A stretch of DNA of 64,000 nt from an uncultured Chitinophagaceae bacterium (GTDB lineage: Bacteria; Bacteroidota; Bacteroidia; Chitinophagales; Chitinophagaceae). Below the pieces are notes generated by a model, which did no database searches, was not told the DNA's origin, and saw only the letters and a list, made by a program, of their open reading frames with translations. Positions within the stretch are counted from its first letter, which is position 1. Every line of letters begins with the position of its first letter. Below, in pieces: positions 1 through 64,000 of this stretch. Made by a program: the position numbers and the translations under genes. The stretch lies in the NCBI GenBank assembly GCA_903830285.1, contig CAIKTE010000302.1:1-64000 (forward strand), written 5' to 3'.

Positions 1-2
1 CA

Positions 3-2129
3 GTTGCAACCGGTATTGAAGAACATAATAATTATGCGGTTGATTTTATTGAAGCCACCAGAGAGATCAAACGATTAATGCCATTAACAAAAGTGAGTGG
101 TGGTGTTTCCAATGTTTCATTTTCTTTTCGCGGTAATGACCATGTTCGCGAAGCCATTCATTCAGTTTTCTTATTCCATGCCATTAAAGCTGGAATGGAT
201 ATGGGCATAGTTAATGCCGGTCAATTAGTTGTATACGATGAAATTGAACCAACACTTCGTCAATTATGCGAAGATGTTTTGTTGAACAGGAATAATGACA
301 ACAACGAAGCGACCGAAAAATTAATTACGCACGCAGAAACCGTAAAAGCAAAGGGAAAAGTAGAAGTAAAAGATGAAGCTTGGCGTAACAACAGTGTAGA
401 AGAACGTTTGAAACATTCACTGGTGAATGGTATCACAGATTATATTGAATCAGATACAGAAGAAGCAAGACAAAAATATCCAAAACCATTGGACGTAATT
501 GAAGGACCATTGATGAATGGAATGAATGTGGTGGGTGATCTTTTTGGTGCAGGAAAAATGTTCTTACCGCAGGTTGTGAAGAGTGCAAGAGTAATGAAAA
601 AAAGTGTGGCCGTTCTAACTCCATTTATTGAACAAGAAAAAGAAGACAGAAAACAAGCGCATTTAAAAGCAGGTACTGTTAATGAAGAAACAGCAGGTGC
701 CGCAAAGATTCTATTAGCAACAGTAAAAGGAGATGTGCATGATATTGGTAAAAATATTGTAGGTGTTGTGTTGGGTTGTAACGGTTATGATATTGTTGAT
801 CTGGGCGTAATGGTTCCGGCAGATAAAATTTTAGATGCTGCCATCAAAGAGAATGCAGATATCATTGGATTGAGCGGATTAATTACTCCTTCATTAGATG
901 AAATGGTTCACATAGCTAGAGAAATGAAACGCAGAGGAATGAAACAACCTTTGCTAATTGGCGGTGCTACTACTTCACGCATACATACTGCAGTAAGAAT
1001 TGCGCCGGAATATGATAATGGCATTGTGCACGTATTGGATGCATCGAGAAGTGTTACTGTTGCAGGTTCTTTGTTGAATAAAGAATTGAAAGAGGATTTT
1101 CTGAAGGGTATCAATACAGAATACATCAAACTAAAAGAAATTTTTGATAATAAAAAAACTGTCAAAAATTATTTGCCCTACGAAGATGCAAAGAAAAATA
1201 AGGTACAGATTGATTGGAGCAATTACAGTCCTGTTGTACCAACATTCACAGGAACAAAACTGTTTGACAATTTTGAACTGAATGAATTAAGACCATTCAT
1301 TGATTGGAAACCTTTTTTCATTGCCTGGGAAATGCATGGCAATTTTCCTGAAATATTAACCGACAATATTGTTGGAAAAGAAGCGACCAAATTATACAAT
1401 GATGCAAATGCATTACTAGATAAGATCATCAAAGAAAAATGGCTGACCGCAAAAGGAAGCATTGGTTTTTGGGAAGCAGCCAGTGATGGCGATGAAGTGA
1501 AATTGAAAAATGAAAATGTAACATTGAATTTTCTTCGTCAGCAAATTCAAAAAGGGAAAGGTCAACCAAATATCAGTTTAGCTGATTTTATTAAACCGAC
1601 CTCTGACTCCCGACTATCGACTCCCGACTTCATAGGCGCCTTCGCAGTTACCATTCACGGCATTGAACCTCATATTAAAGCATTCGAAGCCAGTCATGAT
1701 GATTATAATAAGATCATGTTGCAGGCATTGGCCGATCGTTTGGCAGAAGCATTTGCGGAAGCATTGCATCAAAAAACAAGGAAAGAATTCTGGGGCTATG
1801 TGAAGGATGAAGCATTGACCAATGAAGACCTGATCCATGAAAAATATCAGGGCATTCGTCCGGCTCCGGGTTATCCTGCCTGTCCCGATCATACAGAAAA
1901 ATATAAATTATTCGAATTGCTGAATGCAACTAAAACCATTGGTATCACGCTCACTGAAAGTCTGGCAATGTATCCTGCATCATCTGTTTGCGGCTGGTAT
2001 TTTTCTCATCCGCAAAGCCAGTATTTTGGAGTTGGAAAAATTTCAAAAGACCAATTGGAAGATTATGCCAAACGTAAAGAAATGAGTTATGATGAAATGG
2101 AAAGATGGTTAAGACAGAATTTGGAATAA
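3..2129 (+). CDS. metH: Methionine synthase, cobalamin-dependent (C-terminal part, cut by window start)
   Basis: Transfers a methyl group from methyltetrahydrofolate through cobalamin to homocysteine. The frame is open from base 3, so the gene begins before the window; the ATG at 78 is internal. Visible in order: the end of the pterin-binding domain ([15 protein letters not shown]), the helical B12 cap ([19 protein letters not shown]), the Rossmann B12 domain with the cobalt-ligand motif DVHDIGKN, and the activation (SAM-binding) domain with [17 protein letters not shown] and SGWYFSH-like CGWYFSHP. The homocysteine domain is not visible; in many Bacteroidota it is a separate upstream gene. 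The linker before the activation domain contains an odd tandem repeat (see 1605-1630). Stop TAA, then a convergent gene 18 bases on. Confidence 0.97.
1605..1630 (+). repeat. Imperfect tandem repeat inside metH
   Basis: Two copies of a GACTCCCGACT-like unit lie head to tail and stay in frame, coding for the linker residues [11 protein letters not shown] just before FIGAFAVT of the activation domain. The same two-unit layout, with matching substitutions in both units, recurs in the intergenic repeat at 63508-63530. Confidence 0.6.
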
Positions 2130-2147
2130 AATATGAGCCAATATTTT

Positions 2148-2501
2148 TCATTTTACTGGAGGATTCTCACCAAAAATATAAAACTCATTATCGGTTACAA
2201 GATATCGTTTGTGTTTGTCTTCTTGCATCATATCGTTTAAATAGACAAATTGACCATACGTGCTTTCTTTCGGGAAATGAACATGAAGTACAGATGTGGT
2301 GTCATACGTATATTTTAATCGTCTTGCTTCCTGTCTTATAAATTCAAAGCGTTTTTTATCTTCCTCAAAATTCCCCTTTAATTCAACAAGGATTATTTTT
2401 TTACGGCTGATCTCTTCCATTACTGCTTCCATACTATACATCTGGTGTCCAAGATCTTTTGGCAGGAAAAGTCGCAAAGCCGTGTTTTCTTTTGTGATCA
2501 A
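2148..2501 (-). CDS. Hypothetical protein, possible truncated membrane-anchored protein
   Basis: I do not recognise a family. The 117 residues from a TTG at 2501 are hydrophilic and rich in Lys and Glu (SRKKIILVELKG, EEDKKRFEFIRQEARRLK). No ATG lies near this start, but the frame stays open up to 2606 and the added stretch encodes a convincing membrane segment (ASILFLTALAFSAAIYLF) followed by KSTHQQK. An ATG at 2605 lies in a neighbouring frame (MIAF...), so a one-base slip near 2593-2595 would restore a protein starting MIAFPKSSYASILF. It may therefore be a membrane-anchored protein with a frameshifted start. Convergent with metH. Confidence 0.55.
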   Translation of the reverse strand: MITKENTALRLFLPKDLGHQMYSMEAVMEEISRKKIILVELKGNFEEDKKRFEFIRQEARRLKYTYDTTSVLHVHFPKESTYGQFVYLNDMMQEDKHKRYLVTDNEFYIFGENPPVK

Positions 2502-2729
2502 AGTTTTTTGCTGATGAGTTGACTTAAATAGGTAGATAGCTGCCGAAAATGCAAGTGCAGTTAGGAATAATATTGAAGCGTAAGATGATTTTGGAACGCA
2601 ATCATGTCATTTAGATTCAAACAGAAAGCTTTTCCATAAAAGTTTCATGATTTTTTTTGATAGTATTGATAAAGCTGAAGTGTGCGACGCAACCACCGCC
2701 CAATTCTTATTCTATTGCCGGTAACACAA

Positions 2730-3464
2730 TTATCTCTTTTCAAATAACCACCACAGTCTTTTTCGGGGTTTAACCTTATAATTTGTGTTTATATAGGTAT
2801 GTATATGACGCATGGCATGATCATGATCGTCCGTTAATAAAACCAGATCAAGATCTGCTTTCTTGATAGTTCCTTTATTGGCCATGAGGTGCAGATAGTC
2901 CATCAATGGCTGATAATATTTAATGCCAAACAATACAATAGGAAATTGTTCAATGCTTTTGGTTTGTACCAAAGTAAGTGTTTCAAAAAATTCGTCCATC
3001 GTCCCAAATCCTCCGGGTAAAATAATAAAGGCATACGAGTATTTTACCAATACCACTTTACGTGCAAAAAAATGTTCGAAAGTGATGGTTCTGTTTACAT
3101 AAAGATTTGGCCTTTGCTCATAAGGCAATTTAATATTGCAGCCAACCGATGTTCCACCGCTTTCAAATGCACCCCTGTTTGCAGCTTCCATTATTCCGGG
3201 GCCACCACCGGTCATTGTTGTAAAACCCAATGCAGCAATGCGTTTACCAAATTCTCTGGCAGCAATATAATATTGATTGTATTCATCAAATCTGGCGCTG
3301 CCAAAAACTGTAATGCATGGCCCGGCAAAATGCAAGGTTCTGAAAGCTTTCATGAATTCAACAAAAACATGCCATGCAAACACCAATTCATACACACGTG
3401 GTGTGGGACCGGCAAGGTAAAACGGGTCTTTTGCGGGGATTATTCTTTCAAAATCCTTTTCCAT
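2730..3464 (-). CDS. LOG family (TIGR00730) protein, cytokinin-activating-type phosphoribohydrolase
   Basis: The Rossmann-like LOG fold is shown by GSARF, TGGGPGIMEAANRGA and the signature PGGFGTMDEFFE. Proteins of this family remove ribose phosphate from nucleoside monophosphates; older annotation as lysine decarboxylase is wrong for the family. The frame opens further upstream at 3545, but the ATG at 3464 (MEKDFERI) gives the usual length of about 244 residues and is preferred. An N-terminal extension (KDPFYLAGPTPRVYELVFAWH) precedes the fold, as in the longer bacterial LOG proteins. The C-terminus is basic (KVKPRKRLWWLFEKR). Stands alone, divergent from the next gene. The exact substrate is not evident from sequence. 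Confidence 0.88.
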   Translation of the reverse strand: MEKDFERIIPAKDPFYLAGPTPRVYELVFAWHVFVEFMKAFRTLHFAGPCITVFGSARFDEYNQYYIAAREFGKRIAALGFTTMTGGGPGIMEAANRGAFESGGTSVGCNIKLPYEQRPNLYVNRTITFEHFFARKVVLVKYSYAFIILPGGFGTMDEFFETLTLVQTKSIEQFPIVLFGIKYYQPLMDYLHLMANKGTIKKADLDLVLLTDDHDHAMRHIHTYINTNYKVKPRKRLWWLFEKR

Positions 3465-3588
3465 AAAATTTATTGAACTTGATACAAATTTAAGTGTAGA
3501 ATAAATGAATATAATTTGAAACTTTACAGATTGGCTTTCCTGCAATACTTTTGTCCCACACTTAATCCTTATAAAGAAATATTTTACA

Positions 3589-4386
3589 ATGAAGAAATGT
3601 TATGCCTCAGTGCTGTTATTTTCAAGTTTAATGATACTATTCAGTTTTTCAACTGAAGCACAAACCAAAAAGAAAAAGGAAAAAAAGGGGGAGATCTATT
3701 TTTCTTGGGGCTATAATAAAGAATGGTACACCCATAGCAGCATTCGTGTCATGCAGCCATCATTAGGCAATGATTATAAATTCAAAAACATCAGCGGCCA
3801 CGACCATATTGGCTGGGATCAGGGCATTTTCAGTATTCCGCTTTCCATTCCACAATACAATTACCGCATCGGTTTTTTGATCAACAGGAAAAAAGATCTG
3901 TTTTTTGAGATCAATTTCGATCATACCAAATTCATTGTATCCGATCAGAATGCACATGTTGCTGGCAAACTCAATAATCGTCAGGTAGATACCACGATTG
4001 CTTTCAATGAAGCCAATGGATTTTTTTATTACCTGAATAATGGTGCTAATTTTTTATTGTTCAATCTGGTGAAACGTTGGCCGTTGTATCAATCACAGAG
4101 CCATCATTTTAAATTGGATGCTTTGGGAAAAGCCGGTATTGGTCCTTTAATACCACACGTAGAAAATATGCTCTTTGGTGTAAAGAACGATCCGCATTTT
4201 CAGGTGGGTGGGTGGAACATAGGCGCAGAAGCGGCTTTGCGTGCAACATTTTATAAAACCGTTTATCTGGAATTTGCCAACAAATTAGATTATGCCAGCT
4301 ACAGCGGTCTGGGAATCAATAATGGAACCATGCGTCAGGCTTTCGGCACTTATGAATTAATTCTAAATTTAGGTTTCACTTTTTAA
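3589..4386 (+). CDS. Secreted/outer-membrane hypothetical protein
   Basis: 265 residues with a clear signal peptide (MKKCYASVLLFSSLMILFSFSTEAQ) followed by a lysine stretch KKKKEKKGE. The rest alternates polar and aromatic residues (GEIYFSWGYNKEWYTHSS, YNYRIGFLINRKKDLFFEIN) and ends in LILNLGFTF. An aromatic C-terminus of this kind is typical of outer-membrane beta-barrels, so a small barrel is likely. I do not recognise a named family and assign no function. It is monocistronic, with the exonuclease gene starting about 100 bases further on. Confidence 0.8.
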   Translation: MKKCYASVLLFSSLMILFSFSTEAQTKKKKEKKGEIYFSWGYNKEWYTHSSIRVMQPSLGNDYKFKNISGHDHIGWDQGIFSIPLSIPQYNYRIGFLINRKKDLFFEINFDHTKFIVSDQNAHVAGKLNNRQVDTTIAFNEANGFFYYLNNGANFLLFNLVKRWPLYQSQSHHFKLDALGKAGIGPLIPHVENMLFGVKNDPHFQVGGWNIGAEAALRATFYKTVYLEFANKLDYASYSGLGINNGTMRQAFGTYELILNLGFTF

Positions 4387-4489
4387 ATAAATAACTGTTT
4401 TTTTGTTGCAGGCTTTCGTAAAAGTATGATGCATCCTTGTGTCACTCACTTCTACGGTAAATCATTTATCTACTATTCAAACCAACTTT

Positions 4490-5260
4490 ATGCGCATCAT
4501 TTCTTATAATACGAATGGCATCAGAGCAGCCATCAAAAAAGGCTTATTGGAATGGTTGCAAACCAATCCTGCAGATATTATTTGTATTCAGGAAACCAAG
4601 GCTTCTAAAGATGATGTGGACGTAAAAAGCATTGAGGCTTTGGGTTTTAACACTTATTGGTTCTCCGCACAAAAAAAAGGGTATAGCGGTGTTGCAGTAT
4701 TCACTAAAATAAAACCGGACAATGTTGAATACGGTCATAAAAAAGAGCAAAGCGATTTTGAAGGCAGGGTGCTACGATTGGATTTTGGGAAAATCACTTT
4801 GATCAATGCCTATTTTCCATCGGGCACCAGTGGCGATGAAAGGCAGACTTACAAATACTTCTGGCTGAAAGAATTTCATGATTATTTGAAAGATCTCAGA
4901 AAAACAAGACCTCAACTCATCATTACAGGCGATTATAATATTGCACATACTGAAATAGATATCCATGATCCCAAAGGCAATAAAAATTCATCTGGCTTTT
5001 TACCGGAAGAAAGAGAATGGATGTCGGCATTTTTAGCAGATGGATTCATTGACACTTTCCGTTTCATTAATCCTGAAGCAAAAGGCGCATACAGTTGGTG
5101 GAGTCAGCGTTTTCCTACAGTTCGGCTGCAAAACAAGGGCTGGAGGATAGATTATATCAGCATTACAGTCAATTTAAAGGACAAACTGAAGGATGCAAAG
5201 ATCTTTCCGGATGTAAAACAGAGCGATCATTGCCCTATTTACGCTGAATTAAAATTATAA
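4490..5260 (+). CDS. xth: Exodeoxyribonuclease III (AP endonuclease family)
   Basis: 256 residues of the endonuclease/exonuclease/phosphatase fold: MRIISYNTNGIRAA at the start, QETKASKDDV carrying the metal-binding Glu, GDYNIAHTEIDIHDP carrying the catalytic Asp/Asn pair, and SDHCPIYAEL carrying the final Asp-His pair. It cuts at abasic sites in DNA base excision repair. The frame extends to a TTG-type start at 4439, but the ATG at 4490 matches the family's N-terminus exactly. Followed after two bases by the DUF4286 gene, so the two are probably co-transcribed. Confidence 0.94.
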   Translation: MRIISYNTNGIRAAIKKGLLEWLQTNPADIICIQETKASKDDVDVKSIEALGFNTYWFSAQKKGYSGVAVFTKIKPDNVEYGHKKEQSDFEGRVLRLDFGKITLINAYFPSGTSGDERQTYKYFWLKEFHDYLKDLRKTRPQLIITGDYNIAHTEIDIHDPKGNKNSSGFLPEEREWMSAFLADGFIDTFRFINPEAKGAYSWWSQRFPTVRLQNKGWRIDYISITVNLKDKLKDAKIFPDVKQSDHCPIYAELKL

Positions 5261-5262
5261 TC

Positions 5263-5568
5263 ATGCTCATTTATAACGTAACCACAAAAGTGGAACCCAT
5301 CATTCACCATGCCTGGGTAGAATGGATGAAAGACAAACATATTCCCGAAGTAATGAAAAGCGGTTGTTTTTCCAGGTTTCAGTTTGTACAGGTGTTGGAA
5401 ACTGATGAAAGTGATGGATTTACTTATGCAGTGCAATATTATGCAGCCACCAAAGATGATTATCAACGGTACATTGATGAATTTGCACCTGCATTAAGAC
5501 AGGATGCAATGAAAACCTGGGGAAATAAATTTGCCGGATTTCGTTCATTAATGCAGGTTGTGCATTAA
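5263..5568 (+). CDS. DUF4286 family protein
   Basis: A 101-residue soluble protein (MLIYNVTTKVEPIIHHAWVE) of a small family common in Bacteroidota, with conserved WVEWMKDKHIPEVM and AVQYYAATKDDYQRY. The size and pattern suggest a ferredoxin-like alpha/beta dimer, but no function is established. Starts two bases after the exonuclease stop, which implies one transcript. Confidence 0.85.
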   Translation: MLIYNVTTKVEPIIHHAWVEWMKDKHIPEVMKSGCFSRFQFVQVLETDESDGFTYAVQYYAATKDDYQRYIDEFAPALRQDAMKTWGNKFAGFRSLMQVVH

Positions 5569-5800
5569 GTGTGGAAACATTTAAAACTAAATTTTGCTAA
5601 TCACAAATCTTCACTATATTTCTTTCAAACCCTTACCCGAAGCGGATTCTAGAAGAAGAACCCTGAAATCCTTTGCCAGACTATCTTTTAGAGGAATATG
5701 ATTTTAATCTAATTATTTTTATTTACTGAATAAATCTTAAAACCCTTTATTCATAAGGCTTTTGGGCTTAGAAAATAATTTGTGAAAAATTAAAAAAAGT

Positions 5801-5830
5801 TTTGTTTAATGATAAAAGCAGATAAATTTG
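5801..5830 (+). promoter_or_regulatory. Predicted promoter of the HU gene
   Basis: A Bacteroidota-type promoter: TTTG at 5801-5804 (-33 element), an 18-base spacer, then TAAATTTG at 5823-5830, which matches TAnnTTTG (-7 element). It lies 33 bases before the HU start. The rest of the gap from 5569 is AT-rich with nothing else recognisable. Confidence 0.6.
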
Positions 5831-5863
5831 TTACTCGTTAAATAACTAATCAAACACACAATT

Positions 5864-6133
5864 ATGAACAAAGCCGAATTGATTGCGAAACTCGCCGAAG
5901 ATGCAGGTGTTACTAAAACACAGGCAAATGCTGCTTTAGATTCTTTTGTAGAAGCAGTTACTAAAACTTTAAAAGGTGGTGGTAAAGTTACCTTAGTTGG
6001 TTTTGGTACTTTCTCAGTATCTAAACGTGCTGCTCGCGTTGGCCGTAACCCGCAAACTGGTGCTGCTATTAAAATTAAAGCTAAGAAAGTTGCTCGCTTT
6101 AAAGCAGGTAAAGAATTAAGCGGAAAACTCTAA
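5864..6133 (+). CDS. hup: HU family DNA-binding protein
   Basis: 89 residues, the full HU length: helices MNKAELIAKLAEDAGVTKTQ, the beta saddle KVTLVGFGTFSVSKRAAR, the DNA-intercalating arm tip RNPQTG, and the closing helix VARFKAGKELSGKL. It binds and bends DNA as a dimer in the nucleoid. It has its own promoter box (5801-5830) and an intrinsic terminator 18 bases after the stop, so it is expressed as a single highly transcribed gene. Confidence 0.97.
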   Translation: MNKAELIAKLAEDAGVTKTQANAALDSFVEAVTKTLKGGGKVTLVGFGTFSVSKRAARVGRNPQTGAAIKIKAKKVARFKAGKELSGKL

Positions 6134-6150
6134 TTCTTGCCAAAAAATAA

Positions 6151-6180
6151 AAAAGTCCTGCCATTTGGCAGGACTTTTTT
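6151..6180 (+). terminator. Intrinsic terminator after HU
   Basis: A perfect 12-base stem (AAAAGTCCTGCC paired with GGCAGGACTTTT) with an ATTT loop runs into a T tract. Confidence 0.9.
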
Positions 6181-6221
6181 ATTTTTGACGCTCACAACAG
6201 TAAAATCAAAAAAATAATATC

Positions 6222-6338
6222 ATGGGTAGAGGCGACAAAAAAACAGCAAAAGGAAAACGTTTTAAAGGCTCATTTGGCAAAAGCAGACCGCATACAAATG
6301 CTGCTGCACCAAAGAAACCGGTTGTAAAAGCTTCTTAA
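6222..6338 (+). CDS. 30S ribosomal protein THX (bTHX), 38 residues
   Basis: A short ORF, easy to miss: MGRGDKKTAKGKRFKGSFGK followed by SRPHTNAAAPKKPVVKAS. The start MGxGDKKTxKGK, the KGSFG core and the extreme basic charge are the hallmarks of bTHX, which sits in the head of the 30S subunit in Bacteroidota and Thermus. It lies between two intrinsic terminators (6151-6180 and 6364-6396), so it forms its own transcription unit just behind HU. The C-terminal tail is a little longer than in the shortest members. Confidence 0.85.
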   Translation: MGRGDKKTAKGKRFKGSFGKSRPHTNAAAPKKPVVKAS

Positions 6339-6363
6339 TCAATCAAGAAGCATAAGATATTTA

Positions 6364-6396
6364 AACAGTCCTGAATTATTTCGGGACTGTTTTTTA
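6364..6396 (+). terminator. Intrinsic terminator after THX gene
   Basis: ACAGTCCTGAA pairs with TTTCGGGACTGT (one G-T wobble), followed by six T. It lies 26 bases after the THX stop. Confidence 0.88.
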
Positions 6397-6437
6397 TTTG
6401 TATAACTGAGGTCGAAATAAACTATTTACAACAGCAT

Positions 6438-7349
6438 TTAGTTATTGTTACAAGTTTTAATAGTAAAGTTGAGGGCTGGTTTTAAAGACTCTTGATTGAA
6501 TGACTTGAAATTCATAAAAATGGAATTTTTGAATTGAATAAACCCTTCGTTGTCTTTACAGTTTCCCATTCCTACAGATAATTCATGTTTGTTTGTCCAT
6601 TTACTTTTTTTATTGGGATCCGCCATTGAAAAATACTCTTTTTCTAAATTAGAAGGATACAAAAATTCAATCCCAATTACAATTCCATTTTGATCAAAAT
6701 ACAAACACTTATCAGGAATCGAAATTTTTGACCACCCCCTTTTATTGGCATAAACAATAAGATTAGTATCAGTAAGTTCTTTTAAGGGTTTTTGATTAAA
6801 ATCATCCCAAGAATACCACCTAATTCGCAAGGGCAATGAATAGTCTATAGGAACAAGTGGGAAAGGATTTACATGAAATTTTATTTCTGTAATAAACCCG
6901 GTTTCTTTTGTTTTGTTGTCATATTTCCCAACAAATATAATTCTACCTTTCGGAGCCGCAGAGTAATGATTTCCTAATTTTATTGAATATTCATAATCTA
7001 TCTTTTTTTCTACATACTCCTTACAATTTTTAATTATCACATCTTGCAAATTGTTACTTGACCTTTGTAGATGAAAAGTTTTCCCTTCAGCAATTTCATT
7101 ATTAGAAAAGCTAATCGTTTTATAACCAATGAATTCAATTTTTAAACTGTCTTTCTCTTTTAATATTTCAGCTCGTATAAAAAAGTTTCCGGCACTATCA
7201 CTGAAAGTAATTGCCGGTTGTTTGCCGTAATAAATTGTTGCATAATAAAGTGGTTGCTTTGTTTCAGCATCTTGCACCTTACAATTAATGAATTGAGAAA
7301 AACTTGCTATGGGGGAAAGAAAGAAGCATATAGCTAAAATGTTTTTCAT
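6438..7349 (-). CDS. Secreted protein with carboxypeptidase-like regulatory (CNA-B-like) domain
   Basis: 303 residues: signal peptide MKNILAICFFLSPIASFS, then a beta-sandwich of the CarboxypepD_reg-like type (NCKVQDAETKQPLYYATIYY, DSAGNFFIRAE, IGYKTISFS), the domain also found at the N-terminus of TonB-dependent receptors. The remaining 200 residues (from about QDVIIKNCKEY) have no recognised motif but resemble the tail of stand-alone Bacteroidota surface proteins. No receptor barrel follows. Function unknown, probably envelope-associated. Monocistronic on the minus strand. Confidence 0.8.
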   Translation of the reverse strand: MKNILAICFFLSPIASFSQFINCKVQDAETKQPLYYATIYYGKQPAITFSDSAGNFFIRAEILKEKDSLKIEFIGYKTISFSNNEIAEGKTFHLQRSSNNLQDVIIKNCKEYVEKKIDYEYSIKLGNHYSAAPKGRIIFVGKYDNKTKETGFITEIKFHVNPFPLVPIDYSLPLRIRWYSWDDFNQKPLKELTDTNLIVYANKRGWSKISIPDKCLYFDQNGIVIGIEFLYPSNLEKEYFSMADPNKKSKWTNKHELSVGMGNCKDNEGFIQFKNSIFMNFKSFNQESLKPALNFTIKTCNNN

Positions 7350-7408
7350 ATTTAAAAATAAATTATTTTAAATATAAAAAATGGGAACCTGCTAAAATTT
7401 AGATTTCC

Positions 7409-8188
7409 TTAACTTCTCAGGCCGTTTGGGGTCCTTGATTTCACTTCTTCAAATTTTGCATCATAATCTTCACGAATAGTTTTCATCCATCTGTCCCACC
7501 ATAAGAAATACAAACTGTAATTACCTTTAAAATATTGGTGATGCTGATTATGATTAACCGAAGTATTGATCCATTTTCCCAGCCAGTGCTTATTGAAGTT
7601 CTTTGGATATATTTCCCATCCGAGATGGCCGTAAACATTGTATATGATCATAAATAAAAAGAAAATGAAGAGATGAAAAAAGTGTATGGGCATGATTAAT
7701 ACTAAAACAACGAATATGCCTGCTTCTATTACTGCTTCTGTAGGATAAAATGCATATGCTGCCCAAGGGGAAGGATTCACTGATTTATGATGCAGTAGAT
7801 GAAAAGCCTTAAATAATTTGGGGTGATGTATCAAACGGTGCATCCAGTAAAAATAAGTGTCGTGCAAAATCAACATGATCGGAAAAGCGAACCAGAACCA
7901 AAGCATACTATGCTGGTGAATGTCTGAATAGTACTGCGTGTATTGCTTAAATGAAGTGCCCAGTATGAATGCAGGTAACAATGCAAAAATTATCATTGTA
8001 AGCAAAGAATAAAATATTTCTCTTTGATAATCTTTGTTTTCGGGAAAGCGTAACTGTATTTTTTTGAAACTGATCTTTTTTTGTAACAACACATACCAGA
8101 TCAACCAGACTATTCCGGCAAAAATGAAATAGCGTATTGAAATGATTTTTAAAGTTCTGCTGAAATGTTCCCAAAATGAAGTCATCAT
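7409..8188 (-). CDS. Sterol desaturase/fatty acid hydroxylase family membrane enzyme
   Basis: 259 residues with several membrane helices and the complete di-iron histidine set: HDTYFYWMHRLIHH, HLLHHKSVNPSPW and NHNQHHQYF. Members hydroxylate or desaturate lipids using O2; the bacterial substrates are mostly unknown. It lies 22 bases downstream of the flavin reductase gene on the same strand, which might supply electrons, although that link is only inferred from position. Confidence 0.9.
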   Translation of the reverse strand: MMTSFWEHFSRTLKIISIRYFIFAGIVWLIWYVLLQKKISFKKIQLRFPENKDYQREIFYSLLTMIIFALLPAFILGTSFKQYTQYYSDIHQHSMLWFWFAFPIMLILHDTYFYWMHRLIHHPKLFKAFHLLHHKSVNPSPWAAYAFYPTEAVIEAGIFVVLVLIMPIHFFHLFIFFLFMIIYNVYGHLGWEIYPKNFNKHWLGKWINTSVNHNQHHQYFKGNYSLYFLWWDRWMKTIREDYDAKFEEVKSRTPNGLRS

Positions 8189-8210
8189 GATTATTCAGTT
8201 TCAATTAAGG

Positions 8211-9101
8211 TCATGCATTTTCCCCTACTAATAAAACCTGCCATGCCTCACTCACTTTTTCTTTGTCCAATAATTCCTTTGCATAAATGTGTAACTCTTT
8301 TTCCATTTCTATGGGATTTACGGAAAAATATTGCACAATATTTTTAAGACGGTCATCGCCAAAAGCAGGATTCACAAGGGGCAAATCCTGAACATTAGCC
8401 AATTGTCCCAGATTATTTCCTGTCAAGATACTGCTGCTTCGAATGCTTTCGGGTAAAGCATCCATGCCAATGGCTATTTCGGTACTTGGCTTTGCTACTT
8501 TTAATAAATTATTTTCATTGACAACAGCATACCAATCGCCTCCCAACCTTGCCACCTGATGAAATTTCATTGGAGCGATCATTGTTTGTTCCTCATTCAA
8601 AATACTTTCATTCACATGCATGAGCAATACTTCTGCAATGATCAATTGTCCTGCACCAGCTTCGTTTCCCAGGCTTTTTATTTCATTCACTCTACATTCC
8701 AATTTCACTTTCGCTTCTTTCACCATGGGTGGTTTGATGAGTGTTGAAGGTTCTTTGGTAAATCCAGATTTTATAAATTCATCTATGCCTTTTGGGAATT
8801 CACAACTACTTAAACTCATTTGCTGCACCATATCATAATCACAAATACTGATCGCAACTTCAGGCACTTCCTTCACATTTAGTAAAGTATGTTTGAAACT
8901 TTTGTCTCTTGCTTTTATTGAAGGTGAGAAGATCACAATAGGCGGATTCGTAGAGAATAGGTTGAAAAAACTGAAGGGACTTAAATTTACATTTCCGTCT
9001 TTATCAATTGTGCTTGCAAATGCAATTGGGCGGGGAGCTATGGCATATTGCAACCAAGCCTGCCGTTGCTGAATTTTTGCTGATTGAATATCTATATCCA
9101 T
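8211..9101 (-). CDS. Flavin reductase family protein
   Basis: 296 residues of the FMN-binding split-barrel fold, recognisable by LQYAIAPRPIAFASTIDKDG, NLSPFSFFNLFSTNPPIVIFSPS and CEFPKGIDEFIKSGFT. Family members bind FMN and reduce flavin with NAD(P)H or act as flavoproteins on other substrates. It sits between the desaturase gene and the interrupted fumarylacetoacetase-family gene on the same strand, with spacings of 21 and 45 bases, so a three-gene operon is likely. The physiological partner is not evident. Confidence 0.88.
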   Translation of the reverse strand: MDIDIQSAKIQQRQAWLQYAIAPRPIAFASTIDKDGNVNLSPFSFFNLFSTNPPIVIFSPSIKARDKSFKHTLLNVKEVPEVAISICDYDMVQQMSLSSCEFPKGIDEFIKSGFTKEPSTLIKPPMVKEAKVKLECRVNEIKSLGNEAGAGQLIIAEVLLMHVNESILNEEQTMIAPMKFHQVARLGGDWYAVVNENNLLKVAKPSTEIAIGMDALPESIRSSSILTGNNLGQLANVQDLPLVNPAFGDDRLKNIVQYFSVNPIEMEKELHIYAKELLDKEKVSEAWQVLLVGENA

Positions 9102-9146
9102 GTTTTCTATTTTAGGTGCAGATCTAAAAATATAATACTCTGCTTT

Positions 9147-10160
9147 TTAAGAAAGGTTTTTCTTCTTAGCTAAAATAGAAAAATTACTTTCTTCTTTTAC
9201 GATTGTATTTTTCAACTTCCCGATGCCTTCTATTTCCATCTCAACTATATCCCCTTCCTGCAACCACTGTGGCTGATGATCGGGATTATTCAGTCTGCCT
9301 GTTCCATTCAATTCCAAAAAACATCCGGTACCAACCGTTCCGCTGCCGATCACATCTCCCGGTTGTAAGCTTACACCATAAGCACATCTTTCAATGATCT
9401 CAGCAAATGTCCAGTCCATTTCACTCAAATTTCCTTCACTTACTTGCACTCCATTTACCCTTCAATTCATTTTTAAATTCCAGTTCTTGCCAACATGATT
9501 TTCTTTTGCTGCCACTTCAAAACTTTCCAACTCCTCCAATGTAACCAAACAAGGTCCTATCACAGTTGAAAAATCTTTCCCTTTTGCCGGCCCCAGATTC
9601 ATTAACATTTCTTCGCCTTGTAATATCCTGGCACTCATATCGTTCATGATCATTAATCCGCCGATATAGCTATCAGCTTCTTCCGCCATGATATTTCTGC
9701 CATGTTTACAGATCACTACTGCAGCTTCCAGTTCAAAATCCAATTTATTTAAGTGATCAGGCATGCATCTAATTTGCCCGGGCCCCTGCACACAATGATG
9801 ATTGCTAAAATAGAAAATGGGAAATTGATCAAACTCAGGGATCATAGGTTTTTCGTGATTCCTACGAGCGGCAGCCACATGTTGACGAAATGCGTAAGCA
9901 TCTCTTAAGCTGGTTGGAAAGGGAACGGGTGCTAATAGGTCCACTTCATCCAAGCCAAGACCTTTATCCCGACTTACTTTCCCGCTTTTAATGGCAGCTT
10001 CCACCTGTTGGGCCATAGGGAACATATCTTCCCAATAATGCAAAAACATGTTCATACTGTTCGGCAGATCTGGATGCAGGAGATCGCAATCATACAATAC
10101 ATCATCCACTAAAAATGCCAACTGATCATGACCTTCACGCAAATAAGAAACAAGCTTCAT
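9147..10160 (-). pseudogene. Fumarylacetoacetate hydrolase family gene interrupted by one in-frame TGA
   Basis: Two open stretches in the same frame together make one 337-residue FAH-family protein. The first (232 residues, from the ATG at 10160) holds the N-terminal region and the fold core (DAYAFRQHVAAARRNHE, LDFELEAAVVICKHGRN, IGGLMIMNDMSAR, NLGPAKGKDFSTVIGP). The second (9147-9461) continues with VNGVQVSEGNLSEMDW, YGVSLQPGDVIGSGTVGTGC and the closing strand. The junction reads LKMN-stop-RVNGVQ with TGA at 9464-9462, where relatives have an ordinary residue. Frame and length are otherwise intact, so this is a single nonsense change or a base-call error. In relatives the enzyme cleaves C-C bonds in aromatic or sugar-acid degradation. 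Confidence 0.85.
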
Positions 10161-10246
10161 ACTATTAATTTTCTAGGCCGAAATTATACTAAAAATTGGA
10201 GGACAACAGTAAAATGCTGAGTACCTTTAAAGAAGAATCGTTTGAT

Positions 10247-12766
10247 ATGAAAAACATGCTTTTTCTACTTGTGATTTTACTCCAGATTTCATTCACTCCT
10301 GATGATACTGTTCAGTCATGGGTCCGAATCAATCAATTAGGTTATACAACCAAAGGAATAAAAGTAGCCGTTTGCTGCAGCAAAGAAAATATTTCAATCT
10401 CTACTTTCGAATTGATCGATTCTGCAACGCATCAAATTGTCTATTCTAATAATGCAGGTAAGGCATTTGGTGCATATGGCCCGTTCAAACAAACCTATCG
10501 TTTGAATTTTTCTGCATATACAAAACCAGGTAAATATTTTATCAAAGCAGGCAATACTATTTCCCCCATACTTACAATTGATGATGCTGTTTATAATGGA
10601 ACTGCAGATTTTTGTTTACAATACATGCGACAACAAAGAAGTGGTTTTAATCCTTTTTTGAAAGATAGTTGTCACACCCATGATGGTTATATCTTGTATG
10701 GCGCATCAGCCGGTGTCAAAGACAGCTCTCATATTGATGCAACGGGCGGTTGGCATGATGCCAGCGATTATTTGCAATACAGTTCAACTTCTGCGAATGC
10801 TACCTATCATTTACTGATGGCATACAGAGATTTTCCAAAAGTTTTTGCAGATGAAAAACAAAGCAATGGTCTGGATGGAAAGAATGGCAGGGCTGATATT
10901 TTAGATGAAGCAAAATGGGGATTGGATTGGTTATTGAAAATGCACCCGAAAAAAAACCTATTATTCAATCAACTGGGAGATGATCGAGATCACAGAGGCA
11001 TGCGTATTCCCAAAGAAGATGATTATTATGGAAAAGGGTTTGAACGTCCCGTTTATTTAATTAGCGGTGAACCACAGCAACGCGGCAAGTTTATGAATAA
11101 TACAACTGGTACAAGTTCAACTGCTGCAAAATTCACGAGCGCATTTGCACTGGGCTATTCCATATTTAATAAATTGGATATTGAATTCGCAGACCTGTTA
11201 AGGGCGAAAGCTTTTACCTCTTATAATTTTGCGAATAAGAAACAAGGTGTTTCGCAAACCGTTTCTGTTGTTTCTCCTTATATCTATGCAGAAGATGATT
11301 GGGAAGATGATATGGGTTTAGCCGCTACAGAATTATATAAATTAACTAGGGACAAGAAATACAAGGACGCAGCATACACATTTTTAGACAGCGCTTATCA
11401 TCAAACATGGCTGGGAAGAGATACACTTAAACATTATCAGTATTATCCTTTCATCCATATCGGTGTGAATGAACTGGCAAAAGCTACTGCGAATACCGAT
11501 GATGCGGCAGAATTGATCTTAAGTTATAAAGACGGTATCATCAGTGTTTGGCAAAAGGCAAAACATAACGCATTCTACCGCGGTATCCCTTTTACCTGGT
11601 GCAGCAATAATTTAACCACTGCCTTTGCTACGGAATGTTATTGGTACCGACATTATCAAAAAGATGATAGTTATGCAGAATTCGAGCAAGCCAATATCGA
11701 TTGGCTTTTCGGCTGTAATCCCTGGGGCATATGCATGGTGTATGGATTACCTGCATGGGGAGATACACCTGTTGATCCGCATTCTGCATTCACTCATTTA
11801 AAAAACTATCCCATCAATGGTGGATTGGTTGATGGTCCGGTGTATACTTCTATTTATAATAATTTGATCGGTATTAAACTTACACATGAAGATGCTTACA
11901 AAGATTTTCAAAGTGATATGGCCGTGTATCATGATGATTATGGCGATTACAGTACGAACGAACCAACCATGGATGGAACCGCGAATTTGATCTATTTATT
12001 AGCTGCTAAAGAAGCTGAAAGTAAAAACCAAATCACTCAACCAGAAACAGTTATTTCGAAACAAAATATTACCTGGAATCATGGCGCGATGATCAGGGGC
12101 GACAGTACCAAAAAAGAAATAGCATTGGTTTTTACTGCGGACGAATTTGGAGAAGGTGTTCCCATAATTGCTAAAACATTGAAGCAACAGGATATTTCGG
12201 GTTCTTTCTTTTTTACAGGGAGATTTTATAATGATCCAAGAAATAAGGCCAACATAAAATTGCTTGATGAAAATTTTTATTATTTAGGCGCACATTCCAA
12301 CGATCATTTATTGTATTGTGACTGGAACAAACGCGACAGCACATTGATTAGCAGAGGCAGTTTCGTTCACGATTTTAATTTGAATGAATCAGCCATGGAA
12401 CAATTGGATGTGTATGATCCTGAAAGAAGATTATTCATTCCACCGTATGAATGGTGGAATGATGATATTGCCAAATGGTGTAACGAGATCGGTGTTTCTT
12501 TATTCAATCTTACTCCGGGCTCTGCAACCAATGCGGATTATACTTATCCTGAAATGGGAACTGCGTATAAAAACAGTGAAGAATTATTGGATCATATTAA
12601 ACAAGTATCAAAAAAACCAAATGGCCTCAATGGCTATATTTTACTGATACATGCAGGAGTGGATCCGAGAAGAACAGATAAATTATATAATCGCTTGAAT
12701 GAAATGATCGATTTTTTAAAAAAAGACGGATACAGTTTTAAAAGGATTGATGATCTGTTGAATTAA
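10247..12766 (+). CDS. Secreted glycoside hydrolase family 9 fused to a polysaccharide deacetylase (CE4) domain
   Basis: 839 residues from the ATG at 10247, chosen because it begins a signal peptide (MKNMLFLLVILLQISFT); the frame opens at a TTG at 10196. Domains: an Ig-like CelD_N module (about 25-110, SWVRINQLGYTTKG), a GH9 (alpha/alpha)6 barrel (about 118-590) with GGWHDASDYLQYS carrying the catalytic Asp pair and YSTNEPTMDGTANLIYLL carrying the acid Glu, then a NodB-type deacetylase (about 605-839) with TADEFGEG, HSNDH and LLIHAG. The third CE4 motif reads IPPYEWW, without the usual Arg. The first half should hydrolyse beta-glucans, the second remove acetyl groups, a sensible pairing for acetylated plant polymers. 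No dockerin or type IX sorting tail is visible. Confidence 0.9.
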   Translation: MKNMLFLLVILLQISFTPDDTVQSWVRINQLGYTTKGIKVAVCCSKENISISTFELIDSATHQIVYSNNAGKAFGAYGPFKQTYRLNFSAYTKPGKYFIKAGNTISPILTIDDAVYNGTADFCLQYMRQQRSGFNPFLKDSCHTHDGYILYGASAGVKDSSHIDATGGWHDASDYLQYSSTSANATYHLLMAYRDFPKVFADEKQSNGLDGKNGRADILDEAKWGLDWLLKMHPKKNLLFNQLGDDRDHRGMRIPKEDDYYGKGFERPVYLISGEPQQRGKFMNNTTGTSSTAAKFTSAFALGYSIFNKLDIEFADLLRAKAFTSYNFANKKQGVSQTVSVVSPYIYAEDDWEDDMGLAATELYKLTRDKKYKDAAYTFLDSAYHQTWLGRDTLKHYQYYPFIHIGVNELAKATANTDDAAELILSYKDGIISVWQKAKHNAFYRGIPFTWCSNNLTTAFATECYWYRHYQKDDSYAEFEQANIDWLFGCNPWGICMVYGLPAWGDTPVDPHSAFTHLKNYPINGGLVDGPVYTSIYNNLIGIKLTHEDAYKDFQSDMAVYHDDYGDYSTNEPTMDGTANLIYLLAAKEAESKNQITQPETVISKQNITWNHGAMIRGDSTKKEIALVFTADEFGEGVPIIAKTLKQQDISGSFFFTGRFYNDPRNKANIKLLDENFYYLGAHSNDHLLYCDWNKRDSTLISRGSFVHDFNLNESAMEQLDVYDPERRLFIPPYEWWNDDIAKWCNEIGVSLFNLTPGSATNADYTYPEMGTAYKNSEELLDHIKQVSKKPNGLNGYILLIHAGVDPRRTDKLYNRLNEMIDFLKKDGYSFKRIDDLLN

Positions 12767-12767
12767 A

Positions 12768-13040
12768 TCACCATTTATCTTCTTCTGCAATATCGTTCTG
12801 CTGTTTGAATTGTTTTTTAAAATCTTCCTTTTGGATCTGTCGTTGAATGATCATATCAGCGATCATTGAACCTGCATCCTCCTCTTTATTATCATGTAAA
12901 GTTTGCTTGAGTAATTTTTCATCAATATCCAAACGATATAAAATCTGTATCAATGCATGAAAATCTTCTTCGATCAAATAATTAATCGTATTCGCTAAAT
13001 CTTGCTTACTGAGTTTATCGATATTTTCTAGGTCTAACAT
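12768..13040 (-). CDS. Conserved hypothetical protein (small, acidic, helical)
   Basis: 90 residues from the ATG at 13040 (MLDLENIDKLSKQDLANTIN). I prefer this to the TTG at 13085 because AAGGGA lies just upstream of it. The sequence is almost wholly helical: NYLIEEDFHALIQILYRLDI, DEKLLKQTLHDNKEEDAG, and a repeated-charge tail KEDFKKQFKQQ. I recall similar short proteins in many Bacteroidota, but no function is known. Its stop lies one base from the stop of the GH9-CE4 gene, with no terminator between them. Confidence 0.75.
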   Translation of the reverse strand: MLDLENIDKLSKQDLANTINYLIEEDFHALIQILYRLDIDEKLLKQTLHDNKEEDAGSMIADMIIQRQIQKEDFKKQFKQQNDIAEEDKW

Positions 13041-13212
13041 TATTCCCTTCGATTCAGGTATAAAGTTCAACTTATTATCTGTCAATGCAATTCCGCTTGT
13101 ACTATTTGTAAATGAAAATATAAAATGTACAATTTTTAAGACTTTTTGTAAAGTTTATTTGTCTTTTTGAATAATTCATTTTACATTTACGCTGAATTAA
13201 AAAGTCATTTAT

Positions 13213-13653
13213 ATGAAACAGTTACCCTTATTTCCTCACTCCTGGCAAAAGATTGGTTACATCATTTTACCATTTTTTCTTGCTCTTGGAATAGCTTATT
13301 TATTCTTCGACTACAATATTCCATGGTTGCAGTATAAACATAACCAGTCTAGCATTATTGTTTTCACTGAAAACAATTTTACGGATGAGGTTGCAGCAGT
13401 AGGTATGATCATTAGCCTATTATTGATCGCTTTTTCGAAAGAAAAGACAGAAGATGAGATGATACAATTCATTCGGCTCGAATCCCTGCATTGGGCTGTG
13501 TATGCCAATTATCTGGTGCTAGTACTTTGTATCTTATTTGTTTATGGCGGATGGTTTTTGCAGGTAATGGTCTGGAATATGTTTACCGTACTCATCATTT
13601 TTATTGTACGATTCAAATACTTGATGTTCAAAAACACCAAAAGCAATCAATGA
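13213..13653 (+). CDS. Hypothetical membrane protein, four predicted helices
   Basis: 146 residues with membrane segments at about 12-32 (KIGYIILPFFLALGIAYLFF), 60-75 (AAVGMIISLLLIAFS), 93-112 and 116-134. No family recognised. It overlaps the following HTH gene by four bases (ATGA), a layout often seen for small membrane proteins controlled by, or controlling, a Xre-type regulator. The likely reading is a two-gene unit under autoregulation; this is inference. Confidence 0.75.
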   Translation: MKQLPLFPHSWQKIGYIILPFFLALGIAYLFFDYNIPWLQYKHNQSSIIVFTENNFTDEVAAVGMIISLLLIAFSKEKTEDEMIQFIRLESLHWAVYANYLVLVLCILFVYGGWFLQVMVWNMFTVLIIFIVRFKYLMFKNTKSNQ

Positions 13654-13850
13654 AAAACAAAATAAAAATACAGCGGGCTATACACGATCTCACACAAGAT
13701 GATCTTGCCAAGATAATTGGTGTGAGCAGACAAACAATCAACACTATGGAATCGGGAAAATATGTTCCTTCAACTGTACTTGCTTTAAAATTGGCAAAAG
13801 AATTAAAGATCACAGTTGAAGAATTATTTCAGTTGGAGAAACATGATTAA
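13650..13850 (+). CDS. Xre/HipB-type helix-turn-helix regulator, 66 residues
   Basis: The compact protein is little more than a DNA-binding domain: RAIHDLTQDDLAKIIGVSRQ, TINTMESGKYVPSTVLALKL, AKELKITVEELFQLE. This is the short YdeP/YgzD-like form often encoded beside a small membrane protein. The ATG overlaps the stop of the membrane-protein gene (ATGA), so translation is probably coupled. The long open frame beginning at 13491 is an artefact of overlap with the upstream gene. The 259 bases that follow contain no recognisable gene. Confidence 0.88.
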   Translation: MKNKIKIQRAIHDLTQDDLAKIIGVSRQTINTMESGKYVPSTVLALKLAKELKITVEELFQLEKHD

Positions 13851-14109
13851 TGAATTATTTGATGATATTGAATGCTTATCCTTTGATTTACAGTTACTTG
13901 TAAAAGATCTATCTTTTTATTACTAAGATGACTGACAATCTGACGCTTAAGCCATAGATAAGGCTTATATAACCCTTATATAATTCATGGATGTTTTAGA
14001 GATCATATATCCAAGTTTTGGTTAGATACAAGAGAATCGATTGAAAAATCAGCATGGGGCAGGAAGGGGAAATCTAGTCTTTGATAAATTCAGTCATTCT
14101 GTTGATCAA

Positions 14110-14889
14110 TTAGTATTTTTCCATGATACCCAATCCAAATAAAGCAAAATCATACTTTACCGGATCTTTTGCATCCAATGATCGCAGATAATCAGTGAGT
14201 TCCAATGCGGTTTGCCAGTCAATCTGCTTTCTTGACAATAAATTAAACCGATTGGCTACTCTTGCTACATGCACATCTATCGGACAAACCAATTGCGAAG
14301 GCTTTATTTTTTGCCAGATCCCAAAATCAACACCAAGATCATCTCTCCTCACCATCCAACGCAAAAACATATTCAATCGTTTGCAGGTAGATTTTTTATA
14401 GGGTGTGGCAATATGTTTTTTTGTTCGTTCAGGAACATCGTCCAATGAAAAAAAATAATTGTGAAACCCTGTTAATGCATTTTCAATCGTACCATCATTT
14501 TCATTCATGTTTTTTGCAAATGCAGTTTCCAGAGAATCATGCTCAGAATAATGAAACTTCAAAAATTCAATGAAATAAAGCAGATCGCTTGTATTAAATG
14601 TTCGGTGTTTGAACTGCATTAATTTTTTCAGGTCTGAATCATCATGAAGCAAGCAAAAATCATAAGGAGCATTATCCATCAGCTGCATCAATTCCTTTGA
14701 TTTATTAATGATAGTAGTTCGGTTGCCCCATGCAAAAACAGCAGCAAACAATGCGGCGATCTCAATATCCTGCTTTTTGGAGAACAAATGCGGAATACAG
14801 ACAGGATCATTTTTTATAAACTCCGGCCTATTGTATTCTTCAACTTTTTCATCAAGGAATTTTTTTAGATCCTGATTTTTGGGAGTCAT
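14110..14889 (-). CDS. TIGR02757 family (DUF2400) protein
   Basis: 259 residues of a conserved Bacteroidota/Spirochaete family, recognised by DPVCIPHLFSKKQDIEIAAL, FAWGNRTTIINKSKELM and CPIDVHVARVANRFNLL. The later part resembles the helix-hairpin-helix glycosylase fold (MFLRWMVRRDDLGVDFGIW), but no catalytic function has been assigned to the family. Stands alone between the HTH region and the divergent GH3 gene. Confidence 0.88.
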   Translation of the reverse strand: MTPKNQDLKKFLDEKVEEYNRPEFIKNDPVCIPHLFSKKQDIEIAALFAAVFAWGNRTTIINKSKELMQLMDNAPYDFCLLHDDSDLKKLMQFKHRTFNTSDLLYFIEFLKFHYSEHDSLETAFAKNMNENDGTIENALTGFHNYFFSLDDVPERTKKHIATPYKKSTCKRLNMFLRWMVRRDDLGVDFGIWQKIKPSQLVCPIDVHVARVANRFNLLSRKQIDWQTALELTDYLRSLDAKDPVKYDFALFGLGIMEKY

Positions 14890-14983
14890 TTGATAAGTTT
14901 CTTTTTACAAAATTGAAGAAAGCGATTTAATTTAAAAAAAGTGAAATAACTTCATAGCTCAATTTTCACTTATTTATTGCTAT

Positions 14984-17239
14984 ATGAAAAAAATAATTTC
15001 ATTCGTTTGCTGCATGGCCATTATTTCAGGCAGTTTCGCACAAACAAAAACCACAGAAAAAATCGTTTATAAAGATGCAAAAGCGCCAATAGACCAGCGC
15101 GTCAGCGATCTGTTAAAACGCATGACCATTGAAGAGAAAGCAGGGCAATTGAACCAATTGAATGGTGGATTATTTACCGGTCCTGCAGCTAAGGATGCGG
15201 GGCAAAAAACCAAAATGCAACAATTGCGTGATGGCAAAGTTGGTTCATTCTTAAATGTATTGGGCGCAAAAGAAACAAAAGCCGTACAAAAAATTGCAGT
15301 GGAAGAAAGCCGCTTGGGCATTCCCGTTCTTTTTGGTTTTGATGTGATACATGGTTACAGAACTATTTTCCCTATTCCTTTAGCAGAAGCCTGTAGCTGG
15401 GATCTGAAGCAGGCAGAAAAAAATTCTGCCGTTGCTGCAAAAGAAGCATCATCTGCAGGGATCAACTGGACATTCGCGCCCATGTGTGATATCACCAATG
15501 ACCCTCGTTGGGGCCGCATCATGGAAGGCATAGGTGAAGATCCGTATTACGGTTCATTATTATCTGCTGCAAGGGTTAAAGGCTTGCAGGGAAATTTGAA
15601 TGATGTTGAACATATAATGGCCTGCGTAAAACACTTTGCCGTTTATGGTGCAGTGGAAGCTGGTCGCGAATACAATCAGGTAGATGTTTCAAGAGTAATG
15701 CTCTGGAATAAATATTTACCTCCTTATAAAGCTGCCGTTGATGCCGGTGCAGCAACAGTCATGAACTCTTTCAATGTATTTGAAGGTGTTCCTGCAAGCG
15801 GTAATAAATATTTAGTGCATGATATCTTATTGAAGAAATGGGGATTCAAAGGTTTTTTGGTGAGCGACTGGAGTTCCTTCAGTGAACAAATTAATCATGG
15901 TTATGCTGCCGACAGAAAAGATGCTGCATTAAAAGCCATTCAGGCAGGAAGTATGATGGATATGGAATCAAAAGTTGTCATTGATTTTCTTCCACAGTTA
16001 GTGAAAGAAGGAAAGATCACTGTTGCGCAAGTGGATAAGGCTGTTGCCAGAATATTATATTACAAATTCAAACTTGGGTTATTTGATAATCCTTATAAAT
16101 TCTCTGATGAAGAAAGAGAAAATAAAACAATGTTTACTGATGCTAACAGAACAGAAGCAAGAAATGCAGCAAAATCATCCATCGTTCTATTAAAAAATAC
16201 GAATAATGTTTTACCGATTACTTCTCCTACAAAAAGGCTAGCCTTGATCGGTTATTATGCAAAGAGTAAAGAAGATATGTTTGATTTTTGGATCGGAAAC
16301 GGAACTGCAAATGATGCAGTAACTATTTATGACGGATTGAAAAATAAATTAGGTGAGTCTGCCATCAATTATGCAGCAGGTTATAACGCAGATGGAACAA
16401 CCAATGATGATCTGATCAATGCAGCAGTTAAATCTGCTTATGATGCCGATGTTATTTTAGTAAATGTGGGTATATCCGGGAAAATGGCAGGAGAAGACAG
16501 AGCGCTGGCAAATCCCGTTATACCTGACGGACAAATTCAATTATTAAAAGCATTACAAAAAACAGGAAAACCAGTTGTGGCCTTAGTTACAGCAGGTCGA
16601 CCATTGATACTGACAAAAATAAATGATCTTGTTTCTTCTATTGCTTATTGCTGGATCTTGGGAACAGAAACCGGCAATGCCATTGCTGATGTTGTTACAG
16701 GCGCCTATAATCCTTCTGCAAAAACAGTGGTAAGTTTTCCATATGCTGTTGGGCAAATTCCTGTTTACTATAATCATTTCAACACTAACAGGCCTGATCC
16801 AACAGATGATGCCGGCAATTGGTTCTCACGCTATCGTGATATTCCAAATGATCCTTTATATCCATTTGGGTTTGGTTTGAGTTATACAACTTACAAATAC
16901 AGCGATCTTACATTAAGCAGCAACACTATTGCTAAAACTGATAAACTAAATGTAAAGATCACAGTAAGCAATACAGGAAAAGTAGATGGTGAAGAAGTGG
17001 TGCAATTATACATCAGAGATATCACTGCATCGATTATTCGTCCTGTGAAAGAATTAAAAGCATTTCAAAAAATAGCTTTAAAAGCCGGTGAAACCAAAGA
17101 GCTTAGTTTCACTTTGACCGGAAAAGATCTTTCATTTTTTGATGCTGATGGAAATGCAAAATTAGAAGCAGGCGCTTTCAAGATCTTTGTGGGTGGAAAC
17201 TCTAAAGATGTTTTGGAAAAAGATCTGACATTAAAATAA
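14984..17239 (+). CDS. bglX: Periplasmic beta-glucosidase, glycoside hydrolase family 3
   Basis: 751 residues with signal peptide MKKIISFVCCMAIISGSFAQ, the GH3 N-terminal barrel, the alpha/beta sandwich and a C-terminal fibronectin III-like domain (about 650-751). The sugar-binding KHFAVYGAVEAGREYN and the nucleophile motif GFLVSDWSSF are intact; the second domain carries GKMAGEDRALA. The order and length match E. coli BglX closely. It releases glucose from short beta-glucans and would complete the work of the secreted GH9 enzyme at 10.2 kb. A strong terminator follows. Confidence 0.95.
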   Translation: MKKIISFVCCMAIISGSFAQTKTTEKIVYKDAKAPIDQRVSDLLKRMTIEEKAGQLNQLNGGLFTGPAAKDAGQKTKMQQLRDGKVGSFLNVLGAKETKAVQKIAVEESRLGIPVLFGFDVIHGYRTIFPIPLAEACSWDLKQAEKNSAVAAKEASSAGINWTFAPMCDITNDPRWGRIMEGIGEDPYYGSLLSAARVKGLQGNLNDVEHIMACVKHFAVYGAVEAGREYNQVDVSRVMLWNKYLPPYKAAVDAGAATVMNSFNVFEGVPASGNKYLVHDILLKKWGFKGFLVSDWSSFSEQINHGYAADRKDAALKAIQAGSMMDMESKVVIDFLPQLVKEGKITVAQVDKAVARILYYKFKLGLFDNPYKFSDEERENKTMFTDANRTEARNAAKSSIVLLKNTNNVLPITSPTKRLALIGYYAKSKEDMFDFWIGNGTANDAVTIYDGLKNKLGESAINYAAGYNADGTTNDDLINAAVKSAYDADVILVNVGISGKMAGEDRALANPVIPDGQIQLLKALQKTGKPVVALVTAGRPLILTKINDLVSSIAYCWILGTETGNAIADVVTGAYNPSAKTVVSFPYAVGQIPVYYNHFNTNRPDPTDDAGNWFSRYRDIPNDPLYPFGFGLSYTTYKYSDLTLSSNTIAKTDKLNVKITVSNTGKVDGEEVVQLYIRDITASIIRPVKELKAFQKIALKAGETKELSFTLTGKDLSFFDADGNAKLEAGAFKIFVGGNSKDVLEKDLTLK

Positions 17240-17257
17240 TATAATTTCAATCCTGTT

Positions 17258-17294
17258 AAAACCCTGATAGCATTTTGCTTTCAGGGTTTTTTAT
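17258..17294 (+). terminator. Intrinsic terminator after bglX
   Basis: AAAACCCTGA pairs with TCAGGGTTTT around a 13-base loop, then TTTATTTTT. The remaining 250 bases before the TolC gene hold no recognisable gene. Confidence 0.85.
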
Positions 17295-17541
17295 TTTTCC
17301 GGATTTTGTGTTCCGGCAAATGTCGACATCATGATTCATCGGGATTTGTATTTTATAGCTTTCTGCATTCATGTACTTGTCCTGTTCTTTCCATCATAAA
17401 GCTATTGCTTTCGTCATATGTGAATCCTGCAACTATTTCAAAAACTTATGTAACAAACCATCTATTACATGTAATGAACTTTGTAGCAATCTTCTTCAGG
17501 TCTGATTGGTATAAAATTTTGCTCTACACTCAAGTCGTTAT

Positions 17542-18879
17542 ATGTATAGAACCTTTATATTACTGCTGTTTATTTTGTTCACACTGCTTTCCTCATTAAA
17601 TGCACAGGATACAATATTGAGCAATTTGCCTAAACAATGGCGCTTACAGGATTGTATCGCTTATGCAAAGGAGAAAAATATCTCACTGGCAACACTGAGA
17701 TTGAGTATTCGTTCAACAGAAGAAGATCTTTTGCAAGCTAAAGCAGGTGTTTTGCCTAATCTAACAGGATCTGTTTCACAATCACTTGTCAACAGTAATA
17801 ATACAAATACAACAACCGGGGGAACACAAACACAAGCCCATTTTTCGAGCAGTTACGGAGCTAATTCTTCTATGACACTTTATAATGGGGGCTATTTAAA
17901 AAATGATATCAGGTCAAAAGATCTATCAGTCCAATCTGCTAATCTAAACGTTAAAGAAACAGAGAACAGCCTTACACTAAGTATTACGCAAGCTTTTTTC
18001 AATATCCTTCTTGCCAAAGAGATCATGGTTTCTTTTGAAGCGGTATTGGCTACTTCACTAGGCCAGTTGCAGCAGGGGCAGCAACGTTTTGATGCAGGCA
18101 GCATTGCCAGGAAAGATCTCCTACAGCTGCAATCCCAAGTGGCGGCTGATCAATACAATATCATTAATGCGACCAATAATTTCAAATTGAATACTGTTAT
18201 TTTAAAACAATTTCTTTTGCTTCCTACTTCATTCGATTTTCAAACAAGTGCGCCCGATAGTATCCCTGTTCGTTATGCAGTAGCATCTTTATCGAATGCA
18301 CAAAATGAAGCGCAGCAAACAAGGCCAGAAATAAAAAATAAAGAGGTACAGATAAAAATATCAGAGGTAGAATTAGAAAAAACACAATCAAGTGTAAAAC
18401 CCATCATAAGCCTCAACGGCGGATTGGTAACAGGCTATTCGGATAATGAAGCCGGTGTATATCTGCCGCAGATGAATAATAATTTTTATCAATCACTTTC
18501 AGTTACAATGGGTATCCCAATTTACAGCAGGAGAGTTAACAGAACCAGTATCAATAAATCAAGGATCTTTCTGCAGCAATCTAAATTGTCATTGTATGAT
18601 ACAAAGACAATACTTAATCAGGAAGTTGAGCAGACTTATATCAGTTTAATTAACGCGCAGGCTCAATATACTGCAGCGGAGATACAGTTTAAAACAAGTG
18701 AAGAAATATACCGAATTACGAATGAACAATTAAAACTTGGTGCCGTGAATGCAGTTGAATTATTACAACAGAAGAATGCTTATGTACAGGCTTTACAGGC
18801 TTTTACCCAGGCTAAATACACTGCTGCCTTGTATAACAAGATCTATGAATTCTATATGGGTATTCCTGTTACATTTTAA
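17542..18879 (+). CDS. TolC family outer-membrane efflux protein
   Basis: 445 residues: signal peptide MYRTFILLLFILFTLLSSLNAQ, then two OEP repeats of long helices and strands (WRLQDCIAYAKEKNISLATL, QGQQRFDAGSIARKDLLQLQ, and EQLKLGAVNAVELLQQKNAY in the second repeat). It forms the trimeric channel of a tripartite exporter. First gene of the operon with the adaptor, ATPase and permease that follow at 30, 39 and -4 bases, giving a complete MacAB-TolC-type system. Confidence 0.94.
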   Translation: MYRTFILLLFILFTLLSSLNAQDTILSNLPKQWRLQDCIAYAKEKNISLATLRLSIRSTEEDLLQAKAGVLPNLTGSVSQSLVNSNNTNTTTGGTQTQAHFSSSYGANSSMTLYNGGYLKNDIRSKDLSVQSANLNVKETENSLTLSITQAFFNILLAKEIMVSFEAVLATSLGQLQQGQQRFDAGSIARKDLLQLQSQVAADQYNIINATNNFKLNTVILKQFLLLPTSFDFQTSAPDSIPVRYAVASLSNAQNEAQQTRPEIKNKEVQIKISEVELEKTQSSVKPIISLNGGLVTGYSDNEAGVYLPQMNNNFYQSLSVTMGIPIYSRRVNRTSINKSRIFLQQSKLSLYDTKTILNQEVEQTYISLINAQAQYTAAEIQFKTSEEIYRITNEQLKLGAVNAVELLQQKNAYVQALQAFTQAKYTAALYNKIYEFYMGIPVTF

Positions 18880-18909
18880 ACTATTCATCATTGCAAAATT
18901 TTAGGTTTA

Positions 18910-20175
18910 ATGAAAAAATCAACATGGATCATCATCATAATTGCAGCTGTTATTACAGGTATTGCCATATGGTTCTTTGTGTTCAGAAAATCAGAAGAAG
19001 TGATCATATTGGAAACAGAGAAAGTGCAATATGGTACGGTCAGTAATTCAATTACCGCAACAGGAACATTGCAACCCGTTGATACAGTAGCAGTGGGAAC
19101 ACAAATATCCGGAACGATCAAAAATGTTTATGTTGATTTTAATTCGCCTGTAAAAAAGGGTCAATTGCTTGCACAACTCGATAAATCATTAATGGATGCA
19201 CAGGTACAGCAATATACGGCTATGCTGCAGCAGGCAAAAGCGAATGTGGTTTATCAAAAAAGCAATTACGAACGACAGAATAAATTATTTGCAGTTGGTG
19301 CTATCAGTAAAGCCGATCTTGAAACAGCCGTTTATTCGTATAATGCGGGAAAAGATAATGTAAACAGTATCAATGCACAGTTAAATACAGCCAAGAAAAA
19401 CCTGAGTTTTACAGATATTTATTCACCTATTGATGGCACGGTACTTTCGCGAAACGTGAGTGAGGGGCAAACAGTAGCATCAAGTTTGAGTACACCAACG
19501 CTTTTCAGCATTGCAAAAGATCTTACTAAAATGCAGGTGCAAGCTTCCGTTGATGAAGCAGATATCGGCAATGTAAAAAAAGAACAGCGTGTGATCTTTT
19601 CTGTAGATGCTTTTCCTGCCGATACTTTTTCCGGAACGGTGAAGGAGATCAGGTTGCGTGCATCTATATCATCCAATGTAGTTACATATATCACGATCAT
19701 CGATGCGCCGAATGCAGATATGAAACTAAAACCGGGCATGACTGCCAATATTACCATCTATACCATCGAAGTAAAGAATACATTATTGATTCCCGCAGCA
19801 GCTTTGAATTTCAGTCCGGATTCTTTATTGATCGAGAAATACCATCTCACTAATATAGAAACCCCCATAAAAAAAACAGGGAGGAGACAAAATAAAACAA
19901 AGCAACAAGGAAGTATTGATAGTATCGGCATAAAAATAAATAAAGGAATGGTTTGGATCAAAAAAGATAGCCTGACCATTATCAGCAAAAAGGTAACAAC
20001 CGGTTTGGATGATAAAACAGTAGTGCAACTCGTGTCGGGTTTACAGGAAGGTGATGAAGTGATAACAGGATACAAAAAAGTTTTGAAAAAAGATGCTGCA
20101 GCTGTAACGAAAAGTCCGTTCATGCCAACAAGAGGCGGAAATAACCGAAGGCCAAGTCAAGGTGCACCGCGCTAG
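18910..20175 (+). CDS. macA: MacA-like periplasmic adaptor (membrane fusion protein)
   Basis: 421 residues: one N-terminal membrane anchor (STWIIIIIAAVITGIAIWFF), the lipoyl half-motifs (VSNSITATGTLQPVDTVAVG; SPIDGTVLSRNVSEGQTV), a coiled-coil hairpin rich in Gln and Ala (VQQYTAMLQQAKANVVYQKS), and the beta-barrel (VQASVDEADIGNVKKEQRV). A Lys/Arg-rich insertion (KKTGRRQNKTKQQGS) interrupts the membrane-proximal domain. It links the TolC channel to the MacB-type transporter. Symbol given by operon context and family. Confidence 0.92.
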   Translation: MKKSTWIIIIIAAVITGIAIWFFVFRKSEEVIILETEKVQYGTVSNSITATGTLQPVDTVAVGTQISGTIKNVYVDFNSPVKKGQLLAQLDKSLMDAQVQQYTAMLQQAKANVVYQKSNYERQNKLFAVGAISKADLETAVYSYNAGKDNVNSINAQLNTAKKNLSFTDIYSPIDGTVLSRNVSEGQTVASSLSTPTLFSIAKDLTKMQVQASVDEADIGNVKKEQRVIFSVDAFPADTFSGTVKEIRLRASISSNVVTYITIIDAPNADMKLKPGMTANITIYTIEVKNTLLIPAAALNFSPDSLLIEKYHLTNIETPIKKTGRRQNKTKQQGSIDSIGIKINKGMVWIKKDSLTIISKKVTTGLDDKTVVQLVSGLQEGDEVITGYKKVLKKDAAAVTKSPFMPTRGGNNRRPSQGAPR

Positions 20176-20214
20176 AAAAATAAGATCATTATTAAATCCG
20201 GAATATACAATTGC

Positions 20215-20985
20215 ATGGCAAATAAGATACTTGATATAAATGAATTGAAACGGGAATTCAAAATGGGCAGTGAAACAGTAAGGGCATTGAAAGGTGTTTC
20301 ATTCACTGTTGATGCAGGAGAATTTGTAACCATCATGGGAAGCAGTGGGTCAGGAAAAACAACATTATTGAATATTCTGGGATGCTTAGATCAACCTACT
20401 GAAGGAAAATATTTATTGGATGGTGCCGATGTAAAAAGTCTTTCGCGAAATGAATTGGCAAAACTGCGTAACAGAAAAATTGGTTTTGTTTTTCAATCTT
20501 ATAATTTATTGGCTAGAACATCTGCATTGGAAAATGTTGAATTGCCACTTTTATATAATGCTGATGTGCCTGCTAAAGAACGAAAGGAAAAAGCAATCCA
20601 TGCATTGGAAGCTGTGGGTTTGGCAGAACGAATGAATCATATGCCCAATCAATTATCCGGCGGACAACAGCAACGCGTAGCGATCGCAAGGGCATTGGTA
20701 AATGAACCTGTGATGATATTGGCAGATGAAGCAACGGGAAATTTAGACACCAAAACATCTTATGAGATCATGTCCTTATTGCAAGAACTGAACAGCAAGC
20801 AAGGCAAAACAATTGTATTTGTAACACATGAACCTGATATCGCAGTTTTCAGCAGTCGCACCGTTACATTAAAAGATGGAAGAGTTATCAAAGATCTCAA
20901 AAATGAAAATGTAAAATCTGCGAAAGAAGCATTGGCCGCACTTCCTGTAGAAAAAGATGAACCACCCATAAAAGAAACAGCATGA
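20215..20985 (+). CDS. MacB-type ABC transporter ATP-binding protein
   Basis: 256 residues with Walker [13 protein letters not shown]-loop [12 protein letters not shown], signature [15 protein letters not shown], Walker [14 protein letters not shown] and the H-loop [11 protein letters not shown]. It belongs to the LolD/MacB group whose permeases carry a large periplasmic domain. Here the ATPase is a separate polypeptide rather than fused to the permease as in E. coli MacB. It has an extended acidic/basic C-tail ([13 protein letters not shown]) and overlaps the permease start by four bases. Confidence 0.94.
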
Positions 20986-22208
20986 ATGTTTTTAATCTTT
21001 CACATCTCGCCGGAAAAGCTTTGCTGCGAAATAAGATCCGCACATCACTTACTATGTTGGGAATCATCATTGGTGTAGGTGCGGTAATAACAATGGTATC
21101 CATTGGTGAAGGATCAAAACAAAGTATCCGCAGTCAGTTATCAAGTATGGGTTCAAATATGATCACCATTCGTCCCTTCAGTAATATTACCGTGGGCGGT
21201 GGTGCAAGAGTAGGTTCTAGTGGATTAAGAACACTGACTATAAAAGATGCGTTAGCCATACAAAATCAAGCAGAGTTCATTACAGATGTATCACCTGCCG
21301 TTTCCACAAATGGACAGGTCATCAATGCAGCATTGAACTGGCCAACTTCTCTGCAGGGTGTTAGTCCATCTTATCTGGATATCCGTGACTGGAAATTGGT
21401 TTCAGGAATTCCATTTACAGATGATGATGTTGCCAGTGCCGCTAAAGTTTGTTTATTGGGTCAAACAGTGATCAATAATATTTTCATTAATGGAGAGGAC
21501 CCGATCGGGAAGACCATTCGGTTCAATAAGATCCCGTTTAAAGTGATCGGTGTATTGGACAAAAAAGGAGAGAATACTTTTGGCCAGGATCAGGATGATA
21601 TGATACTGGCTCCTTATACAACAGTTCAGAAAAGAATAATGGCCATCACCTGGCTGCAAAATATTTATGCTGCAGCAACTGATGAAAAAAGTTCCGATAC
21701 TGCTACCAAAGAAGTAAAAGTCATTCTTCGTTCCAATCATAAATTAAAATATACAGAGGATGATGATTTTACGGTACGTACACAGGCGGAACTAATCAGT
21801 ACAATGAGTTCGACCAGTCAATTATTGACTGTATTATTAACTGCCATTGCAGCGATCTCATTATTAGTTGGCGGTATCGGCATCATGAACATCATGTATG
21901 TATCTGTAACAGAACGAACCAAAGAAATTGGTTTGCGAATGGCCATTGGAGCAAGAGGAGTAGATATACTATTACAATTTTTAACAGAAGCAATCCTCAT
22001 CAGTATTACAGGAGGGGTCTTAGGTGTGATACTGGGAATCAGCGCTGCCAAACTTGTAACGGCCTTTCTAGCCTGGCCAACACTTGTTACACAATCGTCC
22101 GTTATCTTATCTTTTGTTGTATGTGCCGTTACCGGAGTTTTCTTTGGCTATTATCCCGCACAAAAAGCATCAAGGCTCGATCCCATCGAAGCATTGCGTT
22201 ATGAATAA
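20982..22208 (+). CDS. MacB-type ABC transporter permease (MacB_PCD + FtsX domain)
   Basis: 408 residues in the standard order: a first membrane helix with the motif SLTMLGIIIGVGAVITMVSI, a periplasmic core of about 220 residues (SPAVSTNGQVINAALNWPTS), then three helices of the FtsX domain (LTAIAAISLLVGGIGIMNIM, TKEIGLRMAIGARG). Together with the upstream ATPase it drives transport from the periplasm by mechanotransmission, probably of a peptide, lipid or drug-like compound; the substrate cannot be read from sequence. Last gene of the operon. Confidence 0.94.
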   Translation: MNVFNLSHLAGKALLRNKIRTSLTMLGIIIGVGAVITMVSIGEGSKQSIRSQLSSMGSNMITIRPFSNITVGGGARVGSSGLRTLTIKDALAIQNQAEFITDVSPAVSTNGQVINAALNWPTSLQGVSPSYLDIRDWKLVSGIPFTDDDVASAAKVCLLGQTVINNIFINGEDPIGKTIRFNKIPFKVIGVLDKKGENTFGQDQDDMILAPYTTVQKRIMAITWLQNIYAAATDEKSSDTATKEVKVILRSNHKLKYTEDDDFTVRTQAELISTMSSTSQLLTVLLTAIAAISLLVGGIGIMNIMYVSVTERTKEIGLRMAIGARGVDILLQFLTEAILISITGGVLGVILGISAAKLVTAFLAWPTLVTQSSVILSFVVCAVTGVFFGYYPAQKASRLDPIEALRYE

Positions 22209-22350
22209 ACTATGGTTTATAAACTGACGCATTTTTATGATAAGAATCATCTAATAAAGAACGGCAAAACGAACAAACGTTAGCTTTTACATAATAAATT
22301 TGTACCCCCGATTTTAATATCGGATGTTCTCCTAACGAAAATACTTGCAT

Positions 22351-23703
22351 ATGAAAAAGAAAAAAAAAGCAGGAATGACCATCCAGCAATTTATGGATCT
22401 GGTCAATCGCAAAAATCCAAATGAACCGGAATTTATTCAAGCAGTTCAGGAAGTAGTAGAATCTTTAGATGATTTTATTGACGACAATCCCCGTTATGTT
22501 GGTGTACTCGAACGCATGGTAGAACCTGAGCGTACGATCATTTTCAGGGTTCCGTGGATCACCGATAAAGGTGAATTTGTGATCAATCGCGGATTCAGAA
22601 TTGAAATGAATTCTTCTATCGGACCATATAAAGGCGGCTTAAGATTTCATCCCTCCGTTAATCTAAGTATTCTTAAATTTTTGGCATTTGAACAAGTGCT
22701 GAAAAACAGTTTAACCACATTGCCATTAGGTGGTGCTAAGGGTGGATCTGATTTTGATCCTAAAGGAAAATCCGATCTGGAAATAATGAAATTCTGTCAA
22801 TCCTTTATGAACGAATTACAGCGTCATATTGGGGCATCAACAGATGTACCGGCCGGTGATATTGGTGTTGGTGGCAGAGAGATCGGTTTCTTATTCGGAC
22901 AATACAAACGTATCCGAAATGAATTCACAGGAGTGCTTACGGGCAAAAGTTTGGAATGGGGCGGAAGCCTTATTCGTCCTGAAGCTACGGGATATGGTTG
23001 CAGTTATTTTGCAGAAAATATGTTGGAAACCAGGAATGATTCAATTAAGGGCAAAACAGTTGTTATTTCAGGTTCAGGAAATGTAGCCCAATATGCCTGC
23101 GAAAAAGTTACCCAACTCGGCGGCAAAGTTCTTACCCTAAGTGATTCGAACGGATATATTTACGATAAGGATGGAATTGATGCAGATAAATTGGCGTTCA
23201 TCATGGAACTGAAAAATGTAAAAAGAGGGCGCATCAGTGAATATGCACTAAAGTATAATTGCGAATATGTTGAAGGCAAAAAACCATGGCATATCAAATG
23301 CGCAATTGCAATGCCTTGTGCTACACAAAATGAATTAGATTATAACGATGCAGTTACATTGGTTAAAAACGGTTGCATCTGTATATCTGAAGGGGCTAAT
23401 ATGCCAAGTACACCGGCTGCTGTAGAATATTTCTTGGAAGAAAAGATCTTATACGCACCAGGAAAAGCTTCCAATGCTGGAGGAGTTGCTACCTCAGGTT
23501 TGGAAATGACGCAAAACAGTATGCGTATGAACTGGACAAGAGAACAGGTAGATACTGAATTAAAACATATCATGAAGAGCATTCATGAAACCTGTATCAA
23601 GCATGGAAGAGATAAAGACGGATACATCAATTATGTACGTGGTGCAAATATTGGCGGATTTGTGAAAGTAGCAGAAGCCATGCTGGCACAAGGTTTAGTA
23701 TAA
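22351..23703 (+). CDS. gdhA: NADP-specific glutamate dehydrogenase
   Basis: 450 residues. Converts 2-oxoglutarate and ammonia to glutamate. Seen: the substrate-binding PYKGGLRFHPSVNLSILKFL, the catalytic-Lys region PLGGAKGGSDFDPKGKSD, and the dinucleotide site GSGNVAQYACEK. The acidic absence of the NAD-type signature and the overall length (about 450) fit the NADP-dependent hexameric form. The ATG at 22351 is preferred over the TTG two codons earlier; MTIQQFM at 22375 is another possible start. A -7-like box TAAATTTG lies at 22295-22302. A terminator follows. Confidence 0.95.
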   Translation: MKKKKKAGMTIQQFMDLVNRKNPNEPEFIQAVQEVVESLDDFIDDNPRYVGVLERMVEPERTIIFRVPWITDKGEFVINRGFRIEMNSSIGPYKGGLRFHPSVNLSILKFLAFEQVLKNSLTTLPLGGAKGGSDFDPKGKSDLEIMKFCQSFMNELQRHIGASTDVPAGDIGVGGREIGFLFGQYKRIRNEFTGVLTGKSLEWGGSLIRPEATGYGCSYFAENMLETRNDSIKGKTVVISGSGNVAQYACEKVTQLGGKVLTLSDSNGYIYDKDGIDADKLAFIMELKNVKRGRISEYALKYNCEYVEGKKPWHIKCAIAMPCATQNELDYNDAVTLVKNGCICISEGANMPSTPAAVEYFLEEKILYAPGKASNAGGVATSGLEMTQNSMRMNWTREQVDTELKHIMKSIHETCIKHGRDKDGYINYVRGANIGGFVKVAEAMLAQGLV

Positions 23704-23725
23704 TTCTTCCCCCTAATTATAAATA

Positions 23726-23757
23726 AAAAGAGGTTGCAAATTGCAGCCTCTTTTTAT
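23726..23757 (+). terminator. Intrinsic terminator after gdhA (bidirectional)
   Basis: AGAGGTTGCAA pairs with TTGCAGCCTCT (one wobble), flanked by A and T tracts, so it can serve gdhA and the convergent membrane-protein gene at 23774. Confidence 0.87.
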
Positions 23758-23773
23758 TTGATCAGTCTAAAAT

Positions 23774-24025
23774 TTATTCTTTTGTGGCCTTTTTTGCTCT
23801 CAGTAAAGAATATACAGCGATCAAAACCCAAACAATATTCAAAGCCATTGAAGGAAAGGCATGATGGTAATATGTATTGATCACAAAACATAAACCACCC
23901 ATCAAATTTGCCCAAATGTAAAATGGCGATGATGCCAATATTTTATGTTGCATGTTTAAAATGTAGGCGGTCAATATTAAACCGGAACCCGTCCACCCAA
24001 TGATTTCAATTATTAATTCTGTCAT
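23774..24025 (-). CDS. CBU_0592-like small membrane protein
   Basis: 83 residues with three membrane helices (EIIGWTGSGLILTAYIL, YIWANLMGGLCFVINTYYH, PSMALNIVWVLIAVYSLL) and a basic C-tail. The pattern of a GWTG motif, an AY-containing helix and a central N-x-x-G-G matches a widespread small-membrane-protein family of unknown function. The ATG at 24025 (MTELIIEI) lies one base from the stop of the upstream PLP enzyme; an ATG at 24040 would overlap it. Probably co-transcribed with that enzyme. Confidence 0.8.
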   Translation of the reverse strand: MTELIIEIIGWTGSGLILTAYILNMQHKILASSPFYIWANLMGGLCFVINTYYHHAFPSMALNIVWVLIAVYSLLRAKKATKE

Positions 24026-24026
24026 A

Positions 24027-25166
24027 TTATCCAATTGCATTTTTTAAATCATTTATGAGATCATCTGCGTCTTCAATCCCAACACTTAGTCGGATCAAAG
24101 AATCACTCAATCCGTTTTTAATTCTTTCTTCTCTTGGAATAGAAGCATGCGTCATCGTTGCAGGATGATTGATCAAACTTTCCACACCACCCAAACTTTC
24201 GGCCAATGAAAAAAGATGTGTTGAACTTAATACGCGTTTGGTATTTTCTTCAGTTTCATCTTTCAATACAAAACTGATCATACCTCCAAAACCTCGCATT
24301 TGTTTTTTTGCTATCGCATACCCCGGATGATCTTCAAAGCCACACCAGTAAACTGTCTTCACTTTTGGGTGTTTGCGCAGGAAATGGGCGATCTTCTCTC
24401 CGTTCTCACAATGTCTTTGCATACGAACATGCAATGTTTTAATACCGCGCAATACTAAAAAACAATCTTGTGGACCGGGAACTGCACCGCAACTTTTTTG
24501 AATAAAAAATAATTGCTCATGCAATTGAACATCATTCATAATTAAACATCCCTGGATCACATCGCTGTGTCCTCCGAGATATTTTGTAGAAGAATGCATC
24601 ACTATATCTGCACCGAGATCCAAAGGATTTTGCAAATATGGAGATGCAAAAGTATTATCAACGCAAAGTAAAATTTTATTCGCCTTCGCAATTGCAGATA
24701 CCGCAGTGATGTCAGTGATGTTTATTAACGGATTGGTGGGCGTTTCGGTCCAGATCAATTTTGTTTTGGCATTGATCACAGATTTGATATTATCTGCATC
24801 CTGCATATTCACAAAATGAAAAACGATGCCAAACTTTGAAAATATTTTGGTGAATATCCTGAAAGTACCGCCGTACATATCGCTGGCAGCTATCACTTCA
24901 TCGCCCGGAGATAATAATTTGATCACCGCATCTGTTGCTGCTACGCCACTGCTAAATGTTAAACAATATTTCCCATTTTCAATGGCTGCCACCGCATTGT
25001 CCAATGCAGTTCTTGTTGGATTTCCAGCACGTGAATAATCGTACCCTTTATGAACACCCGGTGCCGATTGCACATAGGTTGATGTTTGAAAGATCGGGGT
25101 CATTATTGCGCCTGTTGTTGGGTCAGGTTCCACTCCTGCATGTATGAATTTTGTAGCAAGCTTCAT
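24027..25166 (-). CDS. Cystathionine gamma-synthase/lyase family PLP enzyme
   Basis: 379 residues of the Cys/Met-metabolism PLP family: TPIFQTSTYVQSAPG, YDYSRAGNPTRTALDNAVAA, FSSGVAATDAVIKLL, and the PLP lysine in HSSTKYLGGHSDVIQG. The enzyme joins or cleaves cystathionine in transsulfuration; the sequence alone does not separate MetB-type synthases from lyases. The length and CVDNTFASPYLQNPLDLGAD region fit both. The metH gene in the same window shows that the organism makes methionine. Confidence 0.92.
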   Translation of the reverse strand: MKLATKFIHAGVEPDPTTGAIMTPIFQTSTYVQSAPGVHKGYDYSRAGNPTRTALDNAVAAIENGKYCLTFSSGVAATDAVIKLLSPGDEVIAASDMYGGTFRIFTKIFSKFGIVFHFVNMQDADNIKSVINAKTKLIWTETPTNPLINITDITAVSAIAKANKILLCVDNTFASPYLQNPLDLGADIVMHSSTKYLGGHSDVIQGCLIMNDVQLHEQLFFIQKSCGAVPGPQDCFLVLRGIKTLHVRMQRHCENGEKIAHFLRKHPKVKTVYWCGFEDHPGYAIAKKQMRGFGGMISFVLKDETEENTKRVLSSTHLFSLAESLGGVESLINHPATMTHASIPREERIKNGLSDSLIRLSVGIEDADDLINDLKNAIG

Positions 25167-25317
25167 TTTGATCTGTTTAATAGCTGCAAAGATGCAGTTT
25201 TAAAATTAATCCCTTTACTATGTGAATAATGATTTCGTACTAAGCTGAAGCTAAGAATTAAGTTTCGTTGTCTTCGATTCTTTCTATGAAAGAATTGATC
25301 ACTTGTAAAGCAAAACT

Positions 25318-25914
25318 TTATGCAGCAAGAATTTGCTTTAACAGACCTTTGGTGTAATTTTTCAGTTCAGGGAAAAAACCTTCGTAATAATGTTTCAAAT
25401 GTACATGCTCCTTTTCAAAAATTTCAAAAACTTGGGCGCTCTCATTTAAATATTTTGCTCTTCGTGCCAAGCCTCCAAAACTTTTTTCCATCCCGAAATT
25501 AAATTGATAATTATATAACCAATTATGCTGTTTCATATGCGGAAACATGGCCTGAAACCGATCAGGAAAAACAGCAGCATTTTTTTCTAGAGAAGAATAT
25601 GTGTTTTGCGTAAATAATAGTAAAGCTTTGTCATCAGCAAATTCGTTTCTGTCATTTGCAAGAAAATGATCGTACACAACATCTAAGAATGCGCCGGCAT
25701 ATAATCCAACGGCTGGTCTGAAACATTGTTTGGCAGCATGTGTGGCTTTATGGGTATCTGTAAATGCATCAATGGCACGATGCAATGCAATTCCTTTTTG
25801 GATCCCTGATGAATAATCGAATTTCTTTTTCCCTTTTACAAAATCACTGATCATATTGCCCACAAGAATTTCTTCATGGTTGAAAGAAAGATAAGCATGG
25901 GCGAGATAATTCAT
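25318..25914 (-). CDS. acpH: Acyl carrier protein phosphodiesterase family (DUF479)
   Basis: 198 residues, starting MNYLAHAYLSF with the metal-dependent HD-like motifs GNMISDFVKGK, LHRAIDAFTDTHKATHAA and FLDVVYDHFLA. Family members remove the phosphopantetheine arm from holo-ACP. It is the last gene of the minus-strand run SdpR, SdpI, hydrolase, acpH, nine bases after the hydrolase. The following 150 bases to the next gene hold nothing recognisable. Confidence 0.9.
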   Translation of the reverse strand: MNYLAHAYLSFNHEEILVGNMISDFVKGKKKFDYSSGIQKGIALHRAIDAFTDTHKATHAAKQCFRPAVGLYAGAFLDVVYDHFLANDRNEFADDKALLLFTQNTYSSLEKNAAVFPDRFQAMFPHMKQHNWLYNYQFNFGMEKSFGGLARRAKYLNESAQVFEIFEKEHVHLKHYYEGFFPELKNYTKGLLKQILAA

Positions 25915-25923
25915 TTATTAATT

Positions 25924-27345
25924 TTATTTCTTAATGATATTTTGCTGTAACCAATTGTTCATTACATCCAGTGTTTCAATAGAAAATGTTTCTTCCAGTT
26001 CACCGTATTCATTCACCGTACATTTTGTGCAATGTTGAAACAAATGATTCAATCCCGGAAATATTTTTATGGATACATATTTATTACGCGCTTTTTTCAA
26101 AGATGCGACTATAGCAGTTGTATTCTGTTCAGCATACACCTGGATATCTTTTTCGCCATTCAAAACTAAAACAGGGCATTTTACCTTGCTCCAGAATTGA
26201 TCCGGCTCTGTTGCAATAAAATATTTAAACCAGGGCTGGAGTTCAGGCTTTACCTGCTTGTTCACATATAATTCAGGTGCTGCCATTTTTAAGTTCAACT
26301 GAGTTAAAATAGTATCATTCGAGCTTGCTTTCCAGTTGGAAAATACTGTTTTGGATTTTTCTAAAATGACTGAATCATTCTCAAGTGCAAAATCATGAAT
26401 TGTAAGCAGTGTTTGTTTGGTTAGTGAATAAAATGATTTATAAGCATCCCTACTTAAAACAGGTTTTGAAACATCCGTTTGTTGTTTCAGTAAAATATCG
26501 GCGCCAGAAACTCCGGTTCCCGCCAAGGAAATGATAAAAGCCAATTGCGGCCATTTTGTATAGATCATGGGGGCAATAAAGCCACCCTCACTATGACCGA
26601 TTACTCCAATTTTGTTTTTGTCGATCTCTTTTCTTGTCAATAAATACTGAATGCTAGTCATTACATCATTTGCAAAATCTGCACTGGTTGCATGAACTAC
26701 TTCGCCTTTAGACTTTCCTTTTGTTCTATCATCTACCCGTAAAATAGCCATACCATTTTTAGTTAAATGATCTGCTATTACTGCAAAAGGCCTGTGTTCA
26801 AATATTGTTTCGTCTCTATCTTGTAATCCACTACCCGTGATCATTACAGCAACGGCAAATGGCCCGCCCGTTTTCGGATATGTTAATGTGGCCCCAAGAT
26901 GAACAGTTTTATCTGCATTATCATATTCAACACTATCTACATTATAATTAAATGGCGGCTTTGGTGTTTGTGGTCTGTTTTGTACTGTTTCTTTTAATAC
27001 ATGCTTCAGATCCAAAGGAATACTATTTCCACCCTGAACAATTACAGCTTTTAATGATTCCTTGTTTTCAAAATGTGATTTCAATATCAATCCTGCAAGT
27101 TTTGATTCAATGATCAAACTATCATTATTAAAAATAACGTTACTGCAAGGAATTCCCTTTGCATTTTGATCCGGGCTATCCATTGTTGCTTTATAATTTC
27201 CCGCCTCTGTTTTATCGATGTGAAAAACTATCCTTAGAGTCATCGAGTTTATATTCAGTTTCCCTTCCCAAATACCAGAAGGGTCATTTTGTGCATAAAC
27301 GGCAGTACTGACAAGTATTGCTATAAAAATCATGGCTTTTTTCAT
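25924..27345 (-). CDS. Secreted alpha/beta hydrolase
   Basis: 473 residues: signal peptide MKKAMIFIAILVSTAVYA, an N-terminal beta domain of about 110 residues (SGIWEGKLNINSMTLRIVFH), then an alpha/beta hydrolase with oxyanion region VMITGSGLQDRDE, nucleophile elbow IGHSEGGFIAP, acid region VLNGEKDIQV and catalytic His in PGLNHLFQH. The architecture is that of common Bacteroidota periplasmic esterase/peptidase-like enzymes; the substrate is unknown. It lies five bases downstream of the SdpI-like gene, within the same operon. Confidence 0.9.
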   Translation of the reverse strand: MKKAMIFIAILVSTAVYAQNDPSGIWEGKLNINSMTLRIVFHIDKTEAGNYKATMDSPDQNAKGIPCSNVIFNNDSLIIESKLAGLILKSHFENKESLKAVIVQGGNSIPLDLKHVLKETVQNRPQTPKPPFNYNVDSVEYDNADKTVHLGATLTYPKTGGPFAVAVMITGSGLQDRDETIFEHRPFAVIADHLTKNGMAILRVDDRTKGKSKGEVVHATSADFANDVMTSIQYLLTRKEIDKNKIGVIGHSEGGFIAPMIYTKWPQLAFIISLAGTGVSGADILLKQQTDVSKPVLSRDAYKSFYSLTKQTLLTIHDFALENDSVILEKSKTVFSNWKASSNDTILTQLNLKMAAPELYVNKQVKPELQPWFKYFIATEPDQFWSKVKCPVLVLNGEKDIQVYAEQNTTAIVASLKKARNKYVSIKIFPGLNHLFQHCTKCTVNEYGELEETFSIETLDVMNNWLQQNIIKK

Positions 27346-27350
27346 ACTAA

Positions 27351-28007
27351 TTATTTCTGATGTTTTTTATAATATAAATAAGAGTATATAACCGGTACGA
27401 GTGACATTATGGATATACAGGAAATGAAAATAATAAAGCCCGGTTTTGCAGCTATAAAAAGAGTGGTGATGGTTATGACTATTCCTCCAATAAACCAGAT
27501 CTTTCCACCAAGTTGATGTGTAGCTCTCCAAGTATCCGGATCTTCTAAGGTCCATGGCGTGCGTATCCCCACAAAATAATTTGGTTTGATGCTGTGCAGC
27601 AGATTTCCCAGATAAGCAAAAAATAGACCCATAAAAGGCAATAACATTTTATCTAATGCAAAACTTCCCGTTACGGATGAATTGATCACAAAAAACTGAA
27701 TACCTGAAAGAAAAATAATTAAAGCGAAAGATATTTTTTTAAACACTTCGGATGAATAACCTGCGGTTTTCTTTGGATCTATCTTGGGCAAATACTTAAT
27801 TAAAAAATAAACAGCAATTGATACAGTGCTTAATAATAACAGCATCCAGATCATTTCAGTTTTATTTCCGAATCTGTCAGGTTTTCCATCCAAACCAAAA
27901 TGCAAGGCCACAGATTGAGGCAAGCCTGCATAAATTTTACTGAAGTAAATAAGGGGTAACAACCAAATAAGAATGGCTGCAACACCTGTTATGTTTGATC
28001 TTTTCAT
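27351..28007 (-). CDS. SdpI/DUF1648 family membrane protein
   Basis: 218 residues with about six membrane segments. The N-terminal DUF1648 part shows the typical PQSVALHFGLDGKPDRFG and the SdpI part shows PNYFVGIRTPWTLEDPDTW plus ATHQLGGKIWFIGG. In Bacillus subtilis SdpI confers immunity to the SdpC toxin and sequesters the repressor SdpR. The gene directly follows an SdpR-like regulator (spacing four bases), which supports the pairing. No SdpA/B/C toxin genes are present in this window. Confidence 0.9.
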   Translation of the reverse strand: MKRSNITGVAAILIWLLPLIYFSKIYAGLPQSVALHFGLDGKPDRFGNKTEMIWMLLLLSTVSIAVYFLIKYLPKIDPKKTAGYSSEVFKKISFALIIFLSGIQFFVINSSVTGSFALDKMLLPFMGLFFAYLGNLLHSIKPNYFVGIRTPWTLEDPDTWRATHQLGGKIWFIGGIVITITTLFIAAKPGFIIFISCISIMSLVPVIYSYLYYKKHQK

Positions 28008-28011
28008 TTAA

Positions 28012-28281
28012 TTATTTCTTTTTTGTTTTTGGCGAAAATTGCATCATCCATTTCAGCATTTCATCCATGACTGTTGTATTGATGGAATATAAAATGAATT
28101 GTCCTTCTTTTACCGATACTACCAGATTCGCCTGTTTCAACAGATCCAAATGATGCGAAATACTGGGTTTGCTGATATTGAATTGATCGGCGATCTCGCC
28201 GGCAGTCATATCTTTTTCCTTCAGCATTTCTAAAATGCTCCTCCTGGTCGTATCATTCAATGCCTTAAAAAGAATGTTCAC
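28012..28281 (-). CDS. ArsR/SdpR-type autorepressor
   Basis: 89 residues of winged helix-turn-helix: MNILFKALNDTTRRSILEML, KEKDMTAGEIADQFNISKPS, ISHHLDLLKQANLV, then KEGQFILYSIN as the wing. No metal-binding Cys pair is present, which fits the SdpR group rather than the metal sensors. It heads the operon with the SdpI-like protein, and a perfect palindrome 18 bases upstream of its start is a likely autoregulatory operator. Confidence 0.92.
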   Translation of the reverse strand: MNILFKALNDTTRRSILEMLKEKDMTAGEIADQFNISKPSISHHLDLLKQANLVVSVKEGQFILYSINTTVMDEMLKWMMQFSPKTKKK

Positions 28282-28299
28282 AAAATTGGGTATTTATAT

Positions 28300-28319
28300 A
28301 TTTAGACAAATGTCTAAAT
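28300..28319. promoter_or_regulatory. Palindromic operator of the SdpR-like regulator
   Basis: ATTTAGACA, two bases, TGTCTAAAT: a perfect 9-base inverted repeat 18 bases before the regulator's start codon. Size, symmetry and position suit an ArsR-type dimer. Confidence 0.65.
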
Positions 28320-28320
28320 A

Positions 28321-28392
28321 ATGCTTTTATCAACCAAATTTATTTTTCTGTTGCCATTCATCCTATTCGTTAACAACGCTTTTACACTTTAA
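28321..28392 (+). other. Possible 23-residue hydrophobic peptide ORF
   Basis: An ATG immediately beside the SdpR operator opens a frame coding MLLSTKFIFLLPFILFVNNA plus FTL and a TAA. It looks like a bare signal peptide or a small hydrophobic peptide. No ribosome-binding site or homologue is apparent, so this may be chance or a remnant. The rest of the 355-base gap (28282-28636) is AT-rich leader sequence for the next gene. Confidence 0.2.
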
Positions 28393-28636
28393 TCCTCAGT
28401 CGCCAACTTTAAAACATTTGACTAAATATTGCTGAAACTCTTTGCTGTCAAGTCTTTTAATAATCCATTAACAACTATTAACATTGGATTTAACACCACT
28501 CATACAAATCTTGCGGCATTACCTGTAACCAATCACTATCAATTTCGTTTCCCTTATATGCGCATCTACTTTTGACCTGTCAAATCAAAACAGACAAACA
28601 AAAAAAATTCTATAACAAATTAAAAATCGAAAAACC

Positions 28637-29089
28637 ATGAAAAAATTATTTATCACAGCGCTTATTGCTGTTGCCATCGGAACCAGCGCTTTCGCAGACC
28701 CAAACAGTTCTGCAGTAAACAAAAAAGTGCTGAACAGTTTTACCAATGACTTCAGAGGCGCAGAGAATGTAAACTGGAAGATCAACGCAAATTTCATAAA
28801 AGCATCATTCGTATATGACGAAAAGGAATATGATGCTTTTTATTCGAAAGATGGTGATATTATTGGCTACTCCAGGGCTTTTACTTTTAATAAGCTCCCT
28901 AAAAAAGCCTTGGAAACTATTGCCAAAAAATACCCTTATCCTCCTTATAAATTAACAGAATGCATTGAATACACCAATGCGGATGGTGAGAAGAATTATT
29001 TTATTTCGTTTGAAAAATCTTCACGGCTTTTAGTGTTGCAGGTATATTTAACCGGAGAAGTAAGTGAATTCCAAAAATTACAGAAATAG
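28637..29089 (+). CDS. Secreted PepSY-like (DUF2874) protein
   Basis: 150 residues: signal peptide MKKLFITALIAVAIGTSAFA, then the beta-lactamase-inhibitor-like fold of short Bacteroidota proteins, shown by FTNDFRGAENVNWKINANFI, ASFVYDEKEYDAFYSKDGDI and YFISFEKSSRLLVLQVYLTG. These proteins are usually single-domain and periplasmic, of unknown function. It is monocistronic, with a long leader and a very strong terminator 13 bases after the stop, implying a well-expressed gene. Confidence 0.82.
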   Translation: MKKLFITALIAVAIGTSAFADPNSSAVNKKVLNSFTNDFRGAENVNWKINANFIKASFVYDEKEYDAFYSKDGDIIGYSRAFTFNKLPKKALETIAKKYPYPPYKLTECIEYTNADGEKNYFISFEKSSRLLVLQVYLTGEVSEFQKLQK

Positions 29090-29102
29090 AAAATAGGCCT
29101 CC

Positions 29103-29145
29103 CAATACAAAAGCCGGCTTATCCTATAAGCCGGCTTTTGTATTG
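29103..29145. terminator. Bidirectional terminator with a perfect 20-base stem
   Basis: CAATACAAAAGCCGGCTTAT pairs without mismatch to its complement around a three-base loop. It ends the plus-strand PepSY-like gene. On the minus strand the last six codons and stop of the deacetylase gene lie inside the stem. Confidence 0.9.
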
Positions 29146-29909
29146 ACGAAATCAATGACAGTAGCGAATTCAGCTTCTATTTTCAAATCAGCAATTAACT
29201 GATGCAATCTTTTTTGTAAAGCCATGCCGCATAATTTTTTTGTATAGCCCGGTAATTTATACTGATTGAGATCCACAAATTCCCATGGATGAAAATATAA
29301 ACACAAATAACCGTCATTCTTCAAAGTTTGAATAGCCAATTGTTTAAAAATTCCATAGGGAAGATTCTTAAACGCTAACCAAAATAAGGGGATACGTAAA
29401 TGCGGTGTTACAGAAGTAGGCAACCGGAAAACATCCTGATCTTTATAGAGTATTCTCGGCAAATGAAGATTATTATATCGCCCGGGAAGAAAAGTTGGAT
29501 TAATGGACGAATCGTATGCATATCCTGCTTTCTTTACTTCTTCCATGTCAACTTTTCGCATTCTTGGCATTCGCAGGCCCGAAACTTTTGTCCCTGAAAT
29601 TTCTTCCAGTTTTAGTCTTGAAGACAGCAAGTCTTCATCCTGAAACGATGAATGATAAAATGCATGTGATGCTATTTCATGTTGTTTTGCCAATGAACGG
29701 ATCTGTTGCGGGAAATGTATCGCATAATTGGCAGTGGTAAAGAGCGTGCTATTGATCTGGTGCTGTTCTAATATTGAAGCAATAATCTCAGTTCCCTTAT
29801 TGCCAACCATTAATTGCTCTTCCGCAGAAATATTTTCCCCATATTCCAAAGGGAGATCAAATTCCTCCACATCGAAACTCAATAATATGAATCGGTCTGC
29901 TTGTTTCAT
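29124..29909 (-). CDS. Polysaccharide deacetylase (NodB/CE4) family protein
   Basis: 261 residues without a signal peptide. Visible CE4 motifs: LLSFDVEEFDLP (catalytic/metal Asp), IASHAFYHSSF (metal His pair), SGLRMPRM, and LYFHPWEFVD. The FDVEEFD start and FHPWEF end resemble the deacetylases found in exopolysaccharide loci. It is the third gene of a minus-strand operon with a GT2 and a GT87 protein, so it probably modifies the sugar those enzymes handle. Its last codons form part of the terminator hairpin at 29103-29145. Confidence 0.88.
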   Translation of the reverse strand: MKQADRFILLSFDVEEFDLPLEYGENISAEEQLMVGNKGTEIIASILEQHQINSTLFTTANYAIHFPQQIRSLAKQHEIASHAFYHSSFQDEDLLSSRLKLEEISGTKVSGLRMPRMRKVDMEEVKKAGYAYDSSINPTFLPGRYNNLHLPRILYKDQDVFRLPTSVTPHLRIPLFWLAFKNLPYGIFKQLAIQTLKNDGYLCLYFHPWEFVDLNQYKLPGYTKKLCGMALQKRLHQLIADLKIEAEFATVIDFVNTKAGL

Positions 29910-29918
29910 GGAAAGGAT

Positions 29919-31127
29919 TTAAACAGCTTTCTCTTGGATCAGTTTTCGATCGACAGATAAAAATTGTTTTGAAAAGATCTGCCATGCGATGATGATCCAC
30001 AATACAAAACAAGGCAATGCTTTTAAGGAATAAGGCCGAATGATATGATCACGAACATAGGGTGTAAAAATATCGGAATAGGAAAAACTCGTTAGTAATA
30101 GTGCAAAAATAAATACGGCATTAACCATTTTAGTGTGTTTTTGTAATACATACCAGATACAAACGCCGGGAAATGCAATGATATAAGTGGGAGATTCTGC
30201 GCTGGTAGTAAAGATCACAGTTGTGATCAATACAGAACACAGTAAATACAACCTGTATCGCAGGTCAGAAAAATATTGATACCGTAAATATTGCAGTCCA
30301 AAGATCAGCATTGCAGGAATAGTGATATAGATATTTTTAAAATAAGGCAGATTAAATATCCTTCTGATCATACCCATCACACAAATATCCTGATAGTCAT
30401 TATCGTCATTGGGATTTACATTCTTTGCGGCCTTATGGGTAAGTGCATCATACCAGTCCTGATAAGAGTGCAGAACAAAAGATGGAGGTGCCAAGATCAT
30501 CGGTAAAATAAAAAATACAATGCCCCAAATGATGGTCCATTAAATGAAACTTATATTGTCCTTACTGAAAATGAAGAACGCGAATCCCACAATGCCATAG
30601 ATCTTAACAAAAGTGGCCAACATGATAAAAAATAATGCCCAGATATTTTTCCCTTCATGAATGAATACAAATCCGAAGATGATACAGGCAACGATCAGGG
30701 GATTACTTTGCAGCCAGGAAGCGGCATTCATCATTTCGTGAGCACCTAAAATAATTATCGCATTTTGCCATTTAACTTCGATGGGTAATTTTCTGATCGC
30801 TATATATAAAATAGCTGTATTAAACATTCCCCAGCATATGATCCCCAACCAATCGGGCATTAAAGCAAATGGAGCGATCACCATGCTAAAAACAGGGCCG
30901 TATAAATTTACATCTACATACTGCTGCGGATATTCGAGATAAAGATTTACATGTTGTAATGTGTGTAAATAAACATGTTTAAAGATGGTGTAGTTATTGG
31001 TCTTATCATGCAGAAAATCGAGCAGTACTGCAATGAAGGATAATCCAAACCATAAAACAATAGCTAATGTTTTATCATGCAAAAAAGCACCTGAACTAAA
31101 CCATTTCTTTGTTTTGTTTTCGCTCAT
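29919..31127 (-). pseudogene. GT87/DUF2029-type membrane glycosyltransferase interrupted by one in-frame TAA
   Basis: Two open stretches in the same frame make one multi-spanning protein of about 402 residues. The first, from the ATG at 31127, has QQYVDVNLYGPVFSMVIAPF, a typical GT87 luminal loop with the DVNLYGP region, and several helices; it ends at TAA 30542-30540 after NISFI. The frame then resumes directly with WTIIWGIVFFILPMILAPPS and continues through SYQDWYDALT and MGMIRRIF to the end. No base is gained or lost. The family transfers mannose or arabinose from polyprenyl-phosphate donors, and the donor-making GT2 is the gene just upstream. A single substitution or a base-call error explains the break. 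Confidence 0.85.
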
Positions 31128-31148
31128 ATTAGTTGTACCCGCCAAAGT

Positions 31149-32078
31149 TTAATGAAGATTAGTTTCTTTAATGATAAAGTGCGGCCTTTGTTTGCTTTGC
31201 ATGAATAATTTCCCCAGATAAATTCCCAGAATTCCCAATATCATTAATTGTAACCCACCAAAAAAAGCGATAGTAACAATGATGGATGTCCAACCGGAGA
31301 TAGCATATCCTTTATATAAACTGATCACCACATAAGGAATATATAAAGTTGATAATAACGAGAAGGTCAAGCCCAGATAGATAGCAATGGTCAGTGGTTT
31401 TACACTGAAAGATGTGATTCCCTGCAATGCCAATCTGATCAGTGTTTTAGCGCTGTATTTAGACTCTCCGGTAACTCTCGGCTTTGGCATGTAAGGGATG
31501 CCTTTTTGCTGAAATCCAACCCATTTTATTAGTCCACGGAAAAAAGGTCTGTCCTCATGCAAATTATTAAATACACTCACCACAGATTTATCCAATAAAC
31601 GATAATCGGCAATACCATCTTCCAGATCAACATCAGATAAATTATTGATCACTTTATAAAACATCCTTGATGTGAACTGATTGAAATTGCTGGCATGCTG
31701 ATTCCTGTCCGAACGATAAGTATATACTACATCATTCCCCTCTTCCCATAATTGCAACATGCCCGGGATCATTTCGGGGGGATGCTGCATGTCGGCATCT
31801 ATGGTTATGATCGCATCGCCTTTACAATACTTAAATCCGGCCAGTAAAGCATTGTCTTTCCCAAAATTTCGGGAAAATGAAATATAGAAAATATTGTTTT
31901 GTGTAATAGCGATCTCTTTAATAATGGCCAGACTTTTATCAGCACTTCCATCATTTACAAATACGATCTCATAATTAAAATGGATATTTTCAAAAACTGC
32001 TCGAATAGCTTCCGTAATGGCAGGTACATTTCCCTCTTCATTATAAACGGGGATCAATATGCTGATGAGTTTCTTCAT
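31149..32078 (-). CDS. GT2 polyprenyl-phosphate sugar transferase (DPM1/GtrB-like)
   Basis: 309 residues from the ATG at 32078 (MKKLISILIPVYNEEGNVPA); the frame opens 11 codons earlier. The GT-A domain has FVNDGSADKS, FSRNFGKDNALLAGF and the metal-binding DADMQHPPE. Two C-terminal membrane helices (LTIAIYLGLTFSLLSTLYIP; FGGLQLMILGILGIYLGKLF) anchor it. Such enzymes load a sugar onto polyprenyl phosphate on the inner leaflet, the substrate for GT-C enzymes such as the GT87 protein encoded four bases downstream of this stop. First gene of the surface-sugar operon. Confidence 0.93.
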   Translation of the reverse strand: MKKLISILIPVYNEEGNVPAITEAIRAVFENIHFNYEIVFVNDGSADKSLAIIKEIAITQNNIFYISFSRNFGKDNALLAGFKYCKGDAIITIDADMQHPPEMIPGMLQLWEEGNDVVYTYRSDRNQHASNFNQFTSRMFYKVINNLSDVDLEDGIADYRLLDKSVVSVFNNLHEDRPFFRGLIKWVGFQQKGIPYMPKPRVTGESKYSAKTLIRLALQGITSFSVKPLTIAIYLGLTFSLLSTLYIPYVVISLYKGYAISGWTSIIVTIAFFGGLQLMILGILGIYLGKLFMQSKQRPHFIIKETNLH

Positions 32079-32160
32079 TATGGGTTTGCAAATTAAAACT
32101 ATAATTTCCAACTGATAAAAGCTTAACTGTTTATTTCTCGTAAAACCGACGCAAAAAAAT

Positions 32161-32168
32161 TACTTTTG
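32161..32168 (+). promoter_or_regulatory. -7-like box before the DHS-like gene
   Basis: TACTTTTG matches TAnnTTTG and lies 18 bases before the start codon. No convincing TTTG -33 element stands at the usual distance. Confidence 0.35.
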
Positions 32169-32186
32169 CGCCACTAAAAGCAAGTT

Positions 32187-33161
32187 ATGAGTAAAGGACC
32201 CATTTCTCAGTTTATCGAACACCATTACCGCCATTTCAACGCTGCAGCCCTTATGGACGCAGCAAAAGGCTATGAAACACATCTGCTCGAGGGCGGCAAA
32301 ATGATGGTCACCCTGGCCGGTGCCATGAGTACCGCCGAATTAGGGATCTCTTTTGCAGAAATGATCCGTCAGGGGAAAGTGGATATTATCAGTTGTACCG
32401 GTGCCAATCTGGAAGAAGATGTAATGAATCTGGTTGCACATTCGCATTATAAAAGAGTACCTCATTACCGTGATCTGACCCCGCAGGACGAATGGGATCT
32501 CTTAGAACATCATTACAATCGTGTTACAGATACCTGTATTCCCGAGGAAGAAGCTTTCCGTCGATTACAAAAACATTTGGTGAAACAATGGAAAGATGCT
32601 GAGGCTAAAGGTGAAAGATTTTTGCCACATGAGTTTTTATACAAAGTTGTGCTGAGCAAAGAACTGGAACAGTATTATGAAATTGATCCGAAAGACAGCT
32701 GGATATTGGCTGCTGCCGAAAAAAATATTCCTATCATCGTTCCGGGATGGGAAGACAGTACCACGGGAAATATTTTTGCCAGTTATGTGATCAAGGGCGA
32801 ATTAAAAGCAAGTACCGTAAAAAGCGGTATTGAATACATGGTGTATTTAACCGAATGGTATCGTGCCAATAGCGGCGGCAAAGGAGTTGGATTCTTTCAG
32901 ATCGGTGGCGGTATTGCCGGCGATTTCCCGATCTGTGTGGTGCCGATGATGTACCAAGATCTGGAATGGCATGATGTTCCTTTTTGGAGTTATTTCTGCC
33001 AGATCAGTGATAGCACTACCTCTTATGGTTCTTATAGCGGAGCTGTTCCAAACGAAAAAATCACCTGGGGTAAATTAGATATCCATACACCAAAATTCAT
33101 TGTTGAAAGCGATGCAACGATCGTTGCGCCATTAATGTTCGCATGGATATTGGGTTGGTAG
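32187..33161 (+). CDS. Deoxyhypusine synthase-like protein lacking the catalytic lysine
   Basis: 324 residues of the DHS fold, with MMVTLAGAMSTAELGISFAE, CTGANLEEDVMNLVAHSHYK, VPGWEDSTTGN and the NAD-site tail ITWGKLDIH...ESDATIVAPL. In true deoxyhypusine synthases the segment GGGxxKH carries the lysine that forms the enzyme-imine intermediate. Here residues 239-246 read IGGGIAGD, so Gly245 stands at the lysine position and Asp replaces the following His. Bacteria also have no eIF5A. The protein belongs to the bacterial DHS-like group of unsettled function, possibly polyamine-related. It is monocistronic. Confidence 0.9.
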   Translation: MSKGPISQFIEHHYRHFNAAALMDAAKGYETHLLEGGKMMVTLAGAMSTAELGISFAEMIRQGKVDIISCTGANLEEDVMNLVAHSHYKRVPHYRDLTPQDEWDLLEHHYNRVTDTCIPEEEAFRRLQKHLVKQWKDAEAKGERFLPHEFLYKVVLSKELEQYYEIDPKDSWILAAAEKNIPIIVPGWEDSTTGNIFASYVIKGELKASTVKSGIEYMVYLTEWYRANSGGKGVGFFQIGGGIAGDFPICVVPMMYQDLEWHDVPFWSYFCQISDSTTSYGSYSGAVPNEKITWGKLDIHTPKFIVESDATIVAPLMFAWILGW

Positions 33162-33171
33162 AGGCCTCCCT

Positions 33172-33194
33172 AAGTCCCTCCAAAGGAGGGACTT
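33172..33194. repeat. Short palindromic intergenic repeat
   Basis: AAGTCCCTCC, AAA, GGAGGGACTT: a perfect 10-base hairpin just after GCCTCCCT. I recognise this CCTCC/GGAGG pattern as a repeat scattered between genes in Bacteroidota genomes. Confidence 0.6.
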
Positions 33195-33206
33195 GTAAAA
33201 CTTTGA

Positions 33207-33237
33207 AGACCCTGATTTTTTTCAGGGTCTTTTTTTG
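33207..33237 (+). terminator. Intrinsic terminator after the DHS-like gene
   Basis: AGACCCTGA pairs with TCAGGGTCT around six T, followed by seven T. The following 110 bases contain nothing recognisable. Confidence 0.88.
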
Positions 33238-33349
33238 TTGTAGCCTGTTGTATTATAAACAAATTGCCTAGCCATTAATGGCGGGGCAATGCACACAAAT
33301 ATCATTTGACTTTAGCCACAAAGAAAAAGATTGAGAAAAATTTATTCTT

Positions 33350-33811
33350 TTATCCCTCGGTCAATTTACAGAATCTAGTAACTCGAGATGATAATAATAA
33401 AACAATCCAAAACAAGGGTATCAGTATTGTCCAAACCGGCTGCCATTTACTGATTGTAAGATAAGGGTTACTAAAATTGTTGCCATTATAAGAAAGAAGG
33501 TTAAAAAGCCCAAATAATATATGCATTATAAGAAATGAAATTAGAGTAGTTCGAAACTTAATTCTATTTGCCTTCATGCTCTTTAAAAAAATGAGTGCAT
33601 AAATAAAATATATTCCAAACATATAACCAAGGGCAGGTAACCACCCAGTAATTGGAACAATTGCCCTATTTATTTTTGGTAAAAAAATAAGTAAGACGCT
33701 GAAAATAGTTATTACAGCTGAAAAAAAAGCATAGCACTTTAATTCCAAAGGTGCTGCTAAAAATTTGGAAGAATTGAATATTGAATTGGCATGTTCATCC
33801 TTGCTATTCAT
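33350..33811 (-). CDS. Hypothetical membrane protein, four predicted helices
   Basis: 153 residues with hydrophobic spans at about 27-45 (YAFFSAVITIFSVLLIFLP), 57-74 (LPALGYMFGIYFIYALIF), 88-106 (TTLISFLIMHILFGLFNLLS) and 126-142 (PVWTILIPLFWIVLLLS). No family recognised and no motif conserved enough to suggest a role. It stands alone between the DHS-like gene and the GH97 gene, facing the former. Confidence 0.65.
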   Translation of the reverse strand: MNSKDEHANSIFNSSKFLAAPLELKCYAFFSAVITIFSVLLIFLPKINRAIVPITGWLPALGYMFGIYFIYALIFLKSMKANRIKFRTTLISFLIMHILFGLFNLLSYNGNNFSNPYLTISKWQPVWTILIPLFWIVLLLSSRVTRFCKLTEG

Positions 33812-33872
33812 AAACAGACAATTTGATGCTACCTAAATTTATTCAATTCTCTTTATCCTGACAAGTAATTTA

Positions 33873-35948
33873 TTACAATCTCCTCAAACTAATCGCATAA
33901 CCACCACCTGCGGCTTCTTTTAATTTTAAGATCGTTTTGCTGTCTACTGTTTTCTTCTCGATCACATACACTTCCGGATTGCTATCATAGTGCCCATCTT
34001 CTGTATCACGGTAAATAGTTGCTTCATATTTTTTATTGGCATCCAGAAAACTAAGATCAACCGTTGATGTTCTTGCATTTTCATCTGTTATGCCACCAAT
34101 AAACCAATTATCTGTTCCTTTTGCTTTACGTGCAATGGTCACATAATCGCCCGGCTCTGCTTCCAGTATTTTTGTATCATCCCAGTCAACAGCTACATCT
34201 TCAATAAATTTAAACGCATCTAAATGTGCTTCATAATTTTCGGGCATATCTGCCGCCATTTGTATCGGACTGAAAATAACCACATACAATGCCAATTGTT
34301 TGGTGAGTGTTGTATGCACACCTTCTTTTTTATTCGGATCAAATTGTGTCAGATGCATTTTAAATATGCCGGGTGTATAATCCATAGGTCCGCCCATCCA
34401 TCTTGTAAAAGGCATAATGGTTTCATGTTCGGGTGCATTGCCGTGACTGAATCCATTGAACTCCGTGCCACGTCCGGCTTCGCAAGCCATCCAGTTCGGA
34501 TAGGTTCTGTACAATCCGGTTGGTCTTACCGGTTCATGTGCATCCAGCATTATTTTATAAGAAGCTGTTTTTTCAGCCACTCTAATATAATGGTTCACCA
34601 TCCACTGACCATCATGATGTTCACCACGCGGAATGATCTTTCCAACATAGCCTGTTTTTACTGTATTCTGATTATGATTGACCATGAAACGATAAGCAGT
34701 GTCCATGTAACGTTCATAATTTGTTGCAGATCCGGATGTTTCATGATGTGCAACAATGCGAACATTTTTTGATTTGGCATATGCAGTCAGTTCATCAATA
34801 TTAAAATCACTGTACGGTGTTATAAAATCAAAAACATTTTCTTTCCATTGACCATACCAGTCTTCCCAACCTCTGTTCCATCCTTCCACCAGTACACCAT
34901 CAATTCCATGTTTTGATGCAAAGTCAATATATTTTTTTACGTTGGCAGTTGTTGCGCCATGATGATGAGAAGCACTATCCCATGCAGATTTTCCGTTAAA
35001 CATCTCCCACCAAACACCTACAAATTTTTGCGGTTTAATGAAGGAAGGATCCTTGATCTTTGAAGGCTCATTCAAATTCAGAATCATTTTTGAGGCAAGA
35101 ATATCAGTTGCTTTATCACTCACAATAATTGTTCTCCATGGTGTAACTGCCGGAGTAATCAAATAAGCTTTATTGTTATAAGCATCCGGAACTAGTTGAG
35201 AAGTTAATGTCAGATTTTTTTTATCGACTAATATCTGCATTCCCGAATAATTGACCAATGCTGCTTCATGAATATTGATATATAAACCATCAATCGTTTT
35301 CATCATCAAAGGCGTTTGTACACCATTGGCACTGAACGGTGATGTAACACCAATTGCAGATTCTTCTTTTTCTGCTTTGTACGCGTCAACTTCACTCAGT
35401 TTTGTTGTGTTGTACAAAAATTCATTACTGTCGTAATCGCCGGGGATCCAGAATGTTTTATGGTCGCCTGTTAATTTGAATTGTGTGGCTTCTTCTTCAA
35501 TGATAAAATGTTTTATGCTCTTTTGCTCAGGGAATTCATAACGAAATGCAGCACCGTCATCAAAAACACGAAATACAAGCCTGATGATAATGCCTGAATT
35601 ATTTTTATCTGCTAAGGTTACTGCGAGTTGTTTGTAGTTATTGCGGATATTTTTCAATTCGCCCCAAACCGGTTGCCATGTTTCATTTACAACAGATGAA
35701 TCAATAGCTGTGATGTTGAATTGATTTAATACAGTCTGTGGTTTACTTAATTTAAAGCTGAAAGTAGATGGTAGTATCACGGCCTTATCTTTTCGTGAAA
35801 TACTGTACCAGACAGAACCATCAGCCTCAGATATAAGTTTTAATTGTATGACCTGATTGGGAGAGTTTATGGTGATATTGGAACTTGCATTTGCCTGAAA
35901 AATGATCAGCATCAAAAATGCAACAGCAAAAGTTGGCATGAATTTCAT
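33873..35948 (-). CDS. Glycoside hydrolase family 97 (SusB-like alpha-glucosidase)
   Basis: 691 residues: signal peptide MKFMPTFAVAFLMLIIFQANA, an N-terminal beta-sandwich (to about 280), the catalytic barrel (KFVGVWWEMFNGKSAWDSAS, GIDGVLVEGWNRGWEDWYG, VRIVAHHETSGSATNYERYM, GRGTEFNGF, NAPEHETIMPFTRWMGGPMD) and a C-terminal beta domain. Length and order match SusB. The Glu-rich motifs HHETSG and APEHETI suggest the inverting, Ca-dependent alpha-glucosidase branch, though this assignment is by memory of the family. It acts in the periplasm on starch oligosaccharides. No susC/susD pair lies beside it here. Confidence 0.94.
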   Translation of the reverse strand: MKFMPTFAVAFLMLIIFQANASSNITINSPNQVIQLKLISEADGSVWYSISRKDKAVILPSTFSFKLSKPQTVLNQFNITAIDSSVVNETWQPVWGELKNIRNNYKQLAVTLADKNNSGIIIRLVFRVFDDGAAFRYEFPEQKSIKHFIIEEEATQFKLTGDHKTFWIPGDYDSNEFLYNTTKLSEVDAYKAEKEESAIGVTSPFSANGVQTPLMMKTIDGLYINIHEAALVNYSGMQILVDKKNLTLTSQLVPDAYNNKAYLITPAVTPWRTIIVSDKATDILASKMILNLNEPSKIKDPSFIKPQKFVGVWWEMFNGKSAWDSASHHHGATTANVKKYIDFASKHGIDGVLVEGWNRGWEDWYGQWKENVFDFITPYSDFNIDELTAYAKSKNVRIVAHHETSGSATNYERYMDTAYRFMVNHNQNTVKTGYVGKIIPRGEHHDGQWMVNHYIRVAEKTASYKIMLDAHEPVRPTGLYRTYPNWMACEAGRGTEFNGFSHGNAPEHETIMPFTRWMGGPMDYTPGIFKMHLTQFDPNKKEGVHTTLTKQLALYVVIFSPIQMAADMPENYEAHLDAFKFIEDVAVDWDDTKILEAEPGDYVTIARKAKGTDNWFIGGITDENARTSTVDLSFLDANKKYEATIYRDTEDGHYDSNPEVYVIEKKTVDSKTILKLKEAAGGGYAISLRRL

Positions 35949-36032
35949 ATGTACAATTTGAACCGTGAAGTTATTTATAGCTGTTGATTAAACAATAACT
36001 GAAAACCTTTGCGGTTGATAAGTTTGTGGCAT

Positions 36033-36066
36033 AAAAAAGAACCATCTGTTAACAGATGGTTCTTTT
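36033..36066 (-). terminator. Intrinsic terminator after the M28 peptidase gene
   Basis: AAAGAACCATCTG pairs with CAGATGGTTCTTT; on the minus strand the stem runs into six T. It separates the peptidase gene from the GH97 gene. Confidence 0.88.
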
Positions 36067-36086
36067 AAATAAAATTATTCCAAGTT

Positions 36087-37634
36087 TTATCTCGCAGGCA
36101 TATTTAACGGTGTATCTCTTTTCAGCATATTATCTCTGTTAGCCATTTCCCATGCAGTGTAGAATACTAACTGCGCACGTTTTGCCATCAGGTCAAAGTT
36201 GATCTTATCAACTGTATCTGAAGGTTGATGATAGTCTGCCTTCAGCATTCCATCATAGAAAAATAAAATGGGTACTCCTTTTCGTGCAAAATTATAATGA
36301 TCACTACGATAATAGATCATGTTTGGGTCTTTGGGGTCATCAAACCTGTAATCCAATACAAGCTTGGTATATTTATTATTGGCGGCTTCATTGATAACAG
36401 GTAATTCGCTGCTTAATTTATCATGACCGATCACATATATATAATTTAAAGTATCAGGTGTTTTACGTTCTGTATCTACTCTGCCGTCCATATCAGTATT
36501 CAGGTCAACACTTGTTTTATCCAATGGATAGATCGGATGTTCAGAATAATACTGAGAACCCCATAATCCTTTTTCTTCACCGCTTACCGTCATGAATATG
36601 ATCGTTCTTCTTGGTTTAATTCCTTTTTTAGCTGCTGCACTAAAAGCTTCTGCCATTTGCAATACAGAAGTAGTTCCGGAACCATCATCATCAGCACCAT
36701 ACCAAATAACATCACCTTTTTTACCCAGATGATCGTAATGGCCTGTTAAGAAAACATACTCATCACTTTTATCAGTTCCGGGTAACACACCCAATACATT
36801 ACTGCTTTGCAGATCGGCAGTTGTTTTGTTTGCATTCACAATAATTTCAGAAACATAGTTTCCTTTTACAGTTTCCTTTAATTGTGCAGATGAGAGTTTA
36901 GTTGTTCTTCCCAATAATGAAGATGCCACTTCTTCTGAAATAGTAGCTACTAAAAACGAACCTGTACTAGGCTGTTTATTCAAATACATATTCCCTTTTG
37001 TAGCTGTAGCCATTTTTTTAGGGAAGTCCTTTGATATCACAAATACGCCAACTGCTCCTTTTGTTTTTGCGGATATTGCTTTAGCGTTAACTGACCCGGG
37101 TCCGCCAAATCCTCTTCTACCCTGTTGTACAGGTGCTGTATAATTATCGGGCAATCCATCTAATACAAGAACGATCTTTCCTTTCACATCAATATTCGCA
37201 TAATCATTAATGTTTTTTGCAGAATCGATCAAACCATAACCTGCAAAAACTATATTATTAAATGTCCAATCGCCACTAGCTAAACTTTGCAATGAGAAAG
37301 TATAATCCTTATCCCATTCAAAAACTTTCCCGTTCACCTGCAATTTTTTGGCTGTAAGTTCATCCTGGAATACAGGATAATATTGCTCATAGCTTTCACC
37401 ATTGCCGGGTTTTAATCCAAATTTTTTAAATTGCTCTGTAATATAAGCTGCTGCCCGTTTTTGTCCGGGTGACGCAGTTTCTCTTCCTTCCATTTCAGCA
37501 CTTGCGATCACTGATAATTTTTCTTTCAAAGCTTGCGGCGTGATCAGGTCTGCAAATTTTTCTACCGGTTCCTGCTTTTGCGCAAACGAGACAGTAGCTG
37601 CAAAAGATAAGCTTACAAATAAGAGTCGTTTCAT
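36087..37634 (-). CDS. M28 family zinc aminopeptidase with PA domain
   Basis: 515 residues with signal peptide MKRLLFVSLSFAATVSFA, a PA insert at about 120-260 and an M28 core. The zinc and catalytic set is complete: HYDHLG (first His), GADDDGSGT (bridging Asp), SGEEKGLWGS (general base and metal Glu), NTDMDGR (Asp), and YHQPSDTVDK (last His). Such enzymes release N-terminal residues from peptides in the periplasm or outside the cell. The gene is 17 bases downstream of rpiB on the same strand and ends at its own terminator. Confidence 0.94.
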   Translation of the reverse strand: MKRLLFVSLSFAATVSFAQKQEPVEKFADLITPQALKEKLSVIASAEMEGRETASPGQKRAAAYITEQFKKFGLKPGNGESYEQYYPVFQDELTAKKLQVNGKVFEWDKDYTFSLQSLASGDWTFNNIVFAGYGLIDSAKNINDYANIDVKGKIVLVLDGLPDNYTAPVQQGRRGFGGPGSVNAKAISAKTKGAVGVFVISKDFPKKMATATKGNMYLNKQPSTGSFLVATISEEVASSLLGRTTKLSSAQLKETVKGNYVSEIIVNANKTTADLQSSNVLGVLPGTDKSDEYVFLTGHYDHLGKKGDVIWYGADDDGSGTTSVLQMAEAFSAAAKKGIKPRRTIIFMTVSGEEKGLWGSQYYSEHPIYPLDKTSVDLNTDMDGRVDTERKTPDTLNYIYVIGHDKLSSELPVINEAANNKYTKLVLDYRFDDPKDPNMIYYRSDHYNFARKGVPILFFYDGMLKADYHQPSDTVDKINFDLMAKRAQLVFYTAWEMANRDNMLKRDTPLNMPAR

Positions 37635-37651
37635 GGTGTTTTTTTATTTAT

Positions 37652-38107
37652 TTATGAACAAGCGATTTTATTTACACGGTCAGCATGTCGTCCACCTTCA
37701 AATACCGTAGACATGAAATTTTCGATCATTTCCAACGCTAGTGGCAATGCCACAAATCTTGCAGGTATGCAAATGATATTGGCGTCATTATGTTTTCGTA
37801 CTAATTTGGCAACATCATTTTCCCAACATAATCCCGCGCGGATATGCTGGTGTTTATTAGCAGTAATGGCTACACCATTGGCGCTTCCGCAGAATAAAAT
37901 TCCGAATGTGGTTTCACCATTTTCAACACTTGAAGCAACGGGATGAGCAAAGTCGGGATAATCAACTGAAGACAAAGAATAGGCGCCAAAATTTTTTACT
38001 GTGTAACCCTTTTCTTCCAGCCAGATTTTTACGGCCTCTTTATATTCAAATCCGGCATGATCGCTACCAATGGCAATGGGTTTGTTTTTATCAAATACAA
38101 AATTCAT
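37652..38107 (-). CDS. rpiB: Ribose 5-phosphate isomerase B
   Basis: 151 residues from the ATG at 38107 (MNFVFDKNKPIAIGSDHAGF). The frame opens at a TTG 11 codons earlier, but 38107 gives the usual N-terminus. The RpiB/LacAB fold is shown by GSDHAGFEYKEAVKIWL, SVDYPDFAHPVA and the catalytic-Cys segment GILFCGSANGVAITANKHQ, followed by RAGLCWENDVAKLVRKHNDA. It interconverts ribose- and ribulose-5-phosphate in the pentose phosphate pathway. Probably co-transcribed with the M28 peptidase gene, though a functional link is not apparent. Confidence 0.95.
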   Translation of the reverse strand: MNFVFDKNKPIAIGSDHAGFEYKEAVKIWLEEKGYTVKNFGAYSLSSVDYPDFAHPVASSVENGETTFGILFCGSANGVAITANKHQHIRAGLCWENDVAKLVRKHNDANIICIPARFVALPLALEMIENFMSTVFEGGRHADRVNKIACS

Positions 38108-38206
38108 CAGCGAGATTTTATCGAAAGTAATGAATGACAATAATTATGACGGATTATTTAGATGAACGGATTAACGCCATTTTTCATCACCAGAAAAACA
38201 AAAATA

Positions 38207-39466
38207 TCAACGCAATATTTTCATTTTTACCATTTCAATTCTGGTATCACTCACATTCAGTACATCGAATTGATAATTATCTATTATGATCTTTTCTTTC
38301 GGTTTTGGAATTGTTTCATGTTGCTGAATGATATAACCACTCAGTGTTTCAGATTCGGTTTCCGGAAATGCAAAATCGTATTTCTCTTTCAGATAATCGA
38401 GTTCCAGTCTTCCGCTTAAAATAAATTCATCTTCCGATAATTGTTTTTCTACAAACTCTTCTACATCATATTCATCTTTTATTTCTCCGAAAATTTCTTC
38501 CAAAACATCTTCCATGGTAACAATGCCTGAAGTGCCTCCAAATTCATCCACCACCCAGGCAATACTTTTTCTTTCCTTGGTAAACCGATTGATGAGGTCT
38601 GTTGCACTCATACTTTCGGGCACTGCGGAAATTGGCAATAAAATATCTTTGATACTGGCCGGTTTTTTGAAGAGGTCCAATTGATGAATATAACCAACAA
38701 TGTCATCAATATTTTCATTGAATACGATCAGCTTACTCAGTTTTGTATGAATGAAATGTTTCTTTACTTCTTCAATGGTACTGCTAATTTCAACTGCTTC
38801 AATTTCGGTACGCGGCACCAGGCATTGACGGATCTTGACCATCGGCAAACTCAGTGCATTCTCGAATAATTCTTTATTCAGCTCGGGATTATCTTCATCC
38901 TGTTCTTTTGTTTGTTGAAAGAAATGTTCCAGATCAACTTTCGAAAAAGCAAGATCTCTGTCTTTTACCGGAAGATTGAATAAATATTTCAATATCCATT
39001 GTGCAGTACCTACAAAAAAATTAGCGAAGGGTTGAAACAGTTTATGAAACAAACTTGCCAATGGCGCAAAAGTTGCCAGTAAAGTATCACTCTTCGCCCT
39101 GAAGATCGCTTTTGGCAAAAACTCACCAAAAATCAATACCACTAATGTTGAACAAATGGTATCAACGATCAACTTTACGTATGCATTATTAAAATGAAAA
39201 GGATTCCAAGCGATCTGGTTTAAAAATTCATCAAACAATAAACCGTAAGTAACTAAGAATAAGTTCAACCCGATCAAACAGGTACCCAGGAATTTAGCCT
39301 GTTGTTCCAGAAATCCTGAAAGAATGATACCGCTGTTCTTACCCTGCTTTTTCTTTAATTCAATGCCCAAGCGATTGGCACTGATAAAGGCAATTTCATA
39401 GCCTGCAAAGAAGCCAATGAAAATTAATGTTACAATAATTAAAAGGACGATCGACAATTCGCTCAT
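38207..39466 (-). CDS. Hemolysin/CorC family protein (DUF21-CBS-CorC_HlyC)
   Basis: 419 residues from the ATG at 39466 (MSELSIVLLIIVTLIFIGFF). Order: DUF21/CNNM membrane domain with four helices (GYEIAFISANRLGIELKKKQ, FGEFLPKAIFRAKSDTLLAT), a CBS pair (PRTEIEAVEISSTIEEVKKH; SAVPESMSATDLINRFTKER, IAWVVDEFGGTSGIVTMEDV), and the C-terminal transporter-associated domain (DEFILSGRLELDYLKEKYDF). These are the CNNM/CorB Mg2+ efflux type proteins; the hemolysin name is historical. It is a single-gene unit. Confidence 0.92.
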   Translation of the reverse strand: MSELSIVLLIIVTLIFIGFFAGYEIAFISANRLGIELKKKQGKNSGIILSGFLEQQAKFLGTCLIGLNLFLVTYGLLFDEFLNQIAWNPFHFNNAYVKLIVDTICSTLVVLIFGEFLPKAIFRAKSDTLLATFAPLASLFHKLFQPFANFFVGTAQWILKYLFNLPVKDRDLAFSKVDLEHFFQQTKEQDEDNPELNKELFENALSLPMVKIRQCLVPRTEIEAVEISSTIEEVKKHFIHTKLSKLIVFNENIDDIVGYIHQLDLFKKPASIKDILLPISAVPESMSATDLINRFTKERKSIAWVVDEFGGTSGIVTMEDVLEEIFGEIKDEYDVEEFVEKQLSEDEFILSGRLELDYLKEKYDFAFPETESETLSGYIIQQHETIPKPKEKIIIDNYQFDVLNVSDTRIEMVKMKILR

Positions 39467-39559
39467 GCTACGAAAGTATAACAAGTACCGCATACTTCAA
39501 AAGCCCTGTAAACAAAGCCTGTATTGCACCTGAATTCATTATCGGCATCACTGGAAATT

Positions 39560-39594
39560 AAAAAGTCAGGCACTTGCATTGTGCCTGACTTTTT
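39560..39594 (-). terminator. Intrinsic terminator after the aldo/keto reductase gene
   Basis: AAAAAGTCAGGCAC pairs with GTGCCTGACTTTTT around a seven-base loop, 17 bases past the stop of the minus-strand gene. Confidence 0.88.
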
Positions 39595-39611
39595 ACCCTA
39601 TTTGAAAAATC

Positions 39612-40601
39612 TTAAAACTCTGCCAGTTTTGGCTTTGTTTCCATGATATCTTCAATGCTTTGCATTACTTCAGAACTAAGCAGTGGTAATACTTCCAGGG
39701 CTTTTAAATTGTCTGTTAATTGTTCTTTCTTGGTTGCGCCTAATATAGCAGTTGTCACATTGGGGTTTTTAATGCACCATGCAATGCTGAGTGAGGCAAC
39801 AGAAACGCCCAGTGCTTTTGCCAGAACAGACAGTTTTTTCACCTTTTCGACTTTGTCATTTAAAACCCATCTGTCGCGTAACCACTCAAAACCTTCCATA
39901 CCCAAACGGCTTCCTTCCGGAATGCCATCATTATATTTTCCGCTCAATAATCCCGCTGCCAATGGGCTCCAGATAGTTGTGCCAAGGCCAACGTTTTTAT
40001 AGACTTCCAAAAAATCGTTCTCAACTTTTTCTCTTTCGAATAAATTATATTGAGGTTGTTCAACGGATGGCCCGATCAAATGCTGTTGTTGTGCAGCACG
40101 ATGTGCTTCCATGATCTCCACTCCGCTCCATTCACTTGTTCCCCAATATAAGATCTTGCCTTGCTGGATCAAAGTATTCATTGTTTGTACCACTTCTTCA
40201 ATAGGAACATTTTTATCGGGACGGTGACATAAATACAGATCCAGATAGTCTGTTTGCAAACGTTGCAATGCTTCGTTACAGGCTTCTGTCAGATGTTTAC
40301 GGCTAAGACCTGTTTGATTGGGTTTATTTTCTTTTCCTCTCCAACCAAAAAATGCTTTGGAAGAAATCGTATAAGAAGTTCTGTCCCAGTTCTTGGCTTT
40401 TAAAACTCTACCCATCATTTTTTCGCTTTCGCCCAATGCATATACTTCGGCATTATCGAAAAAATTAATGCCGTTATCATAAGCAATGCCCATTAATTCA
40501 TCGGCAATGCCATCGTTGATCTGTTTATGAAAAGTTACCCAGCTTCCAAAACTTAAAATGCTTAACTGCAGGCCGGTTTTGCCCATTCTTCTATATTCCA
40601 T
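39612..40601 (-). CDS. Aldo/keto reductase (potassium-channel beta-subunit-like)
   Basis: 329 residues of the NADPH-dependent TIM-barrel family: MEYRRMGKTGLQLSILSFGS, FFDNAEVYALGESEKMMGRV with the catalytic Asp/Tyr, TISSKAFFGWRG with the Lys, DLYLCHRPDKNVPIEE with the His, and the cofactor site IAWCIKNPNVTTAILGATKK. It belongs to the AKR6/7-like branch with the voltage-gated channel beta subunits. It reduces aldehydes or ketones; the natural substrate is unknown. Monocistronic. Confidence 0.93.
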   Translation of the reverse strand: MEYRRMGKTGLQLSILSFGSWVTFHKQINDGIADELMGIAYDNGINFFDNAEVYALGESEKMMGRVLKAKNWDRTSYTISSKAFFGWRGKENKPNQTGLSRKHLTEACNEALQRLQTDYLDLYLCHRPDKNVPIEEVVQTMNTLIQQGKILYWGTSEWSGVEIMEAHRAAQQQHLIGPSVEQPQYNLFEREKVENDFLEVYKNVGLGTTIWSPLAAGLLSGKYNDGIPEGSRLGMEGFEWLRDRWVLNDKVEKVKKLSVLAKALGVSVASLSIAWCIKNPNVTTAILGATKKEQLTDNLKALEVLPLLSSEVMQSIEDIMETKPKLAEF

Positions 40602-40742
40602 AAGGATTGTTTTTTATTGTATGAATAGTATAAAATTGTTTTGCTGAATAAATAATTTAATGATGAAGGGAGCATTTCTTTCAGTGAAAAAAAATGAGAC
40701 AACAAAGTTAAATAGCATTACAGCAGTTGACAACAATAAAAA

Positions 40743-41333
40743 TCAATAACTGCTGTCGGGAACATTGATGATACTTTCATTTCCCTGATTAAATTCTTTG
40801 CCCGGCTTCAATATAGAGAACCATTTAAAATTTTGATCGGCTTGTAACCCCTGCCCGTAAATAATTTGATGAGGTTGTTGTTGACTTAAACGAACAGGTT
40901 TTTCTGTAAAAAAAGTTCCAAGATTTCGATCCCACCATAATTCATTGCACCAAAGTGTATCTTTCTTAATGTTGAATATGATCACACTGTCACGTAAAAA
41001 AACCCTTCCTTCATTTTCATTGTAGCGGGCATATTTGGCAAATAACTGGCTTTCTACATGATCAGAGCTGTCATAAAAATCCACATGCACGGTTTTTGTA
41101 AATTCAACTCTTGGAGTGTCCTGCAAAAAACGCAGCATGAAGGGTGCTTTTAAATTAGCCTTCAATTTGCCACCGGTACTGTAGATCATTTCAATATTCT
41201 TCCCTTCCTCAACACCATCTCTTTTTTTGCCGAGGTCCTGTACTTTCTTGATATCATTTTCGCATGATGCTGCCAATCCGCAAAAAACAATTGCAAGAAG
41301 AACATATTTTATTGCTTGAAAAGGAATTTTCAT
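40743..41333 (-). CDS. lptC: LPS export protein LptC (lipoprotein form)
   Basis: 196 residues from the ATG at 41333 (MKIPFQAIKYVLLAIVFCGL), six codons after the open frame begins. A lipobox-like GLAASC ends the signal. The mature part is a beta-jellyroll of the LptC/OstA type, with MIYSTGGKLKANLKAPFMLR, VHVDFYDSSDHVESQLFAKY and EGRVFLRDSVIIFN. It links the inner-membrane LptBFG complex to LptA in lipopolysaccharide transport. It lies 39 bases downstream of coaX on the same strand, a pairing common in Bacteroidota. Confidence 0.9.
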   Translation of the reverse strand: MKIPFQAIKYVLLAIVFCGLAASCENDIKKVQDLGKKRDGVEEGKNIEMIYSTGGKLKANLKAPFMLRFLQDTPRVEFTKTVHVDFYDSSDHVESQLFAKYARYNENEGRVFLRDSVIIFNIKKDTLWCNELWWDRNLGTFFTEKPVRLSQQQPHQIIYGQGLQADQNFKWFSILKPGKEFNQGNESIINVPDSSY

Positions 41334-41372
41334 TGTGTATTGAATGAGCAAACTTAAGCCATCAAATGAATT

Positions 41373-42101
41373 CTAAACATTATTTAACTCGCTGATAGCA
41401 AATAACCCTTTGAACAATAAATAAGGATCTGCTAACATTTTATTCTTTAAATGTGGTACAAAAAAATCCATATCGCCGCCGGTCATTAGCACACGCAGAT
41501 GATTGTATTTTTCAGCATACGCATCAATGATGCCATCAATCTCTTTAGCCATTCCCAGAATAACGCCGCTTAATAAATTTGTTTTTGTGTCATAACCGAT
41601 CAGTGGAAAATTATGCTCTGCCTCGATCATAGGCAATAAAGCTGTTTGCTCGTGCATGGCACGGAAACGCATATTCATTCCTGGTGAAATACTCCCCCCC
41701 AGAAATTCATGAAATTTACTGATGTAATTATATGTGATGCAGGTACCCAACCCGATCGCCAGACAATGATGTTGCGGGAAAAGATCAACGGCGGCTGAAC
41801 AAATAGCCAGCCTATCTGCCCCGATTGTTTCCGGTTTGCCAACCGGTGTGGTAATGGGTATCTTACTTTGATAATTGAGTTTGTGAAATTTTGTTTTTTG
41901 GATCAGCAGTTCTTCCAACGCTTTGTCGTGATCAATGACTGATGAAAGAATTGATCTTTCGGGATGATATTGCGCTATATATTTTTCTATAGCGTCCGGA
42001 TGATCAGTTTCCAACACCGCCACGTCTTTCAATTCTCTTCCTGTAAAAATGGCAAGTTTAAGTCTCGAATTTCCAAAGTCCAAACAGAATGTTGTTTGCA
42101 T
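41373..42101 (-). CDS. coaX: Type III pantothenate kinase
   Basis: 242 residues starting MQTTFCLDFGNSRLKLAIFT, which holds the phosphate-binding DFGNSRLK; the ATG two codons upstream is also possible. IGADRLAICSAA is the family GxDR motif and GLGTCITYNYI the second phosphate loop. The first step of coenzyme A synthesis. It needs a monovalent cation and is insensitive to CoA feedback in known members. It precedes lptC on the minus strand. Confidence 0.94.
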   Translation of the reverse strand: MQTTFCLDFGNSRLKLAIFTGRELKDVAVLETDHPDAIEKYIAQYHPERSILSSVIDHDKALEELLIQKTKFHKLNYQSKIPITTPVGKPETIGADRLAICSAAVDLFPQHHCLAIGLGTCITYNYISKFHEFLGGSISPGMNMRFRAMHEQTALLPMIEAEHNFPLIGYDTKTNLLSGVILGMAKEIDGIIDAYAEKYNHLRVLMTGGDMDFFVPHLKNKMLADPYLLFKGLFAISELNNV

Positions 42102-42221
42102 GTACATGATTTGGCATCAAAATTAAACCCTTTCAACTCTTGGAAGTGTTCATTAGCCTAATTTTCTCTTTTAAATTTTCAATAGCGAAAATTTTCTGTT
42201 CTTTGCAGGTAATTCTCTGTT

Positions 42222-43115
42222 ATGAAGATATCGGGTTTCACATATGTAAAAAACGGATTCGATTACGGTGTTCCTTTTTTAGAAGCGATACAATCGATAT
42301 TGCCGATATGTGATGAATTCATTGCCGTTATTGGGGAATCGAATGACGGAACAAGAGAGGCTGTTGAAAAATTACAATCGCCAAAAATAAAGATAGTAGA
42401 CAGCATCTGGGACATGAATTTAAAAAAGGGAGGAAAAGTATTTGCACAGCAAACCAATATTGGCATTGATCATATTACCGGCAACTGGGCATTTCATATT
42501 CAGGCAGATGAAGTGATACATGAAAATGATCTTCCTAAGATCTCAGAAGCAATTCAGGAAAATAATGACAATCAAAAAGTGGAAGGTTTTATTTTGCCCT
42601 TCTTACATTTTTGGGGTGGTTACAATTATATCAGAAACACTAGACGCATACACAAACATGAAATAAGGATCTTTAGAACAGGCTTAGGCGTCCGTTCTTA
42701 CAGAGATTCTCAAGGTTTCAGAAAATTTTCATCTGGGGAAAATTATGAAAATGAACAAGGAGAGAAATTATTTGTAAAAAAGATCAATGCCCCCATCTTT
42801 CATTATAACGGTATTCGGCCTCCTGCCATGTTCAGAAAAAAAGCAGAAGAAATGGGTTCTTTCTACAAAAACGAAAATGAGGTAAGAGAAGAGTTAAATG
42901 CAAGGAATTATGATTGGGATAATGTTGACAGAGTGGAATTATTTACCCGATCTCACCCTGCATTGATGCAACCAAAAGTTAATGCGCAGGATTGGGAATA
43001 TGTCTACAATCCCTCAAAAGCGGTTTGGAAAACAAAAGATAAAATACTGCAGCCCATCGAAGATGTTCTGGGATTTAAATTCGGAGAATACAAAAATTAT
43101 AAACTGATCAAATGA
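42222..43115 (+). CDS. Glycosyltransferase family 2-like protein
   Basis: 297 residues. The GT-A start is unusual: MKISGFTYVKNGFDYGVPFL instead of the usual beta strand with N/E, then EFIAVIGESNDGTREAVEKL and HIQADEVIHENDLPKISEAI, where QADEV stands for the DxD-like metal motif. The sequence then departs from typical GT2 proteins (FRTGLGVRSYRDSQGFRKFS). Its stop overlaps the start of the next glycosyltransferase by four bases, so both likely build the same surface glycan. Confidence 0.85.
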   Translation: MKISGFTYVKNGFDYGVPFLEAIQSILPICDEFIAVIGESNDGTREAVEKLQSPKIKIVDSIWDMNLKKGGKVFAQQTNIGIDHITGNWAFHIQADEVIHENDLPKISEAIQENNDNQKVEGFILPFLHFWGGYNYIRNTRRIHKHEIRIFRTGLGVRSYRDSQGFRKFSSGENYENEQGEKLFVKKINAPIFHYNGIRPPAMFRKKAEEMGSFYKNENEVREELNARNYDWDNVDRVELFTRSHPALMQPKVNAQDWEYVYNPSKAVWKTKDKILQPIEDVLGFKFGEYKNYKLIK

Positions 43116-43867
43116 GTTTATCAGTCGTAATCATCACACACAATGAAGAAAAGAACATCGAACGATGTTTGAAAAGTATATTGGATATTGCCGATGAGAT
43201 CATTGTTGTTGATTCATTATCTACGGATGCAACAGAACAGGTTTGCAGCAAATACCAGGTTCGCTTCATTTCACAAGCCTTTCTTGGATATATTGAACAG
43301 AAGAATTTTGCTTTACAACAATCATCAAATAATTATGTGCTGAGTTTGGACGCAGATGAAGAACTGAGCGATGAATTATGCGAAAGCATTAAATCGGCAA
43401 AACAATCCGGATTTCCATTCGATGCTTATTCGATGAACCGTTGCAGCAGTTTTTGCGGCAAATGGATCAAACACGGCAGCTGGTATCCCGATAAAAAAAC
43501 AAGGATGCTCAACATAAAAAAAGGAAAATGGGGTGGGGTTAATCCACATGATAAAATTGAAATGCAGACTGGCAGCAGGATTCATCATTTGAAAGGAGAC
43601 CTTTTTCATTATAGTTATTATTCGCTCGAAGAAGTGATCACACAAAATAATAAGTTCACAACCATTCAGGCAAAAGCCATGCATGAAAGCGGCAAACGCG
43701 CTACTTATTTAAACCTCATCATCAATCCATTGACAGCTTTCGTGAACGGCTTTATTTTTAAACGCGGATTCCTGGATGGTGTAGACGGATTTTTCATAGC
43801 ATCTTCTGTTGCCTACCAAACCATGGTCAAATATGCGAAACTGCTGCATTTAAGAAGAAAGCAATGA
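43112..43867 (+). CDS. GT2 glycosyltransferase, WaaE/KdtX-like
   Basis: 251 residues: MSLSVVIITHNEEKNIERCL, ADEIIVVDSLSTDATEQVCS, and DADEELSDEL as the metal-binding motif, then NRCSSFCGKWIKHGSWYPDK and YLNLIINPLTAFVNGF. This is the pattern of beta-1,4-glucosyltransferases of the lipopolysaccharide core (WaaE). Context supports an envelope role: it is coupled (ATGA) to another glycosyltransferase gene and faces an O-antigen ligase-like gene on the other strand. Confidence 0.92.
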   Translation: MSLSVVIITHNEEKNIERCLKSILDIADEIIVVDSLSTDATEQVCSKYQVRFISQAFLGYIEQKNFALQQSSNNYVLSLDADEELSDELCESIKSAKQSGFPFDAYSMNRCSSFCGKWIKHGSWYPDKKTRMLNIKKGKWGGVNPHDKIEMQTGSRIHHLKGDLFHYSYYSLEEVITQNNKFTTIQAKAMHESGKRATYLNLIINPLTAFVNGFIFKRGFLDGVDGFFIASSVAYQTMVKYAKLLHLRRKQ

Positions 43868-43921
43868 TTTATTTTGAGGCAGCCATTTGTATTTTATGCA
43901 TCAATTTAAGCTACAAATTAT

Positions 43922-43960
43922 TTCTTAGTGACTCTTTGTGTCTTCGTGACTTTGTGGTCC
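43922..43960 (-). repeat. Degenerate CACAAAG tandem repeat overlapping the end of the O-antigen ligase gene
   Basis: Read on the minus strand: CACAAAGTCACGAAGA followed by CACAAAGAGTCACTAAGA. It codes for the last residues (PQSHEDTKSH) and stop of the ligase-like gene. CACAAAG-CACGAAG repeats of this kind are widespread between genes in Bacteroidota. Confidence 0.6.
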
Positions 43961-45163
43961 AACTTGTTTTTTTAAATAATATCCCAAACAGATCACCATA
44001 GAAAATATAGCAACACCATATTGTCCTTCCAACGAATCATCTGTAATTAATGGAATCAATAAACTGATCATTAAACAAAAAGAAAAGATATTTTTCAGCG
44101 AAAAGAATGGCAGTAAATAAATAATTCCAGCCGAAAATAATAAAACGCCCAATACTCCGCTGGCAGCAGCATAAATTAACCATTCATTCGTTGGAATAAA
44201 CCTTTCATAATCCTGTGTTGTTGGATGAAACTGCTCGTGCCAATGATTTATTTCATTTTTCAGATCTCCAAAACCGACTCCGGAAAATGGATGCTGTTGT
44301 GTAATGGCAGCACCGGCTTTTATAGATAACACCCTTGCCCCGTCAGAGGATCCGGTTTCAATTTTTCCCCTACTGTAATTACTGAAATCGTACAAAACAT
44401 ATTGCACACGATTATGCAATGTTGGAAAAATTTGATAACCAGTGAACATAATTGCTATTATTGCAGCAAATAATATCAAACTTATTTTTCTTGTTTCTTT
44501 TTTAAACAGAAAATAAAATATCATAACTACAACACTTGCGTATAAACAAAGCAAGCCTGTTTTTGATGCCAATAAATGCAGGTAAACTATCAATACAATG
44601 CTCACCGCTACTCCAACGATCTTTTCAATTTTTGTTGACCGGATAAACAATTGCCAATTCAATAACAAAACAGATAATGTAACCAGCCAGCTGAAACGAA
44701 TATGGTCATCGTCTAAGACAGTTGGCATTACTTTGGCAACAAGATAAGATTTTATGATGGCCTCTTTATCATGTAGAAAAGTAATCACACTCCACAAGCA
44801 GCCGATCAACACAACGCCATTCAGTAAGTAAATGATCTGTTTGATCTGTTTTTGATTTAGATCGGCAGATAATATTCCAACACCAATTGTAATTATTGGA
44901 ATTTTATTGATAAAACTTTGCCACCAGATATTTTTATCATCACTCCATAATCCTGATATCAAAACAGGAAGAATGATACATAAAGCAGCGATCAATAATT
45001 TTTTAATGACCATTCTATGGTTATGTTCCCCAATAAATAAAAATAAGATCGCAACAGAAATCATTGAAAGCGCTGCTCTTCCGGCCAAAAAGCTCAGAAC
45101 AAATAATATCAGTGCTAAAAATGATATTTGCTGTTTGAGATTATTTTTCAACAATGCTTTCAT
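43925..45163 (-). CDS. O-antigen ligase/Wzy family membrane protein
   Basis: 412 residues with 10-12 membrane segments and the Wzy_C-type large loop near residue 250-310 containing SSDGARVLSIKAGAAITQQH and PFSGVGFGDLKNEINHWHEQ, followed by ERFIPTNEWLIYAAASGV. The PFSGVGFGD motif is the family hallmark. Members join polysaccharide chains to lipid A core or to proteins, or polymerise O-units. The C-terminal ten residues are encoded by a short intergenic-type repeat (43922-43960), so the original tail may differ. Faces the glycosyltransferase pair. Confidence 0.88.
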   Translation of the reverse strand: MKALLKNNLKQQISFLALILFVLSFLAGRAALSMISVAILFLFIGEHNHRMVIKKLLIAALCIILPVLISGLWSDDKNIWWQSFINKIPIITIGVGILSADLNQKQIKQIIYLLNGVVLIGCLWSVITFLHDKEAIIKSYLVAKVMPTVLDDDHIRFSWLVTLSVLLLNWQLFIRSTKIEKIVGVAVSIVLIVYLHLLASKTGLLCLYASVVVMIFYFLFKKETRKISLILFAAIIAIMFTGYQIFPTLHNRVQYVLYDFSNYSRGKIETGSSDGARVLSIKAGAAITQQHPFSGVGFGDLKNEINHWHEQFHPTTQDYERFIPTNEWLIYAAASGVLGVLLFSAGIIYLLPFFSLKNIFSFCLMISLLIPLITDDSLEGQYGVAIFSMVICLGYYLKKQVGPQSHEDTKSH

Positions 45164-45204
45164 TAAGCAACTAAATTCGTGTATACAATCTACATTAGCA
45201 ATTC

Positions 45205-46089
45205 ATGTGGCATCAATTATTAAAAGAAATTCAGCAGGGTAACAGTAAAGCCTTGGCCAGAACGATCTCTCTGGTAGAAAATGAATTCGAAAATTATTTT
45301 GACCTCTTACAACTATTGCCCGTTTCTTCCGCTAAGATCATTGGTATCACAGGTCCTCCGGGAGCGGGAAAAAGCACATTAACAGATGCACTGATCGGCG
45401 AAATGATAGCTCAGCATACAAAAGTGGGTATATTATGTGTTGATCCATCCTCCCCATTTAATTTGGGCGCATTATTGGGCGACAGGATCAGGATGAGTGA
45501 ATGGTATAATCATCCCGATGTATTTATCCGTTCACTGGCAACAAGGGGAAGCTTGGGTGGATTGCATCCAAAAATTCTAGAGATCGCCGATGTGATGAAG
45601 GCGGCCAATTTTGATTTTATTATCATCGAAACAGTGGGTGTTGGACAAAGCGAAGTGGAGATAGCGGGCCTTGCTGATGCAACGGTTGTTGTTGTTGTAC
45701 CTGAAGCAGGCGATGAGGTACAAACGATGAAGGCCGGGCTGATGGAGATCGCTGATATTTTCGTAGTGAATAAAGCTGATCGCCCCGACGCTGATTCATT
45801 TGTAAAAAACCTTCGCACCATATTAACCCCTGCACATAAAACAGGTATACCGGTAATTAAAACGATCGCATCGCAAAAAGAAGGTGTGAAAGAATTATTT
45901 GAAAAAATAAATGATCAACTACAAATTACTGCAACAACCGACAGGAAATATTTCCTGATGGCTGAAAGAGCTTATCAGTTGATCGAGCAGTATAGAATGA
46001 AAGACATCAGCAAAGAGTATCTGAGAAAAGAGATCGAATCGAAACAATATCCTAACTTGTACCAATTCATTCAGCAATATTTTAACTAA
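45205..46089 (+). CDS. meaB: Methylmalonyl-CoA mutase-associated GTPase MeaB
   Basis: 294 residues of the ArgK/MeaB G3E-type GTPases: Walker A GPPGAGKSTLTDALIGEM, VDPSSPFNLGALLGDRIRM, the Mg site ETVGVGQSEVEIA, and the guanine motif VNKADRPDAD. It guards loading of adenosylcobalamin into methylmalonyl-CoA mutase and releases the damaged cofactor; the mutase gene is not in this window. Together with metH it shows that the organism depends on B12. The CDGSH gene follows four bases later. Confidence 0.95.
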   Translation: MWHQLLKEIQQGNSKALARTISLVENEFENYFDLLQLLPVSSAKIIGITGPPGAGKSTLTDALIGEMIAQHTKVGILCVDPSSPFNLGALLGDRIRMSEWYNHPDVFIRSLATRGSLGGLHPKILEIADVMKAANFDFIIIETVGVGQSEVEIAGLADATVVVVVPEAGDEVQTMKAGLMEIADIFVVNKADRPDADSFVKNLRTILTPAHKTGIPVIKTIASQKEGVKELFEKINDQLQITATTDRKYFLMAERAYQLIEQYRMKDISKEYLRKEIESKQYPNLYQFIQQYFN

Positions 46090-46093
46090 CGAT

Positions 46094-46348
46094 ATGCAAC
46101 CTAAAATCTTTAAAAGAGCACCTACAGCAGTAAGAGTTGAAAAAGGGAAAACCTATGCATGGTGCACCTGCGGTCATAGTGAAACGAATCCCATTTGTGA
46201 TGGCAGCCATAAAAAAATAGAAGGCCTGCCCTTTAAAAGTCTAAAATTTACGCCTGAAGAAGATGGTGAAGTTTGGTTGTGCAATTGCAAGCAAAGCAAG
46301 AATCCTCCATTTTGCGATGGCAGCCATAAAAGCTTAAGTTCGATCTGA
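46094..46348 (+). CDS. Double CDGSH iron-sulfur protein
   Basis: 84 residues with two complete mitoNEET-type [2Fe-2S] motifs: C24-x-C26 ... C35-D-G-S-H39 and C63-x-C65 ... C74-D-G-S-H78. Each cluster is held by three Cys and one His. The two-motif layout with a short start is the common bacterial and CISD3-like form. Role: redox or cluster transfer, not known in detail. Starts four bases after meaB, so probably on its transcript. Confidence 0.93.
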   Translation: MQPKIFKRAPTAVRVEKGKTYAWCTCGHSETNPICDGSHKKIEGLPFKSLKFTPEEDGEVWLCNCKQSKNPPFCDGSHKSLSSI

Positions 46349-46362
46349 GTTTTAGATGATTT

Positions 46363-46593
46363 TTACTGAGGATCCTGTTCGGAGATGATCTGTTTTTCTC
46401 TTTTCCACCAGCGATAACCGATGAACCCGATGATGGCAAAAGGCATGACCATTAAATAAACGATAGCGCCGTTCAATGCTTTGGCAGGTCCTTCGCCCAT
46501 CTGCTCTGCTGTTTTGGTACAGATAGAACATTGCGCCAATGCAGTTTGAAGGATTGAAATTAAAAAGAATACTATTAAACCCGTTTTCTTCAT
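46363..46593 (-). CDS. Small exported membrane protein with a CxxC motif
   Basis: 76 residues: signal peptide MKKTGLIVFFLISILQTALA, then CSICTKTAEQMGEGPAKALN, one membrane helix (AIVYLMVMPFAIIGFIGYRW) and a short basic/acidic cytoplasmic tail. The CSIC pair just after the predicted cleavage site could bind metal or form a disulfide. I recall similar short proteins in Bacteroidota but no function. A -7-like box TATATTTG lies at 46620-46613 on the minus strand. Confidence 0.78.
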   Translation of the reverse strand: MKKTGLIVFFLISILQTALAQCSICTKTAEQMGEGPAKALNGAIVYLMVMPFAIIGFIGYRWWKREKQIISEQDPQ

Positions 46594-46666
46594 TGCCTCA
46601 TTTATTTCGTTGCAAATATAGGAGCTGTCTGTAATTTTTTCTATCTTTCTTCCTCAACCATTCACC

Positions 46667-47959
46667 ATGTACCAACGCAGAAAATTTTTACAACAGGCAG
46701 GTTTATTGGCAGGGGCATTCTCTGCCAGCAGTTTATTCAACCAATTGCATGCTGCAGAAATGGAACATGCAGAAAAACGCATTAAGAATTTATCTCCCGA
46801 AGATGTTGCCGCAGATGAGGATTACTGGACTGTGATACAACAGGCATTTACAGTGAATCCGAATATCATCAATTTGAATAATGGTGGTGTAAGCCCTTCG
46901 CCACGAGTAGTTCAGGAAGCAGTGGAACGCTATAATAAATTGTCGAATGAAGGACCTTCCTATTATATGTGGCGGATCTTGGATCAGGGTAGAGAGCCAC
47001 TGCGACAAAAATTAGCAGAACTCGCAGGATGCAATCCGGAAGAAGTTGCCATCAACAGAAATGCAACTGAATCTTTGAACACGGTAATATTCGGATTGGA
47101 ATTAAAAGCAGGGGATGAGGTGATCGGCACCAAGCAGGATTATCCAAACATGATCAATGCCTGGCGTCAACGTGAACAAAGAGAAGGTATTAAATACATT
47201 CAAATCAGTTTTAATTTCCCGATAGAGAATGATGAAGAAATTGTAACTGCGTATGAAAATGCCATCACATCAAAAACAAAGATCATTCATGTAACGCATA
47301 TCATTAATTGGGTAGGACAGGTCATGCCGGTAAAAAAGATAGCACAGATGGCTCATAAGCATGGCATTGAAGTGATCTGCGATTCGGCACATTCATTTGC
47401 ATTATTGGATTATAAGATCCCTGATCTGGAATGTGATTACTGGGGAACATCACTGCATAAATTTTTAAGTGCTCCTATCGGAAGTGGAATGCTCTGGATC
47501 AAAAAAGAAAAGATCGAAAAGATATGGCCCTTGGTATGTAATGATAAGCCCAGAAGTGCCGATATCAGAAAATTTGAAACCCTTGGCACACGCAGTTTCC
47601 CGATCGAACAGGGAATAGGAGAAGCAGTTAACTTTCAAAATGCTATCGGCAATAAAAGAAAAGAAGAGCGGATCCGTTATTTAAAAAATTATTGGGCAGA
47701 AAGAGTAAGTGTTATTCCCAAAGTGAAAATAAACACATCATTAAAACCACAATATTCCTGCTCTATTTGCGGCGTTAGCATTGACGGTATGACCCCAGGA
47801 GAATTAGATGCTGCTTTATTCAATAACTATAAAATTCACACGGTAGGGATCGTTTGGGAGAATATCAGTTGTGTGCGTATCACGCCTCATGTATACACCA
47901 GAATTGAAGATCTGAATAAATTAGTGAGAGCGATTGATGAGATCGCCAAGAAAAAATAA
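46667..47959 (+). CDS. Exported class V aminotransferase-fold PLP enzyme (isopenicillin N epimerase-like)
   Basis: 430 residues. A twin-arginine leader (YQRRKFLQQAGLLAGAFSAS) precedes the fold. Seen: NLNNGGVSPSPRVVQEAVER, NRNATESLNTVIFGLELKAG, HITHI-like IIHVTHIINWVGQVMPV, CDSAHSFALLDY, and the PLP lysine in DYWGTSLHKFLSAPIGSGML. The nearest family is the isopenicillin-N-epimerase/cysteine-desulfurase group. Export of a folded, cofactor-bearing enzyme through Tat fits. Substrate unknown. Confidence 0.9.
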   Translation: MYQRRKFLQQAGLLAGAFSASSLFNQLHAAEMEHAEKRIKNLSPEDVAADEDYWTVIQQAFTVNPNIINLNNGGVSPSPRVVQEAVERYNKLSNEGPSYYMWRILDQGREPLRQKLAELAGCNPEEVAINRNATESLNTVIFGLELKAGDEVIGTKQDYPNMINAWRQREQREGIKYIQISFNFPIENDEEIVTAYENAITSKTKIIHVTHIINWVGQVMPVKKIAQMAHKHGIEVICDSAHSFALLDYKIPDLECDYWGTSLHKFLSAPIGSGMLWIKKEKIEKIWPLVCNDKPRSADIRKFETLGTRSFPIEQGIGEAVNFQNAIGNKRKEERIRYLKNYWAERVSVIPKVKINTSLKPQYSCSICGVSIDGMTPGELDAALFNNYKIHTVGIVWENISCVRITPHVYTRIEDLNKLVRAIDEIAKKK

Positions 47960-47960
47960 T

Positions 47961-48659
47961 TTACAAATCTCCCAATTGCGGGCGCAGTAAAATTTCTTCC
48001 ACGCAAGCTTGCTGCGATAATTGTGATGTGGCAAAGATCATTTTAGCAATATCATCTGCTTCCATGATCCTATTTGGATCTACGCCACTCCCGCTCCAGC
48101 TATCCGTATAAGCAGCGCCGGGTAAAACGGCCGTTACTTTAATATTGAAAGATTTTAGTTCTTCTCGCAGATTTTTACTGAAGCCCAGCATTGCAAACTT
48201 GCTGATGCTGTAACTTCCTCCATTTGCATACGCATCGATCGAAGCAATAGAACAAATATTAAAAATATGCCCGTTCTTATTTTTGATCATTGCAGGTAAT
48301 AACGCTCTTGTCAAATGATACGCACCATACAGATTTGTTTCGATCATTTGTTCCAGCAATCCATCTTCTTCTGAATGTACAGAGCCGGGTAAAAACTGTC
48401 CGGCATTATTTACCAATATATCCATAGTACCAAAACTTAAACACCAGTCAGCAAACCCAAGTACCGCTTCCTTATTACGCATATCAACAGGTTTTATATG
48501 AACAGTTGATCGTGGATATTTTTTGCGTAATTCATCAGCAGCCGCATTTAATTGTGATTCATTTCTGGCACACAAAAACAAAACATTTCCTGCTGCAGCA
48601 AACTGTTCAGCAATCGCTTTACCAAATCCTTTTGAGGCGCCTGTTATTATTATGTTCAT
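47961..48659 (-). CDS. Short-chain dehydrogenase/reductase
   Basis: 232 residues with the classical SDR set: TGASKGFGKAIAEQF (cofactor), DMRNKEAV, DILVNNAGQFLPG, ICSIASIDAYANGGSYSISK with the catalytic Ser-Tyr-Lys, and VLPGAAYTDSW. Similar to the ketoacyl-reductase-like SDRs of Bacteroidota with unknown substrate. Convergent with the class V PLP enzyme, stops one base apart, no terminator between them. Confidence 0.92.
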   Translation of the reverse strand: MNIIITGASKGFGKAIAEQFAAAGNVLFLCARNESQLNAAADELRKKYPRSTVHIKPVDMRNKEAVLGFADWCLSFGTMDILVNNAGQFLPGSVHSEEDGLLEQMIETNLYGAYHLTRALLPAMIKNKNGHIFNICSIASIDAYANGGSYSISKFAMLGFSKNLREELKSFNIKVTAVLPGAAYTDSWSGSGVDPNRIMEADDIAKMIFATSQLSQQACVEEILLRPQLGDL

Positions 48660-48752
48660 GGTTAATTTGTATTTAGCTGTTAGATTTGATGCTGCAAATA
48701 TCGTACATCGATGTTGTTAATTTAAAGAATGTGCATTAGATGAAACGTGATG

Positions 48753-48817
48753 TCACCTTGAGGCTCTCGAAAGGTGAATTTACTTTCATTAATCATGCTT
48801 CGAGTTCCTCAGCATGA
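48753..48817. repeat. Paired-hairpin intergenic repeat (REP-like)
   Basis: Two 23-base hairpins in inverted orientation 17 bases apart: CACCTT...AAGGTG (48754-48776) and CATGCT...AGCATG (48794-48816). Aligned on opposite strands they share the loop core (GAGG..CTCGA) and differ in the stem by paired changes that keep the hairpin. It lies just before the pyrimidine nucleotidase gene. Confidence 0.65.
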
Positions 48818-48857
48818 CAGTCCTTTCATCAACAACATTAAAACATTTAAAATATAC

Positions 48858-49553
48858 ATGGCTTATAAACATCTCTTTTTCGACCTCGATCACACATTGT
48901 GGGATTTTGAAATAAATACTAGGGAAACACTGCAGGATCTTTATAAGATCAATGCTTTGAATGAAAAAGGTGTGGACAATTTTGAAAAATTCTTTTCCAG
49001 TTACAGCTATCATAATCATTGCTTGTGGGACAAATACACTAAAGGTTTGATCAAACAGGATGAATTAAGATGGAAAAGAATGTGGTTGGCTTTATTGGAT
49101 TTTAAAATTGCAGATGAGGTTTTATCAAAGGATCTGTCGGTTCAATATCTGGATATTCTGCCTACCAAAAAAAATCTCTTCCCCTACACTTTTGAGATTT
49201 TGGACTATCTGAAGAATAAAGGTTACATCATGCACCTGATCACCAATGGATTTGAAACGGTGCAGCATAATAAATTACGCCATAGCAAGCTGACTGATTA
49301 TTTTGTGGAAGTGATCACCTCAGAAGCAAGCAACAGTTTAAAACCCAATAAAGAGATCTTTGAATTTGCTTTAGAAAAAGCAGGTGCAAGCATTGAGGAA
49401 AGCATTATGATCGGAGATAATTTAGATGCCGATATACAGGGAGGCATCAATGCAGGACTGGATACCATTTTTGTAAATCATCTGCAAGCCGAACCACATA
49501 TACATGCCACATATGTCATTCATCACCTGAAAGAACTGGAAAATATATTATAA
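48858..49553 (+). CDS. HAD-family pyrimidine 5'-nucleotidase (YjjG-type)
   Basis: 231 residues from the ATG at 48858 (MAYKHLFFDLDHTLWDFEIN). The frame opens 28 codons earlier, but that part is the intergenic repeat. HAD motifs: FFDLDHTLWD (nucleophile and acid Asp), LITNGFETVQ, SLKPNKEIFEFALEKAGA with the Lys, and MIGDNLDADIQGGINAGLDT. YjjG-type enzymes remove non-canonical pyrimidine nucleotides, a house-cleaning function. The terminator follows two bases after the stop. Confidence 0.93.
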   Translation: MAYKHLFFDLDHTLWDFEINTRETLQDLYKINALNEKGVDNFEKFFSSYSYHNHCLWDKYTKGLIKQDELRWKRMWLALLDFKIADEVLSKDLSVQYLDILPTKKNLFPYTFEILDYLKNKGYIMHLITNGFETVQHNKLRHSKLTDYFVEVITSEASNSLKPNKEIFEFALEKAGASIEESIMIGDNLDADIQGGINAGLDTIFVNHLQAEPHIHATYVIHHLKELENIL

Positions 49554-49555
49554 AT

Positions 49556-49587
49556 AAAAAAGCCTCATCGTTGATGAGGCTTTTTTT
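49556..49587. terminator. Bidirectional intrinsic terminator
   Basis: AAAAAAGCCTCATC pairs with GATGAGGCTTTTTT around GTT; serves the plus-strand nucleotidase gene and the minus-strand small secreted protein. Confidence 0.9.
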
Positions 49588-49600
49588 ATGCGAATGCCGA

Positions 49601-49786
49601 TTAAGCTTTCTTTACATCTTTTGTTTTACTGTCTTTCATATCTTTTTTGTCGCACTTGTCTTTTTTGCATTCTTTGCCTTTGCAGCATTCTTTACCGCAG
49701 GTCTTTGTTTCTTTTTTGGCATCCTGCGCAAAAGCAATACCTGTTACCAGAAAAGCGGCAGTTGCAAGCATTAATAATTTTTTCAT
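49601..49786 (-). CDS. Small secreted Cys/Lys-rich protein
   Basis: 61 residues: signal peptide MKKLLMLATAAFLVTGIAFA, then a mature peptide of about 40 residues that is nearly all Lys, Asp and Glu with four Cys (TCGKECCKGKECKKDKCDKK). It is too simple for homology but has a proper signal, start, spacing and terminator, so it is a real gene. The Cys and charge pattern suggests metal binding or a disulfide-knotted envelope peptide; that is inference. Confidence 0.7.
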   Translation of the reverse strand: MKKLLMLATAAFLVTGIAFAQDAKKETKTCGKECCKGKECKKDKCDKKDMKDSKTKDVKKA

Positions 49787-49889
49787 AGTCTCTGTTTTAA
49801 GTAGTTTTTATTTTTATAAATGTACCCAATTTAAAAGAAAAGAAACATTATAAACAAATTTTAACCCAATTTTTGATAAATGGCAATAC

Positions 49890-50549
49890 CTAAGCCCAGC
49901 TTGCTAAAACAGTCACCCCTCCTTTTACCGCCTGATTCAAACTAACAATGACCTTTGTTCCAACAGGTAATAAAACATCAACCCTGCTTCCGAATTTGAT
50001 GAAGCCGTATTCGTGACACTGTTTAACGTGTTCACCTACACTCGTATAATTACAGATACGTTTTGCCAATGCTCCGGCAATTTGTTTGTATAAAATTGTT
50101 CCGTGGTTATTTTTTACAGCAACACTCCATCTTTCATTTTCAGTAGATGATTTGGGATGCCAAGCCACCAAATATTTTCCTTTGTGATATTTGTTGTATA
50201 CCACTTCACCGCTTACAGGGTTTCTGTTCACATGCACATTAGCCGGGCTCATAAAAATGCTTACCTGAATGCGCTTGTCATTAAAATATTCTTCATCAAT
50301 TCTTTCTTCGATCACCACCACTTTACCATCGGCCGGACAAATGATCTCATTGTCATTGATGGTCAATTTTCTTTCCGGTATCCTGAAAAATGAGATCAGG
50401 AACAATAAAATGAATAAAGTAGCCACAAAAACCGAAAAAGAAAGCCAGTATAATTCTGAACTGATAAATGTAAACGAAAACACATTCAGCACACCAAAGA
50501 TCAATGCTGCAATACCAATAGTGCGAAAGCCTTCCCTGTGAATAGTCAT
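49890..50549 (-). CDS. psd: Phosphatidylserine decarboxylase proenzyme
   Basis: 219 residues, the short archaeal/Bacteroidota-type. Two N-terminal membrane helices (FRTIGIAALIFGVLNVFSFT; LSFSVFVATLFILLFLIS), NEIICPADGKVV, SIFMSPANVHVNRNPVSGEV, and the self-cleavage site FIKFGSRVDVLLP where Ser188 becomes the pyruvoyl group. It makes phosphatidylethanolamine from phosphatidylserine. Lies downstream of cdsA on the same strand, so the two successive lipid enzymes probably share control, although a repeat of about 160 bases sits between them. Confidence 0.92.
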   Translation of the reverse strand: MTIHREGFRTIGIAALIFGVLNVFSFTFISSELYWLSFSVFVATLFILLFLISFFRIPERKLTINDNEIICPADGKVVVIEERIDEEYFNDKRIQVSIFMSPANVHVNRNPVSGEVVYNKYHKGKYLVAWHPKSSTENERWSVAVKNNHGTILYKQIAGALAKRICNYTSVGEHVKQCHEYGFIKFGSRVDVLLPVGTKVIVSLNQAVKGGVTVLASWA

Positions 50550-50593
50550 CTCTTATAATTGAGCGACAAATATAAAAGAAAGAGATGAGATAG

Positions 50594-50754
50594 AACACGG
50601 ATAACACTGATGAGACGGATTTTCACTGGTTCAAGTTCTGTAATTAAAAATATTCAATTTAGAAGTTCATATAATACTGACGATTCGACCCTTTTGAATA
50701 TTATCTGAGTTTATCTGTTTTATCCTTGTCATCAGTGTGCCATCCTTCGCTTAA
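50594..50754. repeat. Inverted pair of degenerate ACACGGAT-type repeats
   Basis: The left arm (50594-50627) reads as degenerate tandem ACACGGATAACACTGATGAG units. The right arm (about 50699-50754) holds the same family on the other strand (CACACTGATGACAAGGATAA, continuing with AACAGAT units). This family is common between Bacteroidota genes. Confidence 0.55.
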
Positions 50755-50758
50755 ATCT

Positions 50759-51634
50759 TTAAATAAAGAATTTCAAAAACAACCATACAACAGGTGTAGC
50801 GATCAATAAAGAATCGAAACGATCTAAAAATCCCCCATGGCCCGGCATGATCTGTCCGCTATCTTTTACATTGGCCATGCGCTTTAATTTACTTTCGAGC
50901 AGATCTCCAAGTGTACCAAATACAGAAGATATAAAGGCTATTAGCAGAAAAATTGATTCCTCATTTTTAGCCTTCATCAGATATGCTACTAATCCAATTA
51001 CGGCAACTGATAAAATAATACCCCCGATCGTTCCTTCCCAGGTTTTTTTTGGAGATATCTTGGATAGCGGTGTTTTACCAATGAAAGAACCGACAATGTA
51101 TGCCATTGTATCGTTGATCCATATTGAAATAATAATAGCTAAGGGAAAGATCATTCCAAAATCCAACAAATCTGGTCCTTTAAATCCTATTCCGATATTT
51201 CTTATGTCGATCATCAATCCCCAGCTCAAAGAAATATAGATCAACCCCAATAATGAGTAGCCAATCAATTTTAGATTCAATTGTTTTTTAAAAACAATTT
51301 CTTTCCCCAATAATAATATGGCAATGATCAACATCATCAACCAACCGATACCCTGCAATTCAACAGATCCTATTTTGTATGCATGATTCGTCATCCAGAA
51401 TAGGAACATCCATCCCAACAACATCACTGCATATTTATGGAATGCCGATATGTTTTTATAATCAGGATCGATCAACCCAACTAATTTTTGGTATTCGATC
51501 CAGCAGCCGAAATGAATTACTGAGAATAAAACAAGAAAGCTCCATTGATTGATCAATAATCCCGCAAGCATCACTGCAGCAAAGATGATCGCAGTGAGTG
51601 TTCGAGTTTTAAATGTTTGAAAGTTAAATGCCAT
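50759..51634 (-). CDS. cdsA: Phosphatidate cytidylyltransferase
   Basis: 291 residues with about eight membrane helices. The CDP-diacylglycerol synthase signature is present near the C-terminus: SKISPKKTWEGTIGG, followed by SSVFGTLGDLLESKLKRMAN, VKDSGQIMPGHGGFLDRFDS. It makes CDP-diacylglycerol, the precursor of all phospholipids. Gene order CPBP protease, DUF2007, cdsA, psd on one strand supports a membrane-lipid operon. Confidence 0.95.
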   Translation of the reverse strand: MAFNFQTFKTRTLTAIIFAAVMLAGLLINQWSFLVLFSVIHFGCWIEYQKLVGLIDPDYKNISAFHKYAVMLLGWMFLFWMTNHAYKIGSVELQGIGWLMMLIIAILLLGKEIVFKKQLNLKLIGYSLLGLIYISLSWGLMIDIRNIGIGFKGPDLLDFGMIFPLAIIISIWINDTMAYIVGSFIGKTPLSKISPKKTWEGTIGGIILSVAVIGLVAYLMKAKNEESIFLLIAFISSVFGTLGDLLESKLKRMANVKDSGQIMPGHGGFLDRFDSLLIATPVVWLFLKFFI

Positions 51635-51689
51635 CAGGGCTAAGATTTTAAAACACGAATTACGCTATAATTTTTAATAATTGAATTTC

Positions 51690-51896
51690 TTAATTCAGCA
51701 ATGCTTTTTGCAGCAGGCCATTTGCCAATTCTTTGAAATGGGCCGGAACATAAATTTCAATATCGCCGAAATTGAGATAGCTGCTGTCTAATTTATTCAG
51801 CACCTGCACAGGGATCTCATTCTCTTCCAGCATGCCTTGTATGATACTTGCTTCGGTGTAATCACGCGTTTTAAATAATAGGTGCCACTGTTTCAT
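51690..51896 (-). CDS. DUF2007 family protein (putative signal-transducing PII-like)
   Basis: 68 residues from the ATG at 51896 (MKQWHLLFKTRDYTEASIIQ), preferred over the frame opening at 51950. The family pattern is the start strand, GMLEENEIPVQVLNKLDSSY and GDIEIYVPAHFKELANGLLQ. Known only as a small ferredoxin-like domain. It overlaps the 3' end of the CPBP gene by 26 bases, so translation is coupled. Function unknown. Confidence 0.85.
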   Translation of the reverse strand: MKQWHLLFKTRDYTEASIIQGMLEENEIPVQVLNKLDSSYLNFGDIEIYVPAHFKELANGLLQKALLN

Positions 51897-52941
51897 TTTC
51901 GAAAGGGTTATCGCTTGCTGTATGTGTGTTATCAATTGTATCAGCACCAATTCTAGTGCTTTCTTTTTTAAATGCCCGCAACAATGGAATTAAAGCAGAT
52001 ATTCCCGCTATCACCAATAGAATAGTTGGTAAAATAGAAAGCGTTCCGGAGAAAAAAGGCATATTATCATCCAATGCTTCTTTTGGTATTTTCCCGTTTT
52101 TGCTCATCGCATACAATTGTGTAACAGCAATACCATTATTTAAAAAGTGCGCAAAGATATTCAGCCAGATATTTTTACTGTAATAAAATAGCAGTCCCAA
52201 AATAACGCCTAGTGCAGCTCTTGGTAAAAACCCATAATAGCTTACATGCACAGCACTGAATAAAATGCTGGTTATAATTATTCCTACCCATACATTACCA
52301 AACCATTTAATGAACAACTGTTGAAACCCTCCCCTAAATAAAACTTCTTCAAAAATGGCAGGAGCCAATGCAATGACAGTTAGCGTAAAAAGATAATCCC
52401 AGATCGTTTTCATGTTTGCCATTGCCATGATCTGATCGGAATATTCATCTTCCCATTTATGAAATTTCAGCGCCCATTTTTTGGAAATAGGGATCATTTC
52501 GTTGAGTTCTCCTAATGCACCGCTTAAAAACAGTCCTACCAACACAATGATCACCACAAATAAGATTTGTTTCTTACTCACCAGTGACCGAAACCCTAAA
52601 TGCTGTAAAGGGTTTCTGTTTACAACTAATGCATAAAAAAAGGCTGGCAGAAAAAACATACCGAATGAAGCTACCAGTTGCATCAGTTTTGCCGCATTAC
52701 CAAAAGCCGGATTCAGCAGATCTTTTTCAATGTTTGTAGGAAAAGATCCCGTCATCATCATCCATACGAGAACCGATAACAAACCACCGGCAATAAGACC
52801 GCCTCCGATCATTCCAATCAAAATTCCAAACTGGCCAAAATAACTGATGGCAGGTTTATTATTTTTTACTGCAACTGCGGGCATTACATCACCATCAACG
52901 TATTGTTTAATTATTTCTTCCGGAGATTCCTCTAAATGCAT
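51871..52941 (-). CDS. CPBP family intramembrane glutamic protease
   Basis: 356 residues with about eight membrane helices. The Rce1/CPBP motifs are complete: EEVLFRGGFQQ (catalytic Glu pair plus Arg), SILFSAVHVSY (FxxxH) and IFAHFLNNGIAV (HxxxN). The N-terminal 30 residues (MHLEESPEEIIKQYVDGDVM) form a soluble head. Members process or protect against peptides and lipoproteins in the membrane. First of the minus-strand run towards cdsA and psd. Confidence 0.92.
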   Translation of the reverse strand: MHLEESPEEIIKQYVDGDVMPAVAVKNNKPAISYFGQFGILIGMIGGGLIAGGLLSVLVWMMMTGSFPTNIEKDLLNPAFGNAAKLMQLVASFGMFFLPAFFYALVVNRNPLQHLGFRSLVSKKQILFVVIIVLVGLFLSGALGELNEMIPISKKWALKFHKWEDEYSDQIMAMANMKTIWDYLFTLTVIALAPAIFEEVLFRGGFQQLFIKWFGNVWVGIIITSILFSAVHVSYYGFLPRAALGVILGLLFYYSKNIWLNIFAHFLNNGIAVTQLYAMSKNGKIPKEALDDNMPFFSGTLSILPTILLVIAGISALIPLLRAFKKESTRIGADTIDNTHTASDNPFENETVAPII

Positions 52942-52968
52942 AAAAAAGTTTACTTAAAGAATAGAATG

Positions 52969-52976
52969 TAAATTTG
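52969..52976 (+). promoter_or_regulatory. -7-like box before dusB
   Basis: TAAATTTG matches TAnnTTTG, 38 bases before the dusB start. A weak TTTA stands at 52949; the spacing is short, so confidence is limited. Confidence 0.35.
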
Positions 52977-53014
52977 CAACTCTTTCCTGATTGGAAAGAT
53001 AATGGATTTGATGA

Positions 53015-54052
53015 ATGGTAAAAATAGGCAACATAGAACTTCCCGATTTCCCTTTATTACTCGCACCCATGGAAGATGTGAGCGATCCTCCGTTTCGTGC
53101 CGTGTGCAAAGAAAATGGCGCCGATCTGATGTTCACTGAATTTATTTCGAGTGAGGGTTTGATCCGTGATGCCATCAAGAGCCGTCAAAAATTAGACATC
53201 TTCGACTATGAACGTCCGGTTGGTATTCAGATCTTTGGCGGTGATGAAGAAGCCATGGCAATGAGTGCAAAAATAGTTTCAGTGGTAGAGCCTGATCTCG
53301 TTGATATCAATTTTGGTTGCCCTGTAAAGAAAGTAGTGACGAAAGGTGCCGGTGCCGGTGTGTTGAAAGATATTAATATGATGGTGAAATTGACAGAAGC
53401 TGTTGTTCGCAGCACCCCATTGCCGGTTACCGTAAAAACTAGATTGGGCTGGGATGATAACACTAAAAACATTGAAGAAGTTGCTGAACGATTACAAGAT
53501 GTTGGCATTAAAGCGTTGAGCATTCACGGGCGCACTCGTTCACAGATGTATAAAGGTGAGGCCGACTGGACCTTGATCGCTAAAGTGAAAAATAATCCAC
53601 GCATCAGCATTCCGATCTTTGGTAATGGTGATATTGATTCACCTCAAAAAGCTTTGGAATATAAAAACCGTTATGGTGTGGATGGTATCATGATCGGTCG
53701 TGCTGCCATTGGCTATCCCTGGATCTTTTCTGAAATAAAATATTTTCTGCAACATGGCATAATGCCCGCCTCGCCTGATATACACCAAAGAGTTTCAGTC
53801 ATCAAAAAACATTTGTACAAAAGCATTGAATGGAAAAAAGGCATGCTGGGCATTTTAGAAATGCGCAGTCATTATGCTAATTATTTAAAAGGATTCCCCG
53901 ATATAAAACAATACCGCAATAAACTGGTTCAGCTAAAGACCATTGAAGAGATTGAAGAAACACTAAGTGAAATTGAAACTAAATATGCCGGATTGGAAAT
54001 AGCAAGAACACCCATTGAATTGATCAATTATCACGAGAACTGCCCACTGTAG
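53015..54052 (+). CDS. dusB: tRNA-dihydrouridine synthase B
   Basis: 345 residues of the FMN TIM barrel: PLLLAPMEDVSDPPFRAVCK, NFGCPVKKVVTKGAGAGVLK with the catalytic Cys in the GCP motif, VTVKTRLGWDD, ALSIHGRTRSQMYKGEADW, and GNGDIDSPQKALEY followed by GIMIGRAAIGYPWIFSEIK. It reduces uridines in the tRNA D-loop. The C-terminal helical tRNA-binding domain (EMRSHYANYLKGFPDIKQYR) is complete. Confidence 0.95.
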   Translation: MVKIGNIELPDFPLLLAPMEDVSDPPFRAVCKENGADLMFTEFISSEGLIRDAIKSRQKLDIFDYERPVGIQIFGGDEEAMAMSAKIVSVVEPDLVDINFGCPVKKVVTKGAGAGVLKDINMMVKLTEAVVRSTPLPVTVKTRLGWDDNTKNIEEVAERLQDVGIKALSIHGRTRSQMYKGEADWTLIAKVKNNPRISIPIFGNGDIDSPQKALEYKNRYGVDGIMIGRAAIGYPWIFSEIKYFLQHGIMPASPDIHQRVSVIKKHLYKSIEWKKGMLGILEMRSHYANYLKGFPDIKQYRNKLVQLKTIEEIEETLSEIETKYAGLEIARTPIELINYHENCPL

Positions 54053-54171
54053 CTGCCCACTCCCCTCCATTTTAATACGGATTTTATTCACCTAACTGCT
54101 TGCATTTGTGAGTTCCATGTTGTATTTTTCTAAATTGATCATATTTCTCATTATTAAACCTAACAATTGTT

Positions 54172-54696
54172 ATGAAAAAATTATTTACGTTTTGCATTAT
54201 TGCCATCGCTTTATCAGCTTGCAATAGTGCTAATAAACCTGCCGCCACAACAGCAACTGCTGACACAACAGTGTATCCTTACAAAGCAACTTATTCTTCG
54301 GCATTTACCTGTTCGGACAATAGCAAAAATGCAGTTGCCGTATTACAATCTTATAAAGATTGGGAAGACAATAAATTAAGCAATGGAACGGCCTATTTTG
54401 CCGATACTGTTGCCATGAACTATTCGGATGGCTCAAAATTAATGTTGGGAAGGGACAGCATTCTTCATTATTGGCAAAAATTCAGAGATAGTTTAACGAG
54501 TTCAAAAATTGAAGTGGTAGCCTGGGATAATTTACACAGTACCGATAAAAATGAAGATTGGGTAAGTGTTTGGTACAAACAAACCGATACTTATAAAACA
54601 GGTAAAGTAGATTCTGCTTTTTATCAGGATGATAACAAAATTGCAAATGGTAAAATAAGTTTTATCAGTTCTAAAAAACAAAACTTAAAGAAATAA
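54172..54696 (+). CDS. NTF2-like lipoprotein
   Basis: 174 residues. Lipoprotein signal MKKLFTFCIIAIALSAC with Cys17 for lipidation, a Thr/Ala-rich linker (SANKPAATTATADTT), then one NTF2/SnoaL-like fold shown by YKDWEDNKLSNGTAYFADTV, AMNYSDGSKLMLGRDSILHY and EDWVSVWYKQTDTY. No catalytic residues can be assigned. Monocistronic with a terminator 20 bases after its stop. Confidence 0.82.
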   Translation: MKKLFTFCIIAIALSACNSANKPAATTATADTTVYPYKATYSSAFTCSDNSKNAVAVLQSYKDWEDNKLSNGTAYFADTVAMNYSDGSKLMLGRDSILHYWQKFRDSLTSSKIEVVAWDNLHSTDKNEDWVSVWYKQTDTYKTGKVDSAFYQDDNKIANGKISFISSKKQNLKK

Positions 54697-54715
54697 TTTC
54701 TTTGTTTACAAATAC

Positions 54716-54746
54716 AAAAGCCATCCTATGATCAGGATGGCTTTTT
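54716..54746. terminator. Bidirectional intrinsic terminator
   Basis: AAAAGCCATCCT pairs with AGGATGGCTTTT around ATGATC, between convergent genes at 54172 and 54766. Confidence 0.88.
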
Positions 54747-54765
54747 ATTTTTTGTCAGTTTTTGT

Positions 54766-55545
54766 TTAACTCGCTTTATCCTGCATCATTCTTACGATCT
54801 TCAACACCAAACTTCTGGGTGTAACCCTGATCGAATTTGCCATGATATAATTCATCGCTCCGGGTATGCAAACCTTTGTTCCTTTCATCAAATGCTTGTA
54901 CCCGAATGCCGCAATTTCTTCTGATCCTGGCAATTTCTTTCCTTTCACCAATCTGCTTTCTTCCAGTGCTGCAGCTTTTTGAAATCCGCTTTCAAATGCA
55001 CCCGGACATAAAGCAGTAACAGTAACTCCTGTTCCTTCCAATTCGTTAGAGATCGCCTCGCTGAAATGCAGTACAAATGCCTTGCTCGCATAATAAACAC
55101 TCATAGTTGGCCCAGGTTGAAAAGCGGCTGTCGATGCAACATTCAATACTTTGCCAAATTTATTCTTCAGCATGGCAGGCAAGAATAAATGAGTGAGTTT
55201 AGTTAATGCCATGATATTGAGATTGATCATCTCTTCCTGCTTCTTCCAATCGCCTTCCGCAAATAAATTATAATCCCCAAAACCGGCATTGTTCACCAAA
55301 TAGTCAATAGCAATGTTTTGTTGCTGAAGTTCCGCATAAACTTCTTCTACTTGTTGCAAAACACTCAGGTCCTTTGCGATCACTTTTACATCAACACCAA
55401 ATTCTTGATGCAATTCAGCTGCTATGCTCTTTAACTTGGTTTCATTTCTTGCAACCAAAACAAGATTGGTTTTATCTTTTGCAAACAGTTTTGCAAACTC
55501 TTCGCCGATGCCACTTGATGCACCTGTGATTAATGCTGTTTTCAT
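54766..55545 (-). CDS. Short-chain dehydrogenase/reductase (DltE-like)
   Basis: 259 residues with TGASSGIGEEFAKLF, NLVLVARNETKLKSIAAEL, YLVNNAGFGDYNLF, NVASTAAFQPGPTMSVYYAS and the catalytic YYASKAF. The branch of SDRs with GFGDYNLF and a C-tail LVLKIVRMMQDKAS is the DltE-like group of unknown substrate. Followed 44 bases later on the minus strand by the glutathione peroxidase gene's end, in the same direction, so co-transcription from that gene is possible. Confidence 0.92.
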   Translation of the reverse strand: MKTALITGASSGIGEEFAKLFAKDKTNLVLVARNETKLKSIAAELHQEFGVDVKVIAKDLSVLQQVEEVYAELQQQNIAIDYLVNNAGFGDYNLFAEGDWKKQEEMINLNIMALTKLTHLFLPAMLKNKFGKVLNVASTAAFQPGPTMSVYYASKAFVLHFSEAISNELEGTGVTVTALCPGAFESGFQKAAALEESRLVKGKKLPGSEEIAAFGYKHLMKGTKVCIPGAMNYIMANSIRVTPRSLVLKIVRMMQDKAS

Positions 55546-55589
55546 TTTATTAAATTAACTGTATTTGGAAAGACGATTGAATCCCCTTT

Positions 55590-56243
55590 TTATTTTATTG
55601 CGTCAATCACTTTTTTATCCAAAGGAGAAACGGTTTGTGCAAAGAAGTTTACCAATACCCCTTGTTCATTGATCAGATATTTAGAAAAATTCCAGACGGG
55701 TGGTTGGTTGCACCATCCGTTCTTTGCTGAATCGCTTAACCAGTTGAATACAGCATTTTGCGCTTCCCCCTTTACAACATGGCTTTTCTTCATCAGTTGA
55801 AAACTAACGCCATAATTGATCTTGCAGAAAGAGGCGATCTCATTGTCTTTCTTTTTTTCCTGCTCCTTAAAATCATTGGCAGGAAACCCAAGTATTACCA
55901 GGTTCTCTTTGTTTTGCTGATGCAGTTTTTCCAGTTCATCATACTGTGCAGTATAACCACAATCACTTGCTGTATTAACGATCAATACTTTTTTTCCTCT
56001 GAACTGTTCAAAGCTGATGCTGTCGCCATTATTGGCAATTGCTTTTAATTGATAGAATTCAAATGAAGGTTGAATGAATTTGTCATTCGTCAAAGCTGCA
56101 TGTTTTGAAGGGAAAATTTTACCGAAAAACATCACAACAGGGTAAATGGCTTTTAAGATCGATTGTCTGAACGTCATATCTCTTTGTTTGACTAAGTACA
56201 ATGCAAACAGCAAAACTGTTGTGACTATGATGATTTTTTTCAT
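55590..56243 (-). CDS. Glutathione peroxidase family protein, membrane-anchored, Cys-type
   Basis: 217 residues from the ATG at 56243, which begins one membrane anchor (MKKIIIVTTVLLFALYLV). The thioredoxin-like GPx domain starts at about residue 60: VLIVNTASDCGYTAQYDELE with the peroxidatic Cys (codon TGT, not Sec), LGFPANDFKEQEKK where most relatives have GFPCNQFGGQE, and the active-site WNFSKYLI. The missing second Cys suggests a changed resolving mechanism. The anchor and reduced conservation are unusual for a cytosolic family. It lies two bases downstream of the aldehyde dehydrogenase gene. Confidence 0.88.
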   Translation of the reverse strand: MKKIIIVTTVLLFALYLVKQRDMTFRQSILKAIYPVVMFFGKIFPSKHAALTNDKFIQPSFEFYQLKAIANNGDSISFEQFRGKKVLIVNTASDCGYTAQYDELEKLHQQNKENLVILGFPANDFKEQEKKKDNEIASFCKINYGVSFQLMKKSHVVKGEAQNAVFNWLSDSAKNGWCNQPPVWNFSKYLINEQGVLVNFFAQTVSPLDKKVIDAIK

Positions 56244-56245
56244 GA

Positions 56246-57625
56246 TTATCTGAATATCCACTTAAATAATTTCAAACGACCTTTAAAAGAAGGATATTTA
56301 ATGAAAGGATCAAACCAATTAGGTGTCTTTAAAACACCCTTCAATCTGGTAAAAGTATCGAAACTGTATTTGCCGTGGTACGCACCCATGCCACTGTTCC
56401 CAACACCGCCAAAAGGCAGGTTATGATTAGTAAAATGCCAGTCTGCATTATTGATACACCCGCCGCCAAAAGGAACAGCCCTTATAAATTGTTGTTCCGT
56501 TTTTTTATTGGAAGTAAATAAATAAAATGCAAGAGGGTTTTCATTTTGTTTTATTATTTGTAAAGCTTCTTCGGTTGTTGTGTAAGATATGATGGGCAAT
56601 AGGGGACCGAATATCTCTTCTTTCATTAATGTACTGTCTAATGAAACCTCATCCAGTAATGTAGGCGCAATAAAAAGCTTGCTTTTATCATGAGTGCCCC
56701 CATACAAAACATTAGCTTCTTTCAAATAACTAACTAGTTTATCAAATCTTTTTTCATTGATGATCTTTCCGTAATCATAGCTTGAAGAGGCATCGGCAGT
56801 ATAAAATTTTTCGATGGATGATTTCATTTTCAGGATCAGTTCATCCTTTACTGATTGATGCACCAGAATATAATCAGGAGCAATACATGTTTGCCCCACA
56901 TTGATGAATTTTCCCAATACAATTCTTTTTGCAGCTGTCGATAAGTTTGCATCTGCCTCAACCACGCAGGGGCTCTTACCTCCTAATTCCAGGGTTACAG
57001 GCACTAAGTTTTCAGCAGCCATTTTATAAATAGCTTTACCAACAGGAATACTGCCGGTATAAAAAACATGGTCGAAACGGAAATTTTGCATCAAGGTAGG
57101 AACAACAGTAGCACCATCGCCCTGAACCACATGTACATATTCGGAAGGGAATATCTCTGTTATTATTTTTTCTATGATGGCTGAAGTAGCTTCCGCAAAT
57201 TCGCTGGGTTTGATCACTGCAACATTACCACCGGCAATGGCACCGATCAAAGGATTCATTAAAAGCTGAAAAGGATAATTCCAAGGGCTAATGATTAAAA
57301 CCACTCCTAATGGATCGCGATAGATCTTACTGGAAGAAGGGAGATTTGCCAAATCGGTACTGACAAATTTAGGCGCCATCCAATTACGCAAATTTCTGAT
57401 GGCAAGATTCAATTCACTCAACACTAAACCAATTTCGGTGCTATAAGCTTCTTCTGCACTTTTCTTCAGATCAGTATATAAAGCATTACTGATCTCTTTT
57501 TCATATTTTAGCAGCGCCTGTTTTAATAATTGTAATTGTCTTTTTCTGAAACTATAAGGCTTTGTAATTTCTGTTTCAAAATGGCTGCGCATATTTTGCA
57601 ATAGCAGAAGCTCAACATTTGGCAT
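56246..57625 (-). CDS. Aldehyde dehydrogenase (class 3-like)
   Basis: 459 residues, the length of class 3 enzymes. Seen: LVIISPWNYPFQLLMNPLIG, KPSEFAEATSAIIEKII, the general-base Glu in LELGGKSPCVVEADA, the nucleophile Cys in NVGQTCIAPDYILV, and EEIFGPLLPIISY, with FGGVGNSGMGAYHGKYSFDT near the end. It oxidises aldehydes with NAD(P). The C-terminus carries a short hydrophobic/basic tail (FKGRLKLFKWIFR) like the membrane-associated class 3 forms. Directly upstream of the peroxidase gene, suggesting a shared response to oxidative or lipid-aldehyde stress. Confidence 0.94.
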   Translation of the reverse strand: MPNVELLLLQNMRSHFETEITKPYSFRKRQLQLLKQALLKYEKEISNALYTDLKKSAEEAYSTEIGLVLSELNLAIRNLRNWMAPKFVSTDLANLPSSSKIYRDPLGVVLIISPWNYPFQLLMNPLIGAIAGGNVAVIKPSEFAEATSAIIEKIITEIFPSEYVHVVQGDGATVVPTLMQNFRFDHVFYTGSIPVGKAIYKMAAENLVPVTLELGGKSPCVVEADANLSTAAKRIVLGKFINVGQTCIAPDYILVHQSVKDELILKMKSSIEKFYTADASSSYDYGKIINEKRFDKLVSYLKEANVLYGGTHDKSKLFIAPTLLDEVSLDSTLMKEEIFGPLLPIISYTTTEEALQIIKQNENPLAFYLFTSNKKTEQQFIRAVPFGGGCINNADWHFTNHNLPFGGVGNSGMGAYHGKYSFDTFTRLKGVLKTPNWFDPFIKYPSFKGRLKLFKWIFR

Positions 57626-57773
57626 AATCCTGTTTTTCGTATGGGGTTAGATACAACAAAAAATATTGTTGTTCTTATACGGAACAAGATAATAAATATT
57701 GCGGCACCCTATTAACAACTTTAGTTAAGTTTTCGGCACCGAAAGCATGCTGCTATTTTATCAAAAAATGGCT

Positions 57774-58025
57774 TTATTCATCACAGGAAACATTACAGCC
57801 TGGTGAAGGTTTCCCAACAGGTTCCAGATCGTAGCCTTGATTAATATCTACCCAAAACGCCCTGGTAGTGTAATAATGATGAATAACCAGCTGATTGTTC
57901 TTACAACAGGAAAAATCCTGATCTTTTTTGTAATGTTTACCGAACATTTCAGTAATAGGTGAAGTAACGGCTAATGCCACCTATACAACAGCAATACCTG
58001 CTGCGAATTTTAATTTGCTGAGCAT
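57774..58025 (-). pseudogene. Small secreted Cys-containing peptide gene interrupted by one in-frame TAG
   Basis: An ATG at 58025 starts MLSKLKFAAGIAVV, then TAG at 57983-57981, then VALAVTSPITEMFGKHYKKD in the same frame to a stop at 57774. Joined, the product is 83 residues with a convincing signal peptide spanning the stop, and a mature part with two Cys pairs (FSCCKN, GCNVSC). The stop interrupts the hydrophobic core. Small exported peptides of this shape are common in Bacteroidota; the family is not recognised. As in two other genes of this window, no base is lost. Confidence 0.55.
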
Positions 58026-58626
58026 AAGGATTTTTTTTGATAAGTGAATTCAAATCAATTCCGTTTTTTAATTGTGTTGGATTTGATCCGTTTACAGTAG
58101 CATCTATTTCAAAGCATATACCAGAGCCATAATGCATTGATTATAAGTGCTCTAAAATCTTTATGGCCTTCCTGAATTTCCATAAACTGGAAAATTTTTC
58201 CTTTCGCCAGAAAACTGTGGAACGATTAGCCTAATCCTCTTTTGCTTTTGCAGCTCTTATCCGTACAACAATTGATCAAACCCTTACTTGCTTGATGGGC
58301 TCAAGTCGATCCTACTTAAAAAACAGGCTTAATTATGGCTTTTAAGTACAATACTTATACTTAATTCCTAGGATAGCTTATTCTGATCATCTTATAAACC
58401 ATATTTTATCCAATAGTAATTCAGGCATGTCCGTGTCCTATATGTATGGGATATACATGGGTTGGCTCCGAAGCAGAGTTAGAGCTCATCCATAAGTTTA
58501 CCATAAGACAGCCCTATCTGAATTACTGGAATAACAGATGGATCCTATTGATTATCCAAATAATTCCTATTTGTATTTCTGCTTAAATCTTTATATTCAT
58601 TCCTCCATAATTAACTAACGATCGGC
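58026..58626. other. Gene-poor stretch before the sugar-oxidation cluster
   Basis: About 600 bases without a supportable ORF on either strand. The stretch just before 58627 is AT-rich leader for the next gene. I saw no RNA gene, repeat or mobile element in it; it may hold decayed copies of the neighbouring small secreted gene. Confidence 0.4.
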
Positions 58627-60093
58627 ATGAAATCAAATCAACCAAAAGAATCATCGAAGTACAGTTCACGCAGAAATTTTATTCGTAATGCAGCCTTAGC
58701 TGCAACCGGTTTTTATATCATTCCCCGCCATGTTTTGGGTCGTGGTTTTATAGCCCCCAGCGATAAACTAACGATCGCCGGTATTGGTGTAGGAGGCAAA
58801 GGAGCAGGTGATCTACAAAGCTTTTTTGAAAGCGGTAAAGCAAATATTATTGCGCTCTGTGATGTGGATGATAGACAAAGCCTCACCAGTTGTAAGCGTT
58901 TTCCGGCTGCGAAATACTATAAAGATTTTAGGGAAATGCTGGACAAGGAACATAAAAATATTGATGCTGTTTCTGTTTCAACACCCGATCATATGCATGC
59001 TGCACAAGCAATGGCAGCCATGCAAATGGGTAAACATGTGTATGTGCAAAAACCAATGGCACATGATATTTATGAAGCCAGGATGATGACCGAAGCTGCA
59101 CGCAAATACAAAGTGGTTACACAAATGGGTAATCAGGGTTCTTCTGGCGATGGCGTTCGTCAATTGCGTGAATGGTTCGACGCAGGAATTATCGGCGATG
59201 TGCATACAGTTTACTGTTTTACCGATCGGCCCGTTTGGCCGCAGGCTGTTAAATGGCCTGATAAAGCGCCAAGTATTCCTTCTCAGTTGGATTGGGATCT
59301 ATGGTTAGGTACAGCGCCCTACAAAGACTATGTTGATGGATTATTACCTTTTAACTGGAGGGGTTGGTGGGATTATGGAACGGGTGCATTGGGAGATATG
59401 GGCTGTCATTTAATGGAAGCGCCATTTCGAGTATTGGGATTAGGATATCCCACAGAAGCTGAGTGCAGCGTTTCTACCCGTTATATACAACCATGGACAA
59501 AGGCTTATTATCCCGAGAGCGGACCAACATCATCGCATATCACACTTACTTTCAAAGCAAAAAATCACGATATCAAAATGCATTGGATGGATGGAGGCAT
59601 TCAACCTGAAAGACCCGAAGAATTAGCCCCAACTGAAATATTCGGCGATGGTGGTAATGCCGTTCTTTTTGTTGGAACAAAAGGGAAAATGATGTGTGGA
59701 ACTTATGCTGCCAATCCAAGACTATTGCCACTTTCTCGTAATCAGGAAATGCAGGTAAAACAAACACTAGCACGTGTACCGGGAGGTGACAGAGGACATT
59801 ATGGAGCTTGGGTAGAAGCAGCTATTGCGGGTTATGGATCTGATGCTCATAAAAACCTAAGTTCTCATTTTGATCTGGCAGGACCATTAACTGAAATTGT
59901 TTTAATGGGTAATCTCGCCATCAGAAGTTATGATATCAGAAAACCAAAACTCAATAAGCCCAATGATTTTGATTATCCCGGAAAGAATAAAAAATTATTG
60001 TGGGATGGTGCTAGTATGAAGATCACAAATTTTGAAGAAGCCAATCAATTTGTAAAAAGAAGCTATCGAGAGGGGTGGACTTTAGGTAAATAA
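58627..60093 (+). CDS. Tat-exported Gfo/Idh/MocA family oxidoreductase
   Basis: 488 residues. The twin-arginine leader is SSRRNFIRNAALAATGFYII. The Rossmann start reads IAGIGVGGKGAGDLQSF and the sugar-oxidoreductase hallmark is VYVQKPMAHDIYEARMMTEA, followed by TQMGNQGSSGDGVRQLREW. GALGDMGCHLMEAPFRVLGL holds the conserved catalytic-region His. These enzymes oxidise or reduce sugars with tightly bound NAD(H) in the periplasm. It stands beside, and converges with, the TIM-barrel/GMC cluster, the arrangement seen in 3-keto-sugar pathways. Confidence 0.93.
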   Translation: MKSNQPKESSKYSSRRNFIRNAALAATGFYIIPRHVLGRGFIAPSDKLTIAGIGVGGKGAGDLQSFFESGKANIIALCDVDDRQSLTSCKRFPAAKYYKDFREMLDKEHKNIDAVSVSTPDHMHAAQAMAAMQMGKHVYVQKPMAHDIYEARMMTEAARKYKVVTQMGNQGSSGDGVRQLREWFDAGIIGDVHTVYCFTDRPVWPQAVKWPDKAPSIPSQLDWDLWLGTAPYKDYVDGLLPFNWRGWWDYGTGALGDMGCHLMEAPFRVLGLGYPTEAECSVSTRYIQPWTKAYYPESGPTSSHITLTFKAKNHDIKMHWMDGGIQPERPEELAPTEIFGDGGNAVLFVGTKGKMMCGTYAANPRLLPLSRNQEMQVKQTLARVPGGDRGHYGAWVEAAIAGYGSDAHKNLSSHFDLAGPLTEIVLMGNLAIRSYDIRKPKLNKPNDFDYPGKNKKLLWDGASMKITNFEEANQFVKRSYREGWTLGK

Positions 60094-60109
60094 TTCTATT
60101 GTTTGAAAC

Positions 60110-60146
60110 AAAAAACATCGGAAGAAAATTTCCGACGTTTTTGTTT
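60110..60146. terminator. Likely terminator between convergent genes
   Basis: AAACATCGGAA opposite TTCCGACGTTT, one mismatch, followed by TTGTTTT. Confidence 0.7.
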
Positions 60147-60167
60147 TATGACTTGTAAAATATTCTC

Positions 60168-61034
60168 CTAAAATGCTTTCAAATAATCAGCATCTACTTT
60201 TGCACTTGCTAACGGTGTTGTATTGGTGAATGCTTCCTGTTCAACAATATAATATTCCAGTCCGTTTTCCTTACCGGTTTTTAAAATAGAATGAAAATCG
60301 ATCGTTCCTTTCCCAAGATGAACAGATTCGCTTCCTATTGCTGTTTTACCCAGATCTTTCACATGACATAAGCGGAAACGATTCGGATATTTTTTGAAAT
60401 AAACCTGCGGATCAACTCCTGCTGCCACCACCCAGTAAATATCCATTTCAAAATCCACTAAATCCTTATCCGTATTATCCATCATCACTTCCTGAGGAAT
60501 TTGCCCGTCTAACTGTTTCCAGGAATAATCATGATTGTGATAAGCAAATCGAATCCCGTTCTTCTTACATGTTTCGCCGTTCTTATTAAACTCATCTGCG
60601 AAGCGTTTGAAATCATCTATAGATTTCTGAGGACCTTTATAAGGGCAGATCAAATATTTCATTCCGATCGCTGCAGCTTCTGCTGCCTTGCGTTCAAAAT
60701 CGGTTTTTGTTTCACAATGTGATGAAATGATCTTCATTCCAAGTTCGTCCATATAAGATTTGAATTCTGTATTTTTCATTCCCCAGAAAATGCCTTGTTT
60801 TCCTTCAAAGCTTTCGATTTGTTTATATCCGTAAGATGCAATTTGTTTAAGTGTCTCTTTAGCATTCACAGCCAGATCTTCCTTAACCGTCCACAACTGA
60901 ATACCGAATTGCTTTATTTTCTGTTCCGCAAATAATGTATCATTCATTATTGAGGAAAAATTTTTACCCGGCATAGCTAACCCCAGTGCAGATAATCCGC
61001 TGAGTTTTAGAAAATTTCTTCTGCTGTTTGACAT
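60168..61034 (-). CDS. Tat-exported sugar phosphate isomerase/epimerase-like TIM barrel
   Basis: 288 residues: leader MSNSRRNFLKLSGLSALGLA (Tat type), then an AP-endonuclease-2/xylose-isomerase-like barrel with FGIQLWTVKEDLAVNAKETL, YGYKQIESFEGKQG, RFAYHNHDYSWKQLDG, DFEMDIYWVVAAGVDP and FRLCHVKDLGKTAIGSESVH, LGKGTIDFHSILKTGKENGL. The Glu/His metal ligands are all in place. In 3-keto-glycoside pathways such proteins act on keto-sugar intermediates; here that is inferred from context. Last gene of the minus-strand cluster. Confidence 0.92.
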   Translation of the reverse strand: MSNSRRNFLKLSGLSALGLAMPGKNFSSIMNDTLFAEQKIKQFGIQLWTVKEDLAVNAKETLKQIASYGYKQIESFEGKQGIFWGMKNTEFKSYMDELGMKIISSHCETKTDFERKAAEAAAIGMKYLICPYKGPQKSIDDFKRFADEFNKNGETCKKNGIRFAYHNHDYSWKQLDGQIPQEVMMDNTDKDLVDFEMDIYWVVAAGVDPQVYFKKYPNRFRLCHVKDLGKTAIGSESVHLGKGTIDFHSILKTGKENGLEYYIVEQEAFTNTTPLASAKVDADYLKAF

Positions 61035-61090
61035 ATGAATCGTTTTATAAATAAAAGAATAAGTAATTCCTTGAATACCCTATTTACATG

Positions 61091-61657
61091 TTAAGATGTT
61101 GCCCAAGCCTTATCTCCTTTTTTATAAGGAACGGATCCTTCATATTTCCCGGGAATGGCAACATAACGCAATGCTTCTGTAGCTCCGGGTTTTGATGTAA
61201 AGAACCCGGCCAGTGTTAATTGCTTCATCATGGTAAAATAATGATTCGGATCGGTTTCTTTTTTGGCTTTCTGATAAGTTTTTGCTTCTTTATCTAATTC
61301 GGTCAGCAATTCTTTACGTTGTGCAGCTGTAATTTTCATGAAAGAAGAACTGAATTTTGTCTTACTTGCTTCATTGAGTTTTATCAAGCCATCATGAAAT
61401 ATCTTCTGGTCTTTTGCTTCATAACAATCATTCACCATTACGGTCATGAACTTACCCACTTCTGCGTCTTTCGCTCCGGGAGTATTTGTTTTGGGAATGA
61501 TGCTCTCAGCCACTTCATCTAAAAAAGCTATATCATCTGTACTAAAAGTTCCATCAGATTTTGCATTGATCTTGCAACCCGATAATAACAAATCGCCTCC
61601 TATCAAAGCACCACCTGTTGCGAGTGTTATCATTTTTAAAAGTTCTCTTCTTTCCAT
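61091..61657 (-). CDS. Gluconate 2-dehydrogenase subunit 3 family protein
   Basis: 188 residues with a Tat/lipoprotein-like leader (ERRELLKMITLATGGALIGG, LLLSGC). The mature part matches the small partner subunit of membrane sugar dehydrogenases: SIIPKTNTPGAKDAEVGKFM, VMVNDCYEAKDQKIFHDGL, and the closing FTSKPGATEALRYVAIPGKY. It forms a complex with the GMC oxidoreductase encoded 15 bases upstream and is needed for its export and activity in known members. Confidence 0.93.
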   Translation of the reverse strand: MERRELLKMITLATGGALIGGDLLLSGCKINAKSDGTFSTDDIAFLDEVAESIIPKTNTPGAKDAEVGKFMTVMVNDCYEAKDQKIFHDGLIKLNEASKTKFSSSFMKITAAQRKELLTELDKEAKTYQKAKKETDPNHYFTMMKQLTLAGFFTSKPGATEALRYVAIPGKYEGSVPYKKGDKAWATS

Positions 61658-61672
61658 ACTGATTTTATTATT

Positions 61673-63352
61673 TTATAAGTTTCCTTTTTTTAGTTCACTC
61701 ACTGCATGATCAGCAGCACGTGCTGTAAAGGCCATGTAGGTCAATGATGGATTCTGGCAAGCCGCGGAAGTCATGAATGAACCATCGGTTACAAATACAT
61801 TCTTAGCATCCCAAACCTGATTCCATTTATTTAAAACAGAGGTCTTCGGATCCTTGCCCATTCTCGCAGTACCCATTTCATGAATACCTCGTCCGAGATA
61901 AGGATTCGTGTCTGTACCTTTTACATTTTTTACGCCAACGGCTTCGAGCATTTCAATAGCATCATTCAACATATCCTTTCTCATCTTCAATTCATTTTCT
62001 TTTAATTCTGCATCGAAAGAAAGTACATTCAATCCCCATTTATCTTTCTTGGTTTTATCAAGTGTTACTTTATTATCATGATAAGGCAATGTTTCTCCAA
62101 ATCCGCCCATGCCCATACTCCAATTACCCGGCTCTGTTAATGCTTCTTTGAATTCGGACCCGATACTGTATTCCGACACTTCATGATTCCATCCTTGTCG
62201 ACTGGCACCACCCTGATATCCGAAACCTCGCAAATAATCTCTTTTATCTCCAAAGAAATTGCGATAACGCGGAATATAAATTCCGTTGGCACGGCGACCG
62301 AAAACATATTTGTCTTCATATCCTTCCATGATACCATCGGCATGAACATTCAGATGATGGTCCATTAAATTATGTCCCAATTCACCGCTACTGCTTCCTA
62401 AACCTTCGGGCCAGATCTCAGTTGCACTGTTCATTAAAATCCATGCACTGTTTAAAGTGGATGCATTCAAGAAAATGATCTTTGCTTTATAAACATAAGT
62501 TTGATTGGTTTCTGCATCCAATACTTCTACACCTGTTGCTTTTTGAGAGTCCTTATCGTATAAGATCTTTGTAACAATACTCCAGGGACGAACAGTAAGA
62601 TTCCCGGTATTCATCGCTGCAGGCAATGTAGATGATTGTGTACTGAAATAGCCGCCAAACGGACAACCTTGCACACATTTATTTCTGAATTGACACATTT
62701 GTCTGTCAGGATGAGGCGCCGTAATATGTGCAGTTCTGCCAATGATCATTGGTCGCATTCCTTTATAGAATGTTTTCATTCTTGCAGCCACATCTTTCTC
62801 CACACAATTCATTTCCATTGGCGGTAAGAATTGCCCATCGGGTAATTGAGCCAATCCTTCTTTAGATCCGCTGATGCCAGCAAATTTTTCTACATAATCA
62901 TACCATTGTTCCAGGTCTTTATAACGAACCGGCCAGTCAACAGCAATGCCGTCCTTTGCATTTTCTTCAAAATACATATCACTCCATCTATAACTCTGTC
63001 TGCCCCAAGTTAAAGATCGGCCTCCCACATGATAACCGCGAAACCAATCGAAACGTTTTACTTCTGTGTAGGGACATTCCGAATCTTTTACCCACATATC
63101 CAGATTACTTTCTCTCAAAGGATAATCTCTTTTTAAAACGGGATAATTATTGATCATTTCCTGTGTTCTTCCTCCACGATGAGGAAAATCCCAGGCTTCT
63201 TTCATAGAGTTTACATAATCTTTTATATGCTCTATGTTTCTGCCGCGTTCCAGCATGATAACTTTTAATCCTTTCTGTGTAAGCTCTTTTGCCGCCCAGC
63301 CGCCGCTGATACCTGACCCAATTACGATTGCGTCATACGTTTGATCTGCCAT
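61673..63352 (-). CDS. GMC family FAD sugar oxidoreductase
   Basis: 559 residues. FAD site AIVIGSGISGGWAAKELTQK, LERGRNIEHIKDYVNSM, VGGRSLTWGRQSYRWSDMYF, CQFRNKCVQGCPFGGYFST with a Cys cluster as in FAD glucoside dehydrogenases, and the active-site His region GRGIHEMGTARMGKDPKTSV followed by SAACQNPSLTYMAFTARAAD. No signal peptide: export in complex with the subunit 3 protein by hitchhiking is typical. It likely oxidises a hydroxyl of a glucoside, C3 in the known members. Confidence 0.94.
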   Translation of the reverse strand: MADQTYDAIVIGSGISGGWAAKELTQKGLKVIMLERGRNIEHIKDYVNSMKEAWDFPHRGGRTQEMINNYPVLKRDYPLRESNLDMWVKDSECPYTEVKRFDWFRGYHVGGRSLTWGRQSYRWSDMYFEENAKDGIAVDWPVRYKDLEQWYDYVEKFAGISGSKEGLAQLPDGQFLPPMEMNCVEKDVAARMKTFYKGMRPMIIGRTAHITAPHPDRQMCQFRNKCVQGCPFGGYFSTQSSTLPAAMNTGNLTVRPWSIVTKILYDKDSQKATGVEVLDAETNQTYVYKAKIIFLNASTLNSAWILMNSATEIWPEGLGSSSGELGHNLMDHHLNVHADGIMEGYEDKYVFGRRANGIYIPRYRNFFGDKRDYLRGFGYQGGASRQGWNHEVSEYSIGSEFKEALTEPGNWSMGMGGFGETLPYHDNKVTLDKTKKDKWGLNVLSFDAELKENELKMRKDMLNDAIEMLEAVGVKNVKGTDTNPYLGRGIHEMGTARMGKDPKTSVLNKWNQVWDAKNVFVTDGSFMTSAACQNPSLTYMAFTARAADHAVSELKKGNL

Positions 63353-63417
63353 GGTTTTTGTTAGGTTTATTTATTTTTTACAAACATTTGTTCTTTGCCC
63401 ATCGCCTGTTGCGTCGC

Positions 63418-63530
63418 TCCCGATATATCGGGACTTGTACGTTCGGAATTTTGTTGAACAACGAAAGTCGTAAGTCGTTAATCGCAAGTGAAGAACCACA
63501 AACTTGCGATTCACGATTATCGATTCACGT
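63418..63530. repeat. Compound intergenic repeat between the GMC and isomerase genes
   Basis: Contains the 16-base perfect palindrome TCCCGATATATCGGGA (63418-63433), a TCGCAAGT/ACTTGCGA hairpin, and a head-to-tail pair of GATTCACGATTATC-type units (63508-63530) with the same layout as the repeat inside metH. It fills most of the 187-base gap. Confidence 0.55.
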
Positions 63531-63539
63531 TTCTTTTCA

Positions 63540-64000
63540 TCACACATCACAAATAGAAATCGACTCTTTCAATGAATCTAATTTGTTTTTATATGTTGGC
63601 GCAAATTCCTGTGCTACATATCCTTTATATCCGGTTTCAACTATGGCACGCATCACTGCAGGATAATGCAATTCCTGTGTATCATTGATCTCATGCCTGC
63701 CGGGGATGCCTCCTGTATGATAGTGGGCAATGAATTGATGATAGTCTCTGATATTTCTGATGATATCTCCTTCCTGGATCTGCATGTGATAAATATCGAA
63801 CAAGAGTTTAAAATGCTCTGAACCTACTCTTTTACATAATTCGGCACCCCATTCAACATGATTACACATATAATCTTTATGATCGATCTTACTGTTCAAT
63901 AATTCCATCACCATTGTAACCCCATTTTTTTCCGCAATAGGTAAGATCTTTTGTAAAGCAGTGCTGCAATTTTTCATACCCGTTTCGTCATCCATACCTT
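63540..64000 (-). CDS. Hydroxypyruvate isomerase/TIM-barrel family protein (cut by window end)
   Basis: The last 151 or more residues of a TIM-barrel isomerase: NGVTMVMELLNSKIDHKDYM, HFKLLFDIYHMQIQEGDIIR, IAHYHTGGIPGRHEINDTQE and GYVAQEFAPTYKNKLDSLK. The metal-binding Glu/His/Asp residues of the Hyi family are visible (ELLN, DIYHMQ, HTGGIPGR). The start lies beyond the window. It is the first visible gene of the minus-strand sugar-oxidation cluster and shares its context, though a 187-base repeat separates it from the GMC gene. Confidence 0.88.
   Translation of the reverse strand, partial: GMDDETGMKNCSTALQKILPIAEKNGVTMVMELLNSKIDHKDYMCNHVEWGAELCKRVGSEHFKLLFDIYHMQIQEGDIIRNIRDYHQFIAHYHTGGIPGRHEINDTQELHYPAVMRAIVETGYKGYVAQEFAPTYKNKLDSLKESISICDV

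Follow-up and report, generated by a model that had tools for sequence, protein, structure and literature searches.

Does the end of this Chitinophagaceae stretch encode a route for glycoside breakdown that begins with oxidation of the sugar ring and not with direct hydrolysis of the glycosidic bond? The window (the whole stretch of 64,000 nucleotides) ends inside a gene, and the contig continues past it to position 74,136. On this longer segment we recognise a gene set that looks full for such a route, and the locus is very probably a respiratory 3-keto-glycoside catabolic cluster composed of two divergent gene sets. The details of elimination and glucal import are less sure than the pathway as a whole.

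Gene content of the locus

The five genes named in the first-pass annotation were all found as open reading frames at their reported places, with Pfam domains that agree. Gfo1 (58627-60093, forward strand) is a Gfo/Idh/MocA oxidoreductase with a twin-arginine start (GFO_IDH_MocA, PF01408, 3e-20) and a relative of the BT2158-type glycoside 3-dehydrogenase. The other four are on the reverse strand: TIM1 (60168-61034), a Tat-type xylose-isomerase-like TIM barrel (AP_endonuc_2, PF01261, 4e-15) and a candidate 3-keto-glycoside beta-eliminase; Sub3 (61091-61657), a predicted Tat lipoprotein of the gluconate 2-dehydrogenase subunit 3 family (Gluconate_2-dh3, 4e-39) and the presumed carrier of GMC; GMC (61673-63352), an FAD oxidoreductase without export motif (GMC_oxred_N/C, PF00732/PF05199, 3e-16/3e-22) and the catalytic subunit of a presumed C3 dehydrogenase; and HPI (63540-64427, of which 63540-64000 is in the window), a Tat-type hydroxypyruvate-isomerase/epimerase-like TIM barrel. 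The 427 bases at the 5' end of HPI lie beyond the window and the gene is whole on the contig; AP_endonuc_2 matches its in-window part at 1e-19 and the whole protein with 86 bits.

Past the window, the reverse strand continues with an MFS transporter gene (64447-65682), and the forward strand carries Gfo2 (65967-67133), a candidate Gfo/Idh/MocA reductase, TIM2 (67169-68224), a hydratase-type TIM barrel, CytC (68309-68683), a c-type cytochrome, and DUFa (68686-69384), a DUF1080 protein (PF06439). They are followed on the reverse strand by a second DUF1080 gene, DUFb (69987-70706), and a further Gfo/Idh/MocA gene, Gfo3 (70718-72085). A DUF1080 partner had been predicted just past position 64,000, and the extended contig holds two. 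Between the divergent operons, the promoter scan gave one promoter-like site against a mean of 2.4 in shuffled sequence, and the terminator scan gave one terminator-like site, inside the MFS coding region, against 0.0.

Conservation of the cluster

The closest GMC homologues gave 52 loci that span 20 kb or more, and synteny was assessed in these. The core genes are Gfo2 (51 loci), TIM2 (50), HPI (48), Sub3 (47), the MFS transporter (44), CytC (43) and DUFa (37), whereas Gfo1 (20) and TIM1 (13) are accessory; Gfo3 and DUFb recur in just 2 loci and 1 locus. Since the flanking control genes tadA, SOD and ALDH recur in 7, 6 and 4 loci, respectively, against 37-51 for the core, chance alone does not account for the arrangement. 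Many Chitinophagaceae share a single order of the core genes, and Mucilaginibacter has a different one. These counts refine the earlier view that both modules lie together in the window: the adjoining genes are real, but the in-window Gfo1 and TIM1 are accessory, and the conserved Gfo/Idh/MocA protein and hydratase-type TIM barrel sit past the window and not inside it.

At the limits used, GMC and the hydratase are both present in 40 of 60 genomes of the family, each occurs alone in one, and 18 have neither (p 4e-13, with genomes treated as independent). The two lie within 20 kb of each other in 29 of the 40 co-occurring genomes; this count drew on 45 GMC places and on all but one of the 42 hydratase places. 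Presence per genome matches the per-genome tables, and by eye no omitted place would bring any of the other 11 genomes within the 20 kb limit. On plasmids of Hymenobacter and Xanthomonas, GMC, subunit 3, DUF1080, cytochrome c, hydratase, Gfo/Idh/MocA, a permease and further TIM barrels are found together, although the Xanthomonas Gfo/Idh/MocA protein is just 29% identical to Gfo2. The hydratase was also found without GMC or subunit 3 in four of five plasmid loci identified by hydratase match (19 kb; L102 and L104-L106), so the presence of TIM2 is no proof of a GMC route.

The presumed dehydrogenase module

Among solved structures, GMC is closest to fructose dehydrogenase, and its residues 6-557 align with the large subunit of that enzyme. 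His491 aligns to the histidine replaced in the H1147A chain 8k6j of fructose dehydrogenase and Asn534 to the asparagine that is alanine in chain 8xcn; in the glucose dehydrogenase (GDH) of B. cepacia, a His/Asn couple is put forward as the probable catalytic residues (PMC6719666). The cysteines Cys220-x5-Cys226-x3-Cys230 have the spacing of the 3Fe-4S ligands C212/C218/C222 of the same enzyme (PMC6719666). In aligned columns, the three cysteines and the histidine are kept in all 179 GMC sequences and the asparagine in 167. GMC thus has the fold, the His/Asn pair and the 3Fe-4S cysteine motif of a DET-type FAD dehydrogenase such as GDH, FDH, LacABC or GlycDH and, by motif calls alone, the combination of a small Tat-signal partner with a signal-less catalytic subunit: an RR start was found in 64/64 Sub3 homologues, with a lipobox in 57/64, and in 0/178 GMC proteins, 12 of which have starts that exceed a crude hydrophobicity limit. 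The proposal of the first-pass annotation that GMC and subunit 3 form a glucoside 3-dehydrogenase is consistent with these features, which are those of respiratory sugar dehydrogenases.

Sub3 matches PF13618 with about 134-135 bits. A Foldseek search of PDB with its predicted structure (pLDDT 75.7) found nothing at an E value of 0.001 or below, and a GDH or FDH small subunit is not named among the best 50 Foldseek and 17 VIA-align matches listed; for this predicted model, the missing structural match is no evidence for a new fold. CytC, of about 124 amino acids, has one CxxCH motif and so one haem, and the motif is present in 51 of 51 homologues. For B. cepacia GDH, a multihaem subunit is described as the one that transfers electrons (PMC6719666), and CytC is not a cytochrome of that kind; its single haem argues against a three-subunit complex like that of GDH but does not count against a complex of LacABC type.

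Relatives of this locus have up to seven GMC genes, and in some members of these arrays the active-site asparagine is changed to serine. Clustering of the 179 GMC sequences gave three groups at a looser cut and five at a tighter one. Among the open-licence papers listed by a literature search, which covers a part of what is in print, none deals with bacterial GMC gene arrays to judge by title and opening of the abstract.

Candidate cleavage and processing enzymes

The best PDB match of TIM1 is 8tcd, and it also matches 8bvk, the O-glycoside beta-eliminase AtOGE (E 8e-16). At just 23% identity to AtOGE, TIM1 keeps all eight of the active-site residues taken from PMC10628242 (E39, H66, H132, H134, E161, D163, H189 and E233), so that by sequence the metal ligands and catalytic histidine of an O-glycoside beta-eliminase are in place. 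The two DUF1080 proteins score 170.7 and 172.3 bits against a cut-off of 26.8 and cover positions 1-187 of the 187-position profile; a hydrophobic start is seen in 34 of 41 DUFa homologues.

TIM2 is 67% identical (234/349 residues, covering 1-350 of 351) to PDB 8ro4, annotated as "2-hydroxy-3-keto-glucal hydratase", a close homology over the full length. Together with the two DUF1080 genes, this match lends sequence-based support to the 3-keto-glycoside pathway suggested by the first-pass annotation.

In HPI, residues E175, D211, H237 and E274 (numbering of the L018 homologue) are invariant among 25 homologues. An AlphaFold model of that homologue (pLDDT 81.5, with the first 36 residues poor) was compared with solved structures in Foldseek. 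YcjR chains are among its matches, at ranks 20 and 25 with TM 0.70 and 0.69, and chains of ketose 3-epimerases and of AP endonuclease family 2 score alike. As the model does not set HPI apart from those other chains, HPI was not assigned as a YcjR-type 4-epimerase; by sequence, HPI matches YcjR (3-keto-D-glucoside 4-epimerase, 6wn6) with 29 bits.

Gfo1 has its best PDB matches in 8tdf/8tdh (340 and 332 bits). All three Gfo/Idh/MocA proteins fall below the equivalog cut-off of 750 of NCBIfam BT_2158_fam (NF058561), with 490 bits for Gfo1, 127 for Gfo3 and 27 for Gfo2. A levoglucosan pathway was rejected, as none of the three comes near the cut-off for levoglucosan dehydrogenase (NF052479, 650; Gfo2 102.6, Gfo3 70.4 and Gfo1 64.5 bits).

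RR starts, counted plainly at the protein start as a motif call for Tat signals, would sort the gene set by compartment. Besides Sub3, they occur in the homologues of TIM1 (21/21), Gfo1 (24/24) and HPI (64/65, with an own twin-arginine start in HPI itself), while they are absent or rare in those of TIM2 (0/56) and Gfo2 (2/62), as in GMC. The genome has a TatC gene.

Proposed pathway and alternatives

The genes, their neighbours and the active-site features fit a route in which C3 oxidation and cleavage are followed by uptake, hydration and reduction. Every step below, including the substrate, the molecule taken up and the part played by HPI, is inferred from the order and conservation of the genes and from their domains, signal motifs and catalytic residues. 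GMC would be exported folded together with the Tat lipoprotein Sub3 and would oxidise periplasmic glycosides at their C3 hydroxyl; the electrons would pass from FAD to the 3Fe-4S cluster, the lipoprotein cytochrome c and the respiratory chain. The resulting 3-keto-glycoside may be cleaved in the periplasm by DUF1080, by Tat-exported TIM1 or by both, at least partly by beta-elimination, which would give 2-hydroxy-3-keto-glucal and a free aglycone or sugar. The keto-sugar product would be imported by the MFS protein; in the cytosol, TIM2 would add water to give 3-keto-glucose, which Gfo2 would reduce to the hexose with NAD(P)H. HPI may isomerise or epimerise keto-sugars, and galacto- as well as gluco-configured substrates could thereby join the same route. 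Several observations speak against the scheme: the loci that lack a DUF1080 match, the low identity of TIM1 to AtOGE, the score of Gfo1 below its family cut-off, the missing structural match of Sub3, the single haem of CytC, the hydratase loci without GMC, the distant Xanthomonas Gfo/Idh/MocA protein, the Pedobacter DUF1080 mutants and the family genomes with neither marker.

Within this scheme we tentatively propose, as a possible and not yet a probable reading, that the unit crossing the inner membrane is 2-hydroxy-3-keto-glucal, with TIM1 and/or DUF1080 as exported eliminases, the MFS protein as glucal importer, and hydration and reduction in the cytosol, behind a modular front end in which up to seven GMC catalytic subunits share a single Tat lipoprotein and a single cytochrome. 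A version of the same pathway that we hold to be similarly conceivable, and likewise short of probable, has DUF1080 hydrolyse the 3-keto-glycoside fully in the periplasm, so that the MFS protein takes up free 3-keto-hexose for reduction by Gfo2, while TIM2 merely salvages glucal that arises spontaneously or as a by-product. It agrees with the present-day name of PF06439, 3-keto-disaccharide hydrolase, with the hydrolysis proposed for Caulobacter by Price 2022 (PMC9007349), and with DUFa adjoining CytC, as counted 36 times in 80 loci. However, the hydratase is more conserved than DUFa (50 against 37 of 52 loci), and TIM1 retains the full eliminase residue set. Within the stretches examined, DUF1080 was unmatched in 15 of the 52 loci, including all ten named Mucilaginibacter loci, nine of which have the hydratase; the query was the cluster's own proteins, so distant DUF1080 members may have escaped. 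A hydratase that outlasts DUF1080 makes TIM2 as a mere mop-up enzyme hard to explain.

Other explanations depart further from the proposed pathway. That the dehydrogenase acts on a non-glycoside such as gluconate, fructose or cyclitols, with TIM barrels of inosose or hydroxypyruvate type, is improbable: the Pfam name of subunit 3, the kinship of GMC to fructose dehydrogenase and matches to IolE and hydroxypyruvate isomerase profiles, all far below cut-off, speak for it, but the identity of TIM2 to the glucal hydratase, the DUF1080 neighbours, the genome-wide co-occurrence of GMC with the hydratase and the single-haem CytC point elsewhere. A gluconate or fructose dehydrogenase proper is disfavoured by the same cytochrome and by neighbours that point to keto-glycosides. 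Still less credible, and largely refuted by the synteny counts, is an accidental adjacency of two unrelated modules; the scarcity of Gfo1, TIM1, DUFb and Gfo3 would suit it, whereas the core set is kept across relatives in two orders, 40 of 60 genomes hold both markers, and similar sets recur in Hymenobacter and Xanthomonas.

For the respiratory 3-keto-glycoside pathway, TIM2, as a homologue of a solved hydratase kept in nearly all loci and lacking RR starts, offers a testable reading of elimination, import, hydration and reduction. If the modular reading is true, each GMC would bring one substrate class into a common pathway, and if the members of a GMC array draw on a common small subunit, this would offer aerobic Bacteroidota an easy means of widening their glycoside use without new glycoside hydrolases.

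Comparison with known systems

By NCBIfam and PDB names and by Price 2022, the locus resembles Bacteroides BT2157-BT2159 in having relatives of the BT2158-type Gfo/Idh/MocA protein, the TIM barrel and DUF1080; in contrast, it has an extra respiratory module of GMC, subunit 3 and cytochrome, and Gfo1 is below the BT_2158 cut-off. The structures 8tcd, 8tda and 8tdf presumably come from work on the 3-keto-disaccharide enzymes of BT2157-BT2159, and the Bacteroides pathway was reportedly the subject of a Nature paper in 2024. The levoglucosan pathway LgdA-LgdB1-LgdB2-LgdC likewise runs through oxidation, elimination, hydration and reduction, but its first step is described as NAD-dependent, unlike that proposed here (PMC7676230). 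A further account of the levoglucosan enzymes (PMC10066097) does not alter this picture.

A closer counterpart is the GlycDH-OGE-HYD-Gfo operon of Agrobacterium tumefaciens, reported to encode an elimination pathway (Bitter 2023, PMC10628242), with which the locus shares a flavin dehydrogenase with a Tat-signal partner, the OGE residues (in TIM1), a hydratase and a Gfo-type reductase. It differs by its MFS gene and its DUF1080 genes, the text of PMC10628242 containing no word that begins with 'DUF'. On the side of the present locus, to which this point is confined, the cleavage candidates have export signals and the hydratase has none.

For Caulobacter, a cluster is described that joins a LacABC-type dehydrogenase and a DUF1080 protein to a transporter, a reductase and two epimerases, and similar clusters are noted in some Bacteroidetes; by fitness data, Caulobacter requires lacABC on lactose and the genes are also important on salicin, while in Pedobacter a putative lactose dehydrogenase matters for several glycosides, with a lactose phenotype in no Pedobacter DUF1080 mutant according to the portions of that source used here (PMC9007349). 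In the same portions, the fate of 3-ketogalactose is left open and the epimerases and reductase are named merely as possible players (Price 2022, PMC9007349). With LacABC-DUF1080 clusters (Price 2022) and the Agrobacterium elimination pathway (Bitter 2023) both in print, the locus is of an already known type. Compared with the Caulobacter lac cluster as described in PMC9007349, it adds the Tat-type proteins Gfo1 and TIM1 and, going beyond that account, ties TIM2 to a solved glucal hydratase.

Gene content of the cluster

The contig runs to 74,136 bases, of which the window is bases 1-64000, in a genome of 3.99 Mb. The five genes named at its end by the first-pass annotation, Gfo1, TIM1, Sub3 (gluconate 2-dehydrogenase subunit 3 family), GMC (FAD oxidoreductase) and HPI (isomerase/epimerase-like TIM barrel), are real and correctly named, as judged by open reading frames and Pfam matches; HPI starts beyond the window end and spans 63540-64427 in full. 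Further along the contig lie an MFS transporter gene (64447-65682, minus strand), the Gfo/Idh/MocA gene Gfo2 (65967-67133), the TIM-barrel gene TIM2 (67169-68224), a c-type cytochrome lipoprotein gene, CytC (68309-68683), and the DUF1080 gene DUFa (68686-69384), the last four on the plus strand. A tadA gene separates DUFa from a second DUF1080 gene, DUFb (69987-70706), which is accompanied by a third Gfo/Idh/MocA gene, Gfo3 (70718-72085), both on the minus strand. The expectation of a DUF1080 partner just beyond position 64000 was therefore right, since both DUFa and DUFb are found there; each scores above the PF06439 cut-off and covers the full profile.

The genome has 10 DUF1080 domain matches, two of them in this cluster. 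A second GMC and subunit 3 pair lies near the end of contig C31 (476-2906), where no match to DUF1080 or to the hydratase was obtained at the limits used. Further DUF1080 clusters occur on contigs C276 and C16, with two-DUF1080-domain proteins beside Gfo/Idh/MocA genes and alpha-galactosidase-like genes (named by eye).

Conservation of the cluster

The best named relatives listed for the GMC protein are 93% identical (an uncultured Chitinophagaceae MAG) and 81% identical (Sediminibacterium magnilacihabitans), from which the genome probably belongs to the Chitinophagaceae. A genome scan confirmed at least 590 GMC relatives, and the best 80 were used for comparison, with 52 of their loci reaching at least 20 kb. 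Some compared loci end at contig ends, and gene presence was scored by the identity thresholds of the script. Among these 52 loci from the best 80, the core is formed by Gfo2 (51), TIM2 (50), HPI (48), Sub3 (47), MFS (44), CytC (43) and DUFa (37), whereas Gfo1 (20), TIM1 (13), Gfo3 (2) and DUFb (1) are rarer; the flanking controls tadA, SOD and ALDH were found in 7, 6 and 4. The complete set of DUFa, CytC, TIM2, Gfo2, MFS, HPI and Sub3 is present in 25 of the 52.

Gene order varies by group: many Chitinophagaceae loci have two divergent sets as here, and in Mucilaginibacter loci such as L056 a single strand carries GMC, Gfo1, Sub3, Gfo2, TIM2 and MFS. No DUF1080 match was obtained in any of the 10 named Mucilaginibacter loci that reach 20 kb (L052, L056, L060, L068, L071, L072, L080, L083, L095 and L097), within a stretch that ends soon past the cluster, so that such a gene may lie farther out; nine of the 10 keep the hydratase. 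Of 60 genomes of the family, including the window's own, 40 contain both GMC and the hydratase, one the hydratase only, one GMC only and 18 neither. The two genes lie within 20 kb in 29 of the 40, farther apart on the same contig in three and on separate contigs in eight. The resulting p = 4e-13 ignores kinship and is a rough guide only, because related genomes are not independent.

GMC genes are often multiplied in the 52 loci of at least 20 kb (from the best 80 of at least 590): at a threshold of 45% identity, 37 carry at least two and the largest number is seven, with array sizes possibly clipped at locus ends. At the same identity exactly one Sub3 was found in 46 loci, none in five and two in one; several Mucilaginibacter loci have an additional, more distant Sub3. 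The window's own cluster has a single GMC. Tandem arrays of 3-7 GMC genes, usually with one Sub3, were observed in L019, L020, L023, L026, L034, L040, L041, L055, L070 and others.

Predicted oxidation, cleavage and import

GMC aligns with fructose dehydrogenase over residues 6-557 of 559. Its His491 matches the histidine mutated in chain 8k6j (H1147A), Asn534 aligns with an asparagine for which chain 8xcn has Ala, and Cys220, Cys226 and Cys230 show the same spacing as the cysteines that bind the 3Fe-4S cluster in B. cepacia glucose dehydrogenase (PMC6719666). In 179 GMC sequences (the window's own plus 178 retained by length and identity from loci of the best 80 of at least 590 relatives), every sequence has the His and all three Cys (179/179), and the Asn column holds Asn in 167 and Ser in 12. 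The 12 Ser copies come from 12 different loci, one each (L019, L020, L023, L026, L034, L040, L041, L055, L063, L065, L081 and L082), and are never the first-listed GMC of their locus.

By script-made motif calls, which were used for the signal peptides of all proteins, a twin-arginine start is found in 0/178 GMC homologues from the same loci of the best 80 and in 64/64 Sub3 homologues, with a lipobox in 57 of the latter. CxxCH is present in 51/51 CytC homologues and occurs once in CytC of this cluster, and the genome has a TatC gene. These sequence features are consistent with a periplasmic dehydrogenase whose electron acceptor is a cytochrome c anchored in the membrane.

The candidates for cleavage are the DUF1080 proteins and TIM1. 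DUFa, the one of the two searched against solved proteins, has solved relatives; those of TIM1 are 8tcd, 8tcs, 8tct and, at E 8e-16, the Agrobacterium O-glycoside eliminase 8bvk. TIM1 retains 8/8 of the eliminase metal ligands and catalytic His named in PMC10628242. Proteins from Ketogulonicigenium and Xanthomonas are 60% and 57% identical to 8bvk and have a signal-like N-terminal start (judged by eye). A twin-arginine start was called in 21/21 TIM1 homologues and a hydrophobic start in 34/41 DUFa homologues.

TIM2 is 67% identical (234/349) to PDB 8ro4, named 2-hydroxy-3-keto-glucal hydratase. Its homologues have no twin arginine (0/56) or lipobox (0/56) and rarely a hydrophobic start (2/56); twin arginine was called in 2/62 Gfo2 homologues. 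Gfo2 immediately precedes TIM2 in 56 cases in the 80 loci (best 80 of at least 590 GMC relatives). As the hydratase looks cytosolic and the candidate cleavage enzymes have export signals, the MFS protein would import the unsaturated glucal, or a mixture.

Related loci in other bacteria, including plasmids

Near-complete sets are found on Hymenobacter and Xanthomonas plasmids. In Ketogulonicigenium, genes for GMC, Sub3, a TIM barrel, the hydratase and Gfo/Idh/MocA lie in the neighbourhood of ABC transporter genes, and Catenovulum has GMC, Sub3, DUF1080 and TIM barrel, with the hydratase search giving no match. Five plasmid loci (L102-L106) were chosen for carrying the hydratase, and absence of GMC was scored over 19 kb. 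L103 has GMC and subunit 3 alongside it. In L102, L104, L105 and L106, from Agrobacterium, Phyllobacterium, Azospirillum and Sulfitobacter, hydratase and Gfo/Idh/MocA adjoin ABC transporter genes, GMC and DUF1080 are absent from the 19 kb, and a xylose isomerase gene adjoins in two of the four.

Comparison with known systems

The reactions, substrate and complex of the locus are predicted from sequence. The present analysis contributes the TIM2 assignment, the finding that TIM1 keeps the eliminase residues, the argument from compartments and the counts. Gfo1 is related to BT2158, yet it falls below the curated cut-off of that family and is therefore not filed with it. The cluster type itself is already in print. 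Price et al. 2022 (PMC9007349) describe LacABC adjoining DUF1080 in Caulobacter and LacA and DUF1080 close together in three more genomes. They identify a transporter, a reductase and two epimerases as important when Caulobacter uses lactose; in Pedobacter, a putative lactose dehydrogenase is important for several glycosides. Bitter et al. 2023 (PMC10628242) describe the elimination chemistry, with a hydratase of the TIM2 kind, its role termed preliminary, paired in the Agrobacterium operon with a Gfo-type reductase thought to yield glucose. The present locus joins these known systems, combining the LacABC-DUF1080 set, with its likeness to Caulobacter drawn from the published description, with a predicted elimination chemistry.
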